From assembly GCA_016193485.1 (NCBI GenBank), contig JACPRZ010000007.1:1-64000 (forward strand): a stretch of DNA of 64,000 nucleotides. The letters run 5' to 3'. The notes beneath the pieces are model-generated. The model did not search any database, was not told where the DNA came from, and saw only the letters and a program-made list of their open reading frames with translations. The stretch comes from Bacteroidota bacterium (GTDB lineage: Bacteria; Bacteroidota; Bacteroidia; JACPRZ01). Made by a program: the position numbers and the translations under genes. This document shows, piece by piece, positions 1-64,000 of the stretch (position 1 is its first letter; each line of letters begins with the position of its first letter).

Positions 1-840
1 CAACCGTTCCACTTCGCTTTTCCCGGGCCGGATTCTTTTCTTTTCTGAAACAACAGAGACCTTTTTACCCATGAGATCCGAAATCAGGGAAATCAGATCG
101 CGGATTGAGATTTCCTTTTTATTGCCGAAATTGGTGGCTTCTCCTGCCAGGCCTTTTGCCCCTGAAAGTGCAAGGTATCCTTTTGCCAGGTCTTTTACGA
201 AGGTCAGATCGCGGGTGGGATGAGTGTTCCCGGTATTAATTTTTTTTCTACCTTCCAGTATCTGAGTAATTACGGTTGGAATGATTGCGCGTGCCGACTG
301 CCTGGGACCATAACAATTGAAAGGTCTTATTATTTTTACCGGAAGTCCGAAAGAACGATAGTAACTTACGGCAAGGTGATCGGCAGCAATTTTAGACGCA
401 GAATAGGGTGATTGACCCACAAGCGGATGTTTTTCATCTATCGGAACATATTGTGCCGTACCGTATGTCTCGCTCGTTGATGTGACAATAATATTCCGGA
501 TATTTAATTTACGCGCTGCCTCAAGAACATTGTATGTCCCTTCAACATTCGTCTTAATATATTCCAGAGGCGCCACATAAGAATAAGGAATCCCGATAAG
601 AGCGGCCAGGTGAAAAACCGAATCACATCCATTCATGGCATCCATGACCGAATTAAAATCGCGGATATCCCCGCTGATTATTTCCATATCGTTTTTACGG
701 GGCGAATGTTCCAGCCAACCCCAGAAGTTCATTGAGTTGTACCTGACAAATGCTTTTACTTTGTATCCCTTTTCGGCACAATGCTCAGCCAGGTGTGAGC
801 CGATGAAGCCACCGGCTCCTGTTATCAATACTGTTTTCAT
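1..840 (-). CDS. legB: NAD-dependent 4,6-dehydratase, LegB-like (3' end beyond window)
   Basis: Extended short-chain dehydrogenase/reductase acting on a nucleotide sugar. LegB-type enzymes convert a UDP- or GDP-GlcNAc to its 4-keto-6-deoxy form for legionaminic acid and related surface sugars in the cytoplasm. The 280 visible residues begin MKTVLITGAGGFIGSH (Rossmann GxxGxxG, residues 8-16). STSETYG lies at about 121-127 and the catalytic YSASK at 146-150, followed by the family-like RPFNCYGPRQSARA stretch and, at the edge, RPGKSEVERL. ATG at 838-840 is the first start in an open frame. The C-terminus lies off the left edge. Other epimerase/dehydratases of the same superfamily are possible, but the long similarity to LegB in memory makes it the best guess. 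Confidence 0.8.
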   Translation of the reverse strand, partial: MKTVLITGAGGFIGSHLAEHCAEKGYKVKAFVRYNSMNFWGWLEHSPRKNDMEIISGDIRDFNSVMDAMNGCDSVFHLAALIGIPYSYVAPLEYIKTNVEGTYNVLEAARKLNIRNIIVTSTSETYGTAQYVPIDEKHPLVGQSPYSASKIAADHLAVSYYRSFGLPVKIIRPFNCYGPRQSARAIIPTVITQILEGRKKINTGNTHPTRDLTFVKDLAKGYLALSGAKGLAGEATNFGNKKEISIRDLISLISDLMGKKVSVVSEKKRIRPGKSEVERL

Positions 841-892
841 TTTAATTTATGATGAGCGGCAAAAGTAAGCATATTGCCATTTAATTTCCCTC

Positions 893-2100
893 TTACCCGG
901 TCAGCCACTTCCACAACGGAATAAAAGTTATTTTTTTACCGGAAATTTTCGCTTCGCTTTCGTAATCCCATGTAATAATCAAGAGATTCCTGCAGTATAG
1001 TTCATCGCAAGCAATTACCAGCGATTTCACTTCCCGTTCTTTTATTTCTTCTTTGGTTGTTGCCCAGGTTACCTGGATCAGTTGCTCTACATGTTTAGCG
1101 TTTTTGATAATGAAATCAACTTCGTGCTGGCGGTAGTCCTTCCAGTAATAAATTTCCATACCGGGTTGTTCCGCTACTTTCCTCTGCAATTCAACTGCAA
1201 CGCAGTTTTCCATCAGTTTACCGGAATTTTCACCGAATAAAAATCCTGTTGATAATATAATCCCGTTGTCTATTGCAAAGACCTTTTTGGTGGCCAGATA
1301 TTGTTCTTTGAGTTTAAATGAAAACCGCTGTAATTTAAAAATCAAAAAACTTTCTTCCAGGTAGGAAAGCCATTTGGAAAGGGTGGAAACGTGTTTAATA
1401 TTGAATAATTTTACCATCCGCGAGTAACTTATTTCCCCGGTGAAATTGGTAATTAGGTAATTTGCCAACATCTTTATTTCATTGCTTTTTTTGATTTTAT
1501 GCCGGAGGAGAATATCTTTTGTGATGATGTCGTTGAATAATCTGTGCAGAATGGATTTCCCGAATTTATATACTTCAGGGAATCCGCCAACGGATAAATA
1601 TTCCCTCAACAACTTCAGCAGCGCTGCTTTATTTTTAGCCGTGTAGTAATTTTTTTTATCAAATTTTTTGAAGTTCAGGAATTCGGAAAATGAGAACGGA
1701 TAGATAGTAAGGGCAATATGCCTTCCGGTCAGATGGGATGTGAATTCACCGCTCAGCAGGCGGGAATTGATTTTTCAACATTCTGAATTTCGTCCAGAAT
1801 AACATATTCAACATCCCCGTATAATTCGTAAAAAGCCCCGAGAATTTTATCTAAGTCAGCGGCATTGACGTTTGACAACCGTTCATCGTCAAAGTTGATA
1901 TACCCGAACCTCTCATTTCTTGCGGTGAGGTAAGAAAAAACGGATTTTCCGCACCTTCTTATGCCGGTCACTGCAAGTATATTGGGATACTTCAGGAAAT
2001 TTTTCGCTTTGCCGATAGAACTCCTTTCAATGATGTTTTCCCTTCTTTCAATATCTTCAAGTTCTTCCCTTTGTTCGGCAACGATTATTCTGAAATCCAT
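893..2100 (-). pseudogene. AAA+ ATPase with DUF4143 domain, broken by an internal deletion and frameshift
   Basis: These DUF4143 proteins are stand-alone ATPases of unknown role, often variable between strains. The N-terminal part (2100 to about 1753) has Walker A GIRRCGKS (residues 46-53) and Walker B YVILDEIQN, then reaches a stop after EKSIPAC. In another frame the protein resumes at about 1765 with SGEFTSHLTGRHIALTIYPF and continues through the DUF4143 part to 893. In intact relatives some 20-25 residues (a WExFVNRL...ITGSN-type segment) lie between these points. A deletion of roughly 60-75 bases plus a frame change therefore explains the break. The C-terminal part keeps a PD-(D/E)XK-like stretch (HEVDFIIKN). 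Loss of function is inferred. Confidence 0.8.
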
Positions 2101-2278
2101 ATAGTTTCTATTAGAAAGGTTTTATCAAATCCTTTCTAATAGCATTAGAAAGGATTAACAAATGCGAAAATACGAAAATTTATAATCGCTGATACCGTTC
2201 AATCGTACTGTAAATCCGTATTACACTTTTACATCAATCTGTCTGTTTTGTAATTAGGTTCCTATACTAATTTATATT

Positions 2279-2469
2279 GTAACTACTCACCACAGAGGCA
2301 CAAAGAGCACGGACCTGCCTGCCGCCTGCCTGCCGGTAGGCAGGGTTTCACGGAGATTTTCTCTGTGTTTCTTTTCCGCCAAGGCGGATCAGTCCTTTGG
2401 CTGAGTGTTCTCCGTGTCTCTGTGGTTTTGTTCCTATTGGTAATCAGGATTACACTGATGAGTAGTTAC
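2279..2469. repeat. MITE-like inverted-repeat element without a gene
   Basis: The 11-base ends GTAACTACTCA (2279-2289) and its exact complement (2459-2469) bound 191 bp. Inside is a second inverted repeat, CACCACAGAGGCACAAAGAG near 2288 and its counterpart CTCTGTGGT near 2417, and a G/C-rich palindrome of CCTGCCTGCCGGTAGGCAGG type. The inner sequence resembles the borders of the GxxExxY cassette at 20211-20687. It fills most of the 380-bp gap between the ATPase relic and the next gene. Confidence 0.6.
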
Positions 2470-2539
2470 TTTACATTTTAAAATGGACTGGTTGTACAAT
2501 GAAATAAACCCCACGGGTGAAAACCCGGTTATTTTTGCT

Positions 2540-2547
2540 TACTTTTG
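2540..2547 (+). promoter_or_regulatory. Bacteroidetes -7 promoter box
   Basis: TACTTTTG matches the TAnnTTTG box. Transcription would start at about 2553, so translation must start at 2561 or 2582 and not at the further upstream in-frame ATG at 2483. Confidence 0.45.
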
Positions 2548-2581
2548 CAAATCAATCAGCATGTTGGTGGTTTTTATTTCA

Positions 2582-5500
2582 ATGAATTCAGGTTTTGCCC
2601 ATTTATTCTGGTGGTTTCTCTTATTCCTATTTTTTTCCCTTCATCCGGTAAAAAGCTTTTCACAAGCACAATTCTGTATTGCCATTGGTGGCAGCGGAGC
2701 AGAAATTGCCTATGAAATTTTACAATTATCAGATGGTGGTTATTGCATTGCAGGATGGACAACTTCGTTCGGGCAGGGTGGTCGTGATGTGTATATAGTA
2801 AAGTTAAACAGTATTGGCATTATTGAATGGACCAGGACCGTTGGCGGGAGTTCTGATGATGATCTCACTTCAGCGCTTCAAACTATGGACGGGGGTTTTA
2901 TTGCATCAGGTGGTACGACAACTTATGGGCAGGGCGATAAAGATATATATGTCGTAAAATTAGCATTGGACGGAACGGTGCTTTGGACAAAATCATTTGG
3001 TGATTTTGGCTATGAGGTAAGCGGTACTATTATTGAAAATTATAATGGATTTTATACACTGGGCGGATGGACGACTTCATTAGGTTTGGGCGCCAGTGAA
3101 GGGTATTTGCTGAGAATTGATAATAGCGGAAATTTACTTTGGACCCGGTCGTTAGGAGGAAGCGGTGCTGATTTGATATATTCCATTATTCAAACGCCTG
3201 ATTATGGTTTTATAGCAGCCGGGGCTACCGGATCATTCGGTGCCGGAAGTAATGATGTATATCTTGCCAAATTTGATACTACTGGTTCACTGCAATGGAC
3301 AAAAACCATCGGAGGGTCAGCAGCTGAATGGAGTTTTTCAATCGTTCAAACTACCGATTTCGGTTATATCATTGGCGCAACAACCGCCTCCTATGGCGCG
3401 GGAAGCGATGATTTTTATGTGTTGAAGATTGACAGTCAGGGATCACTGCTTTGGACTCGCACGATTGGTGGCACAGGAACAGAATGGAGCCGTTCAATTA
3501 TTCAAACATCGGATGGTGGTTTTGCTATTACCGGTTTCACTTCTTCGTTTGGTGCCGGTGGCCAGGACGTTTACCTGGTTAAATTGACTGCAAATGGAAA
3601 TTTTGAATGGTCCCGGACATTTGGTGGAGTTGGAGATGATGTAGGAATGTCGCTTATTGAAACCAGTGATGGCGGCTTGGCAATCACGGGTAGCACGACC
3701 TCTTTTGGATCAGGAGGAATGGATGTATATATCATAAAACTTGCTCCGGGGAATGTCAACTGCTGTATAACAAGTAATGACATGGGAACCACATTCTCCG
3801 GAGGAGTGGCAGGTTCCGGGGGCCAGATTAGTTCCGGTGGTTTTGTAAGTTCCGGAGGGATAAGCGGCTCTGGTGGCATTCTTACCAACCAGTGCTGCCT
3901 CTTTTCCGTTACATCAACCATCTCACAAAGCGATCCTTCCTGTTACGGAATGAATAATGGCGTGGCGTTATCCTCTCCCACAGGCGGTACCCCTCCCTAC
4001 ACCTTCTCCTGGTCAAACGGGCAGACCGATTCGGTGGCTACCGGGCTGAGCGCAGGAGTTTATTACCTGACTATTACCGACAACTCTTCCTGCATCGCCA
4101 TGGATACTGCATATATTACAGCCCCCCCCCCGATGATTGTTTCTCTCAATAAACAGGATCTAAGTTGCGATGCCGGTGACCTGTCAATCTGGTCGTCCGC
4201 TTCCGGTGGTACCGCTCCTTTTATGTATTTATGGAGTACCGGTTCCACAACAACTTCAGTAACAGGATTAAGTTCGGGAACTTTTACCATTACCGTTACC
4301 GATAGTAAGGGTTGCACTGCGACCGATACTATAGGAATTTATGAGACCGGTTCCCCGGCACTTTCCATTATAAACCTTCAATACCCATCCTGCTACGGAT
4401 TAAGTGATGCCTCTGCAAGTATTACCGCATCAGGAGGCGCCCCTCCCTATACTTTTGACTGGTCAAACGGGCAAAGCGGATCAACGGTTACCGGGTTAGA
4501 TGCCGGTATATATTACGTAACAGTTACCGATAATAACTCCTGCAGTGACACAGATACAATTACTGTTTACACACCTGCATTACTTACTGCTTCCATTTTT
4601 AAGCAGGATGCTGACTGCGATACTGCTGACGGTGTGGCCGTGGTAACGGTTACGGGAGGAACTTCACCCCTTACCGTTCTTTGGAGTAACGGATCCACCA
4701 GCGGTTCAATTGTAAACTTAGGAGCCGGAGTTTATTCTGTCACCGTAACTGATACTAATGGTTGTGTAGATTCAGTAACTACAGTTATTAATGAAACTCA
4801 ATCGGCCGGCCTTTATATTGATTCGCTGCAAAACGTTACTTGCAGTAGTATCAATGACGGCTCGGTTACCGTCAGCGCTTCGGGAACTCCCCCCCCTTAT
4901 ACGTTTCAGTGGAGCACAGGCCAGTCGGTATCCGGCATAACCCAGGCAACGATGGACAGTTTACAGGCGGGGGTTTACAATTTGTCCGTCTCGGATAGTA
5001 ACGGTTGCACTGCGGTATTACTGATAACCATAACCCAGCCATCGGTTTTGAATGTAACAACCTCATCAACCGGCCAAACCTGCCTTGTGTACGGTACGGC
5101 CACAGCAACGGCAACCGGGGGAACACAACCTTATTCTTATTTATGGAGCAATGGCGACACATCATCCGGTATCCAGAATCAAGCATCCAGCATCTATTCA
5201 ATTACTGTAACTGATGCAAATAAGTGCATAGAGACATCATCCGTTGTTATTGCAATGATGGATTCTGTTATTGTATCCATCAACGGCACACCGGAGATTT
5301 GCGGTGAACAAACCGTTCAGTTATTGGCTTCCGCGTCCCCGCCTGCCGATTACCTGTGGAATACGGGTGATACCACCTCTTTTATTGTGGATTCACCTGC
5401 CGTAACAACATTTTATTCCGTCATTGCTGCCGTTGGGATTTGTTCTGATACGGCCGACTACCTTGTTACCGTATTTCCGGCAGTGAACGTTATTTTGGGA

Positions 5501-6016
5501 AACGATACCTCAATTATTATCGGGCAGACGATCAGTCTGCAGTCGTCCCTTTCGGGAGGAACACCATCTTATTCTTATTTGTGGTTGCCCGAAAGCGGGA
5601 ATTCTCCGTCTGTTGAAGTGACTCCATCCGTTTCAACATATTATTCCGTAACGGTCACCGATGCCAACGGGTGCATTGATTATGACACGGTTTTTATAGA
5701 TGTTCTGCTTTGCGATGCCGAAGTTTTTGTGCCGAATGTTTTCGCTCCGGCATGCAGGTGCCCTGACAAGTATTTCAGGGTATTCAGCGACTGCATTATA
5801 GAGTTTGAGTTTTTAGTGTTTGACCGGTGGGGCGAAAAGGTTTTTGAACTTCAGGGCGCAGATTTACAGGCCGTTAAAAGCGGTGACTGGTGGGATGGCG
5901 CCTATCGCGATAATCCTATGGATGCTGCCGTTTTTGTCTGGTTCCTGAAATATACTACCGTAAATGATCCTGATGAAGAAAAACTACTTGAAGGGAATGT
6001 GAACCTGGTACGGTAA
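2582..6016 (+). CDS. T9SS-exported surface protein with propeller-like and SprB repeats
   Basis: Large secreted protein, probably anchored or released at the cell surface through the type IX secretion system. I start at 2582 (MNSGFAHLFWWFLLFLFFSL...SFSQA) because it gives a clean signal peptide and follows the -7 box; 2561 and 2483 are in frame too. Domains in order: about seven to eight ~56-residue repeats of GGSxAEWxxSIxQTxDGGxxxxG...GxxDxYxxKL type, then a Gly/Ser-rich linker. Next come about six SprB repeats (TPPYTFSWSNG...GLxAGxYxxTVTDxxxC) and two Ig-like units. The C-terminus has the type B sorting signature VPNVFAP...FDRWGEKVFE...WWDGAY...GNVNLVR. A C10 tract at 4132-4141 and a C8 tract at 4889-4896 lie in frame. 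No catalytic domain is seen. A role in adhesion or gliding is inferred. Confidence 0.9.
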   Translation: MNSGFAHLFWWFLLFLFFSLHPVKSFSQAQFCIAIGGSGAEIAYEILQLSDGGYCIAGWTTSFGQGGRDVYIVKLNSIGIIEWTRTVGGSSDDDLTSALQTMDGGFIASGGTTTYGQGDKDIYVVKLALDGTVLWTKSFGDFGYEVSGTIIENYNGFYTLGGWTTSLGLGASEGYLLRIDNSGNLLWTRSLGGSGADLIYSIIQTPDYGFIAAGATGSFGAGSNDVYLAKFDTTGSLQWTKTIGGSAAEWSFSIVQTTDFGYIIGATTASYGAGSDDFYVLKIDSQGSLLWTRTIGGTGTEWSRSIIQTSDGGFAITGFTSSFGAGGQDVYLVKLTANGNFEWSRTFGGVGDDVGMSLIETSDGGLAITGSTTSFGSGGMDVYIIKLAPGNVNCCITSNDMGTTFSGGVAGSGGQISSGGFVSSGGISGSGGILTNQCCLFSVTSTISQSDPSCYGMNNGVALSSPTGGTPPYTFSWSNGQTDSVATGLSAGVYYLTITDNSSCIAMDTAYITAPPPMIVSLNKQDLSCDAGDLSIWSSASGGTAPFMYLWSTGSTTTSVTGLSSGTFTITVTDSKGCTATDTIGIYETGSPALSIINLQYPSCYGLSDASASITASGGAPPYTFDWSNGQSGSTVTGLDAGIYYVTVTDNNSCSDTDTITVYTPALLTASIFKQDADCDTADGVAVVTVTGGTSPLTVLWSNGSTSGSIVNLGAGVYSVTVTDTNGCVDSVTTVINETQSAGLYIDSLQNVTCSSINDGSVTVSASGTPPPYTFQWSTGQSVSGITQATMDSLQAGVYNLSVSDSNGCTAVLLITITQPSVLNVTTSSTGQTCLVYGTATATATGGTQPYSYLWSNGDTSSGIQNQASSIYSITVTDANKCIETSSVVIAMMDSVIVSINGTPEICGEQTVQLLASASPPADYLWNTGDTTSFIVDSPAVTTFYSVIAAVGICSDTADYLVTVFPAVNVILGNDTSIIIGQTISLQSSLSGGTPSYSYLWLPESGNSPSVEVTPSVSTYYSVTVTDANGCIDYDTVFIDVLLCDAEVFVPNVFAPACRCPDKYFRVFSDCIIEFEFLVFDRWGEKVFELQGADLQAVKSGDWWDGAYRDNPMDAAVFVWFLKYTTVNDPDEEKLLEGNVNLVR

Positions 6017-6081
6017 CGAATATGAATTTGCAAGCAGCATATAAAATGTTCCAAGACCCAAGTTCTAAAAACTAAAATACT

Positions 6082-6155
6082 AATATACGAATGGTACTAA
6101 TGATACGAATGGAATTTGGGTTTATTAGTATCATTAGTATTCATTCGTATATTCG
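6082..6155. repeat. Inverted repeat overlapping the 5' end of the next gene
   Basis: AATATACGAATGGTACTAAT (6082-6101) and its neighbours are matched on the opposite strand across 6124-6155, giving a ~30-bp imperfect hairpin. The right arm is read as the first codons of the ORF at 6116. Confidence 0.6.
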
Positions 6156-8062
6156 CATTATTATTCCAATCCTTTGTAAACTCAAACAGCATCAGTATTA
6201 AATCCCTGCTTTTTATACTGCGTGAACTTTCCGGGGAGGAAATCAAAGGTATTCTCAAAAAGTTTTCTCCTGCGGTTTCTGCTATCCTGCATGAGCAATC
6301 GGTTAATGTACCGCATGAATTATCCGCCTACCGCAAAGAACCTCTTTCTCCGGATTCCGGTAAGAATTTCCTGGAACTGATGAAGCAGTGTTTCAGTGAT
6401 GTCAATGCGTTCGCTTATCGCCATACCTCCGGGAAAACTTTAATTGACCACCTGTCGGCTGATGGCAATACCATGTGGTATTACCTGCGGCCAATTGTAC
6501 TGCTCTCCTACCGTTCCGCCCTGAACAACAACGCAAAGATTTTAGCGGGATACCGCATGTTCCGCGGGGAAGAAATATCCGATGTGGTTGTCTTTGGTGA
6601 TGCAGCAGGAATAAAACATTTTCTTCCCCCCCATGTGGACGTTAAGACATTTCCGGCAGTACATCACAATACATGGACCGCAGCAGGCAAAATTATCCGG
6701 TATATCATCCTCTTTAAACTGCGTTTTTTCATCAGTATTTTTCAGATTTCGGGGTTTCTTTTCCGGAAAACATCGCATATCCTGTTTGACGATCCCAAAC
6801 ACAGCCAGCAAATCATTGATCTGAAACAATTGAAGTCGGTTGCAGGAGACGGATTTACCGGTTACCTTAAAGAAAAAGCGGCAGGTAAAAAAGAATTTCT
6901 CATATTGTCGGAACTGTTCATTCCAAACCTTAAACGCGAAGCGCTGCAGTTCCGCATGGATTATCTTTTTGCGCGATACCCCAAAACCCTTAATTATGAA
7001 TTTTTTATTCTTTTTACCATCATAAATCCGGTTACATGGATAAAATTAATGCGGTTTTCATCCCATCTGCGTAAAGTATATGCCGTTCTTAACGAACAGA
7101 CAGCTCAGCCGGCAGAAAAATTGCTCTCAGCCATTATCCGAGATGTGCACCGGTTATCATTGATTTGTTACCTGCGGGAACTTTCCGCGCGACTTTTCTT
7201 CAGGATTTTTAATCCCCGCGCCATCGGAGGCGATCATGAAAATGAATTGAAAAATAAACCGCTTCTCACCATTGCCCGCCAGAAGGGTGTTATCACATTT
7301 GGCATCCAGCATGGCATTTTCAATGAGTTTCATTACCATTATACTTTCGGAGAAGAAGATAAAAGATATAATCCGGTACCCGGCTATATGCTGTTATGGG
7401 GGAACCGGTGGAAAAATATTCTGGTAAACCATTCCATTTTTAATGGGGAAAGTTGTAAAGTCCTTGGTCAGATCCGAACCGATTGCATCCCGTTGTTAAC
7501 GGGTTTGTCCAAAAGAGATATACTGCCATGGTTTTCCGGTAAACGGCACCTCGTTCTTTATGCCACACAACATTTCCTTGCCGGGGAAGAGCCGTTACAG
7601 GAAAAAATAACAGGTGATTTCTTCCGTCTTGTAAGCCGGATGCCTGATGTTGAATTTGTAATCAAGCCACATCCGTTCGAATCTGATCTGAAAATATATG
7701 ATTCATGGGCTAAAGATCTCGGATTGGCAAATTTTCACATTGTAAATGAAGATGTATATAAACTTATTGCTGTGTCAGATGCGGTTCTTGTTTACAGCAG
7801 TACGGTTGGCACCGAAACCGTCTATTTCAGAAAACCTCTAGTGGTACTGGATTACTTCAATAATGATTTTATGCACTATGCGGATCAGAAAGTTGCATTA
7901 AGGGCATCGGGTTACGATGAACTTTCTGAAACCGTTCGGGGGATCCTCAACGGAACTGTTAAACTGAACACGGAAGATCAGAACAAATTCATTGAAGAAA
8001 ATGTCTACCGGATTGACGGCAACACCAGTAATCGTTATCTTGAATTTATTATGGGCTTATGA
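6116..8062 (+). CDS. Probable surface-polysaccharide glycosyltransferase (GT-B / CDP-glycerol-transferase-like)
   Basis: A protein of about 620-648 residues. The C-terminal half looks like a GT-B nucleotide-sugar or CDP-glycerol binding domain: GVITFGIQHGIFNEFHY, a reset at GYMLLWGNRWKNILV, FVIKPHPFESD, then SDAVLVYSSTVGTETVYFRKPLVVLDY, the usual acceptor/donor-loop pattern of capsule and teichoic-type transferases. The N-terminal half is unrecognised and partly hydrophobic. The only start giving the whole frame is a TTG at 6116, whose first ~13 codons lie in an inverted repeat. A native start near SIKSLLFILRELSGEE (about 6200) is more credible but has no ATG. It sits between two T9SS surface proteins, suggesting work on cell-surface glycans. 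Donor and acceptor are unknown. Confidence 0.65.
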   Translation: MGLLVSLVFIRIFALLFQSFVNSNSISIKSLLFILRELSGEEIKGILKKFSPAVSAILHEQSVNVPHELSAYRKEPLSPDSGKNFLELMKQCFSDVNAFAYRHTSGKTLIDHLSADGNTMWYYLRPIVLLSYRSALNNNAKILAGYRMFRGEEISDVVVFGDAAGIKHFLPPHVDVKTFPAVHHNTWTAAGKIIRYIILFKLRFFISIFQISGFLFRKTSHILFDDPKHSQQIIDLKQLKSVAGDGFTGYLKEKAAGKKEFLILSELFIPNLKREALQFRMDYLFARYPKTLNYEFFILFTIINPVTWIKLMRFSSHLRKVYAVLNEQTAQPAEKLLSAIIRDVHRLSLICYLRELSARLFFRIFNPRAIGGDHENELKNKPLLTIARQKGVITFGIQHGIFNEFHYHYTFGEEDKRYNPVPGYMLLWGNRWKNILVNHSIFNGESCKVLGQIRTDCIPLLTGLSKRDILPWFSGKRHLVLYATQHFLAGEEPLQEKITGDFFRLVSRMPDVEFVIKPHPFESDLKIYDSWAKDLGLANFHIVNEDVYKLIAVSDAVLVYSSTVGTETVYFRKPLVVLDYFNNDFMHYADQKVALRASGYDELSETVRGILNGTVKLNTEDQNKFIEENVYRIDGNTSNRYLEFIMGL

Positions 8063-8078
8063 GTTAAAAAAAATTATT

Positions 8079-8086
8079 TATCTTTG
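8079..8086 (+). promoter_or_regulatory. Bacteroidetes -7 promoter box
   Basis: TATCTTTG (TAnnTTTG consensus), 37 bases before the ATG at 8123. Confidence 0.5.
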
Positions 8087-8122
8087 TCATCCAACCAGAC
8101 ATTCCATTTCACTTGGTAGTTT

Positions 8123-9781
8123 ATGAAAAAAACAATGATTCTTCCGCTTTTTTTAATAGTCCCAATCCTCATTTACGCGCAGGATAGTTGGATTCAGAAA
8201 TCCGACTTCGGTGGTACGAACCGATACAATACAGTATCTTTTTCAATTGGGGACACAGGATATATAGGAACCGGATATGACGGTTCCACCAAAAGCGATT
8301 TCTGGCAATACGACCCGGTAAATGATTCATGGTCTCAAATGGCAAATTTCATAGGAACTGCAAGGTATGCCGCAACCGGCTTTTCCGTCAACGAAAAAGG
8401 TTATATCGGAACAGGACTGAATATAAACGGCACAACCAGTTACCGGAATTTCTATGAATATAACCCTGCCACAAATTCATGGTTGCAAAAAGCCGACTTT
8501 GGCGGCTCCGCCCGCAGGGGTTGCACGGGGTTCACTATCGGTCCAAAAGGATATATCGGTCTTGGATGGGACGGATCGTACAAAAAGGATTTCTGGGAAT
8601 ATGATCCGATCATGGATCAATGGACCCAGATCTCCGATTTCGGAGGCAGCGCCCGGTTTGCGTGTGCAGCATTTTCGATTGCGGGAAAAGCATACGTGGG
8701 TAACGGAACCAGCGGTCCGTTTTACAATGACCTGTGGGAATATAATCCTGGAACAGATGCATGGATACAAAAAGCCGATTTCCCCGGTGCTGCAAGAAGC
8801 CATGGACCCGGTTTCTCGATTGGTAATAAAGGTTATTTTGGGACCGGTTCAACTAACGGAACTTATTATACCGATTTCTGGGCATACGATCCCAATATTG
8901 ACGCCTGGACACAGAAAAAGGATTTTCCGGACGCAGGCCGCTATGCGCCAGCGGTTTTTACAATCGGTAATAAAGCGTATTTGGGAACCGGAAAAAACGG
9001 TTCGGTTTTCTATACGGACTTTTGGGAATACGATCCCTGTGGTGGATTTGAAATCCAGGTTTATGCGACTGATGCCACATGTTATGATGTGTGCAACGGA
9101 ACCGCCACCGTATCAACTACCGGTGATACTTTGTCCTATTCATTTAATTGGTCGAACGGGAACAATAACCAGAATATCCTGAATTTATGCATCGGAACAT
9201 ACGGTGTAACTGTATTTGAACCTTCCGGATGTTTGAAAAGCGATTCAGTCGCTGTCAACGCCCCCCCCTTGTTTGTAATTGATTCAGTTCCTTCGGTACC
9301 TGCAACGTGCCAATCCTGTAATGACGGAAGCGCAACTGTTTATTCCAGCGGAGGAACGCCACCCTATACCTATCAATGGAGTGATAATGAAACGAACCCA
9401 ACGAATAACGGTCTTGCATCAGATACGTTTTTTGTAACCGTTTACGATGCTAATGGTTGCACGGTAACCGGAGCAGTTTACATCAGTACGGCTGGCGGCA
9501 GCGATGAATTTTCCGGTACAGGAATAAAATTAAAGATTTATCCAAATCCTTCAAATGGACTGATATTTGTTTTACCCGTCACACCCGGCAATTATCCCCG
9601 ATTAGAATTACACATAATAAATATTGCCGGTAAGGAGGTAGTAACCCGCTACATTTTGCCCGGAGAAATACCACCGGTAATTTCAACAAGGGATCTTTCG
9701 GGTGGAATGTACACCTGCATCCTCAAATCGGATAGGGCAGTCCTGGCAAGGAGAACAATCGTTATTACCGGGAAAAATTAA
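8123..9781 (+). CDS. Kelch-repeat surface protein with T9SS type A sorting domain
   Basis: Exported protein with signal peptide MKKTMILPLFLIVPILIYAQ. Residues ~22-310 are six kelch-like blades of ~48 residues (W.QK.DFGG.AR....FSIG.KGYIGTG.....DFWEYDP), predicted to close as a beta-propeller. Two SprB-like repeats follow (ATCYDVCNGTATVS..., ATCQSCNDGSATVYSSGG). The C-terminal ~85 residues are a Por-type sorting domain (LKIYPNPSNGLIFVLPV...SGGMYTCILKSD...). The protein would be delivered to the surface by T9SS and may bind glycans or proteins. A C8 tract at 9261-9268 encodes Pro-Pro in frame. It ends 8 bases before the next ATG, so the two may be cotranscribed. Confidence 0.9.
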   Translation: MKKTMILPLFLIVPILIYAQDSWIQKSDFGGTNRYNTVSFSIGDTGYIGTGYDGSTKSDFWQYDPVNDSWSQMANFIGTARYAATGFSVNEKGYIGTGLNINGTTSYRNFYEYNPATNSWLQKADFGGSARRGCTGFTIGPKGYIGLGWDGSYKKDFWEYDPIMDQWTQISDFGGSARFACAAFSIAGKAYVGNGTSGPFYNDLWEYNPGTDAWIQKADFPGAARSHGPGFSIGNKGYFGTGSTNGTYYTDFWAYDPNIDAWTQKKDFPDAGRYAPAVFTIGNKAYLGTGKNGSVFYTDFWEYDPCGGFEIQVYATDATCYDVCNGTATVSTTGDTLSYSFNWSNGNNNQNILNLCIGTYGVTVFEPSGCLKSDSVAVNAPPLFVIDSVPSVPATCQSCNDGSATVYSSGGTPPYTYQWSDNETNPTNNGLASDTFFVTVYDANGCTVTGAVYISTAGGSDEFSGTGIKLKIYPNPSNGLIFVLPVTPGNYPRLELHIINIAGKEVVTRYILPGEIPPVISTRDLSGGMYTCILKSDRAVLARRTIVITGKN

Positions 9782-9789
9782 TTTTTCTC

Positions 9790-10191
9790 ATGCCTGATTT
9801 CGATTTAAGTCAATACCTGCTTGAAAAGCCCGCCATTGCGCTGGTGGGTGCATCAGCCAACCCGGCAAAATACGGCAGCGTGATCCTGCAGGATCTTTTG
9901 GAAAAGAATTTCACGGTTTATCCCGTCAATCCGAAAGAAAAAAATATCGGTGAAATAAATGTGTGGAACAATCTCTCCTCACTCGTAAAAGAAAAATCCA
10001 TTGGGCTTGTCGTTTTTGTCGTCCCTCCTCCTGTTACGCTTAAAATGCTCGGAGAAGCGTTATCCCTCGGTTTAAAAAAGGTTTGGGTTCAGCCGGGCGC
10101 TGGTGACCAGGCAGTGAGGGAATTCCTTGAAAAGAATAATTTTGATTACCTCATGGATGCCTGCGTGATGGTAAAATCACGGGTGCGGTAA
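9790..10191 (+). CDS. CoA-binding domain protein (YccU-like)
   Basis: Small single-domain protein of 133 residues with the Rossmann CoA_binding fold: AIALVGASANPAKYGSVI (nucleotide loop, residues ~16-33), then FTVYPVNPKEKNIGE, LVVFVVPPPVTLKMLGEALSLGLKKVWVQPGAGD and a C-terminal CVMV. This matches the length and pattern of YccU-type proteins, which bind CoA and have no settled reaction. Start at 9790 (ATGCCTGATTTC) directly after the kelch gene. It lacks the ligase domains of acetyl-CoA synthetase (ADP-forming), so it is not that enzyme. Confidence 0.9.
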   Translation: MPDFDLSQYLLEKPAIALVGASANPAKYGSVILQDLLEKNFTVYPVNPKEKNIGEINVWNNLSSLVKEKSIGLVVFVVPPPVTLKMLGEALSLGLKKVWVQPGAGDQAVREFLEKNNFDYLMDACVMVKSRVR

Positions 10192-10216
10192 ATCTTACCG
10201 GAGCAGAAATCTTTTA

Positions 10217-10224
10217 TACCTTTG
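10217..10224 (+). promoter_or_regulatory. Bacteroidetes -7 promoter box for the TRAP genes
   Basis: TACCTTTG matches TAnnTTTG, 29 bases before the ATG of the TatT-like gene. The three TRAP genes follow on the same strand. Confidence 0.5.
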
Positions 10225-10252
10225 GCGCTCAAATCATTAAATTTATATTTCC

Positions 10253-11101
10253 ATGACACGATTATCTTTTTCTTGCCGCTTAGCAATTCTCTGTTCACTG
10301 TTTTTTCCTGTGACCGGTTATAGCCAGCAGGGTGACGCGGAGACCCTGATTGCGAAAGCGAAGGAATTATACAATGAACGTTCCGATACAAATAAATTAC
10401 GGCAGGCAGCCAATATCCTGGAAGAAGCGAATCAGAAGAAAGCCGACTATCAGTCGCTTGCGCTTCTTTCGCACGCATATTATTTTTTAGGTGAAAAAAC
10501 CGAGGATACCGATGCAAAACTTGCTATTCACGACAGGGGCGTTAATGCCGGTGAAAGAGCGCTGAAACTGGTGAATGGTGACTTTGCCGCCCTTTCAGCA
10601 GAAAAGAAAAATTACGAAGAAGCGATAAAAAAAGTAAACAAAGATCAGATTGAAGCATTGTACTGGGTTGCCGCCAACCTGGCAAGGTGGATGAAGTTCA
10701 ATTCATTTGGGAAAAAGGTCTCCACTAAACCCAAAGTACTTGCCCTCTGGAACCGTGTAAAGGAACTTGACTCAACCTATTTTTACGCTGGCGCATTCCG
10801 GTTTTTCGGGGGATACCATGCACTTGCACCGTCCATCACCGGTGATAATGATCCCGTAAAAGCAAAAAACTTCTTTGATATTGCAATGAAAACTGCTCCG
10901 CAATACCTTGAAACGAAAGTTCTCTGCGCTGAAGCGTACTGCTGCCACGCAAAAATAAAAGACAGGGATTTATTCAAAAAACTGATAAGTGAAGTGCTGG
11001 CCACAGATCTGAAACAATATCCGGAAATTGAAGCAGAGAACCGGTTGGCACAGGAGAAAGCGAAAAAATTGCTTGAAAAGGAAGGAGAGTTGTTTGAGTA
11101 G
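10253..11101 (+). CDS. TRAP transporter TatT-like component
   Basis: Exported protein of 282 residues (signal peptide MTRLSFSCRLAILCSLFFPVTGYSQ) made of TPR-like helices. The pattern LIAKAKELYNER, a helix ending ALYWVAANLARWMKFNSFGK, DSTYFYAGAFRFFGGYHALAPSITG and APQYLETKVLCAEAYC is characteristic of the TatT (TRAP transporter T-component) family. The family is known as a trimeric periplasmic or lipoprotein partner of DctP proteins. Here it precedes dctP by 33 bases, the expected order. The signal peptide has no clear lipobox cysteine, so I read it as periplasmic. Ligand unknown. Confidence 0.85.
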   Translation: MTRLSFSCRLAILCSLFFPVTGYSQQGDAETLIAKAKELYNERSDTNKLRQAANILEEANQKKADYQSLALLSHAYYFLGEKTEDTDAKLAIHDRGVNAGERALKLVNGDFAALSAEKKNYEEAIKKVNKDQIEALYWVAANLARWMKFNSFGKKVSTKPKVLALWNRVKELDSTYFYAGAFRFFGGYHALAPSITGDNDPVKAKNFFDIAMKTAPQYLETKVLCAEAYCCHAKIKDRDLFKKLISEVLATDLKQYPEIEAENRLAQEKAKKLLEKEGELFE

Positions 11102-11134
11102 TCATTTATTATTTCTCCAAATAAATTTATTCAG

Positions 11135-12160
11135 ATGAAAAATTTACACCTCTGCTTATTGCGGTTTATAGTAATTTTTGCTCATTGCCAATTGCTCATT
11201 GCCTACTGTTCAGCCCAGGAATACAAACTCCGCCTCGGCAGTGTAGTACCGCAGGACAGCCCGTGGGAAAAATCGTTGAAGGAATATACCAGTTTTGTTG
11301 ATCAGAAATCGGGTGGTAAAATCAAAACGAGGATGTACCTTGGCGGACAATTGGGTGGGGAAGTAGAGATGGTAAAGAGCGTTGCGCTCGGAACTCTTGA
11401 GGCAGGCGCCTTTTCCAACGCTGCCATTGCGGAAGCCCTTAATATTCCGGAATTGCAGGCCTTTGAACTGCCTTTCCTTTTTAACAGCGATGAGGAAGCA
11501 GATGCGGTTATGGATGCTTTGTTTAATTATTATTCCGAAATCCTAGCAAAAAAAGGAGTTATCCTTATACAATGGGGAACCAACGGCTGGCGGAATTTCG
11601 GGTGTAAAAAGACAACTATAACCAAACCTGCCGACATGAAAGGATTAAAGATGCGCTCGCAGGAAGCGGATGTTTACGTCAACCTTTACAAAGCCCTCGG
11701 TGCAACACCTGTACCCATTCAAACACCCGAAGTGCTGGTTGCCCTTAAAACCGGTATGGTGGACGGTTTTGACCAGACACCCATTTTTTCGGTATCAACC
11801 GGATGGGTAACCACTGTAAAAAGTTATTCCGTCACCAGGCATATTTACCAACCTGGTGCAGTAATCGTCTCAAAAAAATTTATGGACAAGTTACCGGCAG
11901 ATATGAAGTCGCTTGTTCTCTCACCGGATAAACGGCCGGAATTCACAAAAAAATCAAGAAGTGTGGTGAGAACAGAGGATAGTGAGGTACTCAGCACAAT
12001 TGAAACAAATTTCGGCACAAAGGTCATTCATCTTACCGATGCACAGCGCGCTGAATTTATTAAGGCGGTACAGCCGGTTTATGCTGTTATGGAAAAGATT
12101 ATAGGAGTGAAAACGATGCAGATGGTAAGACAGGAGATTGAAAAGTACAGGAAGAAATAA
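11135..12160 (+). CDS. dctP: TRAP transporter substrate-binding protein DctP
   Basis: Periplasmic binding protein of 341 residues (DctP family; usual 320-340). After the signal peptide come YKLRLGSVVPQDSPWEKSLKEY, GGKIKTRMYLGGQLGGEVEMV, a GLKMRSQEADVYVNLYKALGATPVP stretch with the Arg that usually binds a carboxylate ligand, and ALKTGMVDGFDQTP. The cognate substrate is probably an organic acid but cannot be named. The signal peptide is odd: bases 11179-11205 are a repeated TGCTCATTGCC motif encoding FAHCQLLIAYC, resembling dispersed intergenic repeats read in frame. It lies 33 bases after the TatT gene and 47 before dctQ. Confidence 0.92.
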   Translation: MKNLHLCLLRFIVIFAHCQLLIAYCSAQEYKLRLGSVVPQDSPWEKSLKEYTSFVDQKSGGKIKTRMYLGGQLGGEVEMVKSVALGTLEAGAFSNAAIAEALNIPELQAFELPFLFNSDEEADAVMDALFNYYSEILAKKGVILIQWGTNGWRNFGCKKTTITKPADMKGLKMRSQEADVYVNLYKALGATPVPIQTPEVLVALKTGMVDGFDQTPIFSVSTGWVTTVKSYSVTRHIYQPGAVIVSKKFMDKLPADMKSLVLSPDKRPEFTKKSRSVVRTEDSEVLSTIETNFGTKVIHLTDAQRAEFIKAVQPVYAVMEKIIGVKTMQMVRQEIEKYRKK

Positions 12161-12207
12161 TAAATCCCACTAACCACCTCCCGATAGATATCGGGATCAA
12201 AGGTGGA

Positions 12208-12753
12208 ATGCTTGAGAAAATGAAGATCACCGCAGGATATATTACCGCCAATAAATTCATAGAGATAATTGAAAAATGGCTTGCCGTTCTTTTCATTCTC
12301 GCTATCGTCATCATTGTTTTTGCCGGAACCCTATCGCGGTATCTTCTGGATAATCCTATATACGGTGCCGACCGTCTTGCCACCTACCTGATGATATGGC
12401 TCGGGTTTTTCGGATTCCAGATTGCTGTTTCACGACTTCGCCATATTGAGGTGGAATTCGTCAAGGCAAGAATGAAACCAGCCATCCGTTATTTGATGAA
12501 TATCGGGACATCCCTTATCGCTTTTGTTTTTATGGTTATACTTTTCTGTTTATCGCTGCGATATCTCCTTGAAGTTAAACAGTTGGGCGATGAAGATATT
12601 GTGCTTGGAATTCCGATGTGGCTGATTTTACTTATTATGCCGCTGAGTTTCGGACTCTCTGCCCTGAGATATTTTTTTAATTCATTCCTCTGGAACGATG
12701 TCCGTACCGGCAAAAGAGAGGAACATGATATTGTACAGAAGAAACTGATTTGA
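12208..12753 (+). CDS. dctQ: TRAP transporter small permease DctQ
   Basis: Inner-membrane protein of 181 residues with four hydrophobic segments (about 25-50, 60-80, 98-122, 140-160). It has the DctQ signature NPIYGADRLATYLMIWLGFFGFQIAVSRLRHIEVEFV. It normally forms the membrane complex with the ~420-residue DctM. No DctM gene follows: the next gene is radC on the other strand, only 37 bases away, and none occurs elsewhere in the window. DctM may be elsewhere in the genome or lost. The upstream 47 bases contain a CCCGATAGATATCGGGA palindrome. Confidence 0.9.
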   Translation: MLEKMKITAGYITANKFIEIIEKWLAVLFILAIVIIVFAGTLSRYLLDNPIYGADRLATYLMIWLGFFGFQIAVSRLRHIEVEFVKARMKPAIRYLMNIGTSLIAFVFMVILFCLSLRYLLEVKQLGDEDIVLGIPMWLILLIMPLSFGLSALRYFFNSFLWNDVRTGKREEHDIVQKKLI

Positions 12754-12790
12754 TAATATTACCACTTCATCCCTTATCCCTCATTCCTCA

Positions 12791-13489
12791 TTATAGTTTT
12801 CTTTCATCGGCAAAACTGTAATAACCGGTCTCACAGATGATCAGATGGTCAACGACATTTATTTCAAGCAATTTCCCTGCATCTTCAAGGCGCCTGGTAA
12901 GATCAATATCATTCTGACTGGGGTAAAGATTACCTGAGGGATGATTATGGCAAAGCACGATACCGGATGCCAGTAATTCCACCGCCCTTTTAAAAATAAC
13001 TCGCGCATCCACTACAGTACCGCTTACCCCCCCTTTGCTGATATTGAATTTGTCAATAATCCTGTTTCCTTTATTTAAAATAAAAATCCAGAATTCCTCA
13101 AGGGGTAGATCAAGGAACAAAGGCCTTGCAGTTTCATAAATGTCACGGCTGCTTGTGATTTTCTCAAAGCGCTGTAATTCCGATTCTTTGCGCCTGCGTC
13201 CAAGTTCCAGGGCGGCAATAATACTCAGCGCCTTTGCAAGACCGATTCCTTTTACTTTTTTTATATCGTTATAGGTTAATTTAGCAAGGGTATTCAGGTT
13301 ATTTCCTGACATACTCAGCAACTGTTTGGACAGTTCCACCGCAGAACTTTTCCGTGTACCTGCCCGGATCAGGATAGCGATCAGTTCCGCATCGCTCAGT
13401 GCATGCCTGCCGAGTTTGACCAGTTTTTCCCTTGGCCGGTCATCCTCAGCCCAGGTTTTGATAGTCAGGTTTTGTTTATATTCGCCCAT
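12791..13489 (-). CDS. radC: RadC family JAMM-domain protein
   Basis: Start set at 13489 (MGEYKQNLTIKTWAEDDRPREKLV); the frame extends upstream to 13558, but only through repeat-derived sequence. Residues ~10-90 hold the UPF0758 N-terminal helix-hairpin-helix region (LSDAELIAILIRAGTRKSSAVELSKQLL, KVKGIGLAKALSI). The C-terminal MPN/JAMM domain has the metal motif CHNHPSGNLYPSQNDIDLT. Biochemistry is unsettled: once named for repair, these proteins are often found with mobile elements, and a deubiquitinase-like or nuclease role has been suggested. It is convergent with dctQ. Confidence 0.92.
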   Translation of the reverse strand: MGEYKQNLTIKTWAEDDRPREKLVKLGRHALSDAELIAILIRAGTRKSSAVELSKQLLSMSGNNLNTLAKLTYNDIKKVKGIGLAKALSIIAALELGRRRKESELQRFEKITSSRDIYETARPLFLDLPLEEFWIFILNKGNRIIDKFNISKGGVSGTVVDARVIFKRAVELLASGIVLCHNHPSGNLYPSQNDIDLTRRLEDAGKLLEINVVDHLIICETGYYSFADERKL

Positions 13490-13512
13490 CTTTTTATGAA
13501 GATTGAAGTTAT

Positions 13513-13663
13513 GAGTCCACTCTAATAAGTCATTTTTGCCACAAAAACACGAAAACACAAAAATTGCACTAAAAATAAATATATCATAATAAAGATTTTG
13601 TGGGATTTCGTGTTTTTGAGATTTAGTGGCATTTTACTAAATTGTACTTTTTATAGCGGACTC
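13513..13663. repeat. Inverted-repeat (MITE-like) element upstream of radC
   Basis: GAGTCCACT (13513-13521) and AGCGGACTC (13655-13663) are near-perfect inverted ends of a 151-bp unit. The arms continue with CCACAAAAACACGAAAACAC near 13540 and TTTCGTGTTTTTGAG near 13606. It carries no gene. A separate palindrome, CCCCGATAGCTATCGGGG, lies at 13777-13794, just before purS. Confidence 0.55.
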
Positions 13664-13815
13664 AGTTTAGGATAAAGATTTGAATTTTGTAATTGCAAAA
13701 ATGAATATTATTTCCTTTCAGGATTAAAATAATTATTCCGGGATACTATTCTTGATTCGTCTATTCGTCCCGATAGCCCCGATAGCTATCGGGGGGATTC
13801 GTTATTCGTAGATTT

Positions 13816-14070
13816 ATGAGGTTTAAAGCCGAAATTGATATCATGCCCCTGAAAGCCCTCCTTGATCCGCAGGGCAAAGCCGTAACGCAAACCCTTCATA
13901 ATATCGGGTTACCGGGTATTCATGATGTCCGGATAGGTAAACATATCCATCTGGAAGTCGAAGCGGATGATGAAAAAACGGCCGCATCAAGAGTGGATGA
14001 ATGTTGTAAACGGCTTCTTTGCAATGAAATTATGGAGAGTTACTCCTTTAAAGTCATTCCGCTGAAATAG
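13816..14070 (+). CDS. purS: Phosphoribosylformylglycinamidine synthase subunit PurS
   Basis: 84-residue protein matching the usual PurS length. PurS bridges PurL and PurQ in step four of purine synthesis (FGAR to FGAM). Seen: FKAEIDIMPLKALLDPQGKAVTQTLHNIG, the canonical 'lDPqGkav...L...G' PurS motif, then IGKHIHLEVEAD and a C-terminal RLLCNEIMESYSFKVIPL. purL and purQ are not adjacent; trmB starts 9 bases after the stop. Confidence 0.9.
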   Translation: MRFKAEIDIMPLKALLDPQGKAVTQTLHNIGLPGIHDVRIGKHIHLEVEADDEKTAASRVDECCKRLLCNEIMESYSFKVIPLK

Positions 14071-14079
14071 CCGGTTCCC

Positions 14080-14769
14080 ATGCGAAAAGGAAAACTCCTG
14101 AAATATGCCGAACTGGCAACATTCGGGAATGTGTTCCAGATACCGCTTCATCAAATTGAACAAGCGCCCTTTTCCCTGAAAAGCCGTTGGGCTCCGGATT
14201 TTTTTAAAAACGAAAAACCCATTACCCTTGAACTCGGATGCGGCAAAGGAGAATATACCCTTGCATTGGCTGAAAAATTTCCGCAGGAGAATTTTATCGG
14301 TGTTGACATAAAGGGCGCCCGGCTTTGGCGCGGAAGCAAAACTGCTCTTGAAAAAAAAATAAACAATGTGGCATTTATCAGGACAAATATTGAAAACCTG
14401 GTAAATGTTTTTTCCATAGGTGAGATCAGTGAAATTTGGCTCACCTTCCCTGATCCGCAGCCGCAGAAAAGCAGGGAGAAGAAACGGCTGACATCACCCC
14501 GTTTTCTGGATATGTTCAGATCGCTTTTAACACCCATGGGAAGAATTCATCTTAAAACCGATAATAAATCACTGTTCGAATACTCGCTTGAATCGGTGCG
14601 GAAATCAGGAGGTACAATATTATTCCATACTTTTGATTTATATAATGAACGAATGGATGATGATATTTTATCCGTGAAAACATATTATGAAGGGATGTTT
14701 CTGGAAGAAGGACTGAAAATTTGTTATATGAAGTTTGTTTTGAACGGACCTGATGGCGGAATAAAATAA
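14080..14769 (+). CDS. trmB: tRNA (guanine-46-N7)-methyltransferase
   Basis: SAM-dependent enzyme that makes m7G46 in the tRNA variable loop. The 229 residues include the SAM motif ELGCGKGEYTLALAEKFP (~49-66), FIGVDIKGARLWRGSKTA, NIENL, the catalytic/tRNA-binding IWLTFPDPQPQKSREKKRL (~125-143), and RIHLKTDNKSLFEYSLE. Length and motif order are as in TrmB. Start ATG at 14080 is 9 bases after purS, so the two are probably cotranscribed. The next gene follows after 19 bases. Confidence 0.95.
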   Translation: MRKGKLLKYAELATFGNVFQIPLHQIEQAPFSLKSRWAPDFFKNEKPITLELGCGKGEYTLALAEKFPQENFIGVDIKGARLWRGSKTALEKKINNVAFIRTNIENLVNVFSIGEISEIWLTFPDPQPQKSREKKRLTSPRFLDMFRSLLTPMGRIHLKTDNKSLFEYSLESVRKSGGTILFHTFDLYNERMDDDILSVKTYYEGMFLEEGLKICYMKFVLNGPDGGIK

Positions 14770-14788
14770 AATTTCGGAAATTTTACTA

Positions 14789-15136
14789 ATGAGCGAAAAT
14801 AAGGCCGATTTTTTCCAGCGCGTATGGGAAGTTGCATCAAAAATTCCCCGCGGAAGAGTTACCAGTTACGGAGCAATTGCGGAATACCTGGGAGGTAAAC
14901 TTTCGGCACGCATGGTAGGGTGGGCTATGAATAAAGCCGGTTCTTCTCGTAAACCGGTCCCGGCACACCGGGTAGTGAACCGCAACGGAATGTTAACCGG
15001 AAAACATTATTTCGGAAGCCCCCGGCTGATGCAGCAATTGCTGGAAAATGAGGGTATCGAAGTTATGGATGATGTTATAGTTAATTTTCATAAAAAATTC
15101 TGGGATCCGGTAAAGGAATTACAGGGAAGGGAGTAG
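14789..15136 (+). CDS. Alkyltransferase-like protein (MGMT fold, Cys to Ala)
   Basis: A 115-residue protein consisting of the DNA-binding domain of O6-alkylguanine transferases: VASKIPRGRVTSYGAIAEYLGG, then SARMVGWAMNKAG. The active-site motif PCHRV reads PAHRVVNRNG, so the acceptor cysteine is alanine. This is the hallmark of alkyltransferase-like (ATL) proteins, which bind O6-alkylguanine and hand lesions to nucleotide-excision repair instead of repairing them directly. It is the third gene of the purS-trmB group. Confidence 0.9.
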   Translation: MSENKADFFQRVWEVASKIPRGRVTSYGAIAEYLGGKLSARMVGWAMNKAGSSRKPVPAHRVVNRNGMLTGKHYFGSPRLMQQLLENEGIEVMDDVIVNFHKKFWDPVKELQGRE

Positions 15137-15240
15137 GGAGATAAAGGGATAAGGGAGATAAGGGGATAAGGAATTTCCTGTATTTCCCCTATCTCCCCTA
15201 TCTCCTTATGCCCATATATCCCCAATGTCATTTCAACTGA
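15137..15240. repeat. Intergenic palindromic repeat (GGGAGATAAGGGG type)
   Basis: Purine-rich GGGAGATAAAGGGATAAGG units (15137-15168) are followed by pyrimidine-rich complements (TTTCCCCTATCTCCCCTATC, about 15182-15201). They form an imperfect hairpin that may end transcription from the ATL gene. Similar AT/G-rich dispersed repeats recur near 30050. Confidence 0.45.
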
Positions 15241-15255
15241 AAAAAAATAACAACA

Positions 15256-16317
15256 ATGAACCTATCTGAAGAACAAATTTTAAACGCCCTCAGCCATGTC
15301 ATTGAACCTGAACTGAAACAGGATATTGTAACTGCCGGCCTGGTCAATGTTACAGGCATTGAGGGTAATGAAGTGAGGATTGAAGTAAAAGTTCATAGCC
15401 CTGCCATGCACAGCAAAAAGGCGATGGAAGAGGCATGTATTTTTAATATTAAGAGATTTATGGGTAATGATGCAGATGTAAAGGTTACTATTATTCCCCT
15501 CCGGAAATCAGCGCCAAGGCAGAATGAAGCCGAACCGCTTCCGGGTATTGACCGCATTATTGCCGTTGCCTCCGGAAAGGGGGGGGTAGGAAAATCAACC
15601 GTTGCGGTTAATATCGCTGCAGGCCTGGCGAAAAAGGGATTCCGGACCGGCATTGTTGATGCGGATATCTACGGACCTTCGGTTCCGCTCATGATGGACG
15701 TATTCAATGCAAGACCGGAGGTGATGGAAGTATCCGGCATGCCCTTAATGGGACCGGTGGAAAAATACGGTGTAAAGATAATGTCCATCGGTTTTTTTGC
15801 CGAAGCGAACCAGGCGATTCCGTGGCGCGGACCTATGGCTGTAAAGGCATTGAAACAGATGTTTACGGATGTCGCCTGGGGTGAACTCGACTACCTCATC
15901 ATCGACCTGCCTCCCGGAACGGGCGATATACATCTTTCCCTGGTGCAGTCAGTACCGCTTGCCGGAGCGATTATTGTGAGCACGCCACAGTTGGTGGCTC
16001 TTGCCGATGCACGTAAAGCCGTAAACATGTTCCGCCTTGCTGCCATAAATGTAACGGTACTGGGGATGGTTGAGAATATGTCGTGGTTTTCACCACCGGA
16101 ACTGCCCGGGAAAAAATATTACCTCTTCGGGAAAGAGGGCGCCAGGAAACTTGCAGAAGAGTTGGAACTCCCGCTGTTGGGTGAAATCCCCCTTACGGAA
16201 GAAATAAGGGAAGGCGGAGATAAAGGTAAACCAGCGGTTCTTTATGAAAATTCGGTCCAGGAAAATGCGTTTATGCGGTTAGTGGAAAAAATTATTGTAG
16301 CGGTTCCTGCAAAGTGA
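15256..16317 (+). CDS. apbC: Mrp/ApbC Fe-S cluster carrier ATPase
   Basis: P-loop ATPase thought to carry and deliver Fe-S clusters in the cytoplasm. Residues 1-~90 are the DUF59/MIP18 domain (LNALSHVIEPELKQDIVTAGLV). The ATPase domain starts at ~103 with AVASGKGGVGKSTVAVNIAA, the deviant Walker A motif. It continues with VDADIYGPSVPLMM, LIIDLPPGTGDIHL and GMVENMSWF. The family's C-terminal CxxC is not evident: the stretch after ENMSWF reads SPPELPGKKYYLFG, without cysteines. A G8 tract (15579-15586) encodes the invariant GGVGK. It is convergent with the next gene (5 bp gap). Confidence 0.92.
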   Translation: MNLSEEQILNALSHVIEPELKQDIVTAGLVNVTGIEGNEVRIEVKVHSPAMHSKKAMEEACIFNIKRFMGNDADVKVTIIPLRKSAPRQNEAEPLPGIDRIIAVASGKGGVGKSTVAVNIAAGLAKKGFRTGIVDADIYGPSVPLMMDVFNARPEVMEVSGMPLMGPVEKYGVKIMSIGFFAEANQAIPWRGPMAVKALKQMFTDVAWGELDYLIIDLPPGTGDIHLSLVQSVPLAGAIIVSTPQLVALADARKAVNMFRLAAINVTVLGMVENMSWFSPPELPGKKYYLFGKEGARKLAEELELPLLGEIPLTEEIREGGDKGKPAVLYENSVQENAFMRLVEKIIVAVPAK

Positions 16318-16322
16318 ATTAC

Positions 16323-17051
16323 TCAGAAGTTTATTCCTATTTGCAGGTTGATCCGGGGAAGAACTCCTGTATAAGCGGGGCCCCATAACCTTTTCCTGTT
16401 TATACTTCCGTTTCCCCACTCATTTCCAACTTTAATTTCGCCACCGAAATAGAAGTCAGTGACTAACAATCCGTGGTAAAAGGAATTCCTGAAGCCGAGC
16501 AATAAACCACCGCTGCCTGTAGAAACGTAATCAAAATGTTTGCTAACTGAGTACTCATAGGAAGTATAGGTTTGCCCGTTATTTGAAGTTGCCGTATAGG
16601 GAATTCTTATATTATCCAAATATTCGAATGTCTGGTACGTATAACTGATAAAAGGTGAAAAATATAACCCATCGCCAAAAAGTGAAACGGGTAAATCATC
16701 AACGACTTCCTTAAACGGTTTTTCTTTATCTTCAGACAGAAAAATGCGATATTGAATTTCACCCCCCCCCCCGTATTGCCTGTCAGTCCCGTTATCATGC
16801 AAAATAATTTTTCCGATCAGTAATAAACTTTTATCGCCAAAATCATGTTCATAACCTGCCTGGAACCGTTTAAAAAAAACCTGCACCGGGCTGATGTAGA
16901 AGTGGTTTTTGAACCGGGGTTCTTCAACATATTGTAATCCTTTTGCTTTTTTTTGCGAATAACCGTCTGCTCCCGGAAGAATAATTCCCAAAATAATCAA
17001 GATAGAGATTGATAAAGCGGATTTTAACCGGCTGTTCATTTTACTATTCAT
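16323..17051 (-). CDS. Putative outer-membrane beta-barrel protein
   Basis: Start set at 17051 (MNSKMNSRLKSALSISILIILGIILPGADGYSQ) for its signal peptide; 17039 is an alternative, and the longer frame to 17114 adds residues without a signal. The rest alternates short beta-type stretches (FQAGYEHDF, GLYFSPFISYTYQTF, GGLLLGFRNSFYHGLLVTDFYFGGEI) and ends INLQIGINF, an aromatic C-terminus as in outer-membrane barrels. Similar to DUF3575-type proteins. A C11 tract on the plus strand (16762-16772) encodes GGGG in frame; one slip would destroy the protein. Confidence 0.65.
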   Translation of the reverse strand: MNSKMNSRLKSALSISILIILGIILPGADGYSQKKAKGLQYVEEPRFKNHFYISPVQVFFKRFQAGYEHDFGDKSLLLIGKIILHDNGTDRQYGGGGEIQYRIFLSEDKEKPFKEVVDDLPVSLFGDGLYFSPFISYTYQTFEYLDNIRIPYTATSNNGQTYTSYEYSVSKHFDYVSTGSGGLLLGFRNSFYHGLLVTDFYFGGEIKVGNEWGNGSINRKRLWGPAYTGVLPRINLQIGINF

Positions 17052-17141
17052 GGTTTGTGTAGTTTTGCCACTCGGAATTTGTTGATGGTTGTATATGAAT
17101 ATAAGACGATACATACCGGATAACGTTTAAACCGTTTATTT

Positions 17142-20100
17142 ATGATTCTGCCGCGTTTATCCGTCAATAATCCTGTTACCACGTTAATGTTTTTTCTGGG
17201 GATCACAGTCCTCGGAATTACCGCTTTATGGCGCCTTCCTGTTGAACTCTTTCCTAAAATTGATCCACCGGTTATTACCGTCTTTACCAATTATTCCGGT
17301 TCAAGCGCTGCCGATGTCGAGCAGAATATCACTAAACCGCTTGAAGATGCCCTGGGCACCATTGAGGGTCTGAAATATGAAACCAACCTCGATGAATCAT
17401 CAAACTCAATCCGCGATGCAGTGGACAGGATCAAACGGTTCCTGCCTGATGAAATTGACGCTCCTATAATCCTGAAATTCAACACCGGTTTTTTTCCAAT
17501 TGTCGTGATGACTGCCACGGCAAAGGAAAGTTACCCGTCACTGCATAAAATTCTTGAAGAACACATTGTTAATCCGCTGAACCGGATTCCCGGTGTAGGT
17601 GCGGTAATTCTCTTTGGCGGACCCGTACGGCAAATACGAGTTGATATTGACCCCCAGAAACTGGAAGCACATAATATAACGGTGGAACAAATCCGGCTGG
17701 CGCTTGCTGCAGAGAATATAAATCTGCCTGGCGGAAACCTGAAAATCGGGAAACTGGATTATACACTCCGCATCATGGGTGAATTCACCCATCCTTCACA
17801 GGTTGAACAGGTTTCTGTCGGGCAACAGGGAGGACAAATAATTTACCTGCGCGATGTAGCAACGGTCTATGACGGACTCAAAGAGAGAACCATTGAGGAA
17901 TATCTCAATGGACAGCATGGACTGCGCCTGGTGGTGCAGAAACAATCGGATGCCAACACGGTAAACGTGGCACGGACAGTCAATAAAAAAATCGAAGAAC
18001 TTGCAACAAAACTTCCCAGCGATGTTCAACTCCACAGTGTATTTGATACATCCGAATTCATTCTTAATTCAGTGTCGAATCTTGGAGAGGCGTTATATTA
18101 TGGCGGTTTGTTTGTGATCCTCGTAGTACTTTTTTTCCTTGGCAGATGGCGTTCTGCTTTCATTATTTCCCTTGCGATTCCGTTTTCGCTGATCATCGCT
18201 TTTATTTATCTCTTTTTCAGCGGGAATTCTCTCAATATCATTTCACTTTCATCCCTGTCAATAGCCATGGGAATGGTAGTGGATGATGCCATTGTGATCC
18301 TTGAAAATGTAATGCGGCATATTGACCGCGGCAGCAGGCCAAGGGAAGCCGCTGTGTATGGTTCGGCTGAAGTGAGTTTAGCGGTAATGGCGGGAACGCT
18401 TACTATCATTGCAGTATTCTTTCCGTTGGTCTTTCTTACGGGCCTGTCGGGAATCATGTTCCGGCAACTGGGTGTTATCGTTACAATTACTATTACCGCA
18501 TCCGTACTGGTATCGCTTACACTGACCCCAATGCTTGCGTCAAAATTGTTCAAGCAGCAAAATACCTCTACAACCAGCCTGAAAAGCCGCTGGTTTGTTT
18601 CCCGGATACCTGAAATAGTTCTTGATGGTATGGATAATATGTACCGCAATATTCTCCGGTGGTCGTTGCATCATAAGAAAATTGTTCTTGTTACTGCATT
18701 ATTGATTTTTATCCTTTCTGCAGGATTGATTAAATTCATAGGTACGGAATTTTTACCTGAATCGGATAATGCAAGTTTGCAGGCAAAATTCGAACTTCAG
18801 ACAGGCACCCGCCTTGAAGAGTCGGTAAAACTGGGAAAAAAATTAGAAGAGATAATAAAAAATGACTTCCCTGAGATTAAGGTCAACGCAATAAGTGCCG
18901 GTGTCGAAGATGTGGGATTCAATTTTGCAGGCAGGGGACAGGGAACCCATGTGGTAAACCTGATGGCGCGTTTGACTCCGAAATCACAGCGCGAACGGTC
19001 GGTATTTGAAATTGCCGATGAAATGCGGAAAAAAATAAAGGAAATACCGGGTATCGTTAAAAGCAATATCATCACTGGGGGCATGGTAGGAAGCGGGATG
19101 TTATTCGGGTCCGGAGGCAAGCCCTTCGAAATGGTGATTTACGGGAATAGTTTTGAAGCAACCGATAAAATTGCCGCAGAACTTGCCGGTAGGTTGTCGG
19201 CAATAAAAGGCGCACGGGATGTTGAAATAAGCCGCAGTGCGCAACGGCCTGAACTCAGAGTTCATCTCAACAAGGAAAAAATGGCAATGACCGGATTGAA
19301 TACCTACACGGTCGCTAATGCCATCCGTAACCGGATTGCCGGTACAATCGCAACCCGGTACCGCGAAGAGGGCGATGAATATGATATTTTTATCAGGAAC
19401 AAACCCGAGTACCGTGCCTCAATATCCGATATTGAAAGTATTGCCGTACCGTCTCTTACCGGTCAGAAGGTTCGTGTAGGTGATATTGCCGTTATTGATG
19501 AAAGTTATGCACCCATTGAAATTGAGCGGAGAAATAAAGAGCGGATTGTGAGGATTACCGCATCGCTGCATGAAATTTCTCTTGGCGAAGTAACGGCAGA
19601 AATGCAGGACGAATTACGGAAAATGGATATTCCTGATGGAATTGATATTGAATTCGGAGGCCAGGTGGAACAGCAGAAGGAGGCATTTGGTGATCTGCTC
19701 CTCCTTCTGTTCATCAGTATCATGCTTGTTTATATAGTGATGGCATCGCAGTTTGAGTCGTTTCTTGATCCGTTTATTATTATGCTGTCCGTTCCTTTTG
19801 CCTTTACCGGGGTGATGATCGGATTGTTCTTTGGCGGGATTTCACTCAGCGTCATTTCCTTTCTTGGAGGTATCATGCTTGTGGGAATAGTCGTAAAAAA
19901 CGCTATCGTCCTGGTTGATTTCACCAACCTCATGCGAGAGCGCGGTATGGAATTGAATGAGGCGATAGTTTACTCGGGCGGCCACCGGCTCCGGCCAGTG
20001 CTGATGACCTCGCTTACCACGATCCTTTCCATGGTTCCTTTAATCATCAACACCGGGGAGGGTTCCGAAATCTGGAGGCCCATGGCGGTTGCGCTTGTCA

Positions 20101-20198
20101 GCGGACTGACTACTTCTACCTTAATAACTCTCGTCATTGTTCCGGTAATTTATGCGGTTTTCAATAGGCGCAGGAAAATCACGAAAAAACTGGAATAA
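17142..20198 (+). CDS. HAE1-type RND efflux pump, inner-membrane subunit
   Basis: A 1,018-residue AcrB-family transporter with twelve predicted membrane segments: TM1 at VNNPVTTLMFFLGITVLGITAL, TM2-6 around residues 305-470, TM8-12 around 840-1,010. The proton-relay motif is GMVVDDAIVILEN with the Asp pair expected for HAE pumps. It likely exports hydrophobic or amphiphilic compounds or lipids with a periplasmic adaptor and TolC. Neither partner is adjacent. Bacteroidetes often pair such single pumps with a PII-like gene, which is present here at 20712 but separated by an inserted GxxExxY cassette. Start ATG at 17142, 27 bp beyond the upstream divergent frame. Confidence 0.93.
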   Translation: MILPRLSVNNPVTTLMFFLGITVLGITALWRLPVELFPKIDPPVITVFTNYSGSSAADVEQNITKPLEDALGTIEGLKYETNLDESSNSIRDAVDRIKRFLPDEIDAPIILKFNTGFFPIVVMTATAKESYPSLHKILEEHIVNPLNRIPGVGAVILFGGPVRQIRVDIDPQKLEAHNITVEQIRLALAAENINLPGGNLKIGKLDYTLRIMGEFTHPSQVEQVSVGQQGGQIIYLRDVATVYDGLKERTIEEYLNGQHGLRLVVQKQSDANTVNVARTVNKKIEELATKLPSDVQLHSVFDTSEFILNSVSNLGEALYYGGLFVILVVLFFLGRWRSAFIISLAIPFSLIIAFIYLFFSGNSLNIISLSSLSIAMGMVVDDAIVILENVMRHIDRGSRPREAAVYGSAEVSLAVMAGTLTIIAVFFPLVFLTGLSGIMFRQLGVIVTITITASVLVSLTLTPMLASKLFKQQNTSTTSLKSRWFVSRIPEIVLDGMDNMYRNILRWSLHHKKIVLVTALLIFILSAGLIKFIGTEFLPESDNASLQAKFELQTGTRLEESVKLGKKLEEIIKNDFPEIKVNAISAGVEDVGFNFAGRGQGTHVVNLMARLTPKSQRERSVFEIADEMRKKIKEIPGIVKSNIITGGMVGSGMLFGSGGKPFEMVIYGNSFEATDKIAAELAGRLSAIKGARDVEISRSAQRPELRVHLNKEKMAMTGLNTYTVANAIRNRIAGTIATRYREEGDEYDIFIRNKPEYRASISDIESIAVPSLTGQKVRVGDIAVIDESYAPIEIERRNKERIVRITASLHEISLGEVTAEMQDELRKMDIPDGIDIEFGGQVEQQKEAFGDLLLLLFISIMLVYIVMASQFESFLDPFIIMLSVPFAFTGVMIGLFFGGISLSVISFLGGIMLVGIVVKNAIVLVDFTNLMRERGMELNEAIVYSGGHRLRPVLMTSLTTILSMVPLIINTGEGSEIWRPMAVALVSGLTTSTLITLVIVPVIYAVFNRRRKITKKLE

Positions 20199-20210
20199 AT
20201 TTTTTTCTTT

Positions 20211-20687
20211 CTATTCACCACAGATTACACAGATGAGCACAGATTTTAAAGAACTAAATAAAATCTCTTACAAGATAATAGGATGTGCCTATAAAGTACA
20301 TAGAGCATTAGGTCCTGGCTTATTGGAATCCACTTATGAAGTATGTCATTATTATGAAATGAATGAATCGGGATTGTTTGTTGAGAGGCAAAAAGAATTG
20401 CCGTTAATTTACAATACTATCCAATTGGATGCAGGTTATAGAATTGATTTGTTTGTTGAAAAAAAAGATAATTGTTGAAATAAAATCTGTAGATGACATT
20501 GCACCCGTTCATAAAGCACAGATTCTTACCTATATGAAATTATCAAAAGTTAAACTTGGATTATTGATTAATTTTAATACAGTAGATTTGAAAAAAGGAA
20601 TACAAAGATTTGTCTTGTAATCCGTGTATATCTGTGTTATCTGTGGTGCAATGTTATTACACAGATATCTCAGTGGTGAGTAGCAAC
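20211..20687. mobile_element. Inverted-repeat-bounded GxxExxY cassette
   Basis: The left arm CACCACAGATTACACAGATG (20217-20236) is matched on the opposite strand by the right arm ending CTGTGTTATCTGTGGTGCA (20632-20650), about 26 of 32 positions identical. The start codon of the enclosed gene lies inside the left arm, and the stop codon sits at the edge of the right arm. A further GGTGAGTAGCAAC (to 20687) recalls the ends of the element at 2279-2469. The unit stands between an RND pump and its usual PII-like partner. Confidence 0.6.
20233..20620 (+). pseudogene. GxxExxY protein (PD-(D/E)XK_3), frameshifted in an A8 tract
   Basis: Family of ~125-residue proteins placed in the PD-(D/E)XK nuclease superfamily; function unknown. 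The first frame gives MSTDFKELNKISYKIIGCAYKVHRALGPGLLESTYE (with the GxxExxY motif GLLESTY) and ends at DLFVEKKDNC. One base less in the A8 run at 20459-20466 restores DLFVEKKIIVEIKSVDD, with the nuclease-like D...ExK, running on to LGLLINFNTVDLKKGIQRFVL and the stop at 20620. So this is either a pseudogene, a slipping tract, or an assembly error. Starts within the left inverted repeat of its cassette. Confidence 0.8.
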
Positions 20688-20711
20688 TATTTTTTCAATT
20701 TGTAACCATAT

Positions 20712-21005
20712 ATGAAAGCGGTTTTTATTGTTTATAATCACGCCATCACCGAAGAAATTCTTGAAATTCTTGAAACTCTTGATATTAAAGGGTTCACAAA
20801 ATGGAACAATATACAGGGGACCGGAACTTCATCGGGGGAACCACATTTGGGCACCCATACATGGCCATCGCTGAATGATGCTATCCTTACGGTGATTGAA
20901 GAGAGCAAATACATCACTTTTTCATCTGCTCTCCGTGAATTAAATAACTCGTTGCCGGAGCAGGGGTTGAGGACGTTTGCCTGGGATGCGGAGGTAATTG
21001 TTTGA
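20712..21005 (+). CDS. PII-like small protein associated with RND pumps
   Basis: 97 residues: MKAVFIVYNHAITEEILEILETLDIKGFTKWNNIQGTG..., with a conserved GEPHLGTHTWPSLNDAILTVIEE stretch. It resembles the nitrogen-regulatory-PII/CutA-like ferredoxin-fold proteins that are commonly encoded next to AcrB-type pumps in Bacteroidetes. The role is presumably regulatory or structural; no ligand is known. It probably belonged to the operon of the pump at 17142 before the cassette at 20211-20687 was inserted. Confidence 0.75.
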   Translation: MKAVFIVYNHAITEEILEILETLDIKGFTKWNNIQGTGTSSGEPHLGTHTWPSLNDAILTVIEESKYITFSSALRELNNSLPEQGLRTFAWDAEVIV

Positions 21006-21055
21006 TGGGGTATTGGAATATTTGAAAGAAATCACGGCCTGAATGCTATTTTAGC

Positions 21056-21829
21056 ATGAAGAATACAGTAATCTTTGGACTTATTTTTATTCATTTCATA
21101 GAGTCATGCGGACAAGGAGTTAATCAAAGAGGAAAAGAAAGTATCGCTACCTTGACGCAAAGCAATTTGGATACGGCAAAGAAAGATGCTATAATCAATC
21201 CTTCCGGAAACACGTTGGGGGAACGGGTATTGCCTCCGCCTGGTTTTCAAAGAATAAAATCTGACGAAAATTCATTTGCAAACTATTTAAGACAATTGCC
21301 GTTGAAACCACATGGTTCAAGTGTGACGCTATACGATGGTAACATTAAACCGAATTATGATGTTTATGACGCTGTTGTTGGCCTGGATATAGGAAGAAAA
21401 GACCTTCACCAATGCGCAGACGCAGTGATGCGGCTCAGGGCGGAATATTTGTGGAACCAAAAACAATATGACAAAATTCACTTCAATCTTACCAACGGTT
21501 TCCGTGCGGATTATGCGGAATGGATGAAAGGAAAGCGCATTGTTTTAAATGGAAATTCAACCTTTTGGAAACAAACGGGTAAACCCTCCAATACCTTTAA
21601 CGACTTCTGGAAGTATCTGGAATTTATTTTCACCTATGCCGGTACACTTTCACTTTCAAAAGAATTAAAGGACATCAACATTGACGACTTAAAAACAGGA
21701 GACATATTTATACAGGGAGGATCACCGGGGCACGCTGTTATTGTTGTTGACGTGGCTTTAAATACCGTGAGCAATAAAAAAGTATTCCTGTTAGCGCAAA
21801 GTTACGTCACATCATCTGTTTGTTCATAG
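21056..21829 (+). CDS. DUF4846 protein, C-terminally truncated
   Basis: Exported protein; the signal peptide MKNTVIFGLIFIHFIESCGQ carries a plausible lipobox cysteine. The central part matches DUF4846: RIKSDENSFANYLRQLPLKPHGS, VGLDIGRKDLHQCADAVMRLRAEYLW, FNLTNGFRADYAEWMKG and DIFIQGGSPGHAVIVVDVA. The reading stops at LLAQSYVTSSVCS, where relatives continue for about 40-60 residues. The end overlaps the 3' end of the convergent SpoIIE gene by 28 bases. A rearrangement therefore probably joined the two and cut this gene; it may be non-functional. Confidence 0.8.
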   Translation: MKNTVIFGLIFIHFIESCGQGVNQRGKESIATLTQSNLDTAKKDAIINPSGNTLGERVLPPPGFQRIKSDENSFANYLRQLPLKPHGSSVTLYDGNIKPNYDVYDAVVGLDIGRKDLHQCADAVMRLRAEYLWNQKQYDKIHFNLTNGFRADYAEWMKGKRIVLNGNSTFWKQTGKPSNTFNDFWKYLEFIFTYAGTLSLSKELKDINIDDLKTGDIFIQGGSPGHAVIVVDVALNTVSNKKVFLLAQSYVTSSVCS

Positions 21830-24261
21830 TTTTTTTTCCATTCGAGAAAGGTCTTTTCCACAATAATTTTCTGATCAGCAATCGCCTTACCGGAAATTTC
21901 GGCCAGTAATTTTTTAAGATTACTGCTTTTGAACTTTTTTTGTTTCGGACCCCCGAACTGATCGCTGAAACCATCGGTAAACATATAAAGCATCATTCCT
22001 TTTTCAGTTTTAATAAAATGTGTTTTAAATTTTTCACCTGCTCTCCGTTCTCCACCGATGCTGCGCTCATCACCGGGAAATATTATCCCCTGGTCTTCCT
22101 CGGCAGGCGACACAATAAAAAGCGGCCTGTTGGCACCGGAAAACTGCAGTTCCTCACCCCTCATCGCAAGAAACCCGATATCCATTCCTTCCTTTATTTT
22201 AACCTCACCGGTTTTATCGGGATTTAAAGCGTCAGTGACCTGCATGGTAAGCAAATCAAGCACCTCCTCGGTAAGCGTGATCCTGCGGTCGTTTACTATT
22301 TCATTGAGCATATCTTTACCCAGCATGCTCATCAAAGCGCCCGGTACTCCATGTCCTGTGCAATCGGCAAGGGCAATGATTTTCCAACCGTTTACTTCTG
22401 TGACAAAATAAAAATCACCGCCTATTATGTCGCGCTGACGGTGGAAAATGAAGAACCCACCCCCCTCACCCCCCGGTGAATCCCCCTCTTGATCTCCCCC
22501 CTTAATAAGGGGGGAGACAGTAACTTTATCTCCTATCAGTACTTTTCCTATCTCATCATGGCTTGGAAGTATCGCCTCTTGTATTCGGCTGGCATATTCA
22601 ATGCTATCGGTAATGTTTTTATTTTTTTCTTCAATGATTTTATTTTTTTCTTCAAGCAGCCGGTTGGCTTTTTGTTTCTGGCGGTAACTGCGGTAAATGA
22701 CAAAGGCGAGAATCAGGACCAGTCCAAAACCGGCAATCAAAGAATACCCGATAATTTTCTGGCGCTGCAGGTCGGCCGCTGCAAGGGCTTGTTGTTTTTC
22801 GTGTTCCTTATCCTGAGCCAGCAGTTGTTTTTCATATTCATGACTTACTTCCAACCTGCCAATCTCCTTGCTATTATTTTCGTTAAATATTGTATCTTTT
22901 GCAGTGCTATATTTTATATAATGTTCGAGAGCAAGTTTGAAACGTTTTGCCGATTCTTTCCATTGGCCCTTGATTCCCGCAATTACAGCCAAGGTATCCT
23001 CAAGGGTGCTTATCGATTTATGACGATACATAGTTCCATATAAATTACCCAACACTGTATCCAATGCAAGCGCGCGGAACAAATATTCCTCCGCCAAAGC
23101 AAGTCCGCTTTTGAGTTCTCCGTCAGGAGGAGGCAAATGCGGGTCATCCATGTATATAGTAGCGATATTGGCAAGTGCAATGGCCTGATAATTCTTCCTT
23201 TCAAGCGTTTCTGCCAAACGGAGATATTTGAAATAATAGTTTCTTGCCATTAAGTTATCGCCTTTTTTTGAATAAATGATGCCGATATTACCCAGGTGCC
23301 TTGCAATACCATCCCTGTTCCCCGATTCTTCATCAATCTTCAGCGCTTTGAAATAATAATCCAATGCTTTATCATACAGGGAATCCCGTCTTACACGATT
23401 GTTTTTTTCATTTATTCCCATGTCGCCAAAAACATTTCCGATGTTTCCAAGTATCAATGCCTCCCTTCTTTTGTCATTTAACTCTTCATTTATTTTTAGT
23501 CCCTTAAAATAATTATCCAATGCTTTATTGTAGTTGCCTCCGTCATCCTGGCAATGGCATTTCTGACGGAAAAGATTTCCATGGTCATAATAAATCAGTC
23601 CGATACTGATATAATCATTGGCTATTTCGGCTTTATCATCCAATTCCACATGAATAGCAATAGCTTTAAACAATTGTTCTGCAGCTTTTGGGTAATTACC
23701 CATGTCTTTGTACACGATGCCGGTATTTGCAAATTGTTTGGCAATTTCGTTTTTATTGCCGAGTTTCAGTTCAATTTGCATTGCTTTGGAAAAATTTTCA
23801 AGCGCTTTCGGGTAATTTCCCAATGTCATATGCAGTACTCCGGCATTGCCTGTTATTTTTGAATATGTCCTGAGCGCAAAGAAAGGAGGGTCTCGCTTTG
23901 ATAATAATTTTTTCAATAAAGTAATTGCTGTATCAAAATATTCAAGTGTTATTGAATAATTACCTTTATTATAGTTCAGAACGCCAAGTTGGTGGAATGA
24001 ATTGATAATTCCTTTCTGCCAGCCGGCACCACTATCATAATTCCTGGATATTACAAGCGCTTTCTTAATGAATGAGATTGCCGTATCGGTTTTTTTATAC
24101 TTGAATTCAATTGCAAGAGAGATCAGAGTATTGACCCGGTCTGTGTCATGCAGGTTAACCTGCAGACGGGCAGTGAGTGAATCAATTTTACTTTGTTGCG
24201 AAAATGAAACACCTGTGGTAAAAAGCGTAATAGTGATTGCTGGCAGTATTGCGAAATGCAT
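21802..24261 (-). CDS. TPR sensor with SpoIIE-type PP2C phosphatase
   Basis: Membrane signalling protein of 819 residues. Domains: signal peptide (MHFAILPAITITLFTTGVSFSQ), about eight TPR units in the periplasm (~30-470; GNYPKALENFSKAM type), a coiled coil, one membrane helix (IIGYSLIAGFGLVLILAFVIY, ~505-525), and a cytoplasmic coiled coil. It ends in a SpoIIE/PP2C domain (SIEYASRIQEAILP, GGDFYFV, ALADCTGHGVPGALMSMLG, MLYMFTDGFSDQFGG). Such proteins dephosphorylate anti-sigma antagonists or similar targets. Between VTV and the catalytic GGDFYF lies an in-frame repeat-derived loop (22441-22513). The C-terminus EQTDDVT overlaps the truncated DUF4846 gene. Confidence 0.9.
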   Translation of the reverse strand: MHFAILPAITITLFTTGVSFSQQSKIDSLTARLQVNLHDTDRVNTLISLAIEFKYKKTDTAISFIKKALVISRNYDSGAGWQKGIINSFHQLGVLNYNKGNYSITLEYFDTAITLLKKLLSKRDPPFFALRTYSKITGNAGVLHMTLGNYPKALENFSKAMQIELKLGNKNEIAKQFANTGIVYKDMGNYPKAAEQLFKAIAIHVELDDKAEIANDYISIGLIYYDHGNLFRQKCHCQDDGGNYNKALDNYFKGLKINEELNDKRREALILGNIGNVFGDMGINEKNNRVRRDSLYDKALDYYFKALKIDEESGNRDGIARHLGNIGIIYSKKGDNLMARNYYFKYLRLAETLERKNYQAIALANIATIYMDDPHLPPPDGELKSGLALAEEYLFRALALDTVLGNLYGTMYRHKSISTLEDTLAVIAGIKGQWKESAKRFKLALEHYIKYSTAKDTIFNENNSKEIGRLEVSHEYEKQLLAQDKEHEKQQALAAADLQRQKIIGYSLIAGFGLVLILAFVIYRSYRQKQKANRLLEEKNKIIEEKNKNITDSIEYASRIQEAILPSHDEIGKVLIGDKVTVSPLIKGGDQEGDSPGGEGGGFFIFHRQRDIIGGDFYFVTEVNGWKIIALADCTGHGVPGALMSMLGKDMLNEIVNDRRITLTEEVLDLLTMQVTDALNPDKTGEVKIKEGMDIGFLAMRGEELQFSGANRPLFIVSPAEEDQGIIFPGDERSIGGERRAGEKFKTHFIKTEKGMMLYMFTDGFSDQFGGPKQKKFKSSNLKKLLAEISGKAIADQKIIVEKTFLEWKKNYEQTDDVT
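22441..22513. repeat. Palindromic repeat read in frame inside the SpoIIE gene
   Basis: CTCCCCCCTTAATAAGGGGG-type palindrome plus GGTGAGGGGGGTG-type sequence, of the kind usually found between genes (compare 28160-28260). It encodes SPLIKGGDQEGDSPGGEGGG within the phosphatase linker without breaking the frame. Confidence 0.65.
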
Positions 24262-24288
24262 AGTAGTGTAATTATTAATTTATGATTT

Positions 24289-26355
24289 TCATGGTTGCGC
24301 TTTCCTGAAATATTTAGCAGCAGTTAAAGTATCTCCCATATTCCTGTACGTAAGCGCCAGGAAATAATTTACCTGTTTATTGGCGCTGTCAAATTCAAGG
24401 GCCTTTCTGAAATTTTCAATTGATTTATCAAACTGTCCTGCCGTGCCGTAAACGCTGCCGAGGTTGATGTAAACCTCCTTGTTTGACGGGTTCAACTCTT
24501 TTGCCCTGTTCATGAAAAATATTGCTGAATCCGCTTTGCCCAGACCGAAATAAGACGCACCGAGGTAATTGTAAATCTCATCCTGGTTTCCTTCGGCATT
24601 GTTGGACTGAGTCACTTTAAGCAGATTTTTTACCGCAGCCGGGTAATCGTTTACCCGGTACGATGCCCTGCCAAGTACAGAGTACGCTTTTATATCCCTT
24701 GAATCATATTTTACCGAAAGGGCAGCGTTTTCTTTTGCTTTTTTGTAATCCTTCAGGTTATAATAAGCAGTAGCAAGGTTCAGGCAGGAATTTGCGGCCA
24801 TCGGGTCAATCTGCAATGAAGCCGCAAGATGTTTTACCGCTTCTTCAAGATATGTCTTTTTTTTCACCTCATCCTTTTCTTTAAAAGCGAGGCGATTCAT
24901 CACTTCGGTTCCGTAATTGTAATGCGTCCTCCCGCTGCCGGTTGATGCAAGTACATCCTTTGAAAAAAGAGTGAAATTATTTTTCCAATCCCTGTTGCGG
25001 GTTACCGTTTTGAATGAATAAAGTGCGAGAACAACTGCAAAAGGTAGTAATTTCAGTGAGCGACTTCCAGGATTAATTGTTGCAGGTATGTCGGAAATTT
25101 TAAAGATGCGGACAAAAATCATTGAAATAATAAGGCAGAAACCAAGTGCCGGAACAAAGAGCAGGCGGTCGGCAAAGGTAGCGCCAATCAGCATAAAAAT
25201 ATTTGAAACCATTGACATAGTCACAAAAAAGAGGAGTATTGCAAATGAATAAAGGTTGCGCTCCATAAAACGCAGGAAGGCAAATCCCAACAATCCAATG
25301 CACAAGAGGAAGGAAATGAATGCTTTCGGGTGAGAAAAGGAAATAATGTCAATTTCACTGAAAGAATAATCATAACTGAGCGGATGCGGGTAAAAGAGAA
25401 GTAAAATATATTTACCCATCATCCCTGCAGCAGTTGCTTTTTGTTCAGCAAAACTTTTTGCCGAAACAAGAGTATTGTCAAGATAGGAATATGTGATTTT
25501 AGGCGAAGGGTCACTGGAAATTACCCATGAATGTAATGCGTACCATATAATAGCCACCATACCGAACGGTATTACTAACCGCAGGATTGTTTTTGTGTTA
25601 AGGGGAGTAAAAAAGTAAAGAAACAACGGGATGACACCCAGGAAAACCAGCGCTCCCTCTTTTGAAAGCAGGGAAAGAAAAAAAAGAAACAGCGATATGA
25701 TCAGGAATATCAATTTTTTTTGCCCGCTGTAACGCAGCAGGAGAAAAAATGCTCCGAGAAAAGAGAGGAAGCAGAGTAATTCATCGCGACTTTTAATATT
25801 GGCGACTACCTCGGTATGAACCGGGTGCGCGGCAAACAACAGGGTTACCAGGAATGGCAACCAGAAAACAGCGCTGCTATGTAAATGCCGGATCGTACCC
25901 GCTGTAGTTTCAACCCGCACCCGTGAGATGAAAAGACGGCTGAGGATCAGATAAAGCAGCGCAATAGCCGAGGCGTAAAGTACTACATTAACCAGGTGGG
26001 GGATAAGGGGATTATCAGGAAAAAATTCATATTCGAGAGCAAACGAAATAAGCGACAGGGGACGGTAAAGGCCGGCATTGGTATCCCAGTAACCCTTCCA
26101 GTAAAAGGTGGTAAGCATCGAAGATATTCCCTGAATACCCTGCTTTGTAAATTTGTTCTGCTGTATGACGGCAACATCATCAAGCGCATAATCATGACTG
26201 ATTGTATTAGCATAAAGAAGAAACGAAAAAACAAAGAGGAAACCGGCAATAAATTTCTTATTGTTATATCCTGAATTCTGTACAGGCGGGATTGAAGGCG
26301 GAGAGGTGGTTTGTACCTTTTTAATATTTCCTGATTTTTTCTTTTGCTTATTCAT
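24289..26355 (-). CDS. Multi-spanning membrane protein with C-terminal TPRs (TMTC/PMT-like)
   Basis: 688 residues. After a Lys-rich cytoplasmic tail come about ten membrane helices (from FIAGFLFVFSFLLYANTISHDYALDDVAVI to SLKLLPFAVVLALYSF). The first luminal/periplasmic loop has HDYALDDVAVIQQN, an acidic DD-type motif as in GT-C glycosyltransferases. The C-terminal ~250 residues are TPRs (YNLKDYKKAKENAALSVKYD, YGTAGQFDKSIENFRKALEFD). This layout matches DUF1736/TMTC-like proteins, which glycosylate proteins in other organisms; substrate here unknown. Probably its own transcript, 27 bases upstream of the SpoIIE gene on the same strand. Confidence 0.8.
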   Translation of the reverse strand: MNKQKKKSGNIKKVQTTSPPSIPPVQNSGYNNKKFIAGFLFVFSFLLYANTISHDYALDDVAVIQQNKFTKQGIQGISSMLTTFYWKGYWDTNAGLYRPLSLISFALEYEFFPDNPLIPHLVNVVLYASAIALLYLILSRLFISRVRVETTAGTIRHLHSSAVFWLPFLVTLLFAAHPVHTEVVANIKSRDELLCFLSFLGAFFLLLRYSGQKKLIFLIISLFLFFLSLLSKEGALVFLGVIPLFLYFFTPLNTKTILRLVIPFGMVAIIWYALHSWVISSDPSPKITYSYLDNTLVSAKSFAEQKATAAGMMGKYILLLFYPHPLSYDYSFSEIDIISFSHPKAFISFLLCIGLLGFAFLRFMERNLYSFAILLFFVTMSMVSNIFMLIGATFADRLLFVPALGFCLIISMIFVRIFKISDIPATINPGSRSLKLLPFAVVLALYSFKTVTRNRDWKNNFTLFSKDVLASTGSGRTHYNYGTEVMNRLAFKEKDEVKKKTYLEEAVKHLAASLQIDPMAANSCLNLATAYYNLKDYKKAKENAALSVKYDSRDIKAYSVLGRASYRVNDYPAAVKNLLKVTQSNNAEGNQDEIYNYLGASYFGLGKADSAIFFMNRAKELNPSNKEVYINLGSVYGTAGQFDKSIENFRKALEFDSANKQVNYFLALTYRNMGDTLTAAKYFRKAQP

Positions 26356-26423
26356 AAAACAAAGTTACGATTTAACGGATTATTGCCATCTTTGCCCTGC
26401 AAAGGTTTTATTTTTTGACCAAA

Positions 26424-26798
26424 ATGAGAATTATTGATCCTGTATTTTGTTTTTCGGTTATTATCGCTTTCAATGTATCGTTTTTCTCCTGTCAACGTCA
26501 ACCGGAAAAAATTCCTCCCGATATTATTCCCCGGGATAAGATGGTAAAAATATTTACCGATGTTCAGATTGGCGAGGCGCATATACAAATCAGGGGTCTT
26601 CCTGCCGATACGATAGCATTATTATATCAATCCATACTTGCACAATACGGTGTTTCGCAAGATGAGTTCAGAAAAAGTTTTACGTTTTACACCGAACATC
26701 CGGATATTCTTGAAAAAGTATATGAAGAAGTATTAAATGAATTAAGCAAGAGACATGCTGAGATGCAAAGTAAGGAACCGGTGGGCAGTAAGCAGTAG
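26424..26798 (+). CDS. DUF4296 lipoprotein
   Basis: Bacteroidetes-specific small lipoprotein. MRIIDPVFCFSVIIAFNVSFFSC gives a signal peptide with Cys at the lipobox. The DUF4296 region follows (IIPRDKMVKIFTDVQIGEAHIQIRG, ILAQYGVSQDEFRKSFTFYTEHPDILEKVYEEVLNEL). ATG at 26424 is preferred to the in-frame TTG at 26415. The last residues (PVGSKQ) fall in a GTAGGCAG-type repeat, so the native C-terminus may have been replaced. Function unknown. Confidence 0.85.
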   Translation: MRIIDPVFCFSVIIAFNVSFFSCQRQPEKIPPDIIPRDKMVKIFTDVQIGEAHIQIRGLPADTIALLYQSILAQYGVSQDEFRKSFTFYTEHPDILEKVYEEVLNELSKRHAEMQSKEPVGSKQ

Positions 26799-26895
26799 GC
26801 AGTTGGCAAAAGACAGTAAACAGTAAACAGTAGACAATAGCCAATAAACAATAAATAAAAAATCAGGCATCCAGCATCCAGTAATGAGTAACAAG
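26775..26895. repeat. Dispersed GCAGTAGGCAG / CAGTAAACAGT repeats
   Basis: Runs of short degenerate units (CAGTAAGCAGTAGGCAGTTG, ACAGTAAACAGTAAACAGTA) fill the space between the DUF4296 gene and the convergent epimerase and reach into the 3' end of both. Confidence 0.5.
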
Positions 26896-26898
26896 TAA

Positions 26899-27948
26899 TC
26901 AGTATTCAGCAGTGATTTTTTCTGCGTTCTTTTTTTCCCATTCAAGAAAAATACGGGCAGTATCGGTTATCGCCTTTTTTATAGGGATAAAGCGATAATT
27001 CAGAGTATCCGATATTTTTTTATTGGAATAATAAAGTTTCTGGTAAGCGGGTTGGGCTATATCGCGCGGCAGGGCAGGTTTTAAGTTAAAGATAAAAGAT
27101 CTGAGATGTTCAAACCGCCAGGCAATATTAAGAAAGCGCTTTCCCACATGTATAGAAGGTTTGCGTGCATTTATCTCACCGGCAATATTGAACAGGACAT
27201 CCCGGTAAGAGAGATTTTCGGCAATAACGATATACCGTTCCCCGAAGATATTTTTTCCCATCAATTCAACCATGACCTTCGCTACATCACGGGCATCCAC
27301 AAAACCGATGATGCCGGTGGAATAAAATTTTAATCCCTTCCTGAGAGTTGTAAAAAAACTCGTGCTGCTCTTTCCCCAGTTTCCGGGACCGATAATCACA
27401 CCCGGATTTACGATGACGGCATTTAAGCCCTCAGCCATCCCTCTCCATACCTCCCTTTCACCTCCGAGTTTGGTAACCGCGTAGGTCGAATAATCGTAAA
27501 TGGTCCCCTGGTCATTCCGTTCATCAATCATTTCACCGCTGCCGATTTCATACTCGCTGCCGAGCACGGCAATTGAACTCACAAAACAAAATTTCCTGAC
27601 ACTGTTTTCCATCGCTGCATTGACCATGTTTGCCGCACCCCTGACATTGGCGTCAATCATCATCTTTTTTTTATGCGGGTTATTGGATACGATGGCAGCG
27701 CAATGATAAACTTCATCGCAGTTTTTCATGGAACCGGATAATCCTGCAATGTCGAGGATGTCTCCGTCAATCCATTTTATTTTTGAGAAAAGTTCAGTTC
27801 CTCCGGGTAATCCCGACTCAAAAATAAACCTGACGGGTTCAAGATTGGAATCCGTTCTTTTCAGGGCAACAACATCTTTACCCATCCGGACCAAATCAAT
27901 TAACAGATGGGAACCAACAAGACCTGTACCTCCTGTAACAAATACCAT
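26899..27948 (-). CDS. NAD(P)-dependent epimerase/dehydratase family protein
   Basis: Extended SDR of 350 residues. Start chosen at 27948 (MVFVTGGTGLVGSHLL), directly before the GxxGxxG loop; the frame extends six codons upstream. Other motifs: WIDGDILD, VYHCAAIVSN, SSIAVLGS and catalytic YAVTKLGGE (Y-x3-K). The C-terminal half has the dihydroflavonol-reductase-like pattern NPGVIIGPGNWGKSSTSFF and FVDARDVAKVMVELM. It could act on a sugar nucleotide or on a hydroxyketone/sterol-like substrate; the sequence does not decide. The C-terminal few residues run into the repeat at 26775-26895. Confidence 0.88.
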   Translation of the reverse strand: MVFVTGGTGLVGSHLLIDLVRMGKDVVALKRTDSNLEPVRFIFESGLPGGTELFSKIKWIDGDILDIAGLSGSMKNCDEVYHCAAIVSNNPHKKKMMIDANVRGAANMVNAAMENSVRKFCFVSSIAVLGSEYEIGSGEMIDERNDQGTIYDYSTYAVTKLGGEREVWRGMAEGLNAVIVNPGVIIGPGNWGKSSTSFFTTLRKGLKFYSTGIIGFVDARDVAKVMVELMGKNIFGERYIVIAENLSYRDVLFNIAGEINARKPSIHVGKRFLNIAWRFEHLRSFIFNLKPALPRDIAQPAYQKLYYSNKKISDTLNYRFIPIKKAITDTARIFLEWEKKNAEKITAEY

Positions 27949-28004
27949 AGGACTAAAATTCTGCAAACGTACGGAAGTTATTAAAGTAATATCTTCACTT
28001 AATA

Positions 28005-28130
28005 GTTCGTGAAAAATTTTATTTCAAAATCATACCTGCCTACCGTCAGGCAGGTTGGAATGTAGTGACGAGACCAGGTCTCGTCTCTACTTCCCTTTGA
28101 AAGTTAAAATGTAATAAAAAGATCACGAAC
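28005..28130. repeat. Inverted-repeat element with ends GTTCGTGA/TCACGAAC
   Basis: GTTCGTGA (28005-28012) and TCACGAAC (28123-28130) bound 126 bp, with AAAATTTTATTT opposite its near-complement near 28110. Two nested palindromes, CCTGCCTACCGTCAGGCAGG and a GACGAGACCAGGTCTCGTC hairpin, occupy the middle. No gene. Confidence 0.55.
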
Positions 28131-28144
28131 AATTGTAAAAAAAA

Positions 28145-28265
28145 TCTATTCACCCTTTTAACTCATCCCCCTACCCCCTTCTCTTAAAAACAAGAGAAGG
28201 GGGAACTCACCCCTCTCCTATCCCGATGGCTATCGGGAGGAGAGGGGCAGGGGTGAGGTGAATAG
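28145..28265. repeat. Inverted-repeat element with ends CTATTCACC/GGTGAATAG
   Basis: A perfect 9-base terminal inverted repeat (28145-28153 and 28257-28265) bounds a 121-bp unit made of CCCCTTCTC...GAGAAGGGGG and CCCCTCTCC...GGAGAGGGG palindromes around TCCCGATGGCTATCGGGA. The ends resemble the CTATTCACC at the left of the GxxExxY cassette (20211). It directly precedes the EI24 gene. Confidence 0.55.
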
Positions 28266-28280
28266 TAACAAAAAATCTCA

Positions 28281-29066
28281 TTGAAAAAGATTATCTCCGA
28301 AATCCGTTACGGAATAGATTGTTACCGGGAGGCGCACAGGATCATCCGTGAACACCGCCTCTGGCTTTTTGTAATCCTGCCGGGCGTAATAAATCTTTTG
28401 CTATTTGCCGTTACTTTTTATTTCGGATGGATTTATTCCGATATTCTGACATCACAAATTATGGGATTCATAAACATTACGAACAATGACGGGTCATTCG
28501 TTCATATTCTTCAAAAGGTTTTGGCTTTTGTTATTCTTTTTGTTCTCCGGCTGCTTTTTATCATTTTATATCTTTACATATACAAATACGTAATCCTGAT
28601 CCTGATGTCCCCTGTCCTTGCCTGGCTTTCCGAAAGAACGGAAGAAATCATTACCGGCAGAAAGTACCCTTTTAATCCGGTGCAGTTCAGCAGGGATGTG
28701 CTGCGGGGCGTCTGCATTGCTGTCCGGAACCTGGTCATTCAATCCTTAATTCTGCTCCTTTGTTTTTTGCTTGGATTCGTACCTGTTCTGGGACTCATTG
28801 CTCCGCTGCCGGCTTTTCTGGCAGAATGTTATTTTTACGGTTTTTCGCTCATGGATTACAGCAATGAAAGGCATAAATTAACGGTTCGTGAAAGCGTATC
28901 ATTTATCAACAGTCATTTTACGCTCTCGGCCACACTTGGGGGGGGATTTTATTTATTGATGATGATACCAGTTGCAGGAATCATTATCGCACCCGCTTAC
29001 AGCGCCATTGCGGCAACGGTAGCGGTATGCCGCAGGAGGGAGGATGGAAACCGTTTTACTGCCTGA
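28281..29066 (+). CDS. EI24/CysZ-like membrane protein
   Basis: Inner-membrane protein of 261 residues, four or more hydrophobic segments, EI24 family (CysZ sulfate transporter relatives). Seen: EIRYGIDCYREAHRIIREHRLWLFVILPGVINLLLF at the N-terminus, the central VIILMSPVLAWLSERTEE-like stretch (ILILMSPVLAWLSERTEEII) and GFSLMDYSNERHKLTVRESV near the end. The start is a TTG at 28281 giving MKKIISEIRYG; no upstream ATG is in frame. A G8 tract (28938-28945) encodes GGG in frame. Transport substrate cannot be told; sulfate is one possibility from the family. Confidence 0.82.
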   Translation: MKKIISEIRYGIDCYREAHRIIREHRLWLFVILPGVINLLLFAVTFYFGWIYSDILTSQIMGFINITNNDGSFVHILQKVLAFVILFVLRLLFIILYLYIYKYVILILMSPVLAWLSERTEEIITGRKYPFNPVQFSRDVLRGVCIAVRNLVIQSLILLLCFLLGFVPVLGLIAPLPAFLAECYFYGFSLMDYSNERHKLTVRESVSFINSHFTLSATLGGGFYLLMMIPVAGIIIAPAYSAIAATVAVCRRREDGNRFTA

Positions 29067-29099
29067 AATATACTCAACAAATATAAAAAAACAAATAAT

Positions 29100-29259
29100 T
29101 ACCCTACCGAAGTACGAAGTAAGATACGGATTTACGAACTACGAACCATTCGTACTTCATAGGCCCGCCCTGTTGGATTATTTTTTCCAACAGGGTGAAT
29201 AATAAGTTCGTACTTCGGTGGAATAATAACTTTCATGCAAATTCAAACAGCATCAGTAT
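29100..29259. repeat. Repeat cluster upstream of mqnA
   Basis: GAAGTACGAAGTAAGATACG-type units (from 29109) and the complementary TTCGTACTTC (29149 and 29208) form hairpins. They are followed by TCAAACAGCATCAGTAT (29243-29259), a 17-base motif that recurs at 6182-6198 before the glycosyltransferase gene. Confidence 0.5.
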
Positions 29260-29266
29260 ATTTCCG

Positions 29267-30043
29267 ATGAAGCCATTACGAATTTCAGTAATACCTTTTT
29301 TAAATTCCCGGCCTTTTATTTACGGGCTGAAACATTCCGGGTTCCTGAAAAATCCTCTTCTGAGTTTTGATACGCCATCGCGGTGCGCTGCGAAATTATC
29401 CAATGGGGAAGCGGATATCGGCCTTGTTCCTTCCGTGGTCATTCCCTATCTGAAAAAATACAGGATCATAACGGATTATTGCATCGGATCGTGCGGTAAT
29501 GTCAGGTCGGTTCTGCTGGTCAGCAATACACCGAGAAAAATGATAAAAACCGTTTATCTTGATCATCAGTCATTGACATCCGTCATCCTTACCCGGATAC
29601 TTGCCGATAAATACTGGAAGATGAATGTAGGGTGGATTCCCATGAAGAAACTGTTTCTTAAAAAAAAGGATACCGGTAAAGGTTTTGTTTTTATTGGCGA
29701 CCGGGCTTTATCACTGCGCATGGGTTTCAGGTATGTGTACGATCTCTCAAATGAATGGAAAAAATTTACAGGGTTACCGTTTGTATTCGCCTGCTGGGTC
29801 GCCCGCGTGAATATTTCCAATAAACATCTTGAAAATTTCCGCAAAGCGGTGGAGTACGGGTTAGCCGGAATTAACAAAGTCATTGAAGAGCAGCAACCCG
29901 GTTTCCGATGGATGGATGTGCGGGCTTACCTTACAAAATCCATTAGTTTTAAACTTGACCGGAGGAAAATTTCCGGCATGAACCTCTTCTGGAAGTATTC
30001 GAAAAATTACTTTGATGAGAACGGAAAACTGCTGGAAATGTAA
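29267..30043 (+). CDS. mqnA: Chorismate dehydratase MqnA (futalosine pathway)
   Basis: First enzyme of the futalosine route to menaquinone, converting chorismate to 3-enolpyruvylbenzoate. The start at 29267 (MKPLRISVIPFLNSRPFIYG) fits the family; the upstream in-frame extension is repeat-derived. Seen: the LRISVIPFLNSRPFIYGL N-terminus, CAAKLSNGEADIGLVPSVV, YCIGSCGNVRSVLLVSN and the periplasmic-binding-protein-like ending LPFVFACWVARV. About 258 residues, close to the usual 270. Other mqn genes are not in the window. Confidence 0.9.
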   Translation: MKPLRISVIPFLNSRPFIYGLKHSGFLKNPLLSFDTPSRCAAKLSNGEADIGLVPSVVIPYLKKYRIITDYCIGSCGNVRSVLLVSNTPRKMIKTVYLDHQSLTSVILTRILADKYWKMNVGWIPMKKLFLKKKDTGKGFVFIGDRALSLRMGFRYVYDLSNEWKKFTGLPFVFACWVARVNISNKHLENFRKAVEYGLAGINKVIEEQQPGFRWMDVRAYLTKSISFKLDRRKISGMNLFWKYSKNYFDENGKLLEM

Positions 30044-30133
30044 AATAATAGGGGATTAAGGAATAAGGAATAAGGGATTCGCGAGGGAGGTACGGTAAAT
30101 TTTCGCTTTTGTAATTTTGCCATTTTCCCCCTT

Positions 30134-30484
30134 CTATGAGGGGGATGAAGGGGGAGGCGAAAATTTGTCGCGGACTACAGGTGACTGAGCCGCCTTCTCA
30201 ATTTCTCCGGAAATATCCTTTTTGATCACATCCGTAACAGGGTCAATGGTTTTTCTTTTAATATCCTGAATTTCTTTTTTTACTTCATCCACAGGATTTC
30301 CACCGGCAGAAGTTTGAATTTCTCTCTGTATTTCCGATGTAGCGCGTTTGAATTCATTAATTCCTTTTCCCATAGCGCGGGCTAATTCCGGAATTTTTTT
30401 TGAACCGAATAAAAGAAGGACGATAAAAACAACAAGGATTATCTCACCGCCTCCAAGGTTGAAAAAGAGAAAATTATTTAACAT
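30134..30484 (-). CDS. tatA: Twin-arginine translocase TatA/E
   Basis: Pore-forming subunit of the Tat export system. 116 residues: a short N-terminal membrane helix (GGGEIILVVFIVLLLFG), the hinge FGSKKIPELARAMGKGINEFKRA, then an amphipathic and charged tail. The last residues (SPPPSSPS) come from a CCCCTTC...GAAGGGGG palindrome at the gene end (about 30125-30160), which may both extend the protein and act as terminator. Confidence 0.92.
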   Translation of the reverse strand: MLNNFLFFNLGGGEIILVVFIVLLLFGSKKIPELARAMGKGINEFKRATSEIQREIQTSAGGNPVDEVKKEIQDIKRKTIDPVTDVIKKDISGEIEKAAQSPVVRDKFSPPPSSPS

Positions 30485-30515
30485 ATCTTATGATGGCCAA
30501 GTGCCGGTTAGTGTT

Positions 30516-30720
30516 TCACCAAATTGTATTAACATGTTTTGAGGAAATTATTTCGGGGTCATTTGTCACAATCTCTGCTTGTATTTCCTTTCCTGTTCCA
30601 GCGATTAATCGGTCATGTAATTCATAAATATCATCAATATCAAATGATATGGTTATGGTCTTCAAAGTCATCGGACTTTCAATAATATTATCATATAGTG
30701 TCAACTACATACTTATTCAC
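30516..30720 (-). pseudogene. VapC-like PIN-domain toxin remnant with internal deletion
   Basis: Just inside the end of the upstream antitoxin gene, a GTG at 30720 reads V-N-K-Y-V-V-D-T, the usual PIN-domain N-terminus with its first catalytic Asp, and then hits a stop. After a frame change the sequence encodes DIDDIYELHDRLIAGTGKE...IVTNDPEIISSKHVNTIW, which matches the C-terminal part of PIN toxins (ELHDRxI, TxDxEI, VxTIW). The ~70 residues between are gone. The toxin is therefore dead, while the antitoxin frame is still open. Confidence 0.7.
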
Positions 30721-30931
30721 GGGGATATATTTTTTTGTAGTTTTTGAATTCCTTTTCTAAATGTCCGGTTTGCGCAGAAGAAAGCAATGAAATGTCCATA
30801 GTTGTGGGTTTATTTCCTGATGTATTTTTTTTCCGTACGAATTGGATAAAGTCAAGAATTTCAAATAATAAATCCTTGGGAAGTCCTTTTGTATAGTCAA
30901 GCAGGACCTTTTCAAACTGTAGAGTAGTCAT
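30713..30931 (-). CDS. Antitoxin-like small protein (DUF2281 type) of a VapBC-like pair
   Basis: 72 residues: MTTLQFEKVLLDYTKGLPKDLLFEILDFIQFVRKK, the DUF2281-like helical pattern, followed by a charged, probably unfolded C-terminus that would bind the toxin. Start ATG at 30931. Its stop overlaps the GTG start of the toxin remnant, the normal operon arrangement. With the toxin deleted it has no partner here. Confidence 0.65.
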   Translation of the reverse strand: MTTLQFEKVLLDYTKGLPKDLLFEILDFIQFVRKKNTSGNKPTTMDISLLSSAQTGHLEKEFKNYKKIYPRE

Positions 30932-30970
30932 GGGGAATAAATTTTCAGCGAAATTACAATTTTAATCAAT

Positions 30971-31540
30971 TTACCGCATAAATACCTTCTCCGGATTTTT
31001 CTCAAGATAATCGTTCCAGTTCTTATACCTTTTTTCCGCACTTATGTTATTGCCTGCGGGAACCATCTGGAAAAAATGGCACAATGCCGCTGCAATCGCG
31101 TCCGTTGCATCCTGTTGTTTGATGTTTTCCTCCAGGCAGAAAAATCTTTTTACCATTCCTGCAACCTGGAATTTTGTTGCATTGCCGTTCCCGGTTACCG
31201 ATAATTTTATTTTTTTTGGAGAATATTCAAATACAGGCATAGAGCGAGACAATGCTACCGACAGGACAACACCCTGCGCCCTGCCCAGTTTAAACATGGA
31301 TTGAACATTTTTTCCATAAAAAGGCATCTCAATGGACATCTCATCGGGATTAAATTTTTCCATTAATAAGACCGAGTTTTCAAAAATTCTTTTCAGTTTC
31401 ATCGCCTGGTTGCCGGCATTCCTGAAACTGATGGCTCCGTATCCTATCAGAGTGGTTTTTTCACTGTGAATGTGAATGGCTCCGTATCCCATCACTGTTG
31501 TTCCGGGATCTATGCCGAGAATTATTTTATCAACGCTCAT
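30971..31540 (-). CDS. ruvC: Holliday junction resolvase RuvC
   Basis: Dimeric endonuclease that cuts Holliday junctions. 189 residues with all four acidic positions apparent: D in ILGIDPGTTVMGYG (residue ~11), E in MSIEMPFYGKNVQS (~70), and the paired Asp in KQQDATDAIAAALCHF (~143-146). Slightly longer than E. coli RuvC because of a short C-terminal tail (EKRYKNWNDYLEKNPEKVF). Divergent from the GT2 gene, 42 bases apart. ruvA and ruvB are not in the window. Confidence 0.95.
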   Translation of the reverse strand: MSVDKIILGIDPGTTVMGYGAIHIHSEKTTLIGYGAISFRNAGNQAMKLKRIFENSVLLMEKFNPDEMSIEMPFYGKNVQSMFKLGRAQGVVLSVALSRSMPVFEYSPKKIKLSVTGNGNATKFQVAGMVKRFFCLEENIKQQDATDAIAAALCHFFQMVPAGNNISAEKRYKNWNDYLEKNPEKVFMR

Positions 31541-31582
31541 TGCGCTTCCAACTAAATACTATTTTCGTGTACTATCTTTACT

Positions 31583-32743
31583 ATGCCTGAAATCTTTTTA
31601 CGGATAATGACAGTGATAACGATAATCCTTGTCTCCGGGTATGCCGTCTTTATCCTGTTCATTATTCTTGGATGGCTGAAAATGCGCAATCAAAAATTGG
31701 CACCTGAATTTTCCGCTAATGTAAGCATAATTATTCCGGCACGTAATGAAGAAACCAATATCATTCCCTGCCTGGAATCGTTTTACGCACAGGAGTACCC
31801 GGCTGACCGCTTTGAAATAATTGTGGTTGATGACAATTCCACTGATAATACCGGAGTGATAATCAGGGAATTTGCAGAAGAAAAAAAGAAAATCCCGGTA
31901 CGGCTGATTACAAATACCCGCAGTGAAAACTGCACTAATCCAAAGAGGAATGCCCTTATGACGGGAATTCTTGAAAGCAGGGGCGACCTTATCATTACTA
32001 CCGATGCTGATTGCATTGTGAAAAGTACTTTTCTGAAAACAGTTGCCGGATTTCAGGATAAAACCGGATCTGTTTTAACAGCAGGATCTGTATTATCCCG
32101 TGAAGGCGCCACTTTGTTCAGTCGTATCCAGGCGCTTGATTATGCCGCTTTGACCGGTGTAGCGGCAGGAAGTTCCGGAATGGGTAAACCGCTCTTCTGC
32201 AGTTGGGCAAACCTCTCTTTCCGGAAAAAGGAATTTTTTGAAGCCGGTGGTCTTGACGGTTTAGACCGGATCAAATCGGGTGACGATGTGTTCCTGATGT
32301 TCAGAATGAAAATAAAATATCCCGGGCGGATACACTACATTGCCGACCCGCAGGCATCGGTTTACACACAGCCGGAAAGGACATTAAAAACATTCCTCAA
32401 CCAGAGGTCGCGGTGGGCATCAAAGGGAATTCATTACACCGATCCTTTCCTGATTACAGTTTCAGCGCTGGTATTTCTTTGCAATCTTTCGCTGCTTTTG
32501 TTTTTTCCCGTATCCTTGTTTAACAACAGTGTAATTATCCTGTTTACTTTACTCTTTATCCTTAAATCGGTACCCGATTTTATTCTGCTCACCCTTGTCA
32601 CCGGACATTTTAATATCCGTAACCTCTTATGGGTATTTCTGCCCGCACAGATTTTTCATGTTTTTTACGTTACCTTTGCGGTTTTTAAGGGATTATCGGG
32701 AAGTTATACCTGGAAAGAGCGCAACCCCCTTCAGGGCTCCTGA
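31583..32743 (+). CDS. Family 2 glycosyltransferase, membrane-bound
   Basis: 386 residues: an N-terminal membrane helix (10-32), then the GT-A domain with VSIIIPARNEETNIIPCLESF, IIVVDDNSTDN, LIITTDADCIV (DxD-like), CSWANLSFRKKEFFEAGG, SGDDVFLMFRM and the Q..RW signature as QRSRWASKG. Three to four C-terminal membrane helices follow. This is the arrangement of processive or lipid-linked GT2 enzymes such as ceramide or poly-GlcNAc transferases. Acceptor unknown. Confidence 0.9.
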   Translation: MPEIFLRIMTVITIILVSGYAVFILFIILGWLKMRNQKLAPEFSANVSIIIPARNEETNIIPCLESFYAQEYPADRFEIIVVDDNSTDNTGVIIREFAEEKKKIPVRLITNTRSENCTNPKRNALMTGILESRGDLIITTDADCIVKSTFLKTVAGFQDKTGSVLTAGSVLSREGATLFSRIQALDYAALTGVAAGSSGMGKPLFCSWANLSFRKKEFFEAGGLDGLDRIKSGDDVFLMFRMKIKYPGRIHYIADPQASVYTQPERTLKTFLNQRSRWASKGIHYTDPFLITVSALVFLCNLSLLLFFPVSLFNNSVIILFTLLFILKSVPDFILLTLVTGHFNIRNLLWVFLPAQIFHVFYVTFAVFKGLSGSYTWKERNPLQGS

Positions 32744-32764
32744 CAACCATAATTGAATCTACCC

Positions 32765-33997
32765 ATGCCCGACTATTCACGCTATTCGCAGTCATTATCC
32801 TACCAGGCATGGATCAGGTTCAGGAAAAATACTCCGGCAATGATCGGTCTTTCCATGATTGTACTGTGTATCCTCATTGCAATCCTTGGACCTGTTATCA
32901 CACCCGATTCCTCACCGAATGCAAATGAGATGGCATTACAACTGACCACAAAAAAACCGGGATTTTCCGTTACCATGCTGCTCGACCGTAAAAATGAAGA
33001 AGACAGGTCATCAAACTTTTTCAAGAAAATGCTTTTCGGGGAAGAACCAAAGTACAGGGCAATTCCAATCTACCAGTATTGGTTTGAAGGTAATTACATA
33101 GTGGTAGAAACATACACGGGCTTGCCGGATAATAACGGCATCGAAATAAAGTACAATCTTGCCGATATTGTTTACCCGATCAATTACCATAATCTTTTTG
33201 TTACACGCAGTGACGGAACCCTTGAATTTTCCGATTTCAGCGGGAACCGGGTGCGCAAGCATATAGATGAATTAAAACAGGTAATTGAAGACGATCATAT
33301 TATTCAGCGCACCTACTGGTTCGGAACGGACCGCTTTGGCCGCGACCTGCTGAGCCGCCTGATGGCAGGGACAAGAGTTTCGCTATCGGTTGGATTCATT
33401 GCCGTATTTATTTCACTTTTTATCGGGTTGACATTGGGATCCATAGCGGGTTTTTTCCGGGGCAGGTCCGATTCCATTATCATGTGGTTCATCCAGGTGG
33501 TTTGGTCGGTTCCCACACTTCTGCTGGTTATCGCCATTACTCTTGCGTTAGGCAAAGGATTCTGGCAGATTTTTATCGCTGTCGGATTGTCCATGTGGCC
33601 CGATGTGGCGCGGCTGGTGCGCGGGCAGATTATGAGCATTCGGGAATTTCAGTTTGTTGAAGCGGGAAGGGCTTTGGGATTCAGCGATTACCGGCTCATT
33701 GCGATGCACATACTGCCTAATATTTTCGGGCCTGTGATTGTCATATCAGCAGAGAATTTTGCCACCTCAATCCTGCTTGAAGCCGGCTTGAGTTTCCTCG
33801 GTATCGGGGCGCAGCCCCCCATGCCGTCATGGGGAAGCATGATCAAAGATCACTACGGATATATTATTGTGGATGCTGCCTATCTTGCTATTTTTCCGGG
33901 AGTAGCGATAATGCTCCTTGTTCTCTCCTTTATTCTTGTCGGTAACGGATTACGCGATGCCCTTGATGCGCGTGTCAACCAAACACAAATTACCTGA
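32765..33997 (+). CDS. Peptide/nickel-type ABC transporter permease (OppC/DppC-like)
   Basis: Inner-membrane permease of 410 residues, start ATG at 32765. TM1 (NTPAMIGLSMIVLCILIAILGPVI) is followed by a ~140-residue periplasmic insertion (about 45-185) longer than in E. coli OppC, as seen in Bacteroidetes relatives. Five more helices and the EAA loop EAGRALGFSDYRLIAMHILPN, with the GAQPPMPSWGSMI end motif, complete it. Cognate permease, ATPase and binding protein genes are not adjacent, so substrate (oligopeptide, nickel, other) is open. It ends 4 bases before the start of the next gene. Confidence 0.88.
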   Translation: MPDYSRYSQSLSYQAWIRFRKNTPAMIGLSMIVLCILIAILGPVITPDSSPNANEMALQLTTKKPGFSVTMLLDRKNEEDRSSNFFKKMLFGEEPKYRAIPIYQYWFEGNYIVVETYTGLPDNNGIEIKYNLADIVYPINYHNLFVTRSDGTLEFSDFSGNRVRKHIDELKQVIEDDHIIQRTYWFGTDRFGRDLLSRLMAGTRVSLSVGFIAVFISLFIGLTLGSIAGFFRGRSDSIIMWFIQVVWSVPTLLLVIAITLALGKGFWQIFIAVGLSMWPDVARLVRGQIMSIREFQFVEAGRALGFSDYRLIAMHILPNIFGPVIVISAENFATSILLEAGLSFLGIGAQPPMPSWGSMIKDHYGYIIVDAAYLAIFPGVAIMLLVLSFILVGNGLRDALDARVNQTQIT

Positions 33998-34001
33998 GTA
34001 T

Positions 34002-36125
34002 ATGCAAAAACGGGCAAGCAGATTTTTGATAATACCGGTTCTCTTTTTTTGTTTTTCATGCGGAACGGAGAAAATAAAATATCCGGAAACAAAAAAAACG
34101 GATCATACGGATGAATATTTCGGAACTAAAATCCCCGATCCATACCGATGGCGTGAGGATGACAACTCCGAAGAAACTAAGCATTGGGTTGAGAACCAGA
34201 ACAAGATCACTTTTGATTACCTTGGAAAAATCCCTTTTCGTGAAAAAATAAGAAAACGTTTAAAATCATTATGGAATTTTGAAAGGCAGTCCGCGCCATA
34301 TAAAAAGAAAAACATGTACTTTTTTTACCGCAATGACGGTACGCAGAACCAGAGCGTTTTTTACATGCAGGAAAAAATACCCGGTCCGGCAAAAGCGCTT
34401 ATTGATCCCAACGCCATGTCAACTGACGGCACTGTATCCCTGAACCAGGTTAGCGTATCTGATGATGCGCGGTACGCTGCCTACGGTGTATCGGATGCCG
34501 GCTCCGACTGGCAGAAAATTTTTATTCTGGATATTTCTTCAGGTAAACTCCTTGCCGATTCTCTGCTTTGGATAAAATTTACCGGCATTTCATGGTATAA
34601 AAACGGTTTTTTTTACAGCCGGTATGATGCGCCCGGAGCAGGTGAGGAACTGTCGGGAAAAAATGAATTTCATAAGGTTTATTACCACCATCTTGGCGAT
34701 AAGCAGGAAAACGATAAATTGATTTATCAGAACCTGAAATTTCCGTTAAGAAATTACAGTGTTAATGTCACTGACGGAAAAAGGTTCGGCATCCTCTATG
34801 AATCGGAAACAACTTCCGGGGAGGGGATTTATTTCATTAACCTCGATCGCGGTGACTCGTTGTTTACACTTATTGCACCGGGTTTCAGGTACGAATACCA
34901 GGTGGTTGATAATATTGACAATCACCTCCTGATTAAAACCAACCATGGCGCTCCGAAGTACCGGTTGATACTTGTCGACTCGGAAAATCCTGATACGGCC
35001 AATTGGAAGATCGTGGTTCCCGAAAAACCTGAGGCGCTTGAAGATGTTACGCTCTGCGATAATAAAATTGTATGCACCTACATGAAAGATGCCTCTAACA
35101 GGATTTCTGTTTTTGATTTAACGGGTAATTTTATCAGCGAAATACCCATGCCGGGTATCTGCGCCATGGGAGATTTTCAAGCGGACAAAGACGACAGCAT
35201 TGCCTATTATTCCTGCTCCTCTTTTACATTTCCTTCAACAGTTTACCGGTTTAATATGCGGACGGGATTATCCGATTTACATTTCGAACCACAGGTTGAT
35301 TTCAATGGAAAAGAGTTTGAGGTCAACCAGGTATTTTATGACTCCAAAGACGGCACAAAAATCCCTATGTTTATTGTTCATAAAAAGGATATTCATCCGG
35401 ATGGCTCCAATCCCTTATTGTTGTACGGATACGGTGGCTTCAATGTACCCAATTTACCCTCTTTCAAAATTGACAGGATCATTTGGCTGGAATGTGGCGG
35501 TGTTTTCGCTCTGGCTAATATTAGGGGGGGGGGAGAGTATGGCGAAGAATGGCATCTTGCCGGCACCAAACTTCAGAAACAGAATGTTTTTGATGACTTT
35601 ATTGCAGCGGCTGAATATCTTATCGGTAAAAAATATACTTCTCCTGATAAAATAGCCATACAGGGCCGTTCCAACGGGGGACTGCTCGTTGGCGCCTGCA
35701 TGACCCAGCGCCCTGATTTGTTTAAGGTCGCCCTTCCCGGGGTAGGAGTGCTTGATATGCTCCGCTTTCATAAATTCACCATCGGCTGGGCATGGGTGGG
35801 CGATTACGGCTCAAGCGATGATTCTGTTCAGTTCAGGAATTTATTGGCGTATTCACCCCTGCACAATCTTAAAGAAGGCGTGCGCTATCCTGCCACGCTT
35901 GTTACCACGGGTGATCATGACGACCGCGTGGTACCCGCCCATTCATTCAAATTTATTTCCACATTACAGGAAAAACATTCCGGGGATAATCCGGTTCTCA
36001 TCCGCATAGAAACCCGTGCCGGTCATGGTGCCGGTAAGCCCGTTTCAAAATTGATTGAAGAAGATACCGATTGGCTGGCGTTTACTTTTTACAACTTCGG
36101 AGAGTCGCCCTATAGCGGCAGGTAA
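34002..36125 (+). CDS. Prolyl oligopeptidase family serine peptidase (S9A), lipoprotein
   Basis: Start taken at 34002 (MQKRASRFLIIPVLFFCFSCG), a lipoprotein signal; the frame is open further upstream but overlaps the permease gene. About 707 residues: a beta-propeller N-terminal part (DPYRWREDDNSEETKHWVENQN...) and the alpha/beta-hydrolase domain. The latter has YGGFNVPNLPSF, NIRGGGEYGEEWH, catalytic Ser in IQGRSNGGLLVGA, Asp in VTTGDHDDRVVP, and His in ETRAGHGAGKP. It cleaves short peptides after proline in the periplasm. A G10 tract (35524-35533) encodes the conserved RGGGE. The 3' end overlaps the convergent kinase gene by 16 bases. Confidence 0.93.
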   Translation: MQKRASRFLIIPVLFFCFSCGTEKIKYPETKKTDHTDEYFGTKIPDPYRWREDDNSEETKHWVENQNKITFDYLGKIPFREKIRKRLKSLWNFERQSAPYKKKNMYFFYRNDGTQNQSVFYMQEKIPGPAKALIDPNAMSTDGTVSLNQVSVSDDARYAAYGVSDAGSDWQKIFILDISSGKLLADSLLWIKFTGISWYKNGFFYSRYDAPGAGEELSGKNEFHKVYYHHLGDKQENDKLIYQNLKFPLRNYSVNVTDGKRFGILYESETTSGEGIYFINLDRGDSLFTLIAPGFRYEYQVVDNIDNHLLIKTNHGAPKYRLILVDSENPDTANWKIVVPEKPEALEDVTLCDNKIVCTYMKDASNRISVFDLTGNFISEIPMPGICAMGDFQADKDDSIAYYSCSSFTFPSTVYRFNMRTGLSDLHFEPQVDFNGKEFEVNQVFYDSKDGTKIPMFIVHKKDIHPDGSNPLLLYGYGGFNVPNLPSFKIDRIIWLECGGVFALANIRGGGEYGEEWHLAGTKLQKQNVFDDFIAAAEYLIGKKYTSPDKIAIQGRSNGGLLVGACMTQRPDLFKVALPGVGVLDMLRFHKFTIGWAWVGDYGSSDDSVQFRNLLAYSPLHNLKEGVRYPATLVTTGDHDDRVVPAHSFKFISTLQEKHSGDNPVLIRIETRAGHGAGKPVSKLIEEDTDWLAFTFYNFGESPYSGR

Positions 36126-37954
36126 ACCGTAAATTTTGTTTCCAGACCTTCCCGGCTGGTCAGTTCAATTTTTCCGCCTAAGCGGTCAACGGCAGTTTTT
36201 ACAATGTAGAGACCAAGTCCTGTCCCGGTAGATTTTTCGTTCCCCCTGAAAAACATATCAAAAACCTTATCCTGGATAGCGGACGGTATTCCGGAACCGT
36301 TATCGTAAACTTCAACCCTGATGAAGTTATTACTTTCAATTAAGGTAACACGAACCATTGAGTCAGCGCTCTTTTCTTTTTTGAATTTAACCGCATTATC
36401 AATAAGATTCTGCAATATGGAACGGATGAATGTCCGGTTGCTGTAATATTTCCCCAAAAATTTATTTTCCACATCAAACCGGATTTCTTTAAACCCGGGA
36501 GTGAATTCCAGGTCTTTTTTAATTTCTTCAATAATATCCGGGAAGTTGATTTTTTGTTTGACGGGAGCCGACTGGGATATTTTTATAATGTCAACAAGGT
36601 CAGTCAGGATATTGTCCATTCTTTCGGTGCTTTGCCGTACGAGGTCAAAGTAATTCTGCGATTTTGGGTCGGGCACTTCCATTTTTGCAATATTTATCAG
36701 ACCGAGAAGGGAAAGCAGAGGACTCCTCATATCGTGGGTCGCCCGGTACAGGAAGGTATTCAGTTCGCGGATTTTGAATTCTAATTGTTCTTCGGCTGTC
36801 TTACGGTCGGTAATATTTGAGATAGTTGAAAGAGTTCCGCAATATTTTCCCTGGTCATCGGTAATCGGAGAAGCATTAACATTTATCCAAATTTTTTCAC
36901 CGTCTTTTTTAAGTACGGGTAAATCGTATTGTTCCGATTTTCCACTGCGCCTTTCTTCCGTTTTGCGTTCAATAAATTCGGATTGCCGTCTGTCAGTCAT
37001 CAGTTCAAAAATGTTTTTACCGGTTACATCTTCCCGTGGAACACCGAAAATATCGCAAAACCGGTCATTTACAAATTCTATATGTCCGTTTGCGTCAACA
37101 TATACAAGTCCTTCCCGCATTTTTTCTACCAGGTGGCGGTATCTTGTCTCACTTTTTTTAAGCGACTCCGAAGCGATCTTTTTATCGGTAATATCAATAA
37201 AAGCGCCTGATAAATAGCGGGTGCCGTTTTTTTCTTTTTTAAATGTCATTCGTTCAAAAAACCACCGGTATGAACCGTCAGGCATCTGCCAGCGGTATTC
37301 GAATTCCCGGATGCCCTTTTCATTAAGTTGATTCATCTCCTTCAAAATCCCTGGACTGTCATCAGGGTGGATTCTTTTGGTCCAGAACATAGGATCATCA
37401 ATAAAATTATTTGCAGGGAAACCGGTCAGATCGATAATACCGGGACTGACGTAAACGGATTTCTTATCACCAATCATTTGTATGCAATAAATACTTACCG
37501 GGAGGGCATCTAGGAATGACTGAAAACCCAGATTTTTGGCACAAGGAGGAGTGTTCAGTTTTTTAGTATTGTGTACGCTTTGTTTTCTCCGCAACGCGGT
37601 TACAATTGTTTCGGGTAAAAGCGATAAATTTGATTTAGGAACATAATCAATCACTCCGTTTCTGAAAAGCGTGGCGCTTTCCCTGGCAGGCAATCTGTCC
37701 GATACAACAATAAAAGGGGCTTTTACCGTTTGATCATTATAAATTTTTATTGCTTCTTTAAGATCGAGGCGGGGTAAGGACTTATCAGATAAAATTACAT
37801 CGGGCCTGAAATTTTTTAACGCCTGAATATACTTTGTTTTGGTATCAACGGTATTAAATTTACCTGAATACCCGGCATTTAATAGTTCCTTCCTGACTTT
37901 TCCTGAATCCTGCCTGGAGTGGTCAAGATGGAGAATTCTCAGTTTTGATTCCAT
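36110..37954 (-). CDS. Sensor histidine kinase with N-terminal receiver and two PAS domains
   Basis: Soluble 614-residue protein without membrane helices. Order: response-regulator receiver (1-~125, phospho-acceptor in FRPDVILSDKSLPRLD), PAS/PAC (~150-265; YVSPGIIDLTGFPANNFIDD, EYRWQMPDGSYRWFFERM), PAS/PAC (~270-395; GEKIWINVNASPITD), HisKA with FLYRATHDMRSPLLSLLGLI (His ~407), and HATPase (NLIDNAVKFKKE N-box, VYDNGSGIP, GTGLGLYIVKTAV). The receiver at the N-terminus suggests it is fed by another kinase. No cognate regulator is adjacent. Confidence 0.93.
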   Translation of the reverse strand: MESKLRILHLDHSRQDSGKVRKELLNAGYSGKFNTVDTKTKYIQALKNFRPDVILSDKSLPRLDLKEAIKIYNDQTVKAPFIVVSDRLPARESATLFRNGVIDYVPKSNLSLLPETIVTALRRKQSVHNTKKLNTPPCAKNLGFQSFLDALPVSIYCIQMIGDKKSVYVSPGIIDLTGFPANNFIDDPMFWTKRIHPDDSPGILKEMNQLNEKGIREFEYRWQMPDGSYRWFFERMTFKKEKNGTRYLSGAFIDITDKKIASESLKKSETRYRHLVEKMREGLVYVDANGHIEFVNDRFCDIFGVPREDVTGKNIFELMTDRRQSEFIERKTEERRSGKSEQYDLPVLKKDGEKIWINVNASPITDDQGKYCGTLSTISNITDRKTAEEQLEFKIRELNTFLYRATHDMRSPLLSLLGLINIAKMEVPDPKSQNYFDLVRQSTERMDNILTDLVDIIKISQSAPVKQKINFPDIIEEIKKDLEFTPGFKEIRFDVENKFLGKYYSNRTFIRSILQNLIDNAVKFKKEKSADSMVRVTLIESNNFIRVEVYDNGSGIPSAIQDKVFDMFFRGNEKSTGTGLGLYIVKTAVDRLGGKIELTSREGLETKFTVYLPL

Positions 37955-38053
37955 GAACAGGGGTGATAATATTGTGGTTTTTTAAGAGTTGCCTTTCAAT
38001 AGTGAAAATTTTTAATCCGTGCGGGATAAAGGTAATAAAAAAATCCATATCAA

Positions 38054-39073
38054 TCATTCCGTTTCTTTTCCGGTAATTACTTTTCTCACCGGGACGGCAG
38101 GTTCTAATCCTGCCTGCCTGAATAATTTGTGGAGACGTTTAATAAAAGCGTGTTTTACTGAAAACTGGGAATCGTAGTTCTCTGCCCTTAAAATAATATT
38201 AAAACTGATCCCGGAATCGGTGAAGGCATTAAACCGTACGACCGGGATGAAATTTCCTACCCCCCCTTTTTCTTCCCTCATGGTAATCGTTGCGGCTTCA
38301 ACGGCTACCTGTTCCACCTTTTCCGGGTCACCTGAAAACGGTACGGTCATCGCGACCATAAACACCACTTCATCTGCCGGCAGAGTGAAGTTGGTGATAA
38401 TAGCACCGGATATTTTTGAATTTGGTACGATTATGATGTTATTTGCAGGAGAACGGATGATGGTATTCCTCCAATTGATATCAGATACGGTACCTTCCTG
38501 ACCACTGTCGAGTTTTATATAGTCGCCAGGACGGATATTTCGTGAAATAATTACATGGAAACCGGCAAAAAGGTTTGAGAGAGTATCCTGCATTGCGAGG
38601 GCAATGGCCAGCCCACCGACACCGAGGGCGGTAAGCATCGGGGTAATGGATATTCCGAATAATTGCAGGATGATGAGTAATCCGATTGAAAAAATAACGA
38701 TGCGGGTTATGGTAATCAGGATGGATGTGGCCAGAACCGAGTGGTGAATGGACCGGGTATAATAACGGACCAGTCCCACGCCTGTTTTTGCAAGGGCGAT
38801 TGTTCCTGCAAAGACCGCAAGAATTTTTAAGACCTTCCGGGTATAAAAAAGGTGAATAGGGGAGAGGGGGGCTTCAAGAACTGCAAACCAGGCACCTATT
38901 AAGATAATGAATATGGCGGTAAATCCCCTTAACGGTTTAAAAAATAATAAATCGTCCTTCCATGTTGTTCCCTTTGATAATTTTTTCAGTAACAGCGGAA
39001 CAAGCCATTCGAGAATTATTGCCGCCAGGACAGCGCCTGCCACGATTGATGCCGGTATTAACCATTCCTGCAT
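38054..39073 (-). CDS. MscS-family mechanosensitive ion channel
   Basis: 339 residues with four to five membrane helices. The pore-lining helix is ITPMLTALGVGGLAIALAMQDTLSNLFAGFHVII (~150-185), with the Ala/Gly pattern of MscS TM3. The beta domain follows (NIRPGDYIKLDSGQEGTVSDINWRNTIIRSPANNIIIVPNSKI). Role: pressure release on hypo-osmotic shock, or a related small-conductance function. The 3' end carries an AG-rich tail (VITGKETE). The downstream 99 bases to the kinase gene hold nothing obvious. Confidence 0.93.
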   Translation of the reverse strand: MQEWLIPASIVAGAVLAAIILEWLVPLLLKKLSKGTTWKDDLLFFKPLRGFTAIFIILIGAWFAVLEAPLSPIHLFYTRKVLKILAVFAGTIALAKTGVGLVRYYTRSIHHSVLATSILITITRIVIFSIGLLIILQLFGISITPMLTALGVGGLAIALAMQDTLSNLFAGFHVIISRNIRPGDYIKLDSGQEGTVSDINWRNTIIRSPANNIIIVPNSKISGAIITNFTLPADEVVFMVAMTVPFSGDPEKVEQVAVEAATITMREEKGGVGNFIPVVRFNAFTDSGISFNIILRAENYDSQFSVKHAFIKRLHKLFRQAGLEPAVPVRKVITGKETE

Positions 39074-39092
39074 TGTAATACTATATTGCGAA

Positions 39093-39150
39093 TGCCTGCC
39101 TGCTCTGACGGAGTCCGATACTCGTCAGAGTCATCGGACCGGTAGGCAAG
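39093..39150. repeat. Dispersed palindromic repeat, copy 1
   Basis: TGCCTGCCTGCTCTGACGGA opens a ~55-base palindromic unit with TCCGAT/ATCGGA and CTGACG/CGTCAG pairs ending CCGGTAGGCA. An almost identical copy lies at 51802-51856 within a group II intron relic. Related GCCTGCCGGTAGGCAG pieces occur near 2330. Confidence 0.7.
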
Positions 39151-39210
39151 CGTTTTTAGTATAAAATGAATGTAAAGATAGGTAAGGATAGGGTACGTAC
39201 AGAATTTTAT

Positions 39211-39218
39211 TATCTTTG
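39211..39218 (+). promoter_or_regulatory. Bacteroidetes -7 promoter box for the metal-efflux operon
   Basis: TATCTTTG, exact TAnnTTTG match, 64 bases before the ATG of the HYC_CC_PP gene. The following genes to 49122 are all on the same strand. Confidence 0.55.
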
Positions 39219-39282
39219 CAATCTCAAACTTTAATGCAACATTTTTTCGGAATATCCGTTTAACTACCGAATTTTACAATTT

Positions 39283-39702
39283 ATGCATCATCCCCGCGTA
39301 AAAAAAGCCGCTTCACTAATTACTGCCTGCCTCTTTCTTGCGGCAAATCTTCATTTTATTATCGCAACTCATTACTGCAGCGGAACCATCGCACAAATTA
39401 AGATCGTGGTCGGCCATGGGAAAGCAACATGCGGCATGGAAGATGGAACAAAAAAATGCAATAACGGAAAAGGATTCACAAAAGATTGCTGCAAAGATGT
39501 ATTCCAATCAGTCATTGTTAAGGATAATTATACGCCTCCATCCGATTCGTATGAAATCAACAAAATACCTGTTCCTCCGGGTATTACTTTATTCAGGGAA
39601 TTCATTCTGCATACTGATTTAATATTTACTGATTATACCGATAAATCACCTCCCGGGATCCTTTCCGGTTCTCTTGCTTTTCTCCAGGTTTTCAGAATTT
39701 AA
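39283..39702 (+). CDS. HYC_CC_PP family protein
   Basis: 139-residue exported protein of a Bacteroidetes family named for its motifs, all visible: HYCSG (residues ~31-35, after the signal peptide ASLITACLFLAANLHFIIAT), CC in KDCCKDVFQ, and SPP in DKSPPGILSG near the C-terminus. Extra cysteines (CGMED, KKCNNG) suggest metal binding. The family is typically found with heavy-metal efflux genes, and this copy opens such a cluster. Exact role unknown. Confidence 0.85.
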   Translation: MHHPRVKKAASLITACLFLAANLHFIIATHYCSGTIAQIKIVVGHGKATCGMEDGTKKCNNGKGFTKDCCKDVFQSVIVKDNYTPPSDSYEINKIPVPPGITLFREFILHTDLIFTDYTDKSPPGILSGSLAFLQVFRI

Positions 39703-39810
39703 TTTTACTATACTACTTCAAATGCATCTGCGGTATCGCGGCTGCGGTTTGACTTTTTCCTGTCCCGGATATATTTTTTCATATTTATCAACCATTTTAT
39801 TTTACTAAAA

Positions 39811-40281
39811 ATGTCAACAAAATCCCTTACACTCAATCCCGGATTCTGGATGATTCCGGTATTGGCATCAATTTTCGGATGCTGCAAAGACGAAGAAAAA
39901 CAAAAAGCGGAGCCAGCACAAACAACACTTGAATCCCTGCGCTCGGCTTACGCAAGCGCTTCGGCATTTAACGATTCTCTGAAGTTGTATTCAGAAGAGG
40001 ATATTTCACCCGTTCAGGAATCAAAAGTGAAATATTACGATGCTCAATATCATCATTACGATTCCCTGATGACACAGCATCATGCCGATTGTCATTCGGA
40101 AACGGAAATGGAAGATCATCATTCTTCAGGAGGTATGATGAGTGGCGGTTCCGGAGGCATGATGGGCAACAATAACCAGGAAAATGAATCAGGTCATTGC
40201 AGTAATGGACCCGACTGCCCCTGCTGTCAGACGGATATTGACGGGTTGCATCAGCAACATATTCCTTATCACGTACAATAA
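39811..40281 (+). CDS. His/Met/Cys-rich exported protein, putative metal-binding
   Basis: 156 residues, no family recognised. An N-terminal hydrophobic stretch (FWMIPVLASIFGCC) gives a plausible lipobox. A helical region follows, then a tail full of metal ligands: YHHYDSLMTQHHADCHSE, HHSSGGMMSGGSGGMMGN, HCSNGPDCPCC and HQQHIPYH. Within the copper-efflux cluster this looks like a periplasmic copper sponge or chaperone; that function is inferred from composition and position only. Confidence 0.7.
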   Translation: MSTKSLTLNPGFWMIPVLASIFGCCKDEEKQKAEPAQTTLESLRSAYASASAFNDSLKLYSEEDISPVQESKVKYYDAQYHHYDSLMTQHHADCHSETEMEDHHSSGGMMSGGSGGMMGNNNQENESGHCSNGPDCPCCQTDIDGLHQQHIPYHVQ

Positions 40282-40353
40282 AAATCAAAACATCCCAGAT
40301 AGAGACACGGTGCTCCGTGTCTCTACCTGGAAATCTAATACAAAAACATTACC

Positions 40354-40845
40354 ATGAAAACACTGATATTAATTCCGGTAACAGCAGCAATAGTTTTCTG
40401 TTCTTACCAAAATCTTTTTTCACAATGCCATGGAGGGGGTACAAGCGGTACCCAGTCCTCATCTCATAAGCACGAAACAACTGCGGAAACGCTTCCGGCC
40501 GGCACGGTAGATTCGCTGACCAAATCGGTTTTCAGGGTGTACGGTAATTGCGGGATGTGCAAGAGCCGGATTGAAAAATCGCTGACGGTTGACGGTGTAG
40601 GCAGCGCCAACTGGAACTCTGATACGAAAATGATTGAGGTTCGGTATGATGCGGCAAAAATATCCCAGGACAAAATTCACTCTTTGATAGCATCTGCCGG
40701 TTATGATACCGATCTGGTAAAAGCAAAAGATGAAGCGTACAATAATCTTCCTATGTGCTGTCAGTACGAAAGACCCGGTACCATGAAGGAAAAGAAAGAG
40801 AAAAAAGAACAACAGCAGGATGACGTTTATGAACATCAGCATTGA
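40354..40845 (+). CDS. Exported heavy-metal-associated (HMA) domain protein
   Basis: 163 residues: signal peptide (MKTLILIPVTAAIVFCSYQNLFSQ), His-containing linker, and an HMA ferredoxin-like domain with the metal motif GNCGMCKSRIEKSL (residues ~64-77), followed by VDGVGSANWNSDTKMIEVRYD. After the domain comes AYNNLPMCCQYER, then a charged His-ending tail. The same AYNxLPxCCxxER motif ends the CusB protein at 47539. Likely a periplasmic Cu(I)/metal carrier for the pump that starts 12 bases downstream. Confidence 0.88.
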   Translation: MKTLILIPVTAAIVFCSYQNLFSQCHGGGTSGTQSSSHKHETTAETLPAGTVDSLTKSVFRVYGNCGMCKSRIEKSLTVDGVGSANWNSDTKMIEVRYDAAKISQDKIHSLIASAGYDTDLVKAKDEAYNNLPMCCQYERPGTMKEKKEKKEQQQDDVYEHQH

Positions 40846-40857
40846 AAAAATGTCTCT

Positions 40858-43800
40858 ATGATCAATTACATTATCCGATACTTTCTTGAAAACCGGCTCA
40901 TAGCATTCCTCATCCTGTCCGGGTTTATCGTATGGGGCATTTCCAATGCTCCATTCCGATGGGATTTGGGATGGTTCCCGCGCGATCCGGTACCGGTTGA
41001 TGCCATCCCCGACATTGGCGAAAACCAGCAAATCATAGCCACCGAATGGATGGGACGCAATCCTGAAGACATAGAAAATCAAATTACTTATCCGCTAACT
41101 ACCGCCTTGCTTGGAATACCGGGTGTGAAAGATATACGCAGCACCTCTATGTTCGGGATGTCTTTCGTCTATATCATCTTTGAAGAAAAAATTGATTTCT
41201 ACTGGAGCCGTTCGCGTATTCTTGAAAAATTAAATTCGCTTCCTCCAGGCACATTACCCGTTGGAGTTCAGCCAACAATGGGACCTGATGCCACAGCGCT
41301 TGGCCAGGTCTTCTGGTACACGCTTGAAGGACGCGACACAAAGACCGGAAAACCTGCGGGGGGGTGGGACCCGCAGGAATTACGTACTATACAGGATTTT
41401 TATATCAGGTATGCGCTTAACTCCGTAGAGGGGGTTTCGGAAGTGGCGACCATTGGTGGTTTTGTAAAAGAATACCAGGTTGATATGGACCCTGTGGCTA
41501 TGAAAGCGCATCATATTGATGTGATGCAGGTGATGAATGCTGTGATGAATAGCAATATTGATGTGGGCGCGGCAACCATTGAAGTCAACCGTGTGCAATA
41601 TTATATCCGGGGATTGGGATATATCAAAAAACTTCAGGACCTGGAAAATGCGGTAGTGGATGTCCGCGGGAATACTCCGTTACGTATTCGCGATGTCGCA
41701 AAAGTAAATTTCGGTCCGGCAATCCGCATAGGAGGATTAGACAAGGAGGGCGCGGAATCGGTCGGTGCGGTGGTGGTCGCAAGGTACAAATCCAATCCCC
41801 TTGCAGTAATTGATAACATAAAGAAAAAGATTTATGAACTTGCACCGGGCATGCCTTCAAAAACACTTGCCGATGGAACAGTTTCCAAAGTTACGGTAGT
41901 ACCTTTCTATGACAGAACCGGATTGATTAAAGAAACCATTGGAACGCTTGAATCGGTGCTGTCGCACGAAGTAATCATATCAATTATAGTAATAATTGTC
42001 CTTCTGATGAACATCCGGGCATCATTTGTCGTCTCATTTTTCCTGCCGGTGGGTGTCCTGATGGCATTCAGCGCAATGAAATTATTCGGTGTGGATGCAA
42101 ACATTGTAGCGCTGTCGGGAATTGCTATCGCCATTGGCGTAATGGTTGACCTCGGAATTGTGGATATTGAAAACATCATCCGGCATCTTGAAATGCCCGA
42201 AAATCATAATGCGCGCGGAAGAAAATTACTGGAGGTGGTTTACACGGGCGCTTCCGAAGTAAGAACTGCGGTAACCGTTGCCCTTGCAACAACCATTGTC
42301 GGGTTTTTACCCGTTTTTACAATGGAGGCGGCAGAGGGAAAACTGTTTACCCCCCTGGCGTACACAAAAACATTTGCGATGGTCGCTACTTATATTTCCG
42401 GGATGATTGCTTTGCCGGCAATGGCTTATTATCTGTTTTCAATCCGGTCGGATACAAAAAAAATGCGCAGCATTTTTAACGGCATACTGATCGTTGCCGG
42501 AATATTTTTTACGTTGATCTGGAAAACATATCCCGCGCTTGCGCTGGTCGCTCTCGGCATAAATAATCTGACGGAACATTTATGGGGGGGGAGGTTAAGG
42601 GTGATTCCGAATCTGATTGGCAACGGAGTTATTCTTGTCGTTGCGGTATATTATCTTTCCGTTGAATGGCTTCCGCTTGGAGCGCATAACAGCACATTTA
42701 CAAATTTCCTATTTGTGGCGGTGGTAATTGCCATTGTGCTCGGAGCAATATCGCTTATGGTTCACAGTTACGAAAGAGTGCTGCGGTGGTGTCTGGAGAA
42801 CCGGTGGAAATTCATGATGATTCCTTTTCTCACATTGTTATGGGGAATCACAATCTGGCTTGGAAGTGAAAAAATGTTCGGTTGGGCAGCGGACGGACTT
42901 GGAAAGATAGGATTGAATTTCAGGCAAACCGGATTATGGGAGACCATGATTCATAAATTTCCGGGTACAGGAAAAGAATTCATGCCATCGCTTAACGAGG
43001 GTTCTTTCCTCCTGATGCCCACAACGATGCCTCATTCCGGAGTGGAAGAAAACCAGGAAGTCATTGCGCTGCTTGACCAGCGCGTGCGCGCTATCCCGGA
43101 AGTAGATGATGTAGTGGGAAAGTGGGGACGGGTAAATTCTGCATTGGACCCTTCACCGGTTTCCATGTATGAAAACCTTATCAATTACAAACCTGAATAT
43201 ATTCTTAATGAAGACGGGCACCGCGTAAGGTTTAAAGTGGATAAGGAGGGCAATTTTATTCTGACTAACAATTCAACAATACCTCCCGGAACTCCCCTCC
43301 CTTTGGGAGGGGCAGGGGGTGGGCTTCTTATTCCTGATGCTTCGGGAGAATATTTCCGCCAATGGCGGCCTGAAATAAAAACGGCTGATGACATCTGGAA
43401 GGAGATCGTGAAAATGGCATCCATCCCCGGGATGACGTCCGCTCCTAAAATCCAGCCCATTGAAACCCGGCTTATCATGTTGCAGACCGGTATGCGGGCA
43501 CCTATGGGCATGAAAGTTTTCGGTCCCGATCTGGCTACTATTGAAAAAGTGGGTATTGAAATAGAAAAAGTTCTCAAAGAGGTTCCTTCGGTTTCCGCTC
43601 CTTCTGTCTTTGCCGACCGGATTGTAGGCACTCCCTATCTTGAAATTGAAATTGACCGGGAGGCAATTGCACGCTATGGATTGACGATTGAAGAAATACA
43701 AAACACAATCAGTTCTGCCATTGGCGGGATGAAAATTTCCACAACGGTTGAAGGACGTGAACGTTTTCCTGTGCGAATCCGGTATGCGCGGGAATATCGT

Positions 43801-44712
43801 GATAATCCCGAAGACCTGAAAAAGATTCTTATCCCTACATCAAAAATGGTGCAGGTGCCATTAGGCGAACTGGCCGAAATATCCTATAAACGGGGACCCC
43901 AGATGATAAGGGGTGAAAATACTTTTCTGACCGGTTTTGTGATTTTTGATAAAAAACCAGGATTTGCCGAAGTTGATGTGGTTGAAGAAGCCCATCGGTT
44001 CATTGAAGCAAAAATCAAATCGGGCGAACTGGTTATTCCTCCCGGTGTCTCGTATAAATTCTCCGGGAACTTCGAAAACCAAGTGCGCGCAATGAAACGG
44101 CTCATGATCGTCATTCCCCTTTCACTGTTGATAATATTTATGATCCTCTTTTTCCAATTCAAAACCATTCCGGCTTCTTTTATTCATTTTTCGGGAGTAT
44201 TTGTCGCCTTTGCCGGTGGATTTATCCTGATCTGGCTTTATGGACAGGAGTGGTTCATGAATTTTTCTGTGGCAGGTATGAACATGCGCGACCTGTTCCA
44301 GATGCATACCATAAATCTGAGCGTTGCAGTGTGGGTGGGATTTATTTCCCTCTTTGGAATCGCAACAAACGATGGGGTAATAATGGGTACGTACATTCAC
44401 CAGACATTTGAAACCCTGCACCCGAAAACAAAAGAAGAGGTGCGCGAAGCGGTTGTGGTGGCAGGAAAGAAACGCGTGCGGCCTGCGGTGATGACTGCTG
44501 CCTGCGCAATCATTGCATTGTTGCCTGTTCTGACATCAACTGGCAAGGGCGCTGATGTGATGATTCCGATTGCGATTCCGACATTTGGCGGAATGGTAAT
44601 TCAAATGATGACTATGTTCATTGTGCCGATATTGCAATGCGTGTGGCGGGAAAATACTTTAAATCTGCGAAAAGCGAATTGGTACGAACAATACGAAAAA
44701 AACACAGAATGA
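40858..44712 (+). CDS. cusA: CusA/CzcA-family heavy-metal RND efflux pump
   Basis: 1,284 residues, well above the ~1,040 usual for CusA. Seen: N-terminal TM1, VDAIPDIGENQQIIATEWMGRNPEDIENQITYPL and IPGVKDIRSTSMFGMSFVYIIFEE. The TM4 proton motif is GVMVDLGIVDIENII. Met-rich TGMRAPMGMKVFG lies in the porter domain where CusA has its metal-binding methionines. Extra length comes from additional hydrophobic segments after TM6 (~535-635) and loop insertions, one being a palindromic repeat at 43291-43329. G-tracts at 41358 (7) and 42584 (8) are in frame. The last ~17 residues are encoded by the inverted repeat of the adjoining cassette; the stop overlaps the next ATG (ATGA). Confidence 0.93.
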   Translation: MINYIIRYFLENRLIAFLILSGFIVWGISNAPFRWDLGWFPRDPVPVDAIPDIGENQQIIATEWMGRNPEDIENQITYPLTTALLGIPGVKDIRSTSMFGMSFVYIIFEEKIDFYWSRSRILEKLNSLPPGTLPVGVQPTMGPDATALGQVFWYTLEGRDTKTGKPAGGWDPQELRTIQDFYIRYALNSVEGVSEVATIGGFVKEYQVDMDPVAMKAHHIDVMQVMNAVMNSNIDVGAATIEVNRVQYYIRGLGYIKKLQDLENAVVDVRGNTPLRIRDVAKVNFGPAIRIGGLDKEGAESVGAVVVARYKSNPLAVIDNIKKKIYELAPGMPSKTLADGTVSKVTVVPFYDRTGLIKETIGTLESVLSHEVIISIIVIIVLLMNIRASFVVSFFLPVGVLMAFSAMKLFGVDANIVALSGIAIAIGVMVDLGIVDIENIIRHLEMPENHNARGRKLLEVVYTGASEVRTAVTVALATTIVGFLPVFTMEAAEGKLFTPLAYTKTFAMVATYISGMIALPAMAYYLFSIRSDTKKMRSIFNGILIVAGIFFTLIWKTYPALALVALGINNLTEHLWGGRLRVIPNLIGNGVILVVAVYYLSVEWLPLGAHNSTFTNFLFVAVVIAIVLGAISLMVHSYERVLRWCLENRWKFMMIPFLTLLWGITIWLGSEKMFGWAADGLGKIGLNFRQTGLWETMIHKFPGTGKEFMPSLNEGSFLLMPTTMPHSGVEENQEVIALLDQRVRAIPEVDDVVGKWGRVNSALDPSPVSMYENLINYKPEYILNEDGHRVRFKVDKEGNFILTNNSTIPPGTPLPLGGAGGGLLIPDASGEYFRQWRPEIKTADDIWKEIVKMASIPGMTSAPKIQPIETRLIMLQTGMRAPMGMKVFGPDLATIEKVGIEIEKVLKEVPSVSAPSVFADRIVGTPYLEIEIDREAIARYGLTIEEIQNTISSAIGGMKISTTVEGRERFPVRIRYAREYRDNPEDLKKILIPTSKMVQVPLGELAEISYKRGPQMIRGENTFLTGFVIFDKKPGFAEVDVVEEAHRFIEAKIKSGELVIPPGVSYKFSGNFENQVRAMKRLMIVIPLSLLIIFMILFFQFKTIPASFIHFSGVFVAFAGGFILIWLYGQEWFMNFSVAGMNMRDLFQMHTINLSVAVWVGFISLFGIATNDGVIMGTYIHQTFETLHPKTKEEVREAVVVAGKKRVRPAVMTAACAIIALLPVLTSTGKGADVMIPIAIPTFGGMVIQMMTMFIVPILQCVWRENTLNLRKANWYEQYEKNTE
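43291..43329. repeat. Palindromic repeat read in frame inside cusA
   Basis: CCCTCCCTTTGGGAGGGG plus CAGGGGGTGGG encodes PLPLGGAGGGLL between the NNSTIPPGT and IPDASGEYF segments of CusA. It is the same class of G/C-rich palindrome seen between genes at 28160-28260. Confidence 0.7.
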
Positions 44713-45161
44713 GTAAACCTGAAGTAAGAAGAAAGGATTTATTGTATCCGGAATTGAGTTATCAAATTATCGGATGTGCTTATGAAGTATTCAAAGCAAT
44801 AGGGTACGGTCATTCTGAAAAAGTTTATCAAAAAGCAATGGCTGTTCTTTTTCATGAAAGAAAAATCAACAATAAGGAACAAGTTTATCTGCCTATAAAA
44901 TTTCATGATAAGATAATTGCCAAAAAGTTTCTTGATTTTATTGTTGAGGAAAAAATTGTTGTTGAACTAAAGAAAGATTTTCATTTCTCAAAAGCGCATA
45001 TTGACCAAATTTTAAATTATCTGAAATACAGTCAACTTAAATTAGCAATTCTGATAAATTTCGGAAAAGAAGGTGTAACTTTTAAAAGAATTATTAATCA
45101 AATATGGAATTAAATATGGACTTTTTCGTATTTTTCGTACCGTTTCGTTTTTCGCAGATTT
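44661..45161. mobile_element. GxxExxY nuclease cassette with 40-bp inverted terminal repeats
   Basis: The left arm 44661-44700 begins AAATCTGCGAAAAGCGAATT. The right arm 45122-45161 is its reverse complement with 36 of 40 positions identical, ending TTCGCAGATTT directly before the ATG of the TolC-like gene. A third, direct copy lies at 46402-46440. The unit separates cusA from the cusC-like gene, encodes the C-terminal tail of CusA, and holds one complete PD-(D/E)XK_3 gene. Confidence 0.75.
44709..45113 (+). CDS. GxxExxY protein (PD-(D/E)XK_3 superfamily)
   Basis: 134 residues, intact. Family motifs: LSYQIIGCAYEVFKAIGYGHSEKVYQKA (GxxExxY as GHSEKVY), the nuclease-like LDFIVEEKIVVELKKD (D...E-x-K), IDQILNYLKYSQLKLAILINFG and a C-terminal FKRIINQIWN. 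The fold suggests DNA cleavage, but no activity is established for the family. Start ATG at 44709, overlapping the cusA stop by 4 bases and lying just inside the left inverted repeat. It has no evident link with metal efflux; its flanks suggest it arrived as a mobile cassette. Confidence 0.88.
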   Translation: MSKPEVRRKDLLYPELSYQIIGCAYEVFKAIGYGHSEKVYQKAMAVLFHERKINNKEQVYLPIKFHDKIIAKKFLDFIVEEKIVVELKKDFHFSKAHIDQILNYLKYSQLKLAILINFGKEGVTFKRIINQIWN

Positions 45162-45162
45162 T

Positions 45163-46401
45163 ATGAAACGAATAAAATTCATAATATTTACTTTCCTTAT
45201 TTCAGGTGCAGTATATGCCCAACAGGAACTTGTACCCTGTTTGAAGACCGCTTCCGAAAATAATGCTGCATTAAAGGCATCTTTCAGCGAATACCGCGCA
45301 GCGCTGGAAATGATACCGCAGGCAAGAGCATTGCCTGATCCTGAAATCATGTTTCAGTATTTTACCACACCGGTATTGCTTGAGATGGGTGAACAAAGGT
45401 TTAATATTTCTGCATCGCAGTTTTTTCCCTGGTTCGGGAAATTAGATGCACAGGAACAGGCAGCAGCGCTGATGGCAAAGGCGAAATATGAATCATTCAT
45501 TGAGGCGAGAAATAAAATGTTCTATGAGATAAAAAATGTTTATTACAAATTATATGTCCAACGGAAATCAGTTCAGATCACTGAAGCCAACCTGGACCTG
45601 CTTCGTTCCTTTCGCGAGATAGCAAAAATCCGTTTTGAGAGCGGAAAAAATTCCTTTGTTGATGTGCTGCGGGCTGATATGGAGATTGCCGAAATGGAAA
45701 ACTCGCTCGCTTATTTCCGCGACAGCGAATTGCCGCTGAAAGCGGAATTTGAAAAACTGCTTAATCAGAAAATCCCGGGAGAAATAATTATGCCAGATAC
45801 CTTATGGCTGGAAGAAACTGAAATTCCGAAAAGCGCCCTGCTGGATTCAATTGCTGCCAACAACCCGGTGTTGAAAAACCTGGATTATGAACTTTCCTCA
45901 TGGGAAAAGCAGATGGAAGTTGCAAAAAAAATGGGGTATCCCTCACTCTCCCTCGGATTGACATACATGAATATGGCGCGAAGAACAGACATCTCCCTTC
46001 AGGAAAACGGTCGGGATATGTATATGTTCCCGGAGATCGGCATCATGATCCCCATCAACCGTAAAAAATATAATTCAATGATCAATGAAGCAAGGTATAA
46101 AAGCGAGGCGGTATCTTATGAGAAAACAAATATGAAAAATGAACTTTCGGCAGAACTGGAAATGACGTACCGTGATTATCTTGATGCACGGAGGAAAATA
46201 AAGTTATACACTCGCCTTCATAACCTTGCAAAAAATGCCCGGGAACTGATTATGTCGGAATATTCGGTTGCAGGCACCTCATTTGAAGAAGTGCTGCGCA
46301 TGCAGGAACAGGAACTGAAATACGCACTTATGCTTGAGGATGCAAGGGCGATGCAGAATTCAACTGTGGCAAATATTAATTATTTGACGGGAAAAGAATA
46401 G
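45163..46401 (+). CDS. cusC: TolC-family outer-membrane efflux protein (CusC-like)
   Basis: 412 residues with a signal peptide (MKRIKFIIFTFLISGAVYAQ) and two long coiled-coil repeats typical of TolC proteins: ENNAALKASFSEYRAALEMIPQA..., and the second ANNPVLKNLDYELSSWEKQMEVAKKMGYPSLSLGLTY. It also has SASQFFPWFGKLDAQEQAA. It would form the outer-membrane channel with CusA and CusB. The start codon directly follows the right repeat of the nuclease cassette, and the stop codon (46399-46401) directly precedes another copy of that repeat. Confidence 0.92.
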   Translation: MKRIKFIIFTFLISGAVYAQQELVPCLKTASENNAALKASFSEYRAALEMIPQARALPDPEIMFQYFTTPVLLEMGEQRFNISASQFFPWFGKLDAQEQAAALMAKAKYESFIEARNKMFYEIKNVYYKLYVQRKSVQITEANLDLLRSFREIAKIRFESGKNSFVDVLRADMEIAEMENSLAYFRDSELPLKAEFEKLLNQKIPGEIIMPDTLWLEETEIPKSALLDSIAANNPVLKNLDYELSSWEKQMEVAKKMGYPSLSLGLTYMNMARRTDISLQENGRDMYMFPEIGIMIPINRKKYNSMINEARYKSEAVSYEKTNMKNELSAELEMTYRDYLDARRKIKLYTRLHNLAKNARELIMSEYSVAGTSFEEVLRMQEQELKYALMLEDARAMQNSTVANINYLTGKE

Positions 46402-46440
46402 AAATCTGCGAAAGGTGAATTTGTACGACCAATAGGAAAA
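46402..46440 (+). repeat. Third copy of the 40-base cassette-end repeat
   Basis: AAATCTGCGAAAGGTGAATT... is a direct copy of 44661-44700 with about six mismatches in 39. It starts at the first base after the cusC stop codon and precedes a second nuclease gene. Confidence 0.75.
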
Positions 46441-46444
46441 TAAC

Positions 46445-47532
46445 AGCAAAAACGAAATGAAAAAAACGAAAATAATAAAAAGTCAAAACTACGACTACTC
46501 AAAATCCCTTTCTTCCGTCATAAGGAGGATTGAAGAGAGTAAGCGCAAAGCCATCACTACCGTAAATAAGTTATTGATTGAACTTTATTGGTTTATTGGC
46601 GAGACCATTGTGAATCTTCAGGAAAAAGGCAGTTGGGGTGATGGAGTGGTTGAAAAATTATCCCAAGATTTAAAAATGAAATACCCTGAACAAAGGGGGT
46701 TCTCAGTTCAAAATCTTTGGAATATGAAGAAGTTTTATTTAACCTATAGAGATAAAGCAATTCTCCAGACACTGTCTGGAGAATTAAGTTGGTCAAATAA
46801 TGTGTTGATTTTAGATAAGATAAAAAGCATTGAAGAAAATGAATTCTATTTGAAAATGTCCATAAAAGAGCGATGGTCTTTCCGTGAACTCCAGCGTCAA
46901 ATTGACTCGGCCTATTTTGAAAGATTTTTGTTATCTCAGGATACGGATAAACTGATTAAAATAGAACAGGATAAACTTGCTATTCCGCTGGACGATATTC
47001 ATCGCCATCTGAAGGACGAATATATTTTAGAATTTTTAGACCTGTCGGAAACATTTTCGGAAAAAGAACTGCGCAAGGCAATCCTTAATAACCTCAGGGA
47101 TTTCTTTTTGGAATTTGGTAAAAACCTGTCATTTATTGGAGAAGAATATACATTATGTGTTGATGGTGAAGAATACAAAATTGATCTTTTGTTTTTTCAT
47201 AGAGAACTCAAATGTCTTATTCCGGTTGAACTTAAAATCGGTGAATTCAAACCTGAATATGTGGGTAAAATGCAGTTTTATCTTTCGGCTCTTGATGAAC
47301 AAATAAAACTCGCTGATGAAAATCCATCCATCGGTTTAATACTGTGCCGTTCAAAGAAGGATAGTGTTGTAAGATTGACTCTAAGCAAGAATCAAAAAGC
47401 CATAAAGATAGCTACCTATCTGACTAAATTACCTGATAAAGGACTTATCCAAAAGAGATTGGAGAGAATTAAACTCCCGGAGATGTTGTTAAAATAAACG
47501 AACTAATTAATTGGTTTCATAGCAAAAACGAA
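46445..47532. mobile_element. Inserted YhcG-type nuclease gene bounded by 12-base direct repeats
   Basis: AGCAAAAACGAA occurs at 46445-46456, directly before the ATG of the nuclease gene, and again at 47521-47532, six bases before the ATG of cusB. The nuclease gene interrupts the cusC-cusB order, so the repeats may be target-site duplications or recombination borders. Confidence 0.5.
46457..47497 (+). CDS. DUF1016/YhcG-type PD-(D/E)XK nuclease
   Basis: 346 residues, intact. N-terminal DUF1016_N domain (~10-150): IRRIEESKRKAITTVNKLLIELYWFIGETIVNLQE, a variable region QTLSGELSWSNNVLIL, and ERWSFRELQRQIDSAYFERFLLS. C-terminal PDDEXK domain (~200-330): SFIGEEYTLCVDGEEYKIDLLFFHRELKCLIPVELKIGEFKPEYVGKMQFYL, with D...E-x-K and the helix Gln. 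Such proteins are widespread, often beside mobile DNA or restriction systems; role unknown. Here it sits within the cus operon, flanked by repeats. Confidence 0.92.
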   Translation: MKKTKIIKSQNYDYSKSLSSVIRRIEESKRKAITTVNKLLIELYWFIGETIVNLQEKGSWGDGVVEKLSQDLKMKYPEQRGFSVQNLWNMKKFYLTYRDKAILQTLSGELSWSNNVLILDKIKSIEENEFYLKMSIKERWSFRELQRQIDSAYFERFLLSQDTDKLIKIEQDKLAIPLDDIHRHLKDEYILEFLDLSETFSEKELRKAILNNLRDFFLEFGKNLSFIGEEYTLCVDGEEYKIDLLFFHRELKCLIPVELKIGEFKPEYVGKMQFYLSALDEQIKLADENPSIGLILCRSKKDSVVRLTLSKNQKAIKIATYLTKLPDKGLIQKRLERIKLPEMLLK

Positions 47533-47538
47533 CTCAAT

Positions 47539-49122
47539 ATGTTAAACTTCATCAAAAACAAAAAATCCCTTGCAATAAATGCGGGGTTGATAATAGCCGG
47601 TATCTTTATCGGTTGGCTTTTCTTCAGAGGGGGGGGGAATCATTCATCTCACAGGACTGTAACGACTCGGCAGGATACAACCGCTGCAACGGTTTGGACC
47701 TGCGCCATGCACCCGCAGATACGGCAGGACAAACCGGGAAAATGCCCGATCTGTGCAATGGACCTGGTGCCGCTGAATACTTCCGCAGGAAGCGCTGACG
47801 GCCCTGGTAAAATTGAAATAAGCGAAAGCGCCATGAAGATTGCCGATGTGCAGACCTCAACAGTGCAAAGGGCTGTTCCCGGCAAAGAGATTCGCCTTCC
47901 GGGAAAAGTGATGACGGATGAACGGAAAATAGCAGTTATTACCGCGCGTTTTGGCGGCCGCGTTGAAAAACTTTTTGTCAATTACACCGGCCAGCAGGTG
48001 CAACAGGGCGAAAAACTCGCAACCATCTATTCCCCCGAACTGGTAACTGCGCAAAAAGAATTATTTGAAGCAATCAGTATGAAACAAACTAATCCCGATT
48101 ATTACAATGCAGCGAGAAACAAACTGAAACTCTGGTCACTCAGCAGCAGCCAGATTGATGAAATTGAAAAAAAGGGCGATCCGCAATTTTATTTTGACGT
48201 GCTCTCAACGCTTAACGGCACGGTAATGAAAAGAGAGATTGCGCTTGGCGATTACATTGAAGAAGGCGCAAAACTCTTTGAAATCGCTGATTTATCGCAG
48301 GTATGGGTTCTTTTTGATGCGTATGAACAGGATATTCCGTGGATTAAAACGGGACAGGAGGTAAATTTTGAAGTTCAATCGGTACCCGGCAAAATTTTTA
48401 CCGGTACGGTTACTTTTATTGATCCTATCATTGATCAGGAGGCGCGTGTTGCCTATGTACGCACCGAGACCTTTAACACGGGTGGCCGGTTAAAACCCGG
48501 AATGTTTGCGCGGGGAATTTTCAAAACAAAATTTCCTGCAGGTGAAAATGCGCTGATTATACCGAAATCATCCGTTCTATGGACAGGAAAAAAAGCCGTT
48601 GTCTATGTGAAGGACAAAACAAAAAATAAACCCGTTTTTGAATACCGGGAAATAATACTTGGGGAGGACGCTGGAAATTTCTATGTTGTGAACAATGGAT
48701 TAACGGAAGGCGAGGAAATTGTTACAAACGGTGTATTTAAGGTTGATGCGGCAGCGCAACTTGCGGGGAAGAGAAGTATGATGAATGTAGTTGAGGATGA
48801 GGCGAAGGAGAAGGCGGAGGAAATGCACCGGCACGAAAATACCGCGAAACAGGACGCAAAACATTTTTCATTTAAGGTATTGGGCAACTGTGAAATGTGC
48901 GAAGCGCGAATTGAAAAAGCAGCAAAGTCGGTGAACGGTGTTCTGGAAGCCGACTGGAACAAGGAAACAAAAATCATTCACATAAGTGCTGTGGACGAAT
49001 CCTTAAAAGAAAAGGTTAGTTCCGCTATCGCCATTGCCGGCCATGACACGGAATTTACAAGAACTCCGGAGGAAGCGTATAATAAATTGCCGGTATGCTG
49101 CCGGTTTGAGAGGGGGAAGTAG
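47539..49122 (+). CDS. cusB: CusB-like periplasmic adaptor with metal-binding N-terminus and C-terminal HMA domain
   Basis: 527 residues. N-terminal membrane anchor (SLAINAGLIIAGIFIGWLFFRGGG), then a heavy-metal-binding domain WTCAMHPQIRQDKPGKCPICAMDLVP (~53-78). The adaptor barrel/hairpin/beta-barrel core follows (RFGGRVEKLFVNYTGQQVQQGEKLATIYSPELV, VWVLFDAYEQDIPWIKTGQ). A C-terminal HMA-like domain carries GNCEMCEARIEKAAK and ends AYNKLPVCCRFERGK. The same HMA plus CC tail is found in the free protein at 40354. It couples CusA to CusC and may accept metal from the chaperone. A G9 tract (47629-47637) lies just after the anchor. Confidence 0.93.
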   Translation: MLNFIKNKKSLAINAGLIIAGIFIGWLFFRGGGNHSSHRTVTTRQDTTAATVWTCAMHPQIRQDKPGKCPICAMDLVPLNTSAGSADGPGKIEISESAMKIADVQTSTVQRAVPGKEIRLPGKVMTDERKIAVITARFGGRVEKLFVNYTGQQVQQGEKLATIYSPELVTAQKELFEAISMKQTNPDYYNAARNKLKLWSLSSSQIDEIEKKGDPQFYFDVLSTLNGTVMKREIALGDYIEEGAKLFEIADLSQVWVLFDAYEQDIPWIKTGQEVNFEVQSVPGKIFTGTVTFIDPIIDQEARVAYVRTETFNTGGRLKPGMFARGIFKTKFPAGENALIIPKSSVLWTGKKAVVYVKDKTKNKPVFEYREIILGEDAGNFYVVNNGLTEGEEIVTNGVFKVDAAAQLAGKRSMMNVVEDEAKEKAEEMHRHENTAKQDAKHFSFKVLGNCEMCEARIEKAAKSVNGVLEADWNKETKIIHISAVDESLKEKVSSAIAIAGHDTEFTRTPEEAYNKLPVCCRFERGK

Positions 49123-49176
49123 AATTTTTTCATGACTGCTCATACCAAATTATTTCGTGATACTGTAAATCCCGAG

Positions 49177-49533
49177 TTTGTCTTACCGGGGGAGGTCTCC
49201 ATCGTGAAAAGAGGGCGGATAGGATACCACGTAGGGTATCCTACGGGGGAAGTCAGCAGACCTGCCTGCCGAAACGCAGTGCAGGCAGGGGTATAGTAGT
49301 TGGAGAAACGAGTTCCGCAGTAAAAGCGGGGAGGTCTCACAGACCAACGAAGGACTGAACGTTAAGATGTTTCAAATTCGATTGCGGAGGTTTCCCGCTA
49401 AAAGCGGGACCAGCCCATCCTTAAACGAAGCAGGGAAAGAAATTTCCTCAACTTAATGAACCGCCCCGATAATTATCGGGGTGGTGTGAGAGGTGCACTC
49501 CGCCAGTTAATTCTGGCGGAGCCGCCTACTCGA
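49177..49533 (+). ncRNA. Group II intron relic 1 (3' part, no ORF)
   Basis: The 3' end has GAACCGCCCCGATAATTATC paired with its complement and GGTGGTGTGAGAGG (domain V-like), then an ACTCCGCCAG...CTGGCGGAG hairpin (domain VI-like) and the terminal GCCTACTCGATT. Bases 49177-49201 are identical to 51994-52018 in relic 3. The middle is degenerate and encodes no reverse transcriptase. It is fused directly to TTAGCCACAG (49534), the R'' box after the stop codon of the lipoprotein gene. It fills the gap between cusB and that gene together with 50 bp of unassigned sequence. Confidence 0.6.
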
Positions 49534-49543
49534 TTAGCCACAG

Positions 49544-50284
49544 TTATTTTTTATTCTTTGGAATATGATAAGTCACTAATAAGTCCGCCATTCTGTATTG
49601 TTGTCCATCAACAAATTCTCTTGATTTGAAGAAAATTATTGCTTTTTTAGATTCTACTAATTGTCCTATGGAGAAGTCGTAGTCCTTTCCCTTAAAGTTT
49701 GTCAAGTTAGTCAAATTGGCGGTGTCAAGCTGTTGATATTTCCAATTATAACCACTCCACATTCCAGTTTTATCTTGGTATTCATTTGCTTGTATCGTCT
49801 CTGTAAAATCCCAAGCGTCATAGTCAGTCGAGAGTATTTTTGTTTTCAAATTTATTTTTAATCCGTTAAATCCTTCTGTATCGTCCGAACCTGTTATTTC
49901 AATTATTGAGTCAGTTTGGAGTACCTCAATGAAACCAGTCCGTGCTTTGACCATTTTCATTTGTTCAGTCATTTTGCTGAACTTTTCCCACTCCTCTTCG
50001 GTCAATCCTAAATTCGGATGGTAGCCCAAACCCTGTCCTGATTTCGCAGTTTTGATATATTCCATATACCATTCTTGATTTTCTGCTATTCCCTTTTTAA
50101 ATTTTTCTTGGAGTTCGTTGTAACCATCTGGCATTTGAAAGCCCATTATGTCAAGTTCAATTAATCCAACAGGCAATAATTGTCTTAAATCGGATTCGAA
50201 GTCTCCTGTCAATAGGTCTTTGTTGATTTTTTGTCCGCAAGAAACTTCAAATAGAAGAATAAATATGAATGTCAGGTTTTTCAT
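49544..50284 (-). CDS. Orphan lipoprotein in cassette 1
   Basis: 246 residues, not recognised. The signal MKNLTFIFILLFEVSCGQ has a lipobox (VSC). The mature part is acidic and mostly helical at first (DFESDLRQLLPVGLIELDIMG, EEWEKFSKMTEQMKMVKA), then beta-like (ILSTDYDAWDFTETIQANEYQDKTG, AIIFFKSREFVDGQQYRMADLLVTYHI). The ATG lies 6 bases after the cassette start TTAGCCACAATT, and the stop is followed at once by the R'' box, so the cassette is nearly all coding. It contains no promoter of its own that I can see. Confidence 0.75.
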   Translation of the reverse strand: MKNLTFIFILLFEVSCGQKINKDLLTGDFESDLRQLLPVGLIELDIMGFQMPDGYNELQEKFKKGIAENQEWYMEYIKTAKSGQGLGYHPNLGLTEEEWEKFSKMTEQMKMVKARTGFIEVLQTDSIIEITGSDDTEGFNGLKINLKTKILSTDYDAWDFTETIQANEYQDKTGMWSGYNWKYQQLDTANLTNLTNFKGKDYDFSIGQLVESKKAIIFFKSREFVDGQQYRMADLLVTYHIPKNKK

Positions 50285-50290
50285 AATTGT

Positions 50291-50424
50291 GGCTAACGAT
50301 TTCGGGCTTTGCGTTCGGGCGGGTTTCGGAGCACAAAACTGTCAACCAGCACTAAACTTGTATAGAAGCACAAAGCTCCATGTTGGCACGTCACCCCGCC
50401 TGACGCAAAACCCGTGTGTGCGCT
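50291..50424 (-). other. attC site between cassettes 2 and 1, right end cut by an intron relic
   Basis: On the plus strand GGCTAACG (50291-50298) is followed by CGGGCTTTGCG...GGCGGG, which pairs with CCCGCC...CGCAAAACCCG (50395-50414). The central part contains GAGCACAAAACTGTCA, CAGCACTAAACTTG and GAAGCACAAAGCTCCAT, nearly identical to the attC at 55001-55137. The R'' box of cassette 2 (TTAGCGGT) is found only after the intron relic, at 50743. Confidence 0.7.
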
Positions 50425-50446
50425 CTGAATGGCAAATATAGTTCTT

Positions 50447-50743
50447 TGAAAGAATGTCCCAACGGGTGAAAGTCCCGGACAGGCGGAGGTAACGCTCCGA
50501 ACTGTAGCAAGCCGCAAGGTGGTATGGAGTAATCCATGCACTGAAGTAAGCGGGACTGCAAACGCCTGTACTGACGAACAGAAACTGCAGACAGAGGCAG
50601 GGCTGTATACGTGACCCGTACGTACAGTGGTGTGCCTGCCCGTTTACCCGCCTCTGGCGTGGCCTTTGGAGGGAGAGCCCCCCCCGCCCTCCCGTCCCGA
50701 TAGATATCGGGACTATCGGGATTGGCGGGGCGGGCTACTCGAT
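50447..50743 (+). ncRNA. Group II intron relic 2 (domain I fused to domains V-VI, ORF deleted)
   Basis: 5' part: CCAACGGGTGAAAGTCCCGG, GTAGCAAGCCGCAAGGTG and AGTAAGCGGGACTGCAAACG, typical of domain I in bacterial group II introns. It jumps without a reverse-transcriptase gene to a domain V-like hairpin (CTGTATACGTGACCCGTACG TACAG) and ends GGGCTACTCGATT. The last 132 bases (from 50613) are the same as 52028-52159 except for two mismatches. It abuts TTAGCGGT, the R'' box of cassette 2, and runs opposite to the cassette genes. Confidence 0.65.
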
Positions 50744-50764
50744 TAGCGGTTCGTTCTTCTTTCA

Positions 50765-51154
50765 TCAGGTAAGGGTTATTGTGTTCAATCTAGTGTCAAT
50801 GCAAAATTTCGTCCCTTCAAAAAAGTCCAATCCAAGCAGTCCGTTATAGTCCGAGAAAATGCCGTGAGCCAGGAAGTCATAAACTTGAATTTGGAACTTG
50901 TCTTTTGTTTGTCCGAGTGATGAAAAACTGCCAACTTCAAAAACTTCTGTTTCTATTATTCCGTTTGCTGTTTCAATTTCAACAGTCCCGATATTGTCTT
51001 TACGGTCGTAACCTAATAAATACAATGCGTTGCTGTCTATGGTCGTGTTTGTTGCACCTGTATCAAACACCATTTTCAGTTCATACTTTCCGTCAATTTC
51101 AATGCTGACAATAATAAGCCCGCTTTCTGGTTCTCGTTTGAATGGGAAAGTCAT
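50765..51154 (-). CDS. Retropepsin-like aspartic protease (cassette 2, second gene)
   Basis: 129 residues of a single retropepsin-like domain: LIIVSIEIDGKYELKMVFDTGATNTTID, with the catalytic DTGAT motif near residue 32, then a flap region and NGLLGLDFFEGTKFCIDTRLNTITL, the hydrophobic-hydrophobic-Gly-x-Asp end of the fold. As in retropepsins it would act as a dimer. Start ATG overlaps the stop of the preceding gene (TAATG), so the two are translationally coupled. Natural substrate unknown. The stop is 15 bases from the R'' box. Confidence 0.85.
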   Translation of the reverse strand: MTFPFKREPESGLIIVSIEIDGKYELKMVFDTGATNTTIDSNALYLLGYDRKDNIGTVEIETANGIIETEVFEVGSFSSLGQTKDKFQIQVYDFLAHGIFSDYNGLLGLDFFEGTKFCIDTRLNTITLT

Positions 51155-51408
51155 TATTTGATACGATTAAATATGCCGGTAATCTTTCTTGTCGGTTTGA
51201 AAGTCCCCGTAAAAATTAGAGTGATTTTGTCAAAAGCAGATGTTTTGTCCCTGCCGATATAGCATACTTCTTTTTTGTCCTTACTGTGGTAAATAGGAAT
51301 ACCTGAAAGAATGTCAATATTACTGCCGTCCATAATAGGATTACCAACTAAAACCCATTCGTCCGGGTAAAGTTTTTTGATGTCATTGATATTTAATAGT
51401 TGTGCCAT
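51154..51408 (-). CDS. Small protein coupled to the retropepsin-like gene (cassette 2, first gene)
   Basis: 84 residues: MAQLLNINDIKKLYPDEWVLVGNPIMDGSNIDILSGIPIYHSKDKKEVCYIG..., no family with known role. Start at 51408 is chosen over 51435 because a complete promoter ends between them. Being coupled to an aspartic protease in one cassette, it may be its substrate, inhibitor or partner. Confidence 0.75.
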   Translation of the reverse strand: MAQLLNINDIKKLYPDEWVLVGNPIMDGSNIDILSGIPIYHSKDKKEVCYIGRDKTSAFDKITLIFTGTFKPTRKITGIFNRIK

Positions 51409-51432
51409 GTTATTGTATTTATAATTATGGTG

Positions 51433-51440
51433 CAAAGTTA
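51433..51440 (-). promoter_or_regulatory. Complete Bacteroidetes promoter within cassette 2
   Basis: On the minus strand TAACTTTG (TAnnTTTG) stands 20 bases after a TTTG -33 box (about 51461-51464). It lies inside the cassette, so this cassette brings its own expression. Confidence 0.6.
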
Positions 51441-51488
51441 CAATTTTTATCCATCACTTTCAAATCTGCACGGTCGTTCATAGAATGA

Positions 51489-51607
51489 CCGCTAACGGCA
51501 GTTTGTGAAAATACTTCAATGTACGCCCTTTCCGGAACTGCGCTGCAAAGCCCAGCACATAAACTTTCCCATCGCATAATTTCTTCTCATTTGCTATGGT
51601 TATGTGC
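51489..51607 (-). other. attC-like site upstream of cassette 2
   Basis: On the plus strand CCGCTAAC (51489-51496, the cassette 2 start) to GTTATGTGC (51599-51607), with GCGCTGCAAAGC and AGCACATAAAC between. The core differs from the two other attC sites, so it is of another attC family or a hybrid. The owner of the GTTATGTGC box was not found. Confidence 0.5.
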
Positions 51608-51639
51608 GGGGCAAAGATACCCATAATTCACAACAAATT

Positions 51640-52157
51640 TTGAATAACTTAGTCTGAAAATCCTTAACAGGTGGGGGGGGAATTGGTATCTTAGCCCCAG
51701 GAATTACACCCGATAGCTATCGGGTTGGACAAGACCGTAACCAGGTTGGGTTCTCCTCCCTTGACCAAACCGTCAGCGGGGACAATCCGGTCCGGCTCAT
51801 TCCTGCCTGCTCTGACGGAGTCCGATACTCGTCAGAGTCATCGGACCGGTAGGCAGGGATATGTTTGTCGGAAAACTCCCTCATTTTATTGCCTTGCTGA
51901 CTGGCAGGCAGGGATGAGATAACACATCATATCAAAGTCCGAAGAGTATAAAAGTTCAGCCATGTAGATGCAGCAGCGATAGGCGAAAGGGTGTTTGTCT
52001 TACCGGGGGAGGTCTCCATATATACGAGACCCGTACGTACAGTGGTGTGCCTGCCCGTTTACCCGCCTCTGGCGTGGCCTTTGGAGGGAGAGCCCCCCCC
52101 GCCCTCCCGTCCCGATAGATATCGGGACTATCGGGATTGGTGGGGCGGGCTACTCAA
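51640..52157 (+). ncRNA. Group II intron relic 3
   Basis: The firm part is 51994-52157: TTTGTCTTACCGGGGGAGGT (shared with relic 1), a TATACGAGACCCGTACGTAC domain V-like hairpin, and the same 132-base 3' end as relic 2, finishing GGGCTACTCAATT. The upstream stretch from about 51640 (GACCGTAACCAGGTTGGG, a G8 tract at 51673-51680, repeat copy at 51802-51856) is probably decayed intron plus repeats; its left limit is uncertain. No reverse transcriptase. It joins TTATGCG (52158), the R'' box of cassette 3. Confidence 0.55.
51802..51856. repeat. Dispersed palindromic repeat, copy 2
   Basis: CCTGCCTGCTCTGACGGAGT and following, nearly identical to 39093-39150. Here it sits within the degenerate part of an intron relic. 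Confidence 0.7.
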
Positions 52158-52275
52158 TTATGCGTTCGTGCTACTCTGCCTGCGAAGCCACTACAAACGA
52201 GGATACTATAAGCGTAACGTTCCCCTACGTTGAAAGGGGGTGGTGACTTTAGATACCATTCTTTAGTACTCACAC

Positions 52276-53796
52276 CTACGCCTTGGCATACAAGGCAATG
52301 AAAAGACCACTAAAGTATATTCGTACCTTTTTCGATTCACATACCAATGTTAATATTATATCTCCTTCACCGATTACATTTTGTGTATTATATGTTATCT
52401 TCTTCATTCGAGTTTCTGGTTTTCCAGTCCATACGAAATCAATTGTTGCAATATGCCTTTTCTCTTCATCTGGTGTTTTGAAATCAGCTGAAGGCATATT
52501 CATAAACACTCTCACTTTTACATGTTTTCCAATCTCAATATCCTTTACTCCCAGATTAGATATGCGCAACATAGAATCTGATATCTTCTGTCGGTTTAAT
52601 CTACCATCAGGTGTTGTTTCTGCTGTGAAGGTCGATACTGGCCTCTCTTTTTTCACCTCTCCAAATCGCAAGTCGAATAGGTTTTCCGTTTGTTCCCCTC
52701 GTTGGTTGATTTGCATTTGAGCATATTCTTTTCCTTTCCCGTATTGAGTTCCAAGAATCCACATCATCTTTGTTATAGCAGCCTCTGGTGTTAAATCAAG
52801 TCCACTAAGTACACCTCTCTCCATTAGACCACTGCTCGCCTCATAAAGCCCCATCTCCACTGTCCCGACACTACATTGACTGAGATTTACTATCATTTTG
52901 TGTTCCTTGATAGCTTTCTCAATTGTATTTAAGAAAGCAGTATTGCTTGGGACATTCCCTGTTCCATATGTTCGTAGTATGTATCCTCGAATTGACCCAT
53001 CTTCGAATAATTTTTTTATTTGTTCATTTGTAAAACCAGGGAAAAGTCCAACAATGAAAACATTGTCTTCAAAATCAGTCTTTACAAAGAACTTAGATTT
53101 TGAGGACTCCCTTACATAGTTTGTATTGATTTTAATATGTTCTCCGATCGTACCCAGTAATGGAAAATTAGGTGAATCAAATCCTGCCCAGTCAGATGTA
53201 CTAACCTTGCTCGCACGACAACCTCTAATTATCTTATCAGCAAACGCGATTATAACTTCAGGGATTAAGGGCAGATCTGTTGCTTCATGCCCAGCGATAT
53301 AAATTGCATTTACAAAATTAAGTACTGCGTCCGTTCTCATGCCTGAAATTGGCAATTGTGAGCCTGTGATAACAACTGGTTTGTTGAGATTCTCGAACAT
53401 GAAACTAAGAGCAGAAGATGTAAATGCCATTGTATCGGTTCCGTGCAAAATGACAAATCCATCATAGTCATCATATACATCAGCAATTATATTTGCCATT
53501 TTTTTCCAATCCTTTGGTCCAACATCAGATGAGTCGACTGGCTTTTCGAAAGCTCCGCTACCAAATAGAATAATATTACCATTATCAAGTTCAACAAATG
53601 GGATTTTGCCTTTCGCAAGTTTTCTTGCCTCTGGTGAACGATAGGAACTAATATCCTTTTTCTTGCCAAAACCTGGGACGAACGTTAGCAGTTGTTCTAA
53701 CGATTTCGGCTCTAAAGGGCTAAAAGGATCATGAATATCTTTGGGACCCATACCAATTGTACCACCTGTGTAAAGTATGAAGACTTTAGTTTGCAT
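52276..53796 (-). CDS. Asparaginase-family protein with C-terminal extension (cassette 3, second gene)
   Basis: 506 residues, compared with ~340 for AnsA-type cytoplasmic asparaginases. The catalytic part (1-~365) has both active-site loops: VFILYTGGTIGMG (first Thr) and DGFVILHGTDTMAFTSSALSFM (second Thr with Asp), plus VVITGSQLPISGMRTDA, and GYILRTYGTGNVPS in the C-terminal catalytic subdomain. The last ~130 residues (from about SDSMLRISNLGVKDIEIGKHVKVRVFM) are beta-rich and unrecognised. No signal peptide, so cytoplasmic. The upstream gene ends 2 bases before this start. Hydrolysis of asparagine or a related amide is inferred from the motifs; a dedicated non-metabolic role is possible given the fusion and cassette location. 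Confidence 0.88.
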   Translation of the reverse strand: MQTKVFILYTGGTIGMGPKDIHDPFSPLEPKSLEQLLTFVPGFGKKKDISSYRSPEARKLAKGKIPFVELDNGNIILFGSGAFEKPVDSSDVGPKDWKKMANIIADVYDDYDGFVILHGTDTMAFTSSALSFMFENLNKPVVITGSQLPISGMRTDAVLNFVNAIYIAGHEATDLPLIPEVIIAFADKIIRGCRASKVSTSDWAGFDSPNFPLLGTIGEHIKINTNYVRESSKSKFFVKTDFEDNVFIVGLFPGFTNEQIKKLFEDGSIRGYILRTYGTGNVPSNTAFLNTIEKAIKEHKMIVNLSQCSVGTVEMGLYEASSGLMERGVLSGLDLTPEAAITKMMWILGTQYGKGKEYAQMQINQRGEQTENLFDLRFGEVKKERPVSTFTAETTPDGRLNRQKISDSMLRISNLGVKDIEIGKHVKVRVFMNMPSADFKTPDEEKRHIATIDFVWTGKPETRMKKITYNTQNVIGEGDIILTLVCESKKVRIYFSGLFIALYAKA

Positions 53797-53798
53797 AA

Positions 53799-54779
53799 TT
53801 ATTTCTTACCTATTATATGATATCGACACCCGTCATGTACGGATCTCCCAGCACTAACACACTCCTCTAGGCTTTCTACATTATGTTCAATCGTAATGCT
53901 ACCAGGATTTAAACCGAATGGTTGTAGTACGTTATGTGGAAAAGAATTGATGATTCCTTCAAGATAACCCGTCATGAAGTAACATAATCCACGATTGCTC
54001 TTATTATCCAAATAATCTTGAGTTAAGAAAGAATACTTAAGTAAAATTACCATGTTGTTTTTCCATTTTGACTTTTCTCCCTCCAATTCAAATTTTCCAA
54101 ATCCAGCATCAGAATCGAATTCGATCCATTTTTTTATCCATTGAATCAAATCAGAATTACTCGATTTCGATTGACTTTCAATATCCTTAACCATTTCTGC
54201 AGCGAATCGCTCGCTTGCCTTCTTGCCAATCGTATAAAGAACATTAGAATTATTAGTATTCAAATTTCGGACTTCCCGGAAAATCAGATTTATTGTCTTA
54301 TTACTGAACAAGACATTTCTTGAACGCTCTTTTTCGTCTCCGAACCCATTGAATAACGATCCTTCATCCTTCTTATATGTAAGTGTTCTATAATAGTGTA
54401 GGTCGTGTTCAACAACGCCCTTAGCAAGTTGCCTTCGAAACTCTTCATTATCACTTTTCAAATGATTGACCTCGTCTCTTGTGCGTTTTTGGATATCATC
54501 AGGTATTTTTTGAAGTGATTCCAGAACAAGTTTGGAATTCCCCAGTACACGTTCGGAATTCTCATAAGAATTCATCAGAACACGTTTGGAATTCACCGCA
54601 GTAATTATCTGCCATCCGAATAGGAGCACAGGAACCATCAGTGTGAATTCATCAATATGAATAACATTAAAATTCCAATTTGATTTATAAAGCTCAGGAA
54701 AAATATTCAACAAGAATGCGACAACCGTAAGGGTCGTTGGAATAATCATAAAATCCCAGATTCGTTTTGAAGTGTGCAT
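53799..54779 (-). CDS. Membrane protein with C-terminal V4R-like domain (cassette 3, first gene)
   Basis: 326 residues, no named family recognised. Two membrane helices (FMIIPTTLTVVAFLLNIFPEL; FTLMVPVLLFGWQIITAV), then a coiled coil (ENSERVLGNSKLVLESLQKIPDDIQKRTRDEVNHLKSDNEEFRRQL). The soluble domain (~115-326) ends FMTGYLEGIINSF...ITIEHNVESLEECVSAGRSVHDGCRYHIIG. The pattern GxxxGxxxxx...E..C.a.G...C.F of this end resembles the V4R (4-vinyl-reductase) small-molecule-binding domain. It is tightly coupled to the asparaginase gene, which suggests a sensor-effector pair; this is inference. Confidence 0.7.
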   Translation of the reverse strand: MHTSKRIWDFMIIPTTLTVVAFLLNIFPELYKSNWNFNVIHIDEFTLMVPVLLFGWQIITAVNSKRVLMNSYENSERVLGNSKLVLESLQKIPDDIQKRTRDEVNHLKSDNEEFRRQLAKGVVEHDLHYYRTLTYKKDEGSLFNGFGDEKERSRNVLFSNKTINLIFREVRNLNTNNSNVLYTIGKKASERFAAEMVKDIESQSKSSNSDLIQWIKKWIEFDSDAGFGKFELEGEKSKWKNNMVILLKYSFLTQDYLDNKSNRGLCYFMTGYLEGIINSFPHNVLQPFGLNPGSITIEHNVESLEECVSAGRSVHDGCRYHIIGKK

Positions 54780-54816
54780 ATTCAGTTATTTTCCTGTTTA
54801 ATTTTTTTTGCCGGAA

Positions 54817-54824
54817 CAAAAGTA
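54817..54824 (-). promoter_or_regulatory. -7 promoter box inside cassette 3
   Basis: TACTTTTG on the minus strand, 38 bases before the ATG at 54779. The region 54780-55000 is otherwise a non-coding leader between the attC core site and the gene. Confidence 0.45.
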
Positions 54825-55000
54825 ATAAAAATCTTCCATAAAGTAGGTTGCAATTTTTTTGACTTGCAGACACTTCATTTCTTGCACGTGCAAACTTTGT
54901 AATACTGCCTCTTTAATTGTCATTGTCGTTGTGGTTTTATTTCTTTGTCAAAGTTAATTTCTCGCAGAAAGTTTAAAGTCGCTGTGTCGCCCAAGCATGA

Positions 55001-55137
55001 CGCATAACGTTTTGCGGCTACAAGAAGTTGGCGATTTCGAAGCACTAAACTGTCAGCCACCACCAAACTTGATACGAAGCACAAAGCTTCATTTAACCAC
55101 TGAGCCGCCAATTTCTTGTAGGTGCTGTTATGGGTAG
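55001..55137 (-). other. Intact attC site between cassettes 4 and 3
   Basis: Plus-strand CGCATAAC (55001-55008, cassette 3 start) to GTTATGGGTA (55127-55136, R'' of cassette 4). Long stem: GGCTACAAGAAGTTGGCG opposite CGCCAATTTCTTGTAGG. Core: GAAGCACTAAACTGTCAGCC, CACCAAACTTGATACG, GAAGCACAAAGCTTCAT, shared with 50291-50424. It begins two bases after the stop codon of the cassette 4 gene. Confidence 0.75.
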
Positions 55138-55139
55138 TG

Positions 55140-56264
55140 TTATACATTCTTCTTATCCTCGCTTTCAGGTTTTTGTTCATCTTTAATTGAATATTTTTCA
55201 AGTAATAATTGTTTATCCTTGTTGCCAAGTTGCTTATATCTCTCTCGTACGATAGCTGTGTCTTCCATTAATTCCTCGGATAGGTCTTTATCTTTTCCTT
55301 CCTCTGGCTCCGGAGGTGTTAGTAGTTTTACTTCATTACCTTTTATAATGTGGTCGGTAATAACACTACTTACTTCTTCTATTTTCTTATCAACTCCCGT
55401 TTTATCAATTTTTTTGTCAGATTTTAATTTTTCTTTATGTTGTTCAAGCGCTTTTTGAGCAATTGATTCTTTGATATTATCAAGCATTAAATTTTCTCGC
55501 TCTTTTTCCATTTGAATTAATTTCTTGTTCCCCATGTAAGAGTCAATTATTTCTCTCGCTCTTTTTGATTTATACAATAAATATGCTGCATACACTTTTA
55601 AACCAGTCTTTATTAACTCTGTTAAATCAATCGAAATATCAAAATCGAAATTAAATATTACATCTATTGATCCGTTCTGAATTTCTTCCAGCTCAATATC
55701 ATCAGGTGATTCCGATTTTAAAAGAGTATGATAAATTATTAATGTTCTGTTCCATCGATTAAGTACTTTCGAGAATTCTTTAAGGCTTGTAGTAGTATTT
55801 AAATCTTTGAAAACTAACGAAACAATAGCTTGGTCATCGGCTGATTCAAGTTCAGATTCAATGTCAGAATATTTAGCGAATATGGCTCTTATTTGGGTTA
55901 ATTCTCCGTTGTTCTGGTCTATTCGTTGTAACAATTGTTGAAGAATCCCATTAAACTTTTGGTAATATACATTTGCAGCAATTTGTGAGTCTGTGTCGAT
56001 TTCGTCCAATTGCACCTTTGATTCAAGGTCGGTAAATGGTGGTGTGTCGCGAAGGACAATTTTTATTTCATCGTGAAGAGAATAGTTCTCAAACTCATTA
56101 AATTTTAATTTAATCTTGCTGGAAAGGTCCTTCATATAAGCAAGATTTTGATTTTGTCCGTGTTGAATTGATTGAACATTGTCCTGGATGTCCCTTCTGA
56201 ATCCAGAATTAATCACCATGTTTTGAAAAAGGTCGATTTTTGATACTAAACTTTCTATATTCAT
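55140..56264 (-). CDS. Orphan coiled-coil protein of cassette 4
   Basis: 374 residues, not recognised. No signal peptide. Residues 1-~190 are helical and acidic (MNIESLVSKIDLFQNMVINSGF, YYQKFNGILQQLLQRIDQNNGELTQIRAIFAKY). The middle has SIDVIFNFDFDISIDLTELIKTGLKVYAAYLLYKSKRAREI, possibly an amphipathic membrane-touching helix. Then comes a Lys/Glu-rich coiled coil and a Pro/Glu-rich unstructured tail. The ATG lies 30 bases after the cassette start, the stop two bases before its attC. A scaffold or an anti-phage component can be imagined, but nothing in the sequence decides. Confidence 0.8.
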   Translation of the reverse strand: MNIESLVSKIDLFQNMVINSGFRRDIQDNVQSIQHGQNQNLAYMKDLSSKIKLKFNEFENYSLHDEIKIVLRDTPPFTDLESKVQLDEIDTDSQIAANVYYQKFNGILQQLLQRIDQNNGELTQIRAIFAKYSDIESELESADDQAIVSLVFKDLNTTTSLKEFSKVLNRWNRTLIIYHTLLKSESPDDIELEEIQNGSIDVIFNFDFDISIDLTELIKTGLKVYAAYLLYKSKRAREIIDSYMGNKKLIQMEKERENLMLDNIKESIAQKALEQHKEKLKSDKKIDKTGVDKKIEEVSSVITDHIIKGNEVKLLTPPEPEEGKDKDLSEELMEDTAIVRERYKQLGNKDKQLLLEKYSIKDEQKPESEDKKNV

Positions 56265-56317
56265 TTTTTATTTTTTAGTTGTCGTTAACATTACCCATAA
56301 CTAGTTATTATGCGAAG

Positions 56318-56325
56318 CAAATATA
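56318..56325 (-). promoter_or_regulatory. Promoter directly outside the first cassette
   Basis: Minus-strand TATATTTG with a TTGG -33-like box 21 bases upstream. It lies 17 bases outside the core site GTTATGGG (56301-56294) and reads into cassette 4, the position of an integron Pc promoter. Confidence 0.5.
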
Positions 56326-56419
56326 CATAAACTTTCGTTAAGCCATCCAATGATGTAGGAATTACCGCACCTTGCAAAAATTATCTTGCACCTCGTTATA
56401 CTGACGCTGAATGATTTTG

Positions 56420-56535
56420 CCCTGACGAGTTTTCTGTCAGGGACGCTTCGGTCCTGACGAGACTCCGTCTATCAGGACGTCTCGTACAGCATCCTGACAT
56501 TTATCGTCAGAACAAATCATTCAGGTCATCATATA
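56420..56535. repeat. CTGACGAG/CTGTCAGG palindromes
   Basis: Several copies of CCTGACGAG and its complement (56430-56520) form small hairpins. The 290-bp stretch 56302-56592 between the cassette array and the adhesin gene holds only these repeats, the promoter above and the terminator-like hairpin below; there is no integrase gene. Confidence 0.5.
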
Positions 56536-56540
56536 CTGAT

Positions 56541-56579
56541 GAATTTGACCCTGACGAGAAATCTGTCAGGGTCAAATTC
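56541..56579. terminator. Terminator-like hairpin after the adhesin gene
   Basis: GAATTTGACCCTGAC pairs perfectly with GTCAGGGTCAAATTC around a 9-base loop (15-bp stem), 13 bases beyond the adhesin stop codon. Confidence 0.55.
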
Positions 56580-56592
56580 CGTCCCTGTGAAA

Positions 56593-59500
56593 TTACTTCA
56601 CCAGCGTAACATGCCCCACATACTTGTGGTTGTTGCCGTCAGGATCGCTGGTTGTTATGATCCACACATAAACATCCTGCTGTACCAACCCAGTGCCGTT
56701 GTTTGCCTTTCCGTCCCATGGCTTGTTCAAATCGGAAGTCCGGTAAATCAGGTCGCCCCAGCGGCTGTATATGTACAGGGTGAAATTATTCGGATCAATG
56801 CCAAGCCCTTCCGGAAGGAAATAATCGTTGCGCCCGTCACCGTCAGGAGTAAAAGCATTCGGTGCAAAAAGAACGTAATCTTCCTTTACGATAACCTCAT
56901 CGGCATAAGCGCCAACGCATCCATCACTACTCTCAACGGTCAGAGTGATTATATAGTTGCCGATAGCATCATAAGTATGTACAGGATTTTCCACCGTATC
57001 ATAATTCAGATCACCTGAAGCAGTATCGCCAAAATCCCAGGACCAGGAAGTGACCCCGGCAGAGGAACCGTCAATGAATTTGATATTCGCCCAGAGAATG
57101 GTTGTTTCACCGGGCACAGGGGTGAAATATGCAGCGGGGCTCTGATAAATAGTTATCTGGTTAATACCGGTATAGGATGAAGCGCATCCCATATTACTGG
57201 TTACAGTCAGGGTTACCGTGTTCACTCCCGAATTAGTAAACAGGAAGACCGGGTTCTGGTCTGTTGATGTCTGCCCGTCACTCACCTGCCAGTACCAGGA
57301 AACTATTGAACCGGCACTGATGGTAGAACCGTCAAAAACCTGCACGGAGAAAGGCGTACAACCTCCGAGATTGCTTAACGTGAAAGCAGGTGCCGGGTAA
57401 GGATTAATATTTACCGTTGCCGAAGCGGTTTCCGGTTGCGAACATCCGTCAGTTACGGTCACAGTATATGTTGTACTGACGGATGGAGAAACCGTGATTG
57501 ACTGATTTGGGGAATTGTTACTCCATAAATATGAATAGGGACCGTTATTACCTCCGGACACAAATGCGGTAACAACAGTGCTGCTCCCGATGCAGATGTT
57601 TCCTGCCGAAGATGCTGAAACGGTAAGTTGCGGTCTCACGGCAATTGAAACAACCTGTGTATCCGACAGGCAACCGTTGGCATCCTCAACATAAACCTCG
57701 TAGTCCGTAGCGCTCACAGGGTTAACCTGGTGCGGTCCTTGTGTAGAAGGAAATCCGTCATCATACCAATAATAAGTATAAGGCGGTGAACCGCCATTGA
57801 ATGAAGCGTAAACTGATCCCGTCTGGCCGAAACAAATGGTATCCGGCTGGACATTCATTGCAAATACTAAATTCGGTTGGGTAACAGATACCCCCCCCGT
57901 AATGGTACAGCCGTTGGCATCGCTTACGGTAACAATAAAAACACCGGCAGGAAGTCCGGTAATCGTATCATTGTCCGGGCCTGAGGGCCATGAATGGGTA
58001 TATGGCAAAGTTCCGCCAGAAACTACCGCCACCGCTATTCCGGAATTATCATTGTAACAAAGAAGGTTAGTTGCAGTTACAGTGATATTATCCGGTCCCG
58101 GAATATCATCAACCGTAACCGGAATAACGGTAACACATCCTACTGCATCGGTAATGGTAACCCAGTACGGGTCCCGTGCTTCAAGGTTGGTCACAATGGC
58201 GTTAGTTTGACCGTCAGGCCACAGGTAAGTATAGGGAACGGTTCCACCCGAAGCAATCACAGCGGCAGACCCGTTATCTCCGCCACAGGTAGAGGGATTA
58301 GTAATTGAGTCGGCAATAAGCGGAAGCGGATCGGTAATCAACACAGTATCTCCACCGGTACATCCTTTTACATCAGTTACAACGACAATATATTGATTCG
58401 GACAGAGATTGGACACTGATGGTCCGTAACCGACCAGAGGCGTCCACTGGTACAAATAATATGGCGTTCCTCCTGTAGGACCCGGGAGAAGTGAAATCAT
58501 TCCATTGCATGTTCCGGAACAGGTAATCGGAGTTACGGTAGGAGAAACTAAAACCGGATCAGGTTCGGTAATGACAGCATTCAGGATCACCTGGCATCCG
58601 TTCCCGTCAGTAACTTCAAGTATATGGGACCCGGCACAAAGCCCTGTTGCATTGGATGTGGTCTGGACTCCATCCCACATAAAAGTATAAGGAGTAATAC
58701 CCCCCCCTGCCATTGCCTGGGCGGTACCGTCACACGAGCCGGAACAATTTGCATTGGTTTTGCTTATTACAGCGGCACCTGGCGGAGTTGGTTCAAAAAC
58801 CGGGATTGCGGATGAGTTCGAGCAGTTGTTGGTATCCCACACGGTAATGGTATAATTTCCGCCACTTAAACCTGTTATATTGCTCCCGGTGCCAACCGTC
58901 ACTGCACCACGCTTCCAGAGGTATGTAAAGGGCGGTGCAATTCCGGTCACATAAACAATCGCCCACCCGTCCGAATCGCCATTGCATGTAACATCATTAA
59001 AAATAACAGAATCGATATTGACACCGGAAATATCGTTGACGGTAACAGGCCCTGAAACCACGCACCCGTTCGCATCTCCGATGGTAGCAATGTACGCTCC
59101 TGCCTGAAGATTAAACGCGCATGAACCCACCTGGGTATACGGGTCATTCCATGTTATTACATAAGGAAATTCCCCCCCCGAGACCGACAGGCATGCCTGC
59201 CCGTTATTATTCCCGCACGATGACGGGATCGCTGATGAAGTAAAAGTAAGCGGGGAAGGTTCCGTAATCTGCACGCTGAATATTTGCTGGCAACCGTTAG
59301 TATCCGTAACGGTGAGGGTAAATATTCCGGAACAAAGACCGGTTGCGGAAGATGTTGTCTGGAAGGAGGGATCATCCCAAAGGTAAGAATAGGGCGAAGT
59401 CCCGCCTGAAATATTTACAGCGGCATTTCCGTCACATGCACCGTAGCATGATATATCATTACTTGTTATGGATCCTCCCAAAAGTAACGGTTGGGTTATT

Positions 59501-62500
59501 GTTACACCGGTAATATCCTGGCATCCCGATGAATCAGTCACGGTAACCGTATAAGTGCCGCTGCAAAGATTTATCGCCTGGCTCAGGTTTTGCCCGTTGC
59601 TCCACAGATAGATATAGGGGGGGGATCCACCGGTAGCATCCGCCTGCGCCCACCCGCTGCAATTTCCATAACAGGCATTATTCCCGATAGATGCCATAGA
59701 CACAGTTACTGTTGCAGGTTGCGATACTGTAGCGGATGAAATAAATGAACATCCGTCATCATCGGTAACCGTAACAAGATAGGTTCCGGAACATAGATTA
59801 ACAGCCGTCTGGGTTAACTGGTTAGCCGGATCATTCCATTGATAGGTAAACGGAGAGACACCGTTTGTAGTGAATGCCGAAGCGGTACCGCTGCAACCGG
59901 GCCCGCAAATAGTTGAAGTCACGGTAGTGACAACCGACATCGGCAATGGGTCGAATAAAGTGATAACCGATAATTCATTGCACCCATTTGCATCCGTAAT
60001 AATAAGGTTGACCGTACCGGAACACAATCCTGCAGGACTGGATATTGTCTGGGATTGCGGATCATCCCACAGGTAGGAATAGGGGGGGGTTCCTCCTGAC
60101 ACCGTAACGCTGGCTGAACCATTACAATCGCCATCGCATTGAGGATTAACTGCCGTTAAACTGAAGCCAAGCGGTGCCGGTTCAAAAATGGTTACCGGGG
60201 CGCCCGTCTGGCAGGCAGTTGCATCTGTAACGGTAACTATCCATGTTCCGGCAGGAAGATTTGCTGCATTAGGAGCCGTCTGATTCAACGGGTCATTCCA
60301 TTGGTAGGTATAGGGCATGGTACCTCCCGATACGCTGATGACAACCGAACCGTCATTGCCGCCATTGCAATTGACACTGTCGGAAGAAAGTACAATCACG
60401 TTCAATCCCGAAGGATTACTTACAGGAACTAAAATAGTTGATGAACAACCCGTATTATCCGTGACCGTTATTAAATAAGTTCCGGCAAAAAGATTATTAA
60501 CGGCACTTGTAGTTTGCCCGGCAGGCCATTGATATGAATATGGAGTAACACCGCCAGAAGCGGTCACGGTGCCTGTTCCGTTTGCCGCTCCGCATGTGGC
60601 ATCCGTATGTGATTCACTAAGGGAAACAGGAGTAGGAGAAGTTACGGAGGCGGATGCAGTTTGCGCGCATCCGTTATTATCGGTTACCGTCACATTGTAT
60701 GTCCCGGCACAGAGGTTTTCGGCATAGATATTCTGGGATGCAAGCGGATCGTCCCACAGGTAACTGAATGGAGATACCCCTCCCGAAGGAGTTGCAGTCA
60801 CTTTGCCGCTGCAGTCGCCAAAACAATCTTCGCTGCCGTCACCGGTCAAAATGGATATTTGTGCCGGCTGAGTCAGATTAAAACTATCCGTAGACAGGCA
60901 ACCGAAGAAATCAGTAGCGCTCACATAAAATACACCGGATGAAAGTCCTGTAACTGCTGATTGGATTCCACCGTTCGACCACAGGTACGATAACGGGGGG
61001 GTGGCACCGGCAACAGAAACAGCGAGCGAACCGTTGCTGTTTCCATAACAACTTACCGGGTTGGTAACGGTAATTACAGCGGTACCGGCAGGGATATTAT
61101 TTACTGTTGCCGAACCGGTTGTTGTGCATCCTTTAATATCGGTGACCGTAACGGTGTACGATCCTGCTGTCAAACTCACCGCATTGGGGTTGTTCTGCCC
61201 GTTATTCCAGGAATATCCATAAGATCCATTACCACCGCTTGCTGATGCCAGCGCACTGCCATCCGGTTGCCCGCAATGAGCATCCACCGGATTAATAGTC
61301 AAAGAAATTATTGCGGGTTGGGAAATCGTAACCGGTTTATCAGATGTGCAACCGTTGTCATCAACCGCTGCGACAGAATAATTACCAGGGCACAGGCCCG
61401 TGGCAGTTTGTGTTGCCTGTGAAAACGGATCATTCCACAGGTATGAATATGGCGAAGTGCCGCCAGAAGCCAGTGCCGTTGACTGTCCGTCACATAATCC
61501 GAAGCAGGAGGCATTGGACGGTGAAACAATTGTTAAATTCAATAATGACGGCTGCCCTATGGCCACACCGATATTTGCATTGCAATTATTAGGGTCAACC
61601 ACATTGCAGATGTAATTGCCAGCGCATAATCCTGTAGCCGTAGCGGTTGTTTGTGCCGGAATGGAGTTCCAGGTGTATGAATAGGGGGGGGTACCTCCTG
61701 TAACAAGAACCGAGGCAAAGCCGTCACAGGAACCATTACAGGATGCATCGCCCTGAGATAATATGCTCAGGGAAGGTGATCCGAGATCGCTCACCGTAAC
61801 GGTTCCGGCAGAAGTGCAGCCAACCGCATCGGTGACAGTAACCGTATAGGAACCGGCTGAAAGAGATGAAGCAGTATTAGTTGTCTGTGATGCGGCATTT
61901 GCACTCCACAAATAAGAGAACGGGGGATTGCTTCCGCTTGAAACGGTTACCGTTGCTGAACCGTCCGCCTGGTTGCAGTTGGAACCGTTAGTGGAGAATG
62001 AAAGGGTAATCTCAAGGGGTTCGGTCACACTTATACTACCCGTAACTGAACATCCCTTACTGTCTGTGACTGATAAATTGAATGTACCCGCGTCTAATCC
62101 GGTAGCGGATGATGTGGTCTGAAGATTCAGATCATTCCACTGGTACTGATAAGGAGCGGTTCCTCCGCTTGCGGTTACGGATGTTGAGCCGTCACTGTTT
62201 CCGTAACAACTCACATTTGTTGCAGACAGTGAAATGGAAATTGCAGCAGGTTGGGTAATTATTACCTGGGTTGTCGCGGTGCAACTATTGGCATCCGTAG
62301 CCGTAACGGTAAAAGTACCGGTACATAATCCTGTCGCAAGCGGATTTGTCTGCCCGTTGCTCCATGAATAAGAGTAGGGTGAAGTCCCCTGGCTTACCGA
62401 GACCTGTGCAAAACCGTTACATTGCCCGTTGCAGGTCACATCATTCTGCGATGAAATAGATGCTGATAAAGCAGAGGGCTGGGTAACATTAACCGTTCCT

Positions 62501-64000
62501 GTCACAGAGCAACCTTTACTGTCACTTATGGTTACCGTATAAGCGCCTGCACATAATCCGGTCGTAATAGTTCCGGTGGAACCGTTAGACCACAAATAAG
62601 TGTATGGAGAAGTTCCGCCTGATGGATTTGCATTTGCGTTTCCATTGCAGGATCCGTTACAGGTTACATTTGTCCCGGAAACTGAAACCGAAAGAATTAC
62701 CGGCTGGGTAATATTAGTATTGGCAGTTGCCGAACATCCGTTATTATCGGTAATTGTGACAGTAAATGTGCCGGTACATAACCCGGTAACCGAAGAATTA
62801 GTTGAACCGTTACTCCATGAATATGCATAAGGCAATACCCCCCCCGAACCTGAAGCGGTGGCGGAACCGTTGCACAAGCCGTTACAGGTAATATTATTTG
62901 AAGTTATAGAAACCGACAGTACAGTCGGCTGTGTCAGCGATACATTCACTGATGAATTACATCCATTCACATCGGTAACCAGCACAGAGTGATTTCCGGC
63001 CGGTAATCCGGTTGCATTTGAAGTGGTTTGCCCCGATGGCGACCACAGGTAAGTATAAGGCGGTTGCCCGTCAGTTACTAGTACGGTTGCGGTACCGGTG
63101 AACCCGCCAAAACAGGATATGTCCGAACTGCTTAGTATAGTAACAACCGGACCGGTATTATCTGCTACGGAAGCAGTAGCAGTTGCGGAGCAGCCATTGG
63201 CATCAGTAACGGTAACATTATAGTTACCCGACATCAATCCGGTTGCAGTTGATGTGGTTTGCGATCCGGCTGATACATCCCACAGATATGTATAAGGTAT
63301 CACTCCGTTTCCTGCATTTGCAGTTGCCGAACCATTGCTCTGACTGCAATTTGAATTTACGGTTGTTACCGATACCGTCACAGCGAGAGGTTGATTGACA
63401 GTTACGTTGGCCGTTGCAGTGCAACTCTTACTGTCGGTAACTGTAACCGTATAATTCCCTGCACAATATCCTGTAGCGGTAGCGCCAGTTTGTCCCCCGT
63501 TGCTCCATACGTACAAATATGGAATGGTCCCACCGGCAGGAGAAGCGGTGGCGGTTCCGTTGCAACTGCCAAAACATGTGGCAGTACCTCCCGTAGCGGT
63601 TACTGTAAGTACTACCGGCTGGGTAACGTTGGTTAATGCTGTCACCGTACAACCCTTATTGTCGGTTACCGTAACCGTATGATTTCCTGCGCAAAGACCT
63701 GATTTGACGGATGCAGTCCCCCCCCCGCTCCATAAATAATTATAGGGTGAGGTCCCCCCGGAAGGCGTGACTGTTGCCGAACCATTGCATAACCCGTTAC
63801 AGGTGACATTGTTTACGGATGAGGTTGCAGTGAGTACAGCCGGTTGATTGACAACAATATTTGCGGTAACGGTGCATCCTTTATTATCGGTTACTGTAAC
63901 CGTATGGTTGCCTGCGCATAAACCGCTTTTTGTACTTGAAGTTCCCCCCCCGTTCCATGCATAGGTATATGGTGAGGTTCCCCCGGCAGGAGTAACCGTT
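56593..64000 (-). CDS. Giant SprB-repeat adhesin with T9SS type B sorting domain (5' end beyond window)
   Basis: More than 2,460 residues are visible; the frame is open to the right edge, so the N-terminus is missing and the GTG at 63645 is not the true start. About 29 SprB repeats of ~75 residues (NxTCxGxCNGSATAxxSGGTPPYTYLWSNGQTTxxATGLCAGTYTVTVTDxxGC) are followed by Ig-like units and two PKD-type domains (YWQVSDGQTSTDQNPVFLF; WSWDFGDTASGD...NPVHTYDAIGNYIITLTV). The C-terminal sorting domain reads VLFAPNAFTPDGDGRNDYFLPEG...YSRWGDLIYRTSDLNKPWDGKANNG. By analogy with SprB it would be a surface adhesin for gliding or attachment. At least nine poly-C/G tracts of 8-9 bases encode PP or GGG positions of the repeats. 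Confidence 0.92.
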   Translation of the reverse strand, partial: TVTPAGGTSPYTYAWNGGGTSSTKSGLCAGNHTVTVTDNKGCTVTANIVVNQPAVLTATSSVNNVTCNGLCNGSATVTPSGGTSPYNYLWSGGGTASVKSGLCAGNHTVTVTDNKGCTVTALTNVTQPVVLTVTATGGTATCFGSCNGTATASPAGGTIPYLYVWSNGGQTGATATGYCAGNYTVTVTDSKSCTATANVTVNQPLAVTVSVTTVNSNCSQSNGSATANAGNGVIPYTYLWDVSAGSQTTSTATGLMSGNYNVTVTDANGCSATATASVADNTGPVVTILSSSDISCFGGFTGTATVLVTDGQPPYTYLWSPSGQTTSNATGLPAGNHSVLVTDVNGCNSSVNVSLTQPTVLSVSITSNNITCNGLCNGSATASGSGGVLPYAYSWSNGSTNSSVTGLCTGTFTVTITDNNGCSATANTNITQPVILSVSVSGTNVTCNGSCNGNANANPSGGTSPYTYLWSNGSTGTITTGLCAGAYTVTISDSKGCSVTGTVNVTQPSALSASISSQNDVTCNGQCNGFAQVSVSQGTSPYSYSWSNGQTNPLATGLCTGTFTVTATDANSCTATTQVIITQPAAISISLSATNVSCYGNSDGSTSVTASGGTAPYQYQWNDLNLQTTSSATGLDAGTFNLSVTDSKGCSVTGSISVTEPLEITLSFSTNGSNCNQADGSATVTVSSGSNPPFSYLWSANAASQTTNTASSLSAGSYTVTVTDAVGCTSAGTVTVSDLGSPSLSILSQGDASCNGSCDGFASVLVTGGTPPYSYTWNSIPAQTTATATGLCAGNYICNVVDPNNCNANIGVAIGQPSLLNLTIVSPSNASCFGLCDGQSTALASGGTSPYSYLWNDPFSQATQTATGLCPGNYSVAAVDDNGCTSDKPVTISQPAIISLTINPVDAHCGQPDGSALASASGGNGSYGYSWNNGQNNPNAVSLTAGSYTVTVTDIKGCTTTGSATVNNIPAGTAVITVTNPVSCYGNSNGSLAVSVAGATPPLSYLWSNGGIQSAVTGLSSGVFYVSATDFFGCLSTDSFNLTQPAQISILTGDGSEDCFGDCSGKVTATPSGGVSPFSYLWDDPLASQNIYAENLCAGTYNVTVTDNNGCAQTASASVTSPTPVSLSESHTDATCGAANGTGTVTASGGVTPYSYQWPAGQTTSAVNNLFAGTYLITVTDNTGCSSTILVPVSNPSGLNVIVLSSDSVNCNGGNDGSVVISVSGGTMPYTYQWNDPLNQTAPNAANLPAGTWIVTVTDATACQTGAPVTIFEPAPLGFSLTAVNPQCDGDCNGSASVTVSGGTPPYSYLWDDPQSQTISSPAGLCSGTVNLIITDANGCNELSVITLFDPLPMSVVTTVTSTICGPGCSGTASAFTTNGVSPFTYQWNDPANQLTQTAVNLCSGTYLVTVTDDDGCSFISSATVSQPATVTVSMASIGNNACYGNCSGWAQADATGGSPPYIYLWSNGQNLSQAINLCSGTYTVTVTDSSGCQDITGVTITQPLLLGGSITSNDISCYGACDGNAAVNISGGTSPYSYLWDDPSFQTTSSATGLCSGIFTLTVTDTNGCQQIFSVQITEPSPLTFTSSAIPSSCGNNNGQACLSVSGGEFPYVITWNDPYTQVGSCAFNLQAGAYIATIGDANGCVVSGPVTVNDISGVNIDSVIFNDVTCNGDSDGWAIVYVTGIAPPFTYLWKRGAVTVGTGSNITGLSGGNYTITVWDTNNCSNSSAIPVFEPTPPGAAVISKTNANCSGSCDGTAQAMAGGGITPYTFMWDGVQTTSNATGLCAGSHILEVTDGNGCQVILNAVITEPDPVLVSPTVTPITCSGTCNGMISLLPGPTGGTPYYLYQWTPLVGYGPSVSNLCPNQYIVVVTDVKGCTGGDTVLITDPLPLIADSITNPSTCGGDNGSAAVIASGGTVPYTYLWPDGQTNAIVTNLEARDPYWVTITDAVGCVTVIPVTVDDIPGPDNITVTATNLLCYNDNSGIAVAVVSGGTLPYTHSWPSGPDNDTITGLPAGVFIVTVSDANGCTITGGVSVTQPNLVFAMNVQPDTICFGQTGSVYASFNGGSPPYTYYWYDDGFPSTQGPHQVNPVSATDYEVYVEDANGCLSDTQVVSIAVRPQLTVSASSAGNICIGSSTVVTAFVSGGNNGPYSYLWSNNSPNQSITVSPSVSTTYTVTVTDGCSQPETASATVNINPYPAPAFTLSNLGGCTPFSVQVFDGSTISAGSIVSWYWQVSDGQTSTDQNPVFLFTNSGVNTVTLTVTSNMGCASSYTGINQITIYQSPAAYFTPVPGETTILWANIKFIDGSSAGVTSWSWDFGDTASGDLNYDTVENPVHTYDAIGNYIITLTVESSDGCVGAYADEVIVKEDYVLFAPNAFTPDGDGRNDYFLPEGLGIDPNNFTLYIYSRWGDLIYRTSDLNKPWDGKANNGTGLVQQDVYVWIITTSDPDGNNHKYVGHVTLVK

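Follow-up and report, generated by a model that had tools for sequence, protein, structure and literature searches.

Group IIC intron relics at attC-like sites of a Bacteroidota cassette array

Three intron relics in a cassette array of a Bacteroidota bacterium (assembly GCA_016193485.1) are very probably decayed copies of a single group IIC intron family that retrohomed into attC-like sites. They lie in the window analysed here, positions 1 to 64,000 of contig JACPRZ010000007.1, at 49176-49534 (relic 1), 50418-50743 (relic 2) and 51888-52158 (relic 3), all on the plus strand, while the cassette ORFs are on the minus strand and thus in the opposite orientation. Positions 49534, 50743 and 52158 are genuine intron 3' ends: intron sequence ending in CTACTCGAT or CTACTCAAT is followed by the exons TAGCCAC (49535), TAGCGGT (50744) and TATGCGT (52159), respectively. 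A preliminary description of this DNA had recognized all three ends beside R''-like boxes; the uninterrupted site has to be GT^TA, and we therefore set the junction one base earlier than it did. Both the 5' ends (GTGYG) and the 3' ends (CTACTCRAT) are in register with this position. Among the three relics, both sides of this nTGT^T insertion in the R'' box are visible only for relic 2, those of relics 1 and 3 being seen from the 3' side alone.

The full-length IIC intron with its protein that the preliminary description proposed to look for in the same genome is present on contig C30. This intron (copy A) is 1958 bases long and carries an intact reverse transcriptase of 424 amino acids with a YADD motif and with RVT_1 and GIIM as its only domains, the absence of an endonuclease domain being that of class C. 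The best PDB relatives of the protein are group II intron reverse transcriptases including that of GsI-IIC (E about 1e-105 to 1e-100). The ribozyme scores 65.9 bits with RF02001 (cut-off 32) and its domain V 28.4 bits with RF00029, under the gathering score of 40. Three further relics (copies B, C and D) bring the insertions in this genome to seven, intact copy A included. The pattern SCTACTCRATTR occurs eight times in 4.0 Mb and seven of these occurrences are copies of the intron family at attC-like sites; the eighth (C20:117961) lies within protein-coding sequence and was rejected as an intron end. The shared 3' ends were thus found nowhere in the 4.0 Mb at sites unrelated to attC, all genuine ends falling at the same point of the R'' box (GT^TA) and on the bottom strand.

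The window relics align in pieces to copy A at 72-100% identity (BLAST). Relic 1 is truncated at its 5' end and corresponds to intron positions 340-499, 534-566 and 1905-1958; its ORF is deleted and a palindrome, CCCGATAATTATCGGG, stands in place of the domain V core. Relic 2 begins at 50418 and has both ends intact (GTGCG...CTACTCGAT); it retains positions 1-164 and 191-221, then skips to 1873 at a AGGCAGGG repeat, with an intact domain V showing compensatory changes relative to copy A and an enlarged domain VI. Relic 3 is a composite locus, of which only about 51888-52158 is intron: positions of about 236-364 are fused to 1884-1912 and to the enlarged domain VI common with relic 2, and the intron has lost its 5' part, its ORF region and half of domain V. 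The left part of this locus (51611-51801, plus strand) is not intron and was ruled out as such by BLAST and Pfam; it is what remains of a transposase element with a DUF772 domain and is about 77-79% identical to C58:5414-5237 and C58:280-88, where the matching ORF carries PF05598. A 57-base palindromic repeat follows at 51799-51855, with further copies at 39092-39148 of the window and in copy B on C30. Interspersed palindromes are plentiful in the region, CCCGATAnnTATCGGG having 21 copies in 429 kb.

The common 3' end of relics 2 and 3 had been put at 132 bases with two mismatches and measures 136 bases with three, while the identical run of relics 1 and 3 is 27 rather than 25 bases long (49176-49202 = 51993-52019). 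None of the relics contains an ORF of note, as had been stated, the longest open stretches being 73, 108 and 69 codons in relics 1, 2 and 3. With RF02001 (group II D1-D4-3; gathering score 32), relic 2 scores 33.9 bits, relic 3 gives a weak match of 21.6 bits to model positions 61-145 and relic 1 none. The Rfam domain V model has no match in the window even at E 5, and domain V was assigned in the relics through their alignment to copy A; it folds in copies A and B, is intact in relic 2, halved in relic 3 and has its core replaced in relic 1. Rfam snoRNA, miRNA and lncRNA matches in the region are far under gathering scores and were discounted.

Each relic adjoins the remains of a site. Only the R''-side exon of attC 1 (49535-49541) was found; the R' half was not, and the truncated left end of relic 1 adjoins the surroundings of an HlyD/CusB-type efflux gene (47539-49122, Pfam). 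Cassette 1 encodes 246 amino acids (49544-50284, minus strand; no Pfam family at E 0.01). The R'-L'-loop-L'' part of attC 2, in bottom-strand sense on the plus strand, lies directly 5' of relic 2 (50290-50417), with 83 bits and an E value of 2.2e-19 at 50290-50424 in the covariance model described below; its R''-side exon is at 50744-50750. Cassette 2 encodes a retropepsin-like aspartyl protease of 129 amino acids (50765-51154, minus strand; PF13650) and a second protein of 93 amino acids (51154-51435, minus strand; no Pfam family). The R' half of attC 3 (CGCTAACGGCAGTTTGTG..., 51487-51610, plus strand) has been parted from its own R'' (52159-52165) by insertions, and it has the same start as on C58 (51481-51514 to C58:5478-5445, BLAST). 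Cassette 3 comprises an asparaginase-family gene of 506 amino acids (52276-53796, minus strand; PF00710, PF17763) and an upstream ORF of 326 amino acids (53799-54779, minus strand; no Pfam family). An intact, uninterrupted site stands at 55001-55136, its bottom strand on the plus strand, downstream of an ORF at 55140-56264 (minus strand); it scores 134.6 bits (E 4e-33), and its bottom strand folds better against shuffles (z -3.17) than its top strand (z -1.15).

Empty sites were reconstructed by joining the exons of the three copies with both ends kept, C14 being taken as the downstream contig of copy A. All rejoined exons fold into full hairpins (z -3.2 for relic 2, where 50744-50753 completes attC 2; z -4.2 for copy A; z -3.8 for copy C). 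The IBS/EBS prediction suggested in the preliminary description gives a possible pairing of the exon end, nTGT, with GACGAACAG, a conserved motif of copy A (candidate EBS1, ACAG). At least a TGT/ACA core of this pairing is kept in relatives, where the motif is nearly invariant and hence offers no covariation test.

The R1 covariance model of the sites was trained solely on 20 intron-split sites from other species. It contains 23 pairs, 17 with double compensatory changes; AACG and TGTT are invariant across the 20 sites, and boxes such as GTTATGC and GTTGTGC, which are frequent, agree less strictly with GTTRRRY of the RYYYAAC/GTTRRRY consensus. The model matches 19 sites in the window's genome. 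Of three attC scanners, the two that demanded symmetric arms recovered no site in the window and a looser one the intact sites; the covariance model decided the question. No integron integrase match over the TIGR02249 cut-off was found in this genome, which is 92% complete and has only two tyrosine recombinases, so the window array is CALIN-like rather than a complete integron.

It could be argued that the targets are some other class of intergenic hairpin and the arrays not integron cassettes at all, as canonical IntI is absent from the window's genome and from all 60 same-class genomes examined (0/60 over the TIGR02249 cut-off), and as the R1 model has no match in class 1 integron DNA. This last result shows that the sites diverge from classical attC. 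We consider that reading unlikely, in view of the GTT/AAC boxes, the long covarying stem, the length of about 125 bases and the better folding of one strand, along with arrays such as that of C27, where the ORFs between five sites (1262-4447) are all on one strand, and with the occupation of the sites by introns whose mode of insertion is exactly that of IIC-attC introns. In six genomes, moreover, a recombinase related to integron integrases but below the cut-off is encoded just upstream of attC-like sites and in the same direction. It is a candidate partner of the sites, encoded in Labilibaculum at L173:2634-3713, and is absent from the window's genome.

Introns of this lineage are found at sites of this kind in dozens of Bacteroidota species. 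Among the relatives' loci with enough upstream sequence, 49 of 67 adjoin an attC-like site (20 of these trained the R1 model and 29 are independent of training); in the other 18 the start of the intron lacks an attC-like match of the kind required, and other targets may therefore be used too. Across 80 loci, 97 of 98 site matches are on the intron's strand. The insertion at R'' on the bottom strand, against the cassettes, that had been recognized in the window is thus borne out in its copies and in relatives alike.

In insertion point, strand and orientation this family resembles the classical proteobacterial IIC-attC introns, whose insertion point is likewise nTGT^T within R'', on the bottom strand and against the cassettes, CALINs included (PMC7923331). 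Those of intI1 integrons (L131 from Citrobacter and L137 from Klebsiella, S.ma.I2 type) end in CTACCCGAT^TA, a positionally homologous 3' end. The family differs from them in its divergent target, its Bacteroidota hosts and its reverse transcriptase, which is only 37-39% identical to theirs and falls in a separate clade (support 100/100), though a tree that forces it together with the two proteobacterial IIC-attC proteins stays acceptable (p-AU 0.098). A common origin of attC targeting in the two lineages is thereby neither demonstrated nor rejected. With terminator-targeting IIC introns of the GsI-IIC type it shares a class C protein without endonuclease and a hairpin upstream of the insertion, but its hairpins are attC-like, whereas plasmid examples of the former (L130, L132-L136, L139, L144) lie behind terminator hairpins with T runs. 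UHB.F1, a 5'-truncated IIC-attC intron of a hypersaline cassette array (PMC7923331), is likewise decayed, truncated and opposite in orientation; it is a single fragment, unlike the seven insertions, one of them intact, found here in one genome.

Could duplication of cassettes or of DNA have carried the introns along, without a separate retrohoming event for each? The likeness of copies extends slightly beyond the intron, by a few bases of 3' exon (51 bases at 96% in relic 2 compared with copy C); the same transposase remnant, beside a similar R' half, is present at both relic 3 and copy D. Such a spread seems improbable nonetheless: R'' boxes and cassette genes differ among the copies, the bases 3' of R'' are loosely alike across relatives in general, and relatives in many genera have differing R'' boxes at an identical insertion point. 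If separate retrohoming is accepted, the intron's own reverse transcriptase/maturase would have brought its RNA to an attC-like site with a folded bottom strand, where the R/L stem would have provided the upstream hairpin and nTGT^T would have acted as IBS1/IBS3. The RNA would have entered this strand by reverse splicing and then been copied into DNA, leaving the intron within the R'' box and directed against the cassette genes. The copies then decayed through internal deletions (at small palindromic repeats in intron loops in relic 2 and copy C, whose deletion junctions lie within AGGCAGGG and ACTATCGGGATT repeats, respectively), truncation at the 5' end, the insertion of a palindrome and, for relic 3 as for copy D, association with a transposase remnant.

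The group IIC-attC reading of the preliminary description is thereby supported, but not its suggestion that a reverse transcriptase from elsewhere would suffice for mobility, since each relic also lacks essential ribozyme parts. That the relics are ORF-less introns still mobilized in trans by the C30 reverse transcriptase is very improbable. ORF-less bacterial introns are known, nearly always in the company of a related, protein-encoding intron (PMC4424553), and here too the protein missing from a copy is found elsewhere in the genome; an ORF is lacking in relic 1 and in copy B alike, and relics 2 and 3 have a common derived domain VI but different R'' boxes. Those known introns, however, are splicing-competent. 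Relic 1 is without its 5' part and domain V core, relic 3 without its 5' part and half of domain V, and relic 2 without everything between intron positions 222 and 1872; furthermore, the internal deletions of relics 2 and 3 are largely complementary, so these relics were not copied from one deleted parent. Trans-mobile introns were rejected on the missing ribozyme parts, and as every relic lacks some of these, the relics are fossils that decayed after insertion, and it is implausible that any of them still splices or moves. The region's richness in interspersed palindromes such as CCCGATAnnTATCGGG might suggest that the shared 3' ends stem from a palindromic repeat family without any relation to group II introns. 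This is already contradicted by the RF02001 match, by the way the relics align to a complete, protein-encoding intron and by the intron-type ends in register, and has next to no likelihood.

Bacteroidota is a phylum with few earlier reports of such cassette arrays; an integron survey reported In0 elements and one complete integron from it (PMC9024848). The introns serve as independent markers of the positions of attC-like sites, and a model built from the sites they split reveals such sites in 48 of the 60 genomes of one class without canonical integrase. Perhaps, though we would not yet call it probable, these are parts of a largely overlooked Bacteroidota integron-like system, with arrays of divergent attC sites of about 125 bases that are recombined by a non-canonical tyrosine recombinase encoded just upstream in the same direction, and parasitized by its own phylum-wide group IIC intron lineage. 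The analysis provides target sites that can be tested, a candidate recombinase and an intact, protein-encoding intron. Each insertion should inactivate the affected attC for cassette excision, because R'' is parted from L'' and R', and intron insertion may freeze cassettes in place.

The three decayed group IIC intron copies of the window, relics 1 (49176-49534), 2 (50418-50743) and 3 (51888-52158), belong to a small family within this genome (4.0 Mb in 72 contigs, 92% complete, with the window on contig C71). All three lie on the + strand within 49176-52158; their 3' ends read CTACTCGAT or CTACTCAAT and are joined to the 3' exons TAGCCAC, TAGCGGT and TATGCGT, respectively. Relics 2 and 3 have 136 bases in common with 3 mismatches, and relics 1 and 3 have 27 identical bases in common; relic 2 scores above the cut-off for the Rfam group II D1-D4-3 family and relic 3 below it. 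The 3'-end pattern has eight matches in the 4 Mb genome, seven of which are copies of the intron, while the eighth was rejected as a copy, being inside protein-coding sequence. Outside the window are three further relics, B on contig C30 (with a slightly different 3' end) and C and D on contig C58, which also encodes Por secretion-tail domains. Judging by these domains and by the closest intron proteins, the genome is probably of Bacteroidota origin.

The single match to the RVT_1 reverse transcriptase family in the genome lies inside a full-length copy of 1958 b on C30, copy A, whose protein (424 aa) has RVT_1 and GIIM domains. Copy A scores 65.9 bits against RF02001, and its domain V match to RF00029 (28.4 bits) is below the cut-off of 40. 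Contig C14 probably continues C30 beyond copy A, because C30 stops at the last bases of the intron and the first 141 bases of C14 are identical to that end.

Judged by their sequences, the three window relics are dead, since ribozyme parts are missing from each: relic 1 has lost all intron positions before 340 as well as the domain V core, positions 222-1872 are gone from relic 2, and relic 3 is missing those before about 236, the stretch 365-1883 and half of domain V. The domain V differences between relic 2 and copy A are paired changes, which means that relic 2 descends from a copy still under constraint. In relic 2 and in copy C, the deletions have their junctions in repeats from palindromes scattered genome-wide. 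These small palindromic repeats, CCCGATAnnTATCGGG and CCTGCC..GGCAGG, are lodged in intron loops (in copy A, for example, at intron positions 217-253, 391-415 and 1855-1885) and spread over many contigs. There is also a 57-base palindromic repeat (window 51799-51855 and 39092-39148, L021:8950-9006; copies 98% identical), with one copy inside relic B. Remnants of a DUF772 transposase occur at window 51611-51801 and on C58 (L022 5414-5237 and 280-88); of these three, one lies beside relic 3 and one beside copy D.

When the ends of copies A and C and of relic 2 are aligned, there is a single solution that restores a GTTRRRY-like box, with the 5' exon ending in TGT and the 3' exon beginning with TA. 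The rejoined sites form complete hairpins as single-stranded DNA (z -4.2 for A, -3.8 for C and -3.2 for relic 2). Compared with its own shuffles, the intact site at 55001-55136 folds well on the bottom strand (z -3.17) and more weakly on the top strand (z -1.15). R1, a covariance model of such attC-like sites, was built from 20 rejoined sites, all from genomes other than this one; their alignment has 23 pairs, with double compensatory changes in 17. The model finds 19 sites in the window's genome, five of them on contig C27 with ORFs on a single strand between them, and has no match in 80 kb of plasmid sequence from other phyla, which covered class 1 integrons as well. Among the products of genes within or beside the arrays (C58, L022 765-3725 and 6933-8237; C27, L161 1429-2687) are a restriction-modification methylase, a DNA methylase, a DinB-like protein and a GNAT acetyltransferase.

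Relatives of the intron were sampled at 80 loci, labelled Bacteroidota nearly throughout, with encoded proteins about 63-77% identical. Here R1 has 98 matches, 97 of them on the intron's strand. Among the 67 loci whose sequence extends 700 b or more upstream of the protein, an attC-like site ends at the intron start in 49, a count that rests on distance to the protein start (a few loci with shorter upstream sequence also pass); 20 of these 49 trained R1 and 29 did not. The lineage's 20 proteins form one clade (support 100/100), separate from both the terminator-targeting IIC introns and the two IIC-attC proteins of intI1 integrons, and a forced union with the latter two is not rejected (p-AU 0.098).

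R1 sites are present in 48 of 60 same-class genomes, with up to 49 per genome. The canonical integron integrase model, TIGR02249, has no match above cut-off in any of the 60, nor in the control genomes, and does detect one Ignavibacteriaceae genome (433 bits). For Bacteroidetes proper, the IntegronFinder 2.0 survey reports In0 elements alone from earlier work, plus one complete integron in Salinibacter, and gives no number of CALINs there (PMC9024848). An open-literature search found no description of such arrays, and one may nonetheless exist.

Directly upstream of attC-like cassettes, and in the same direction, lies a tyrosine recombinase kin to integron integrases (L173:2634-3713 in Labilibaculum, L175:5671-6785, L176:4542-6296; also L186, L197, L202, L204, L209 and L213), several of these proteins having an extra N-terminal region. 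Of 42 genomes that carry the intron, 31 have a related recombinase; the two examined at full protein length reach 202 and 217 bits against TIGR02249, below its cut-off of 265. An R1 site accompanies 7 of 30 recombinase loci (flank up to 1.5 kb), downstream in the cassette direction in six of the seven. This recombinase is a candidate integron integrase for Bacteroidota.
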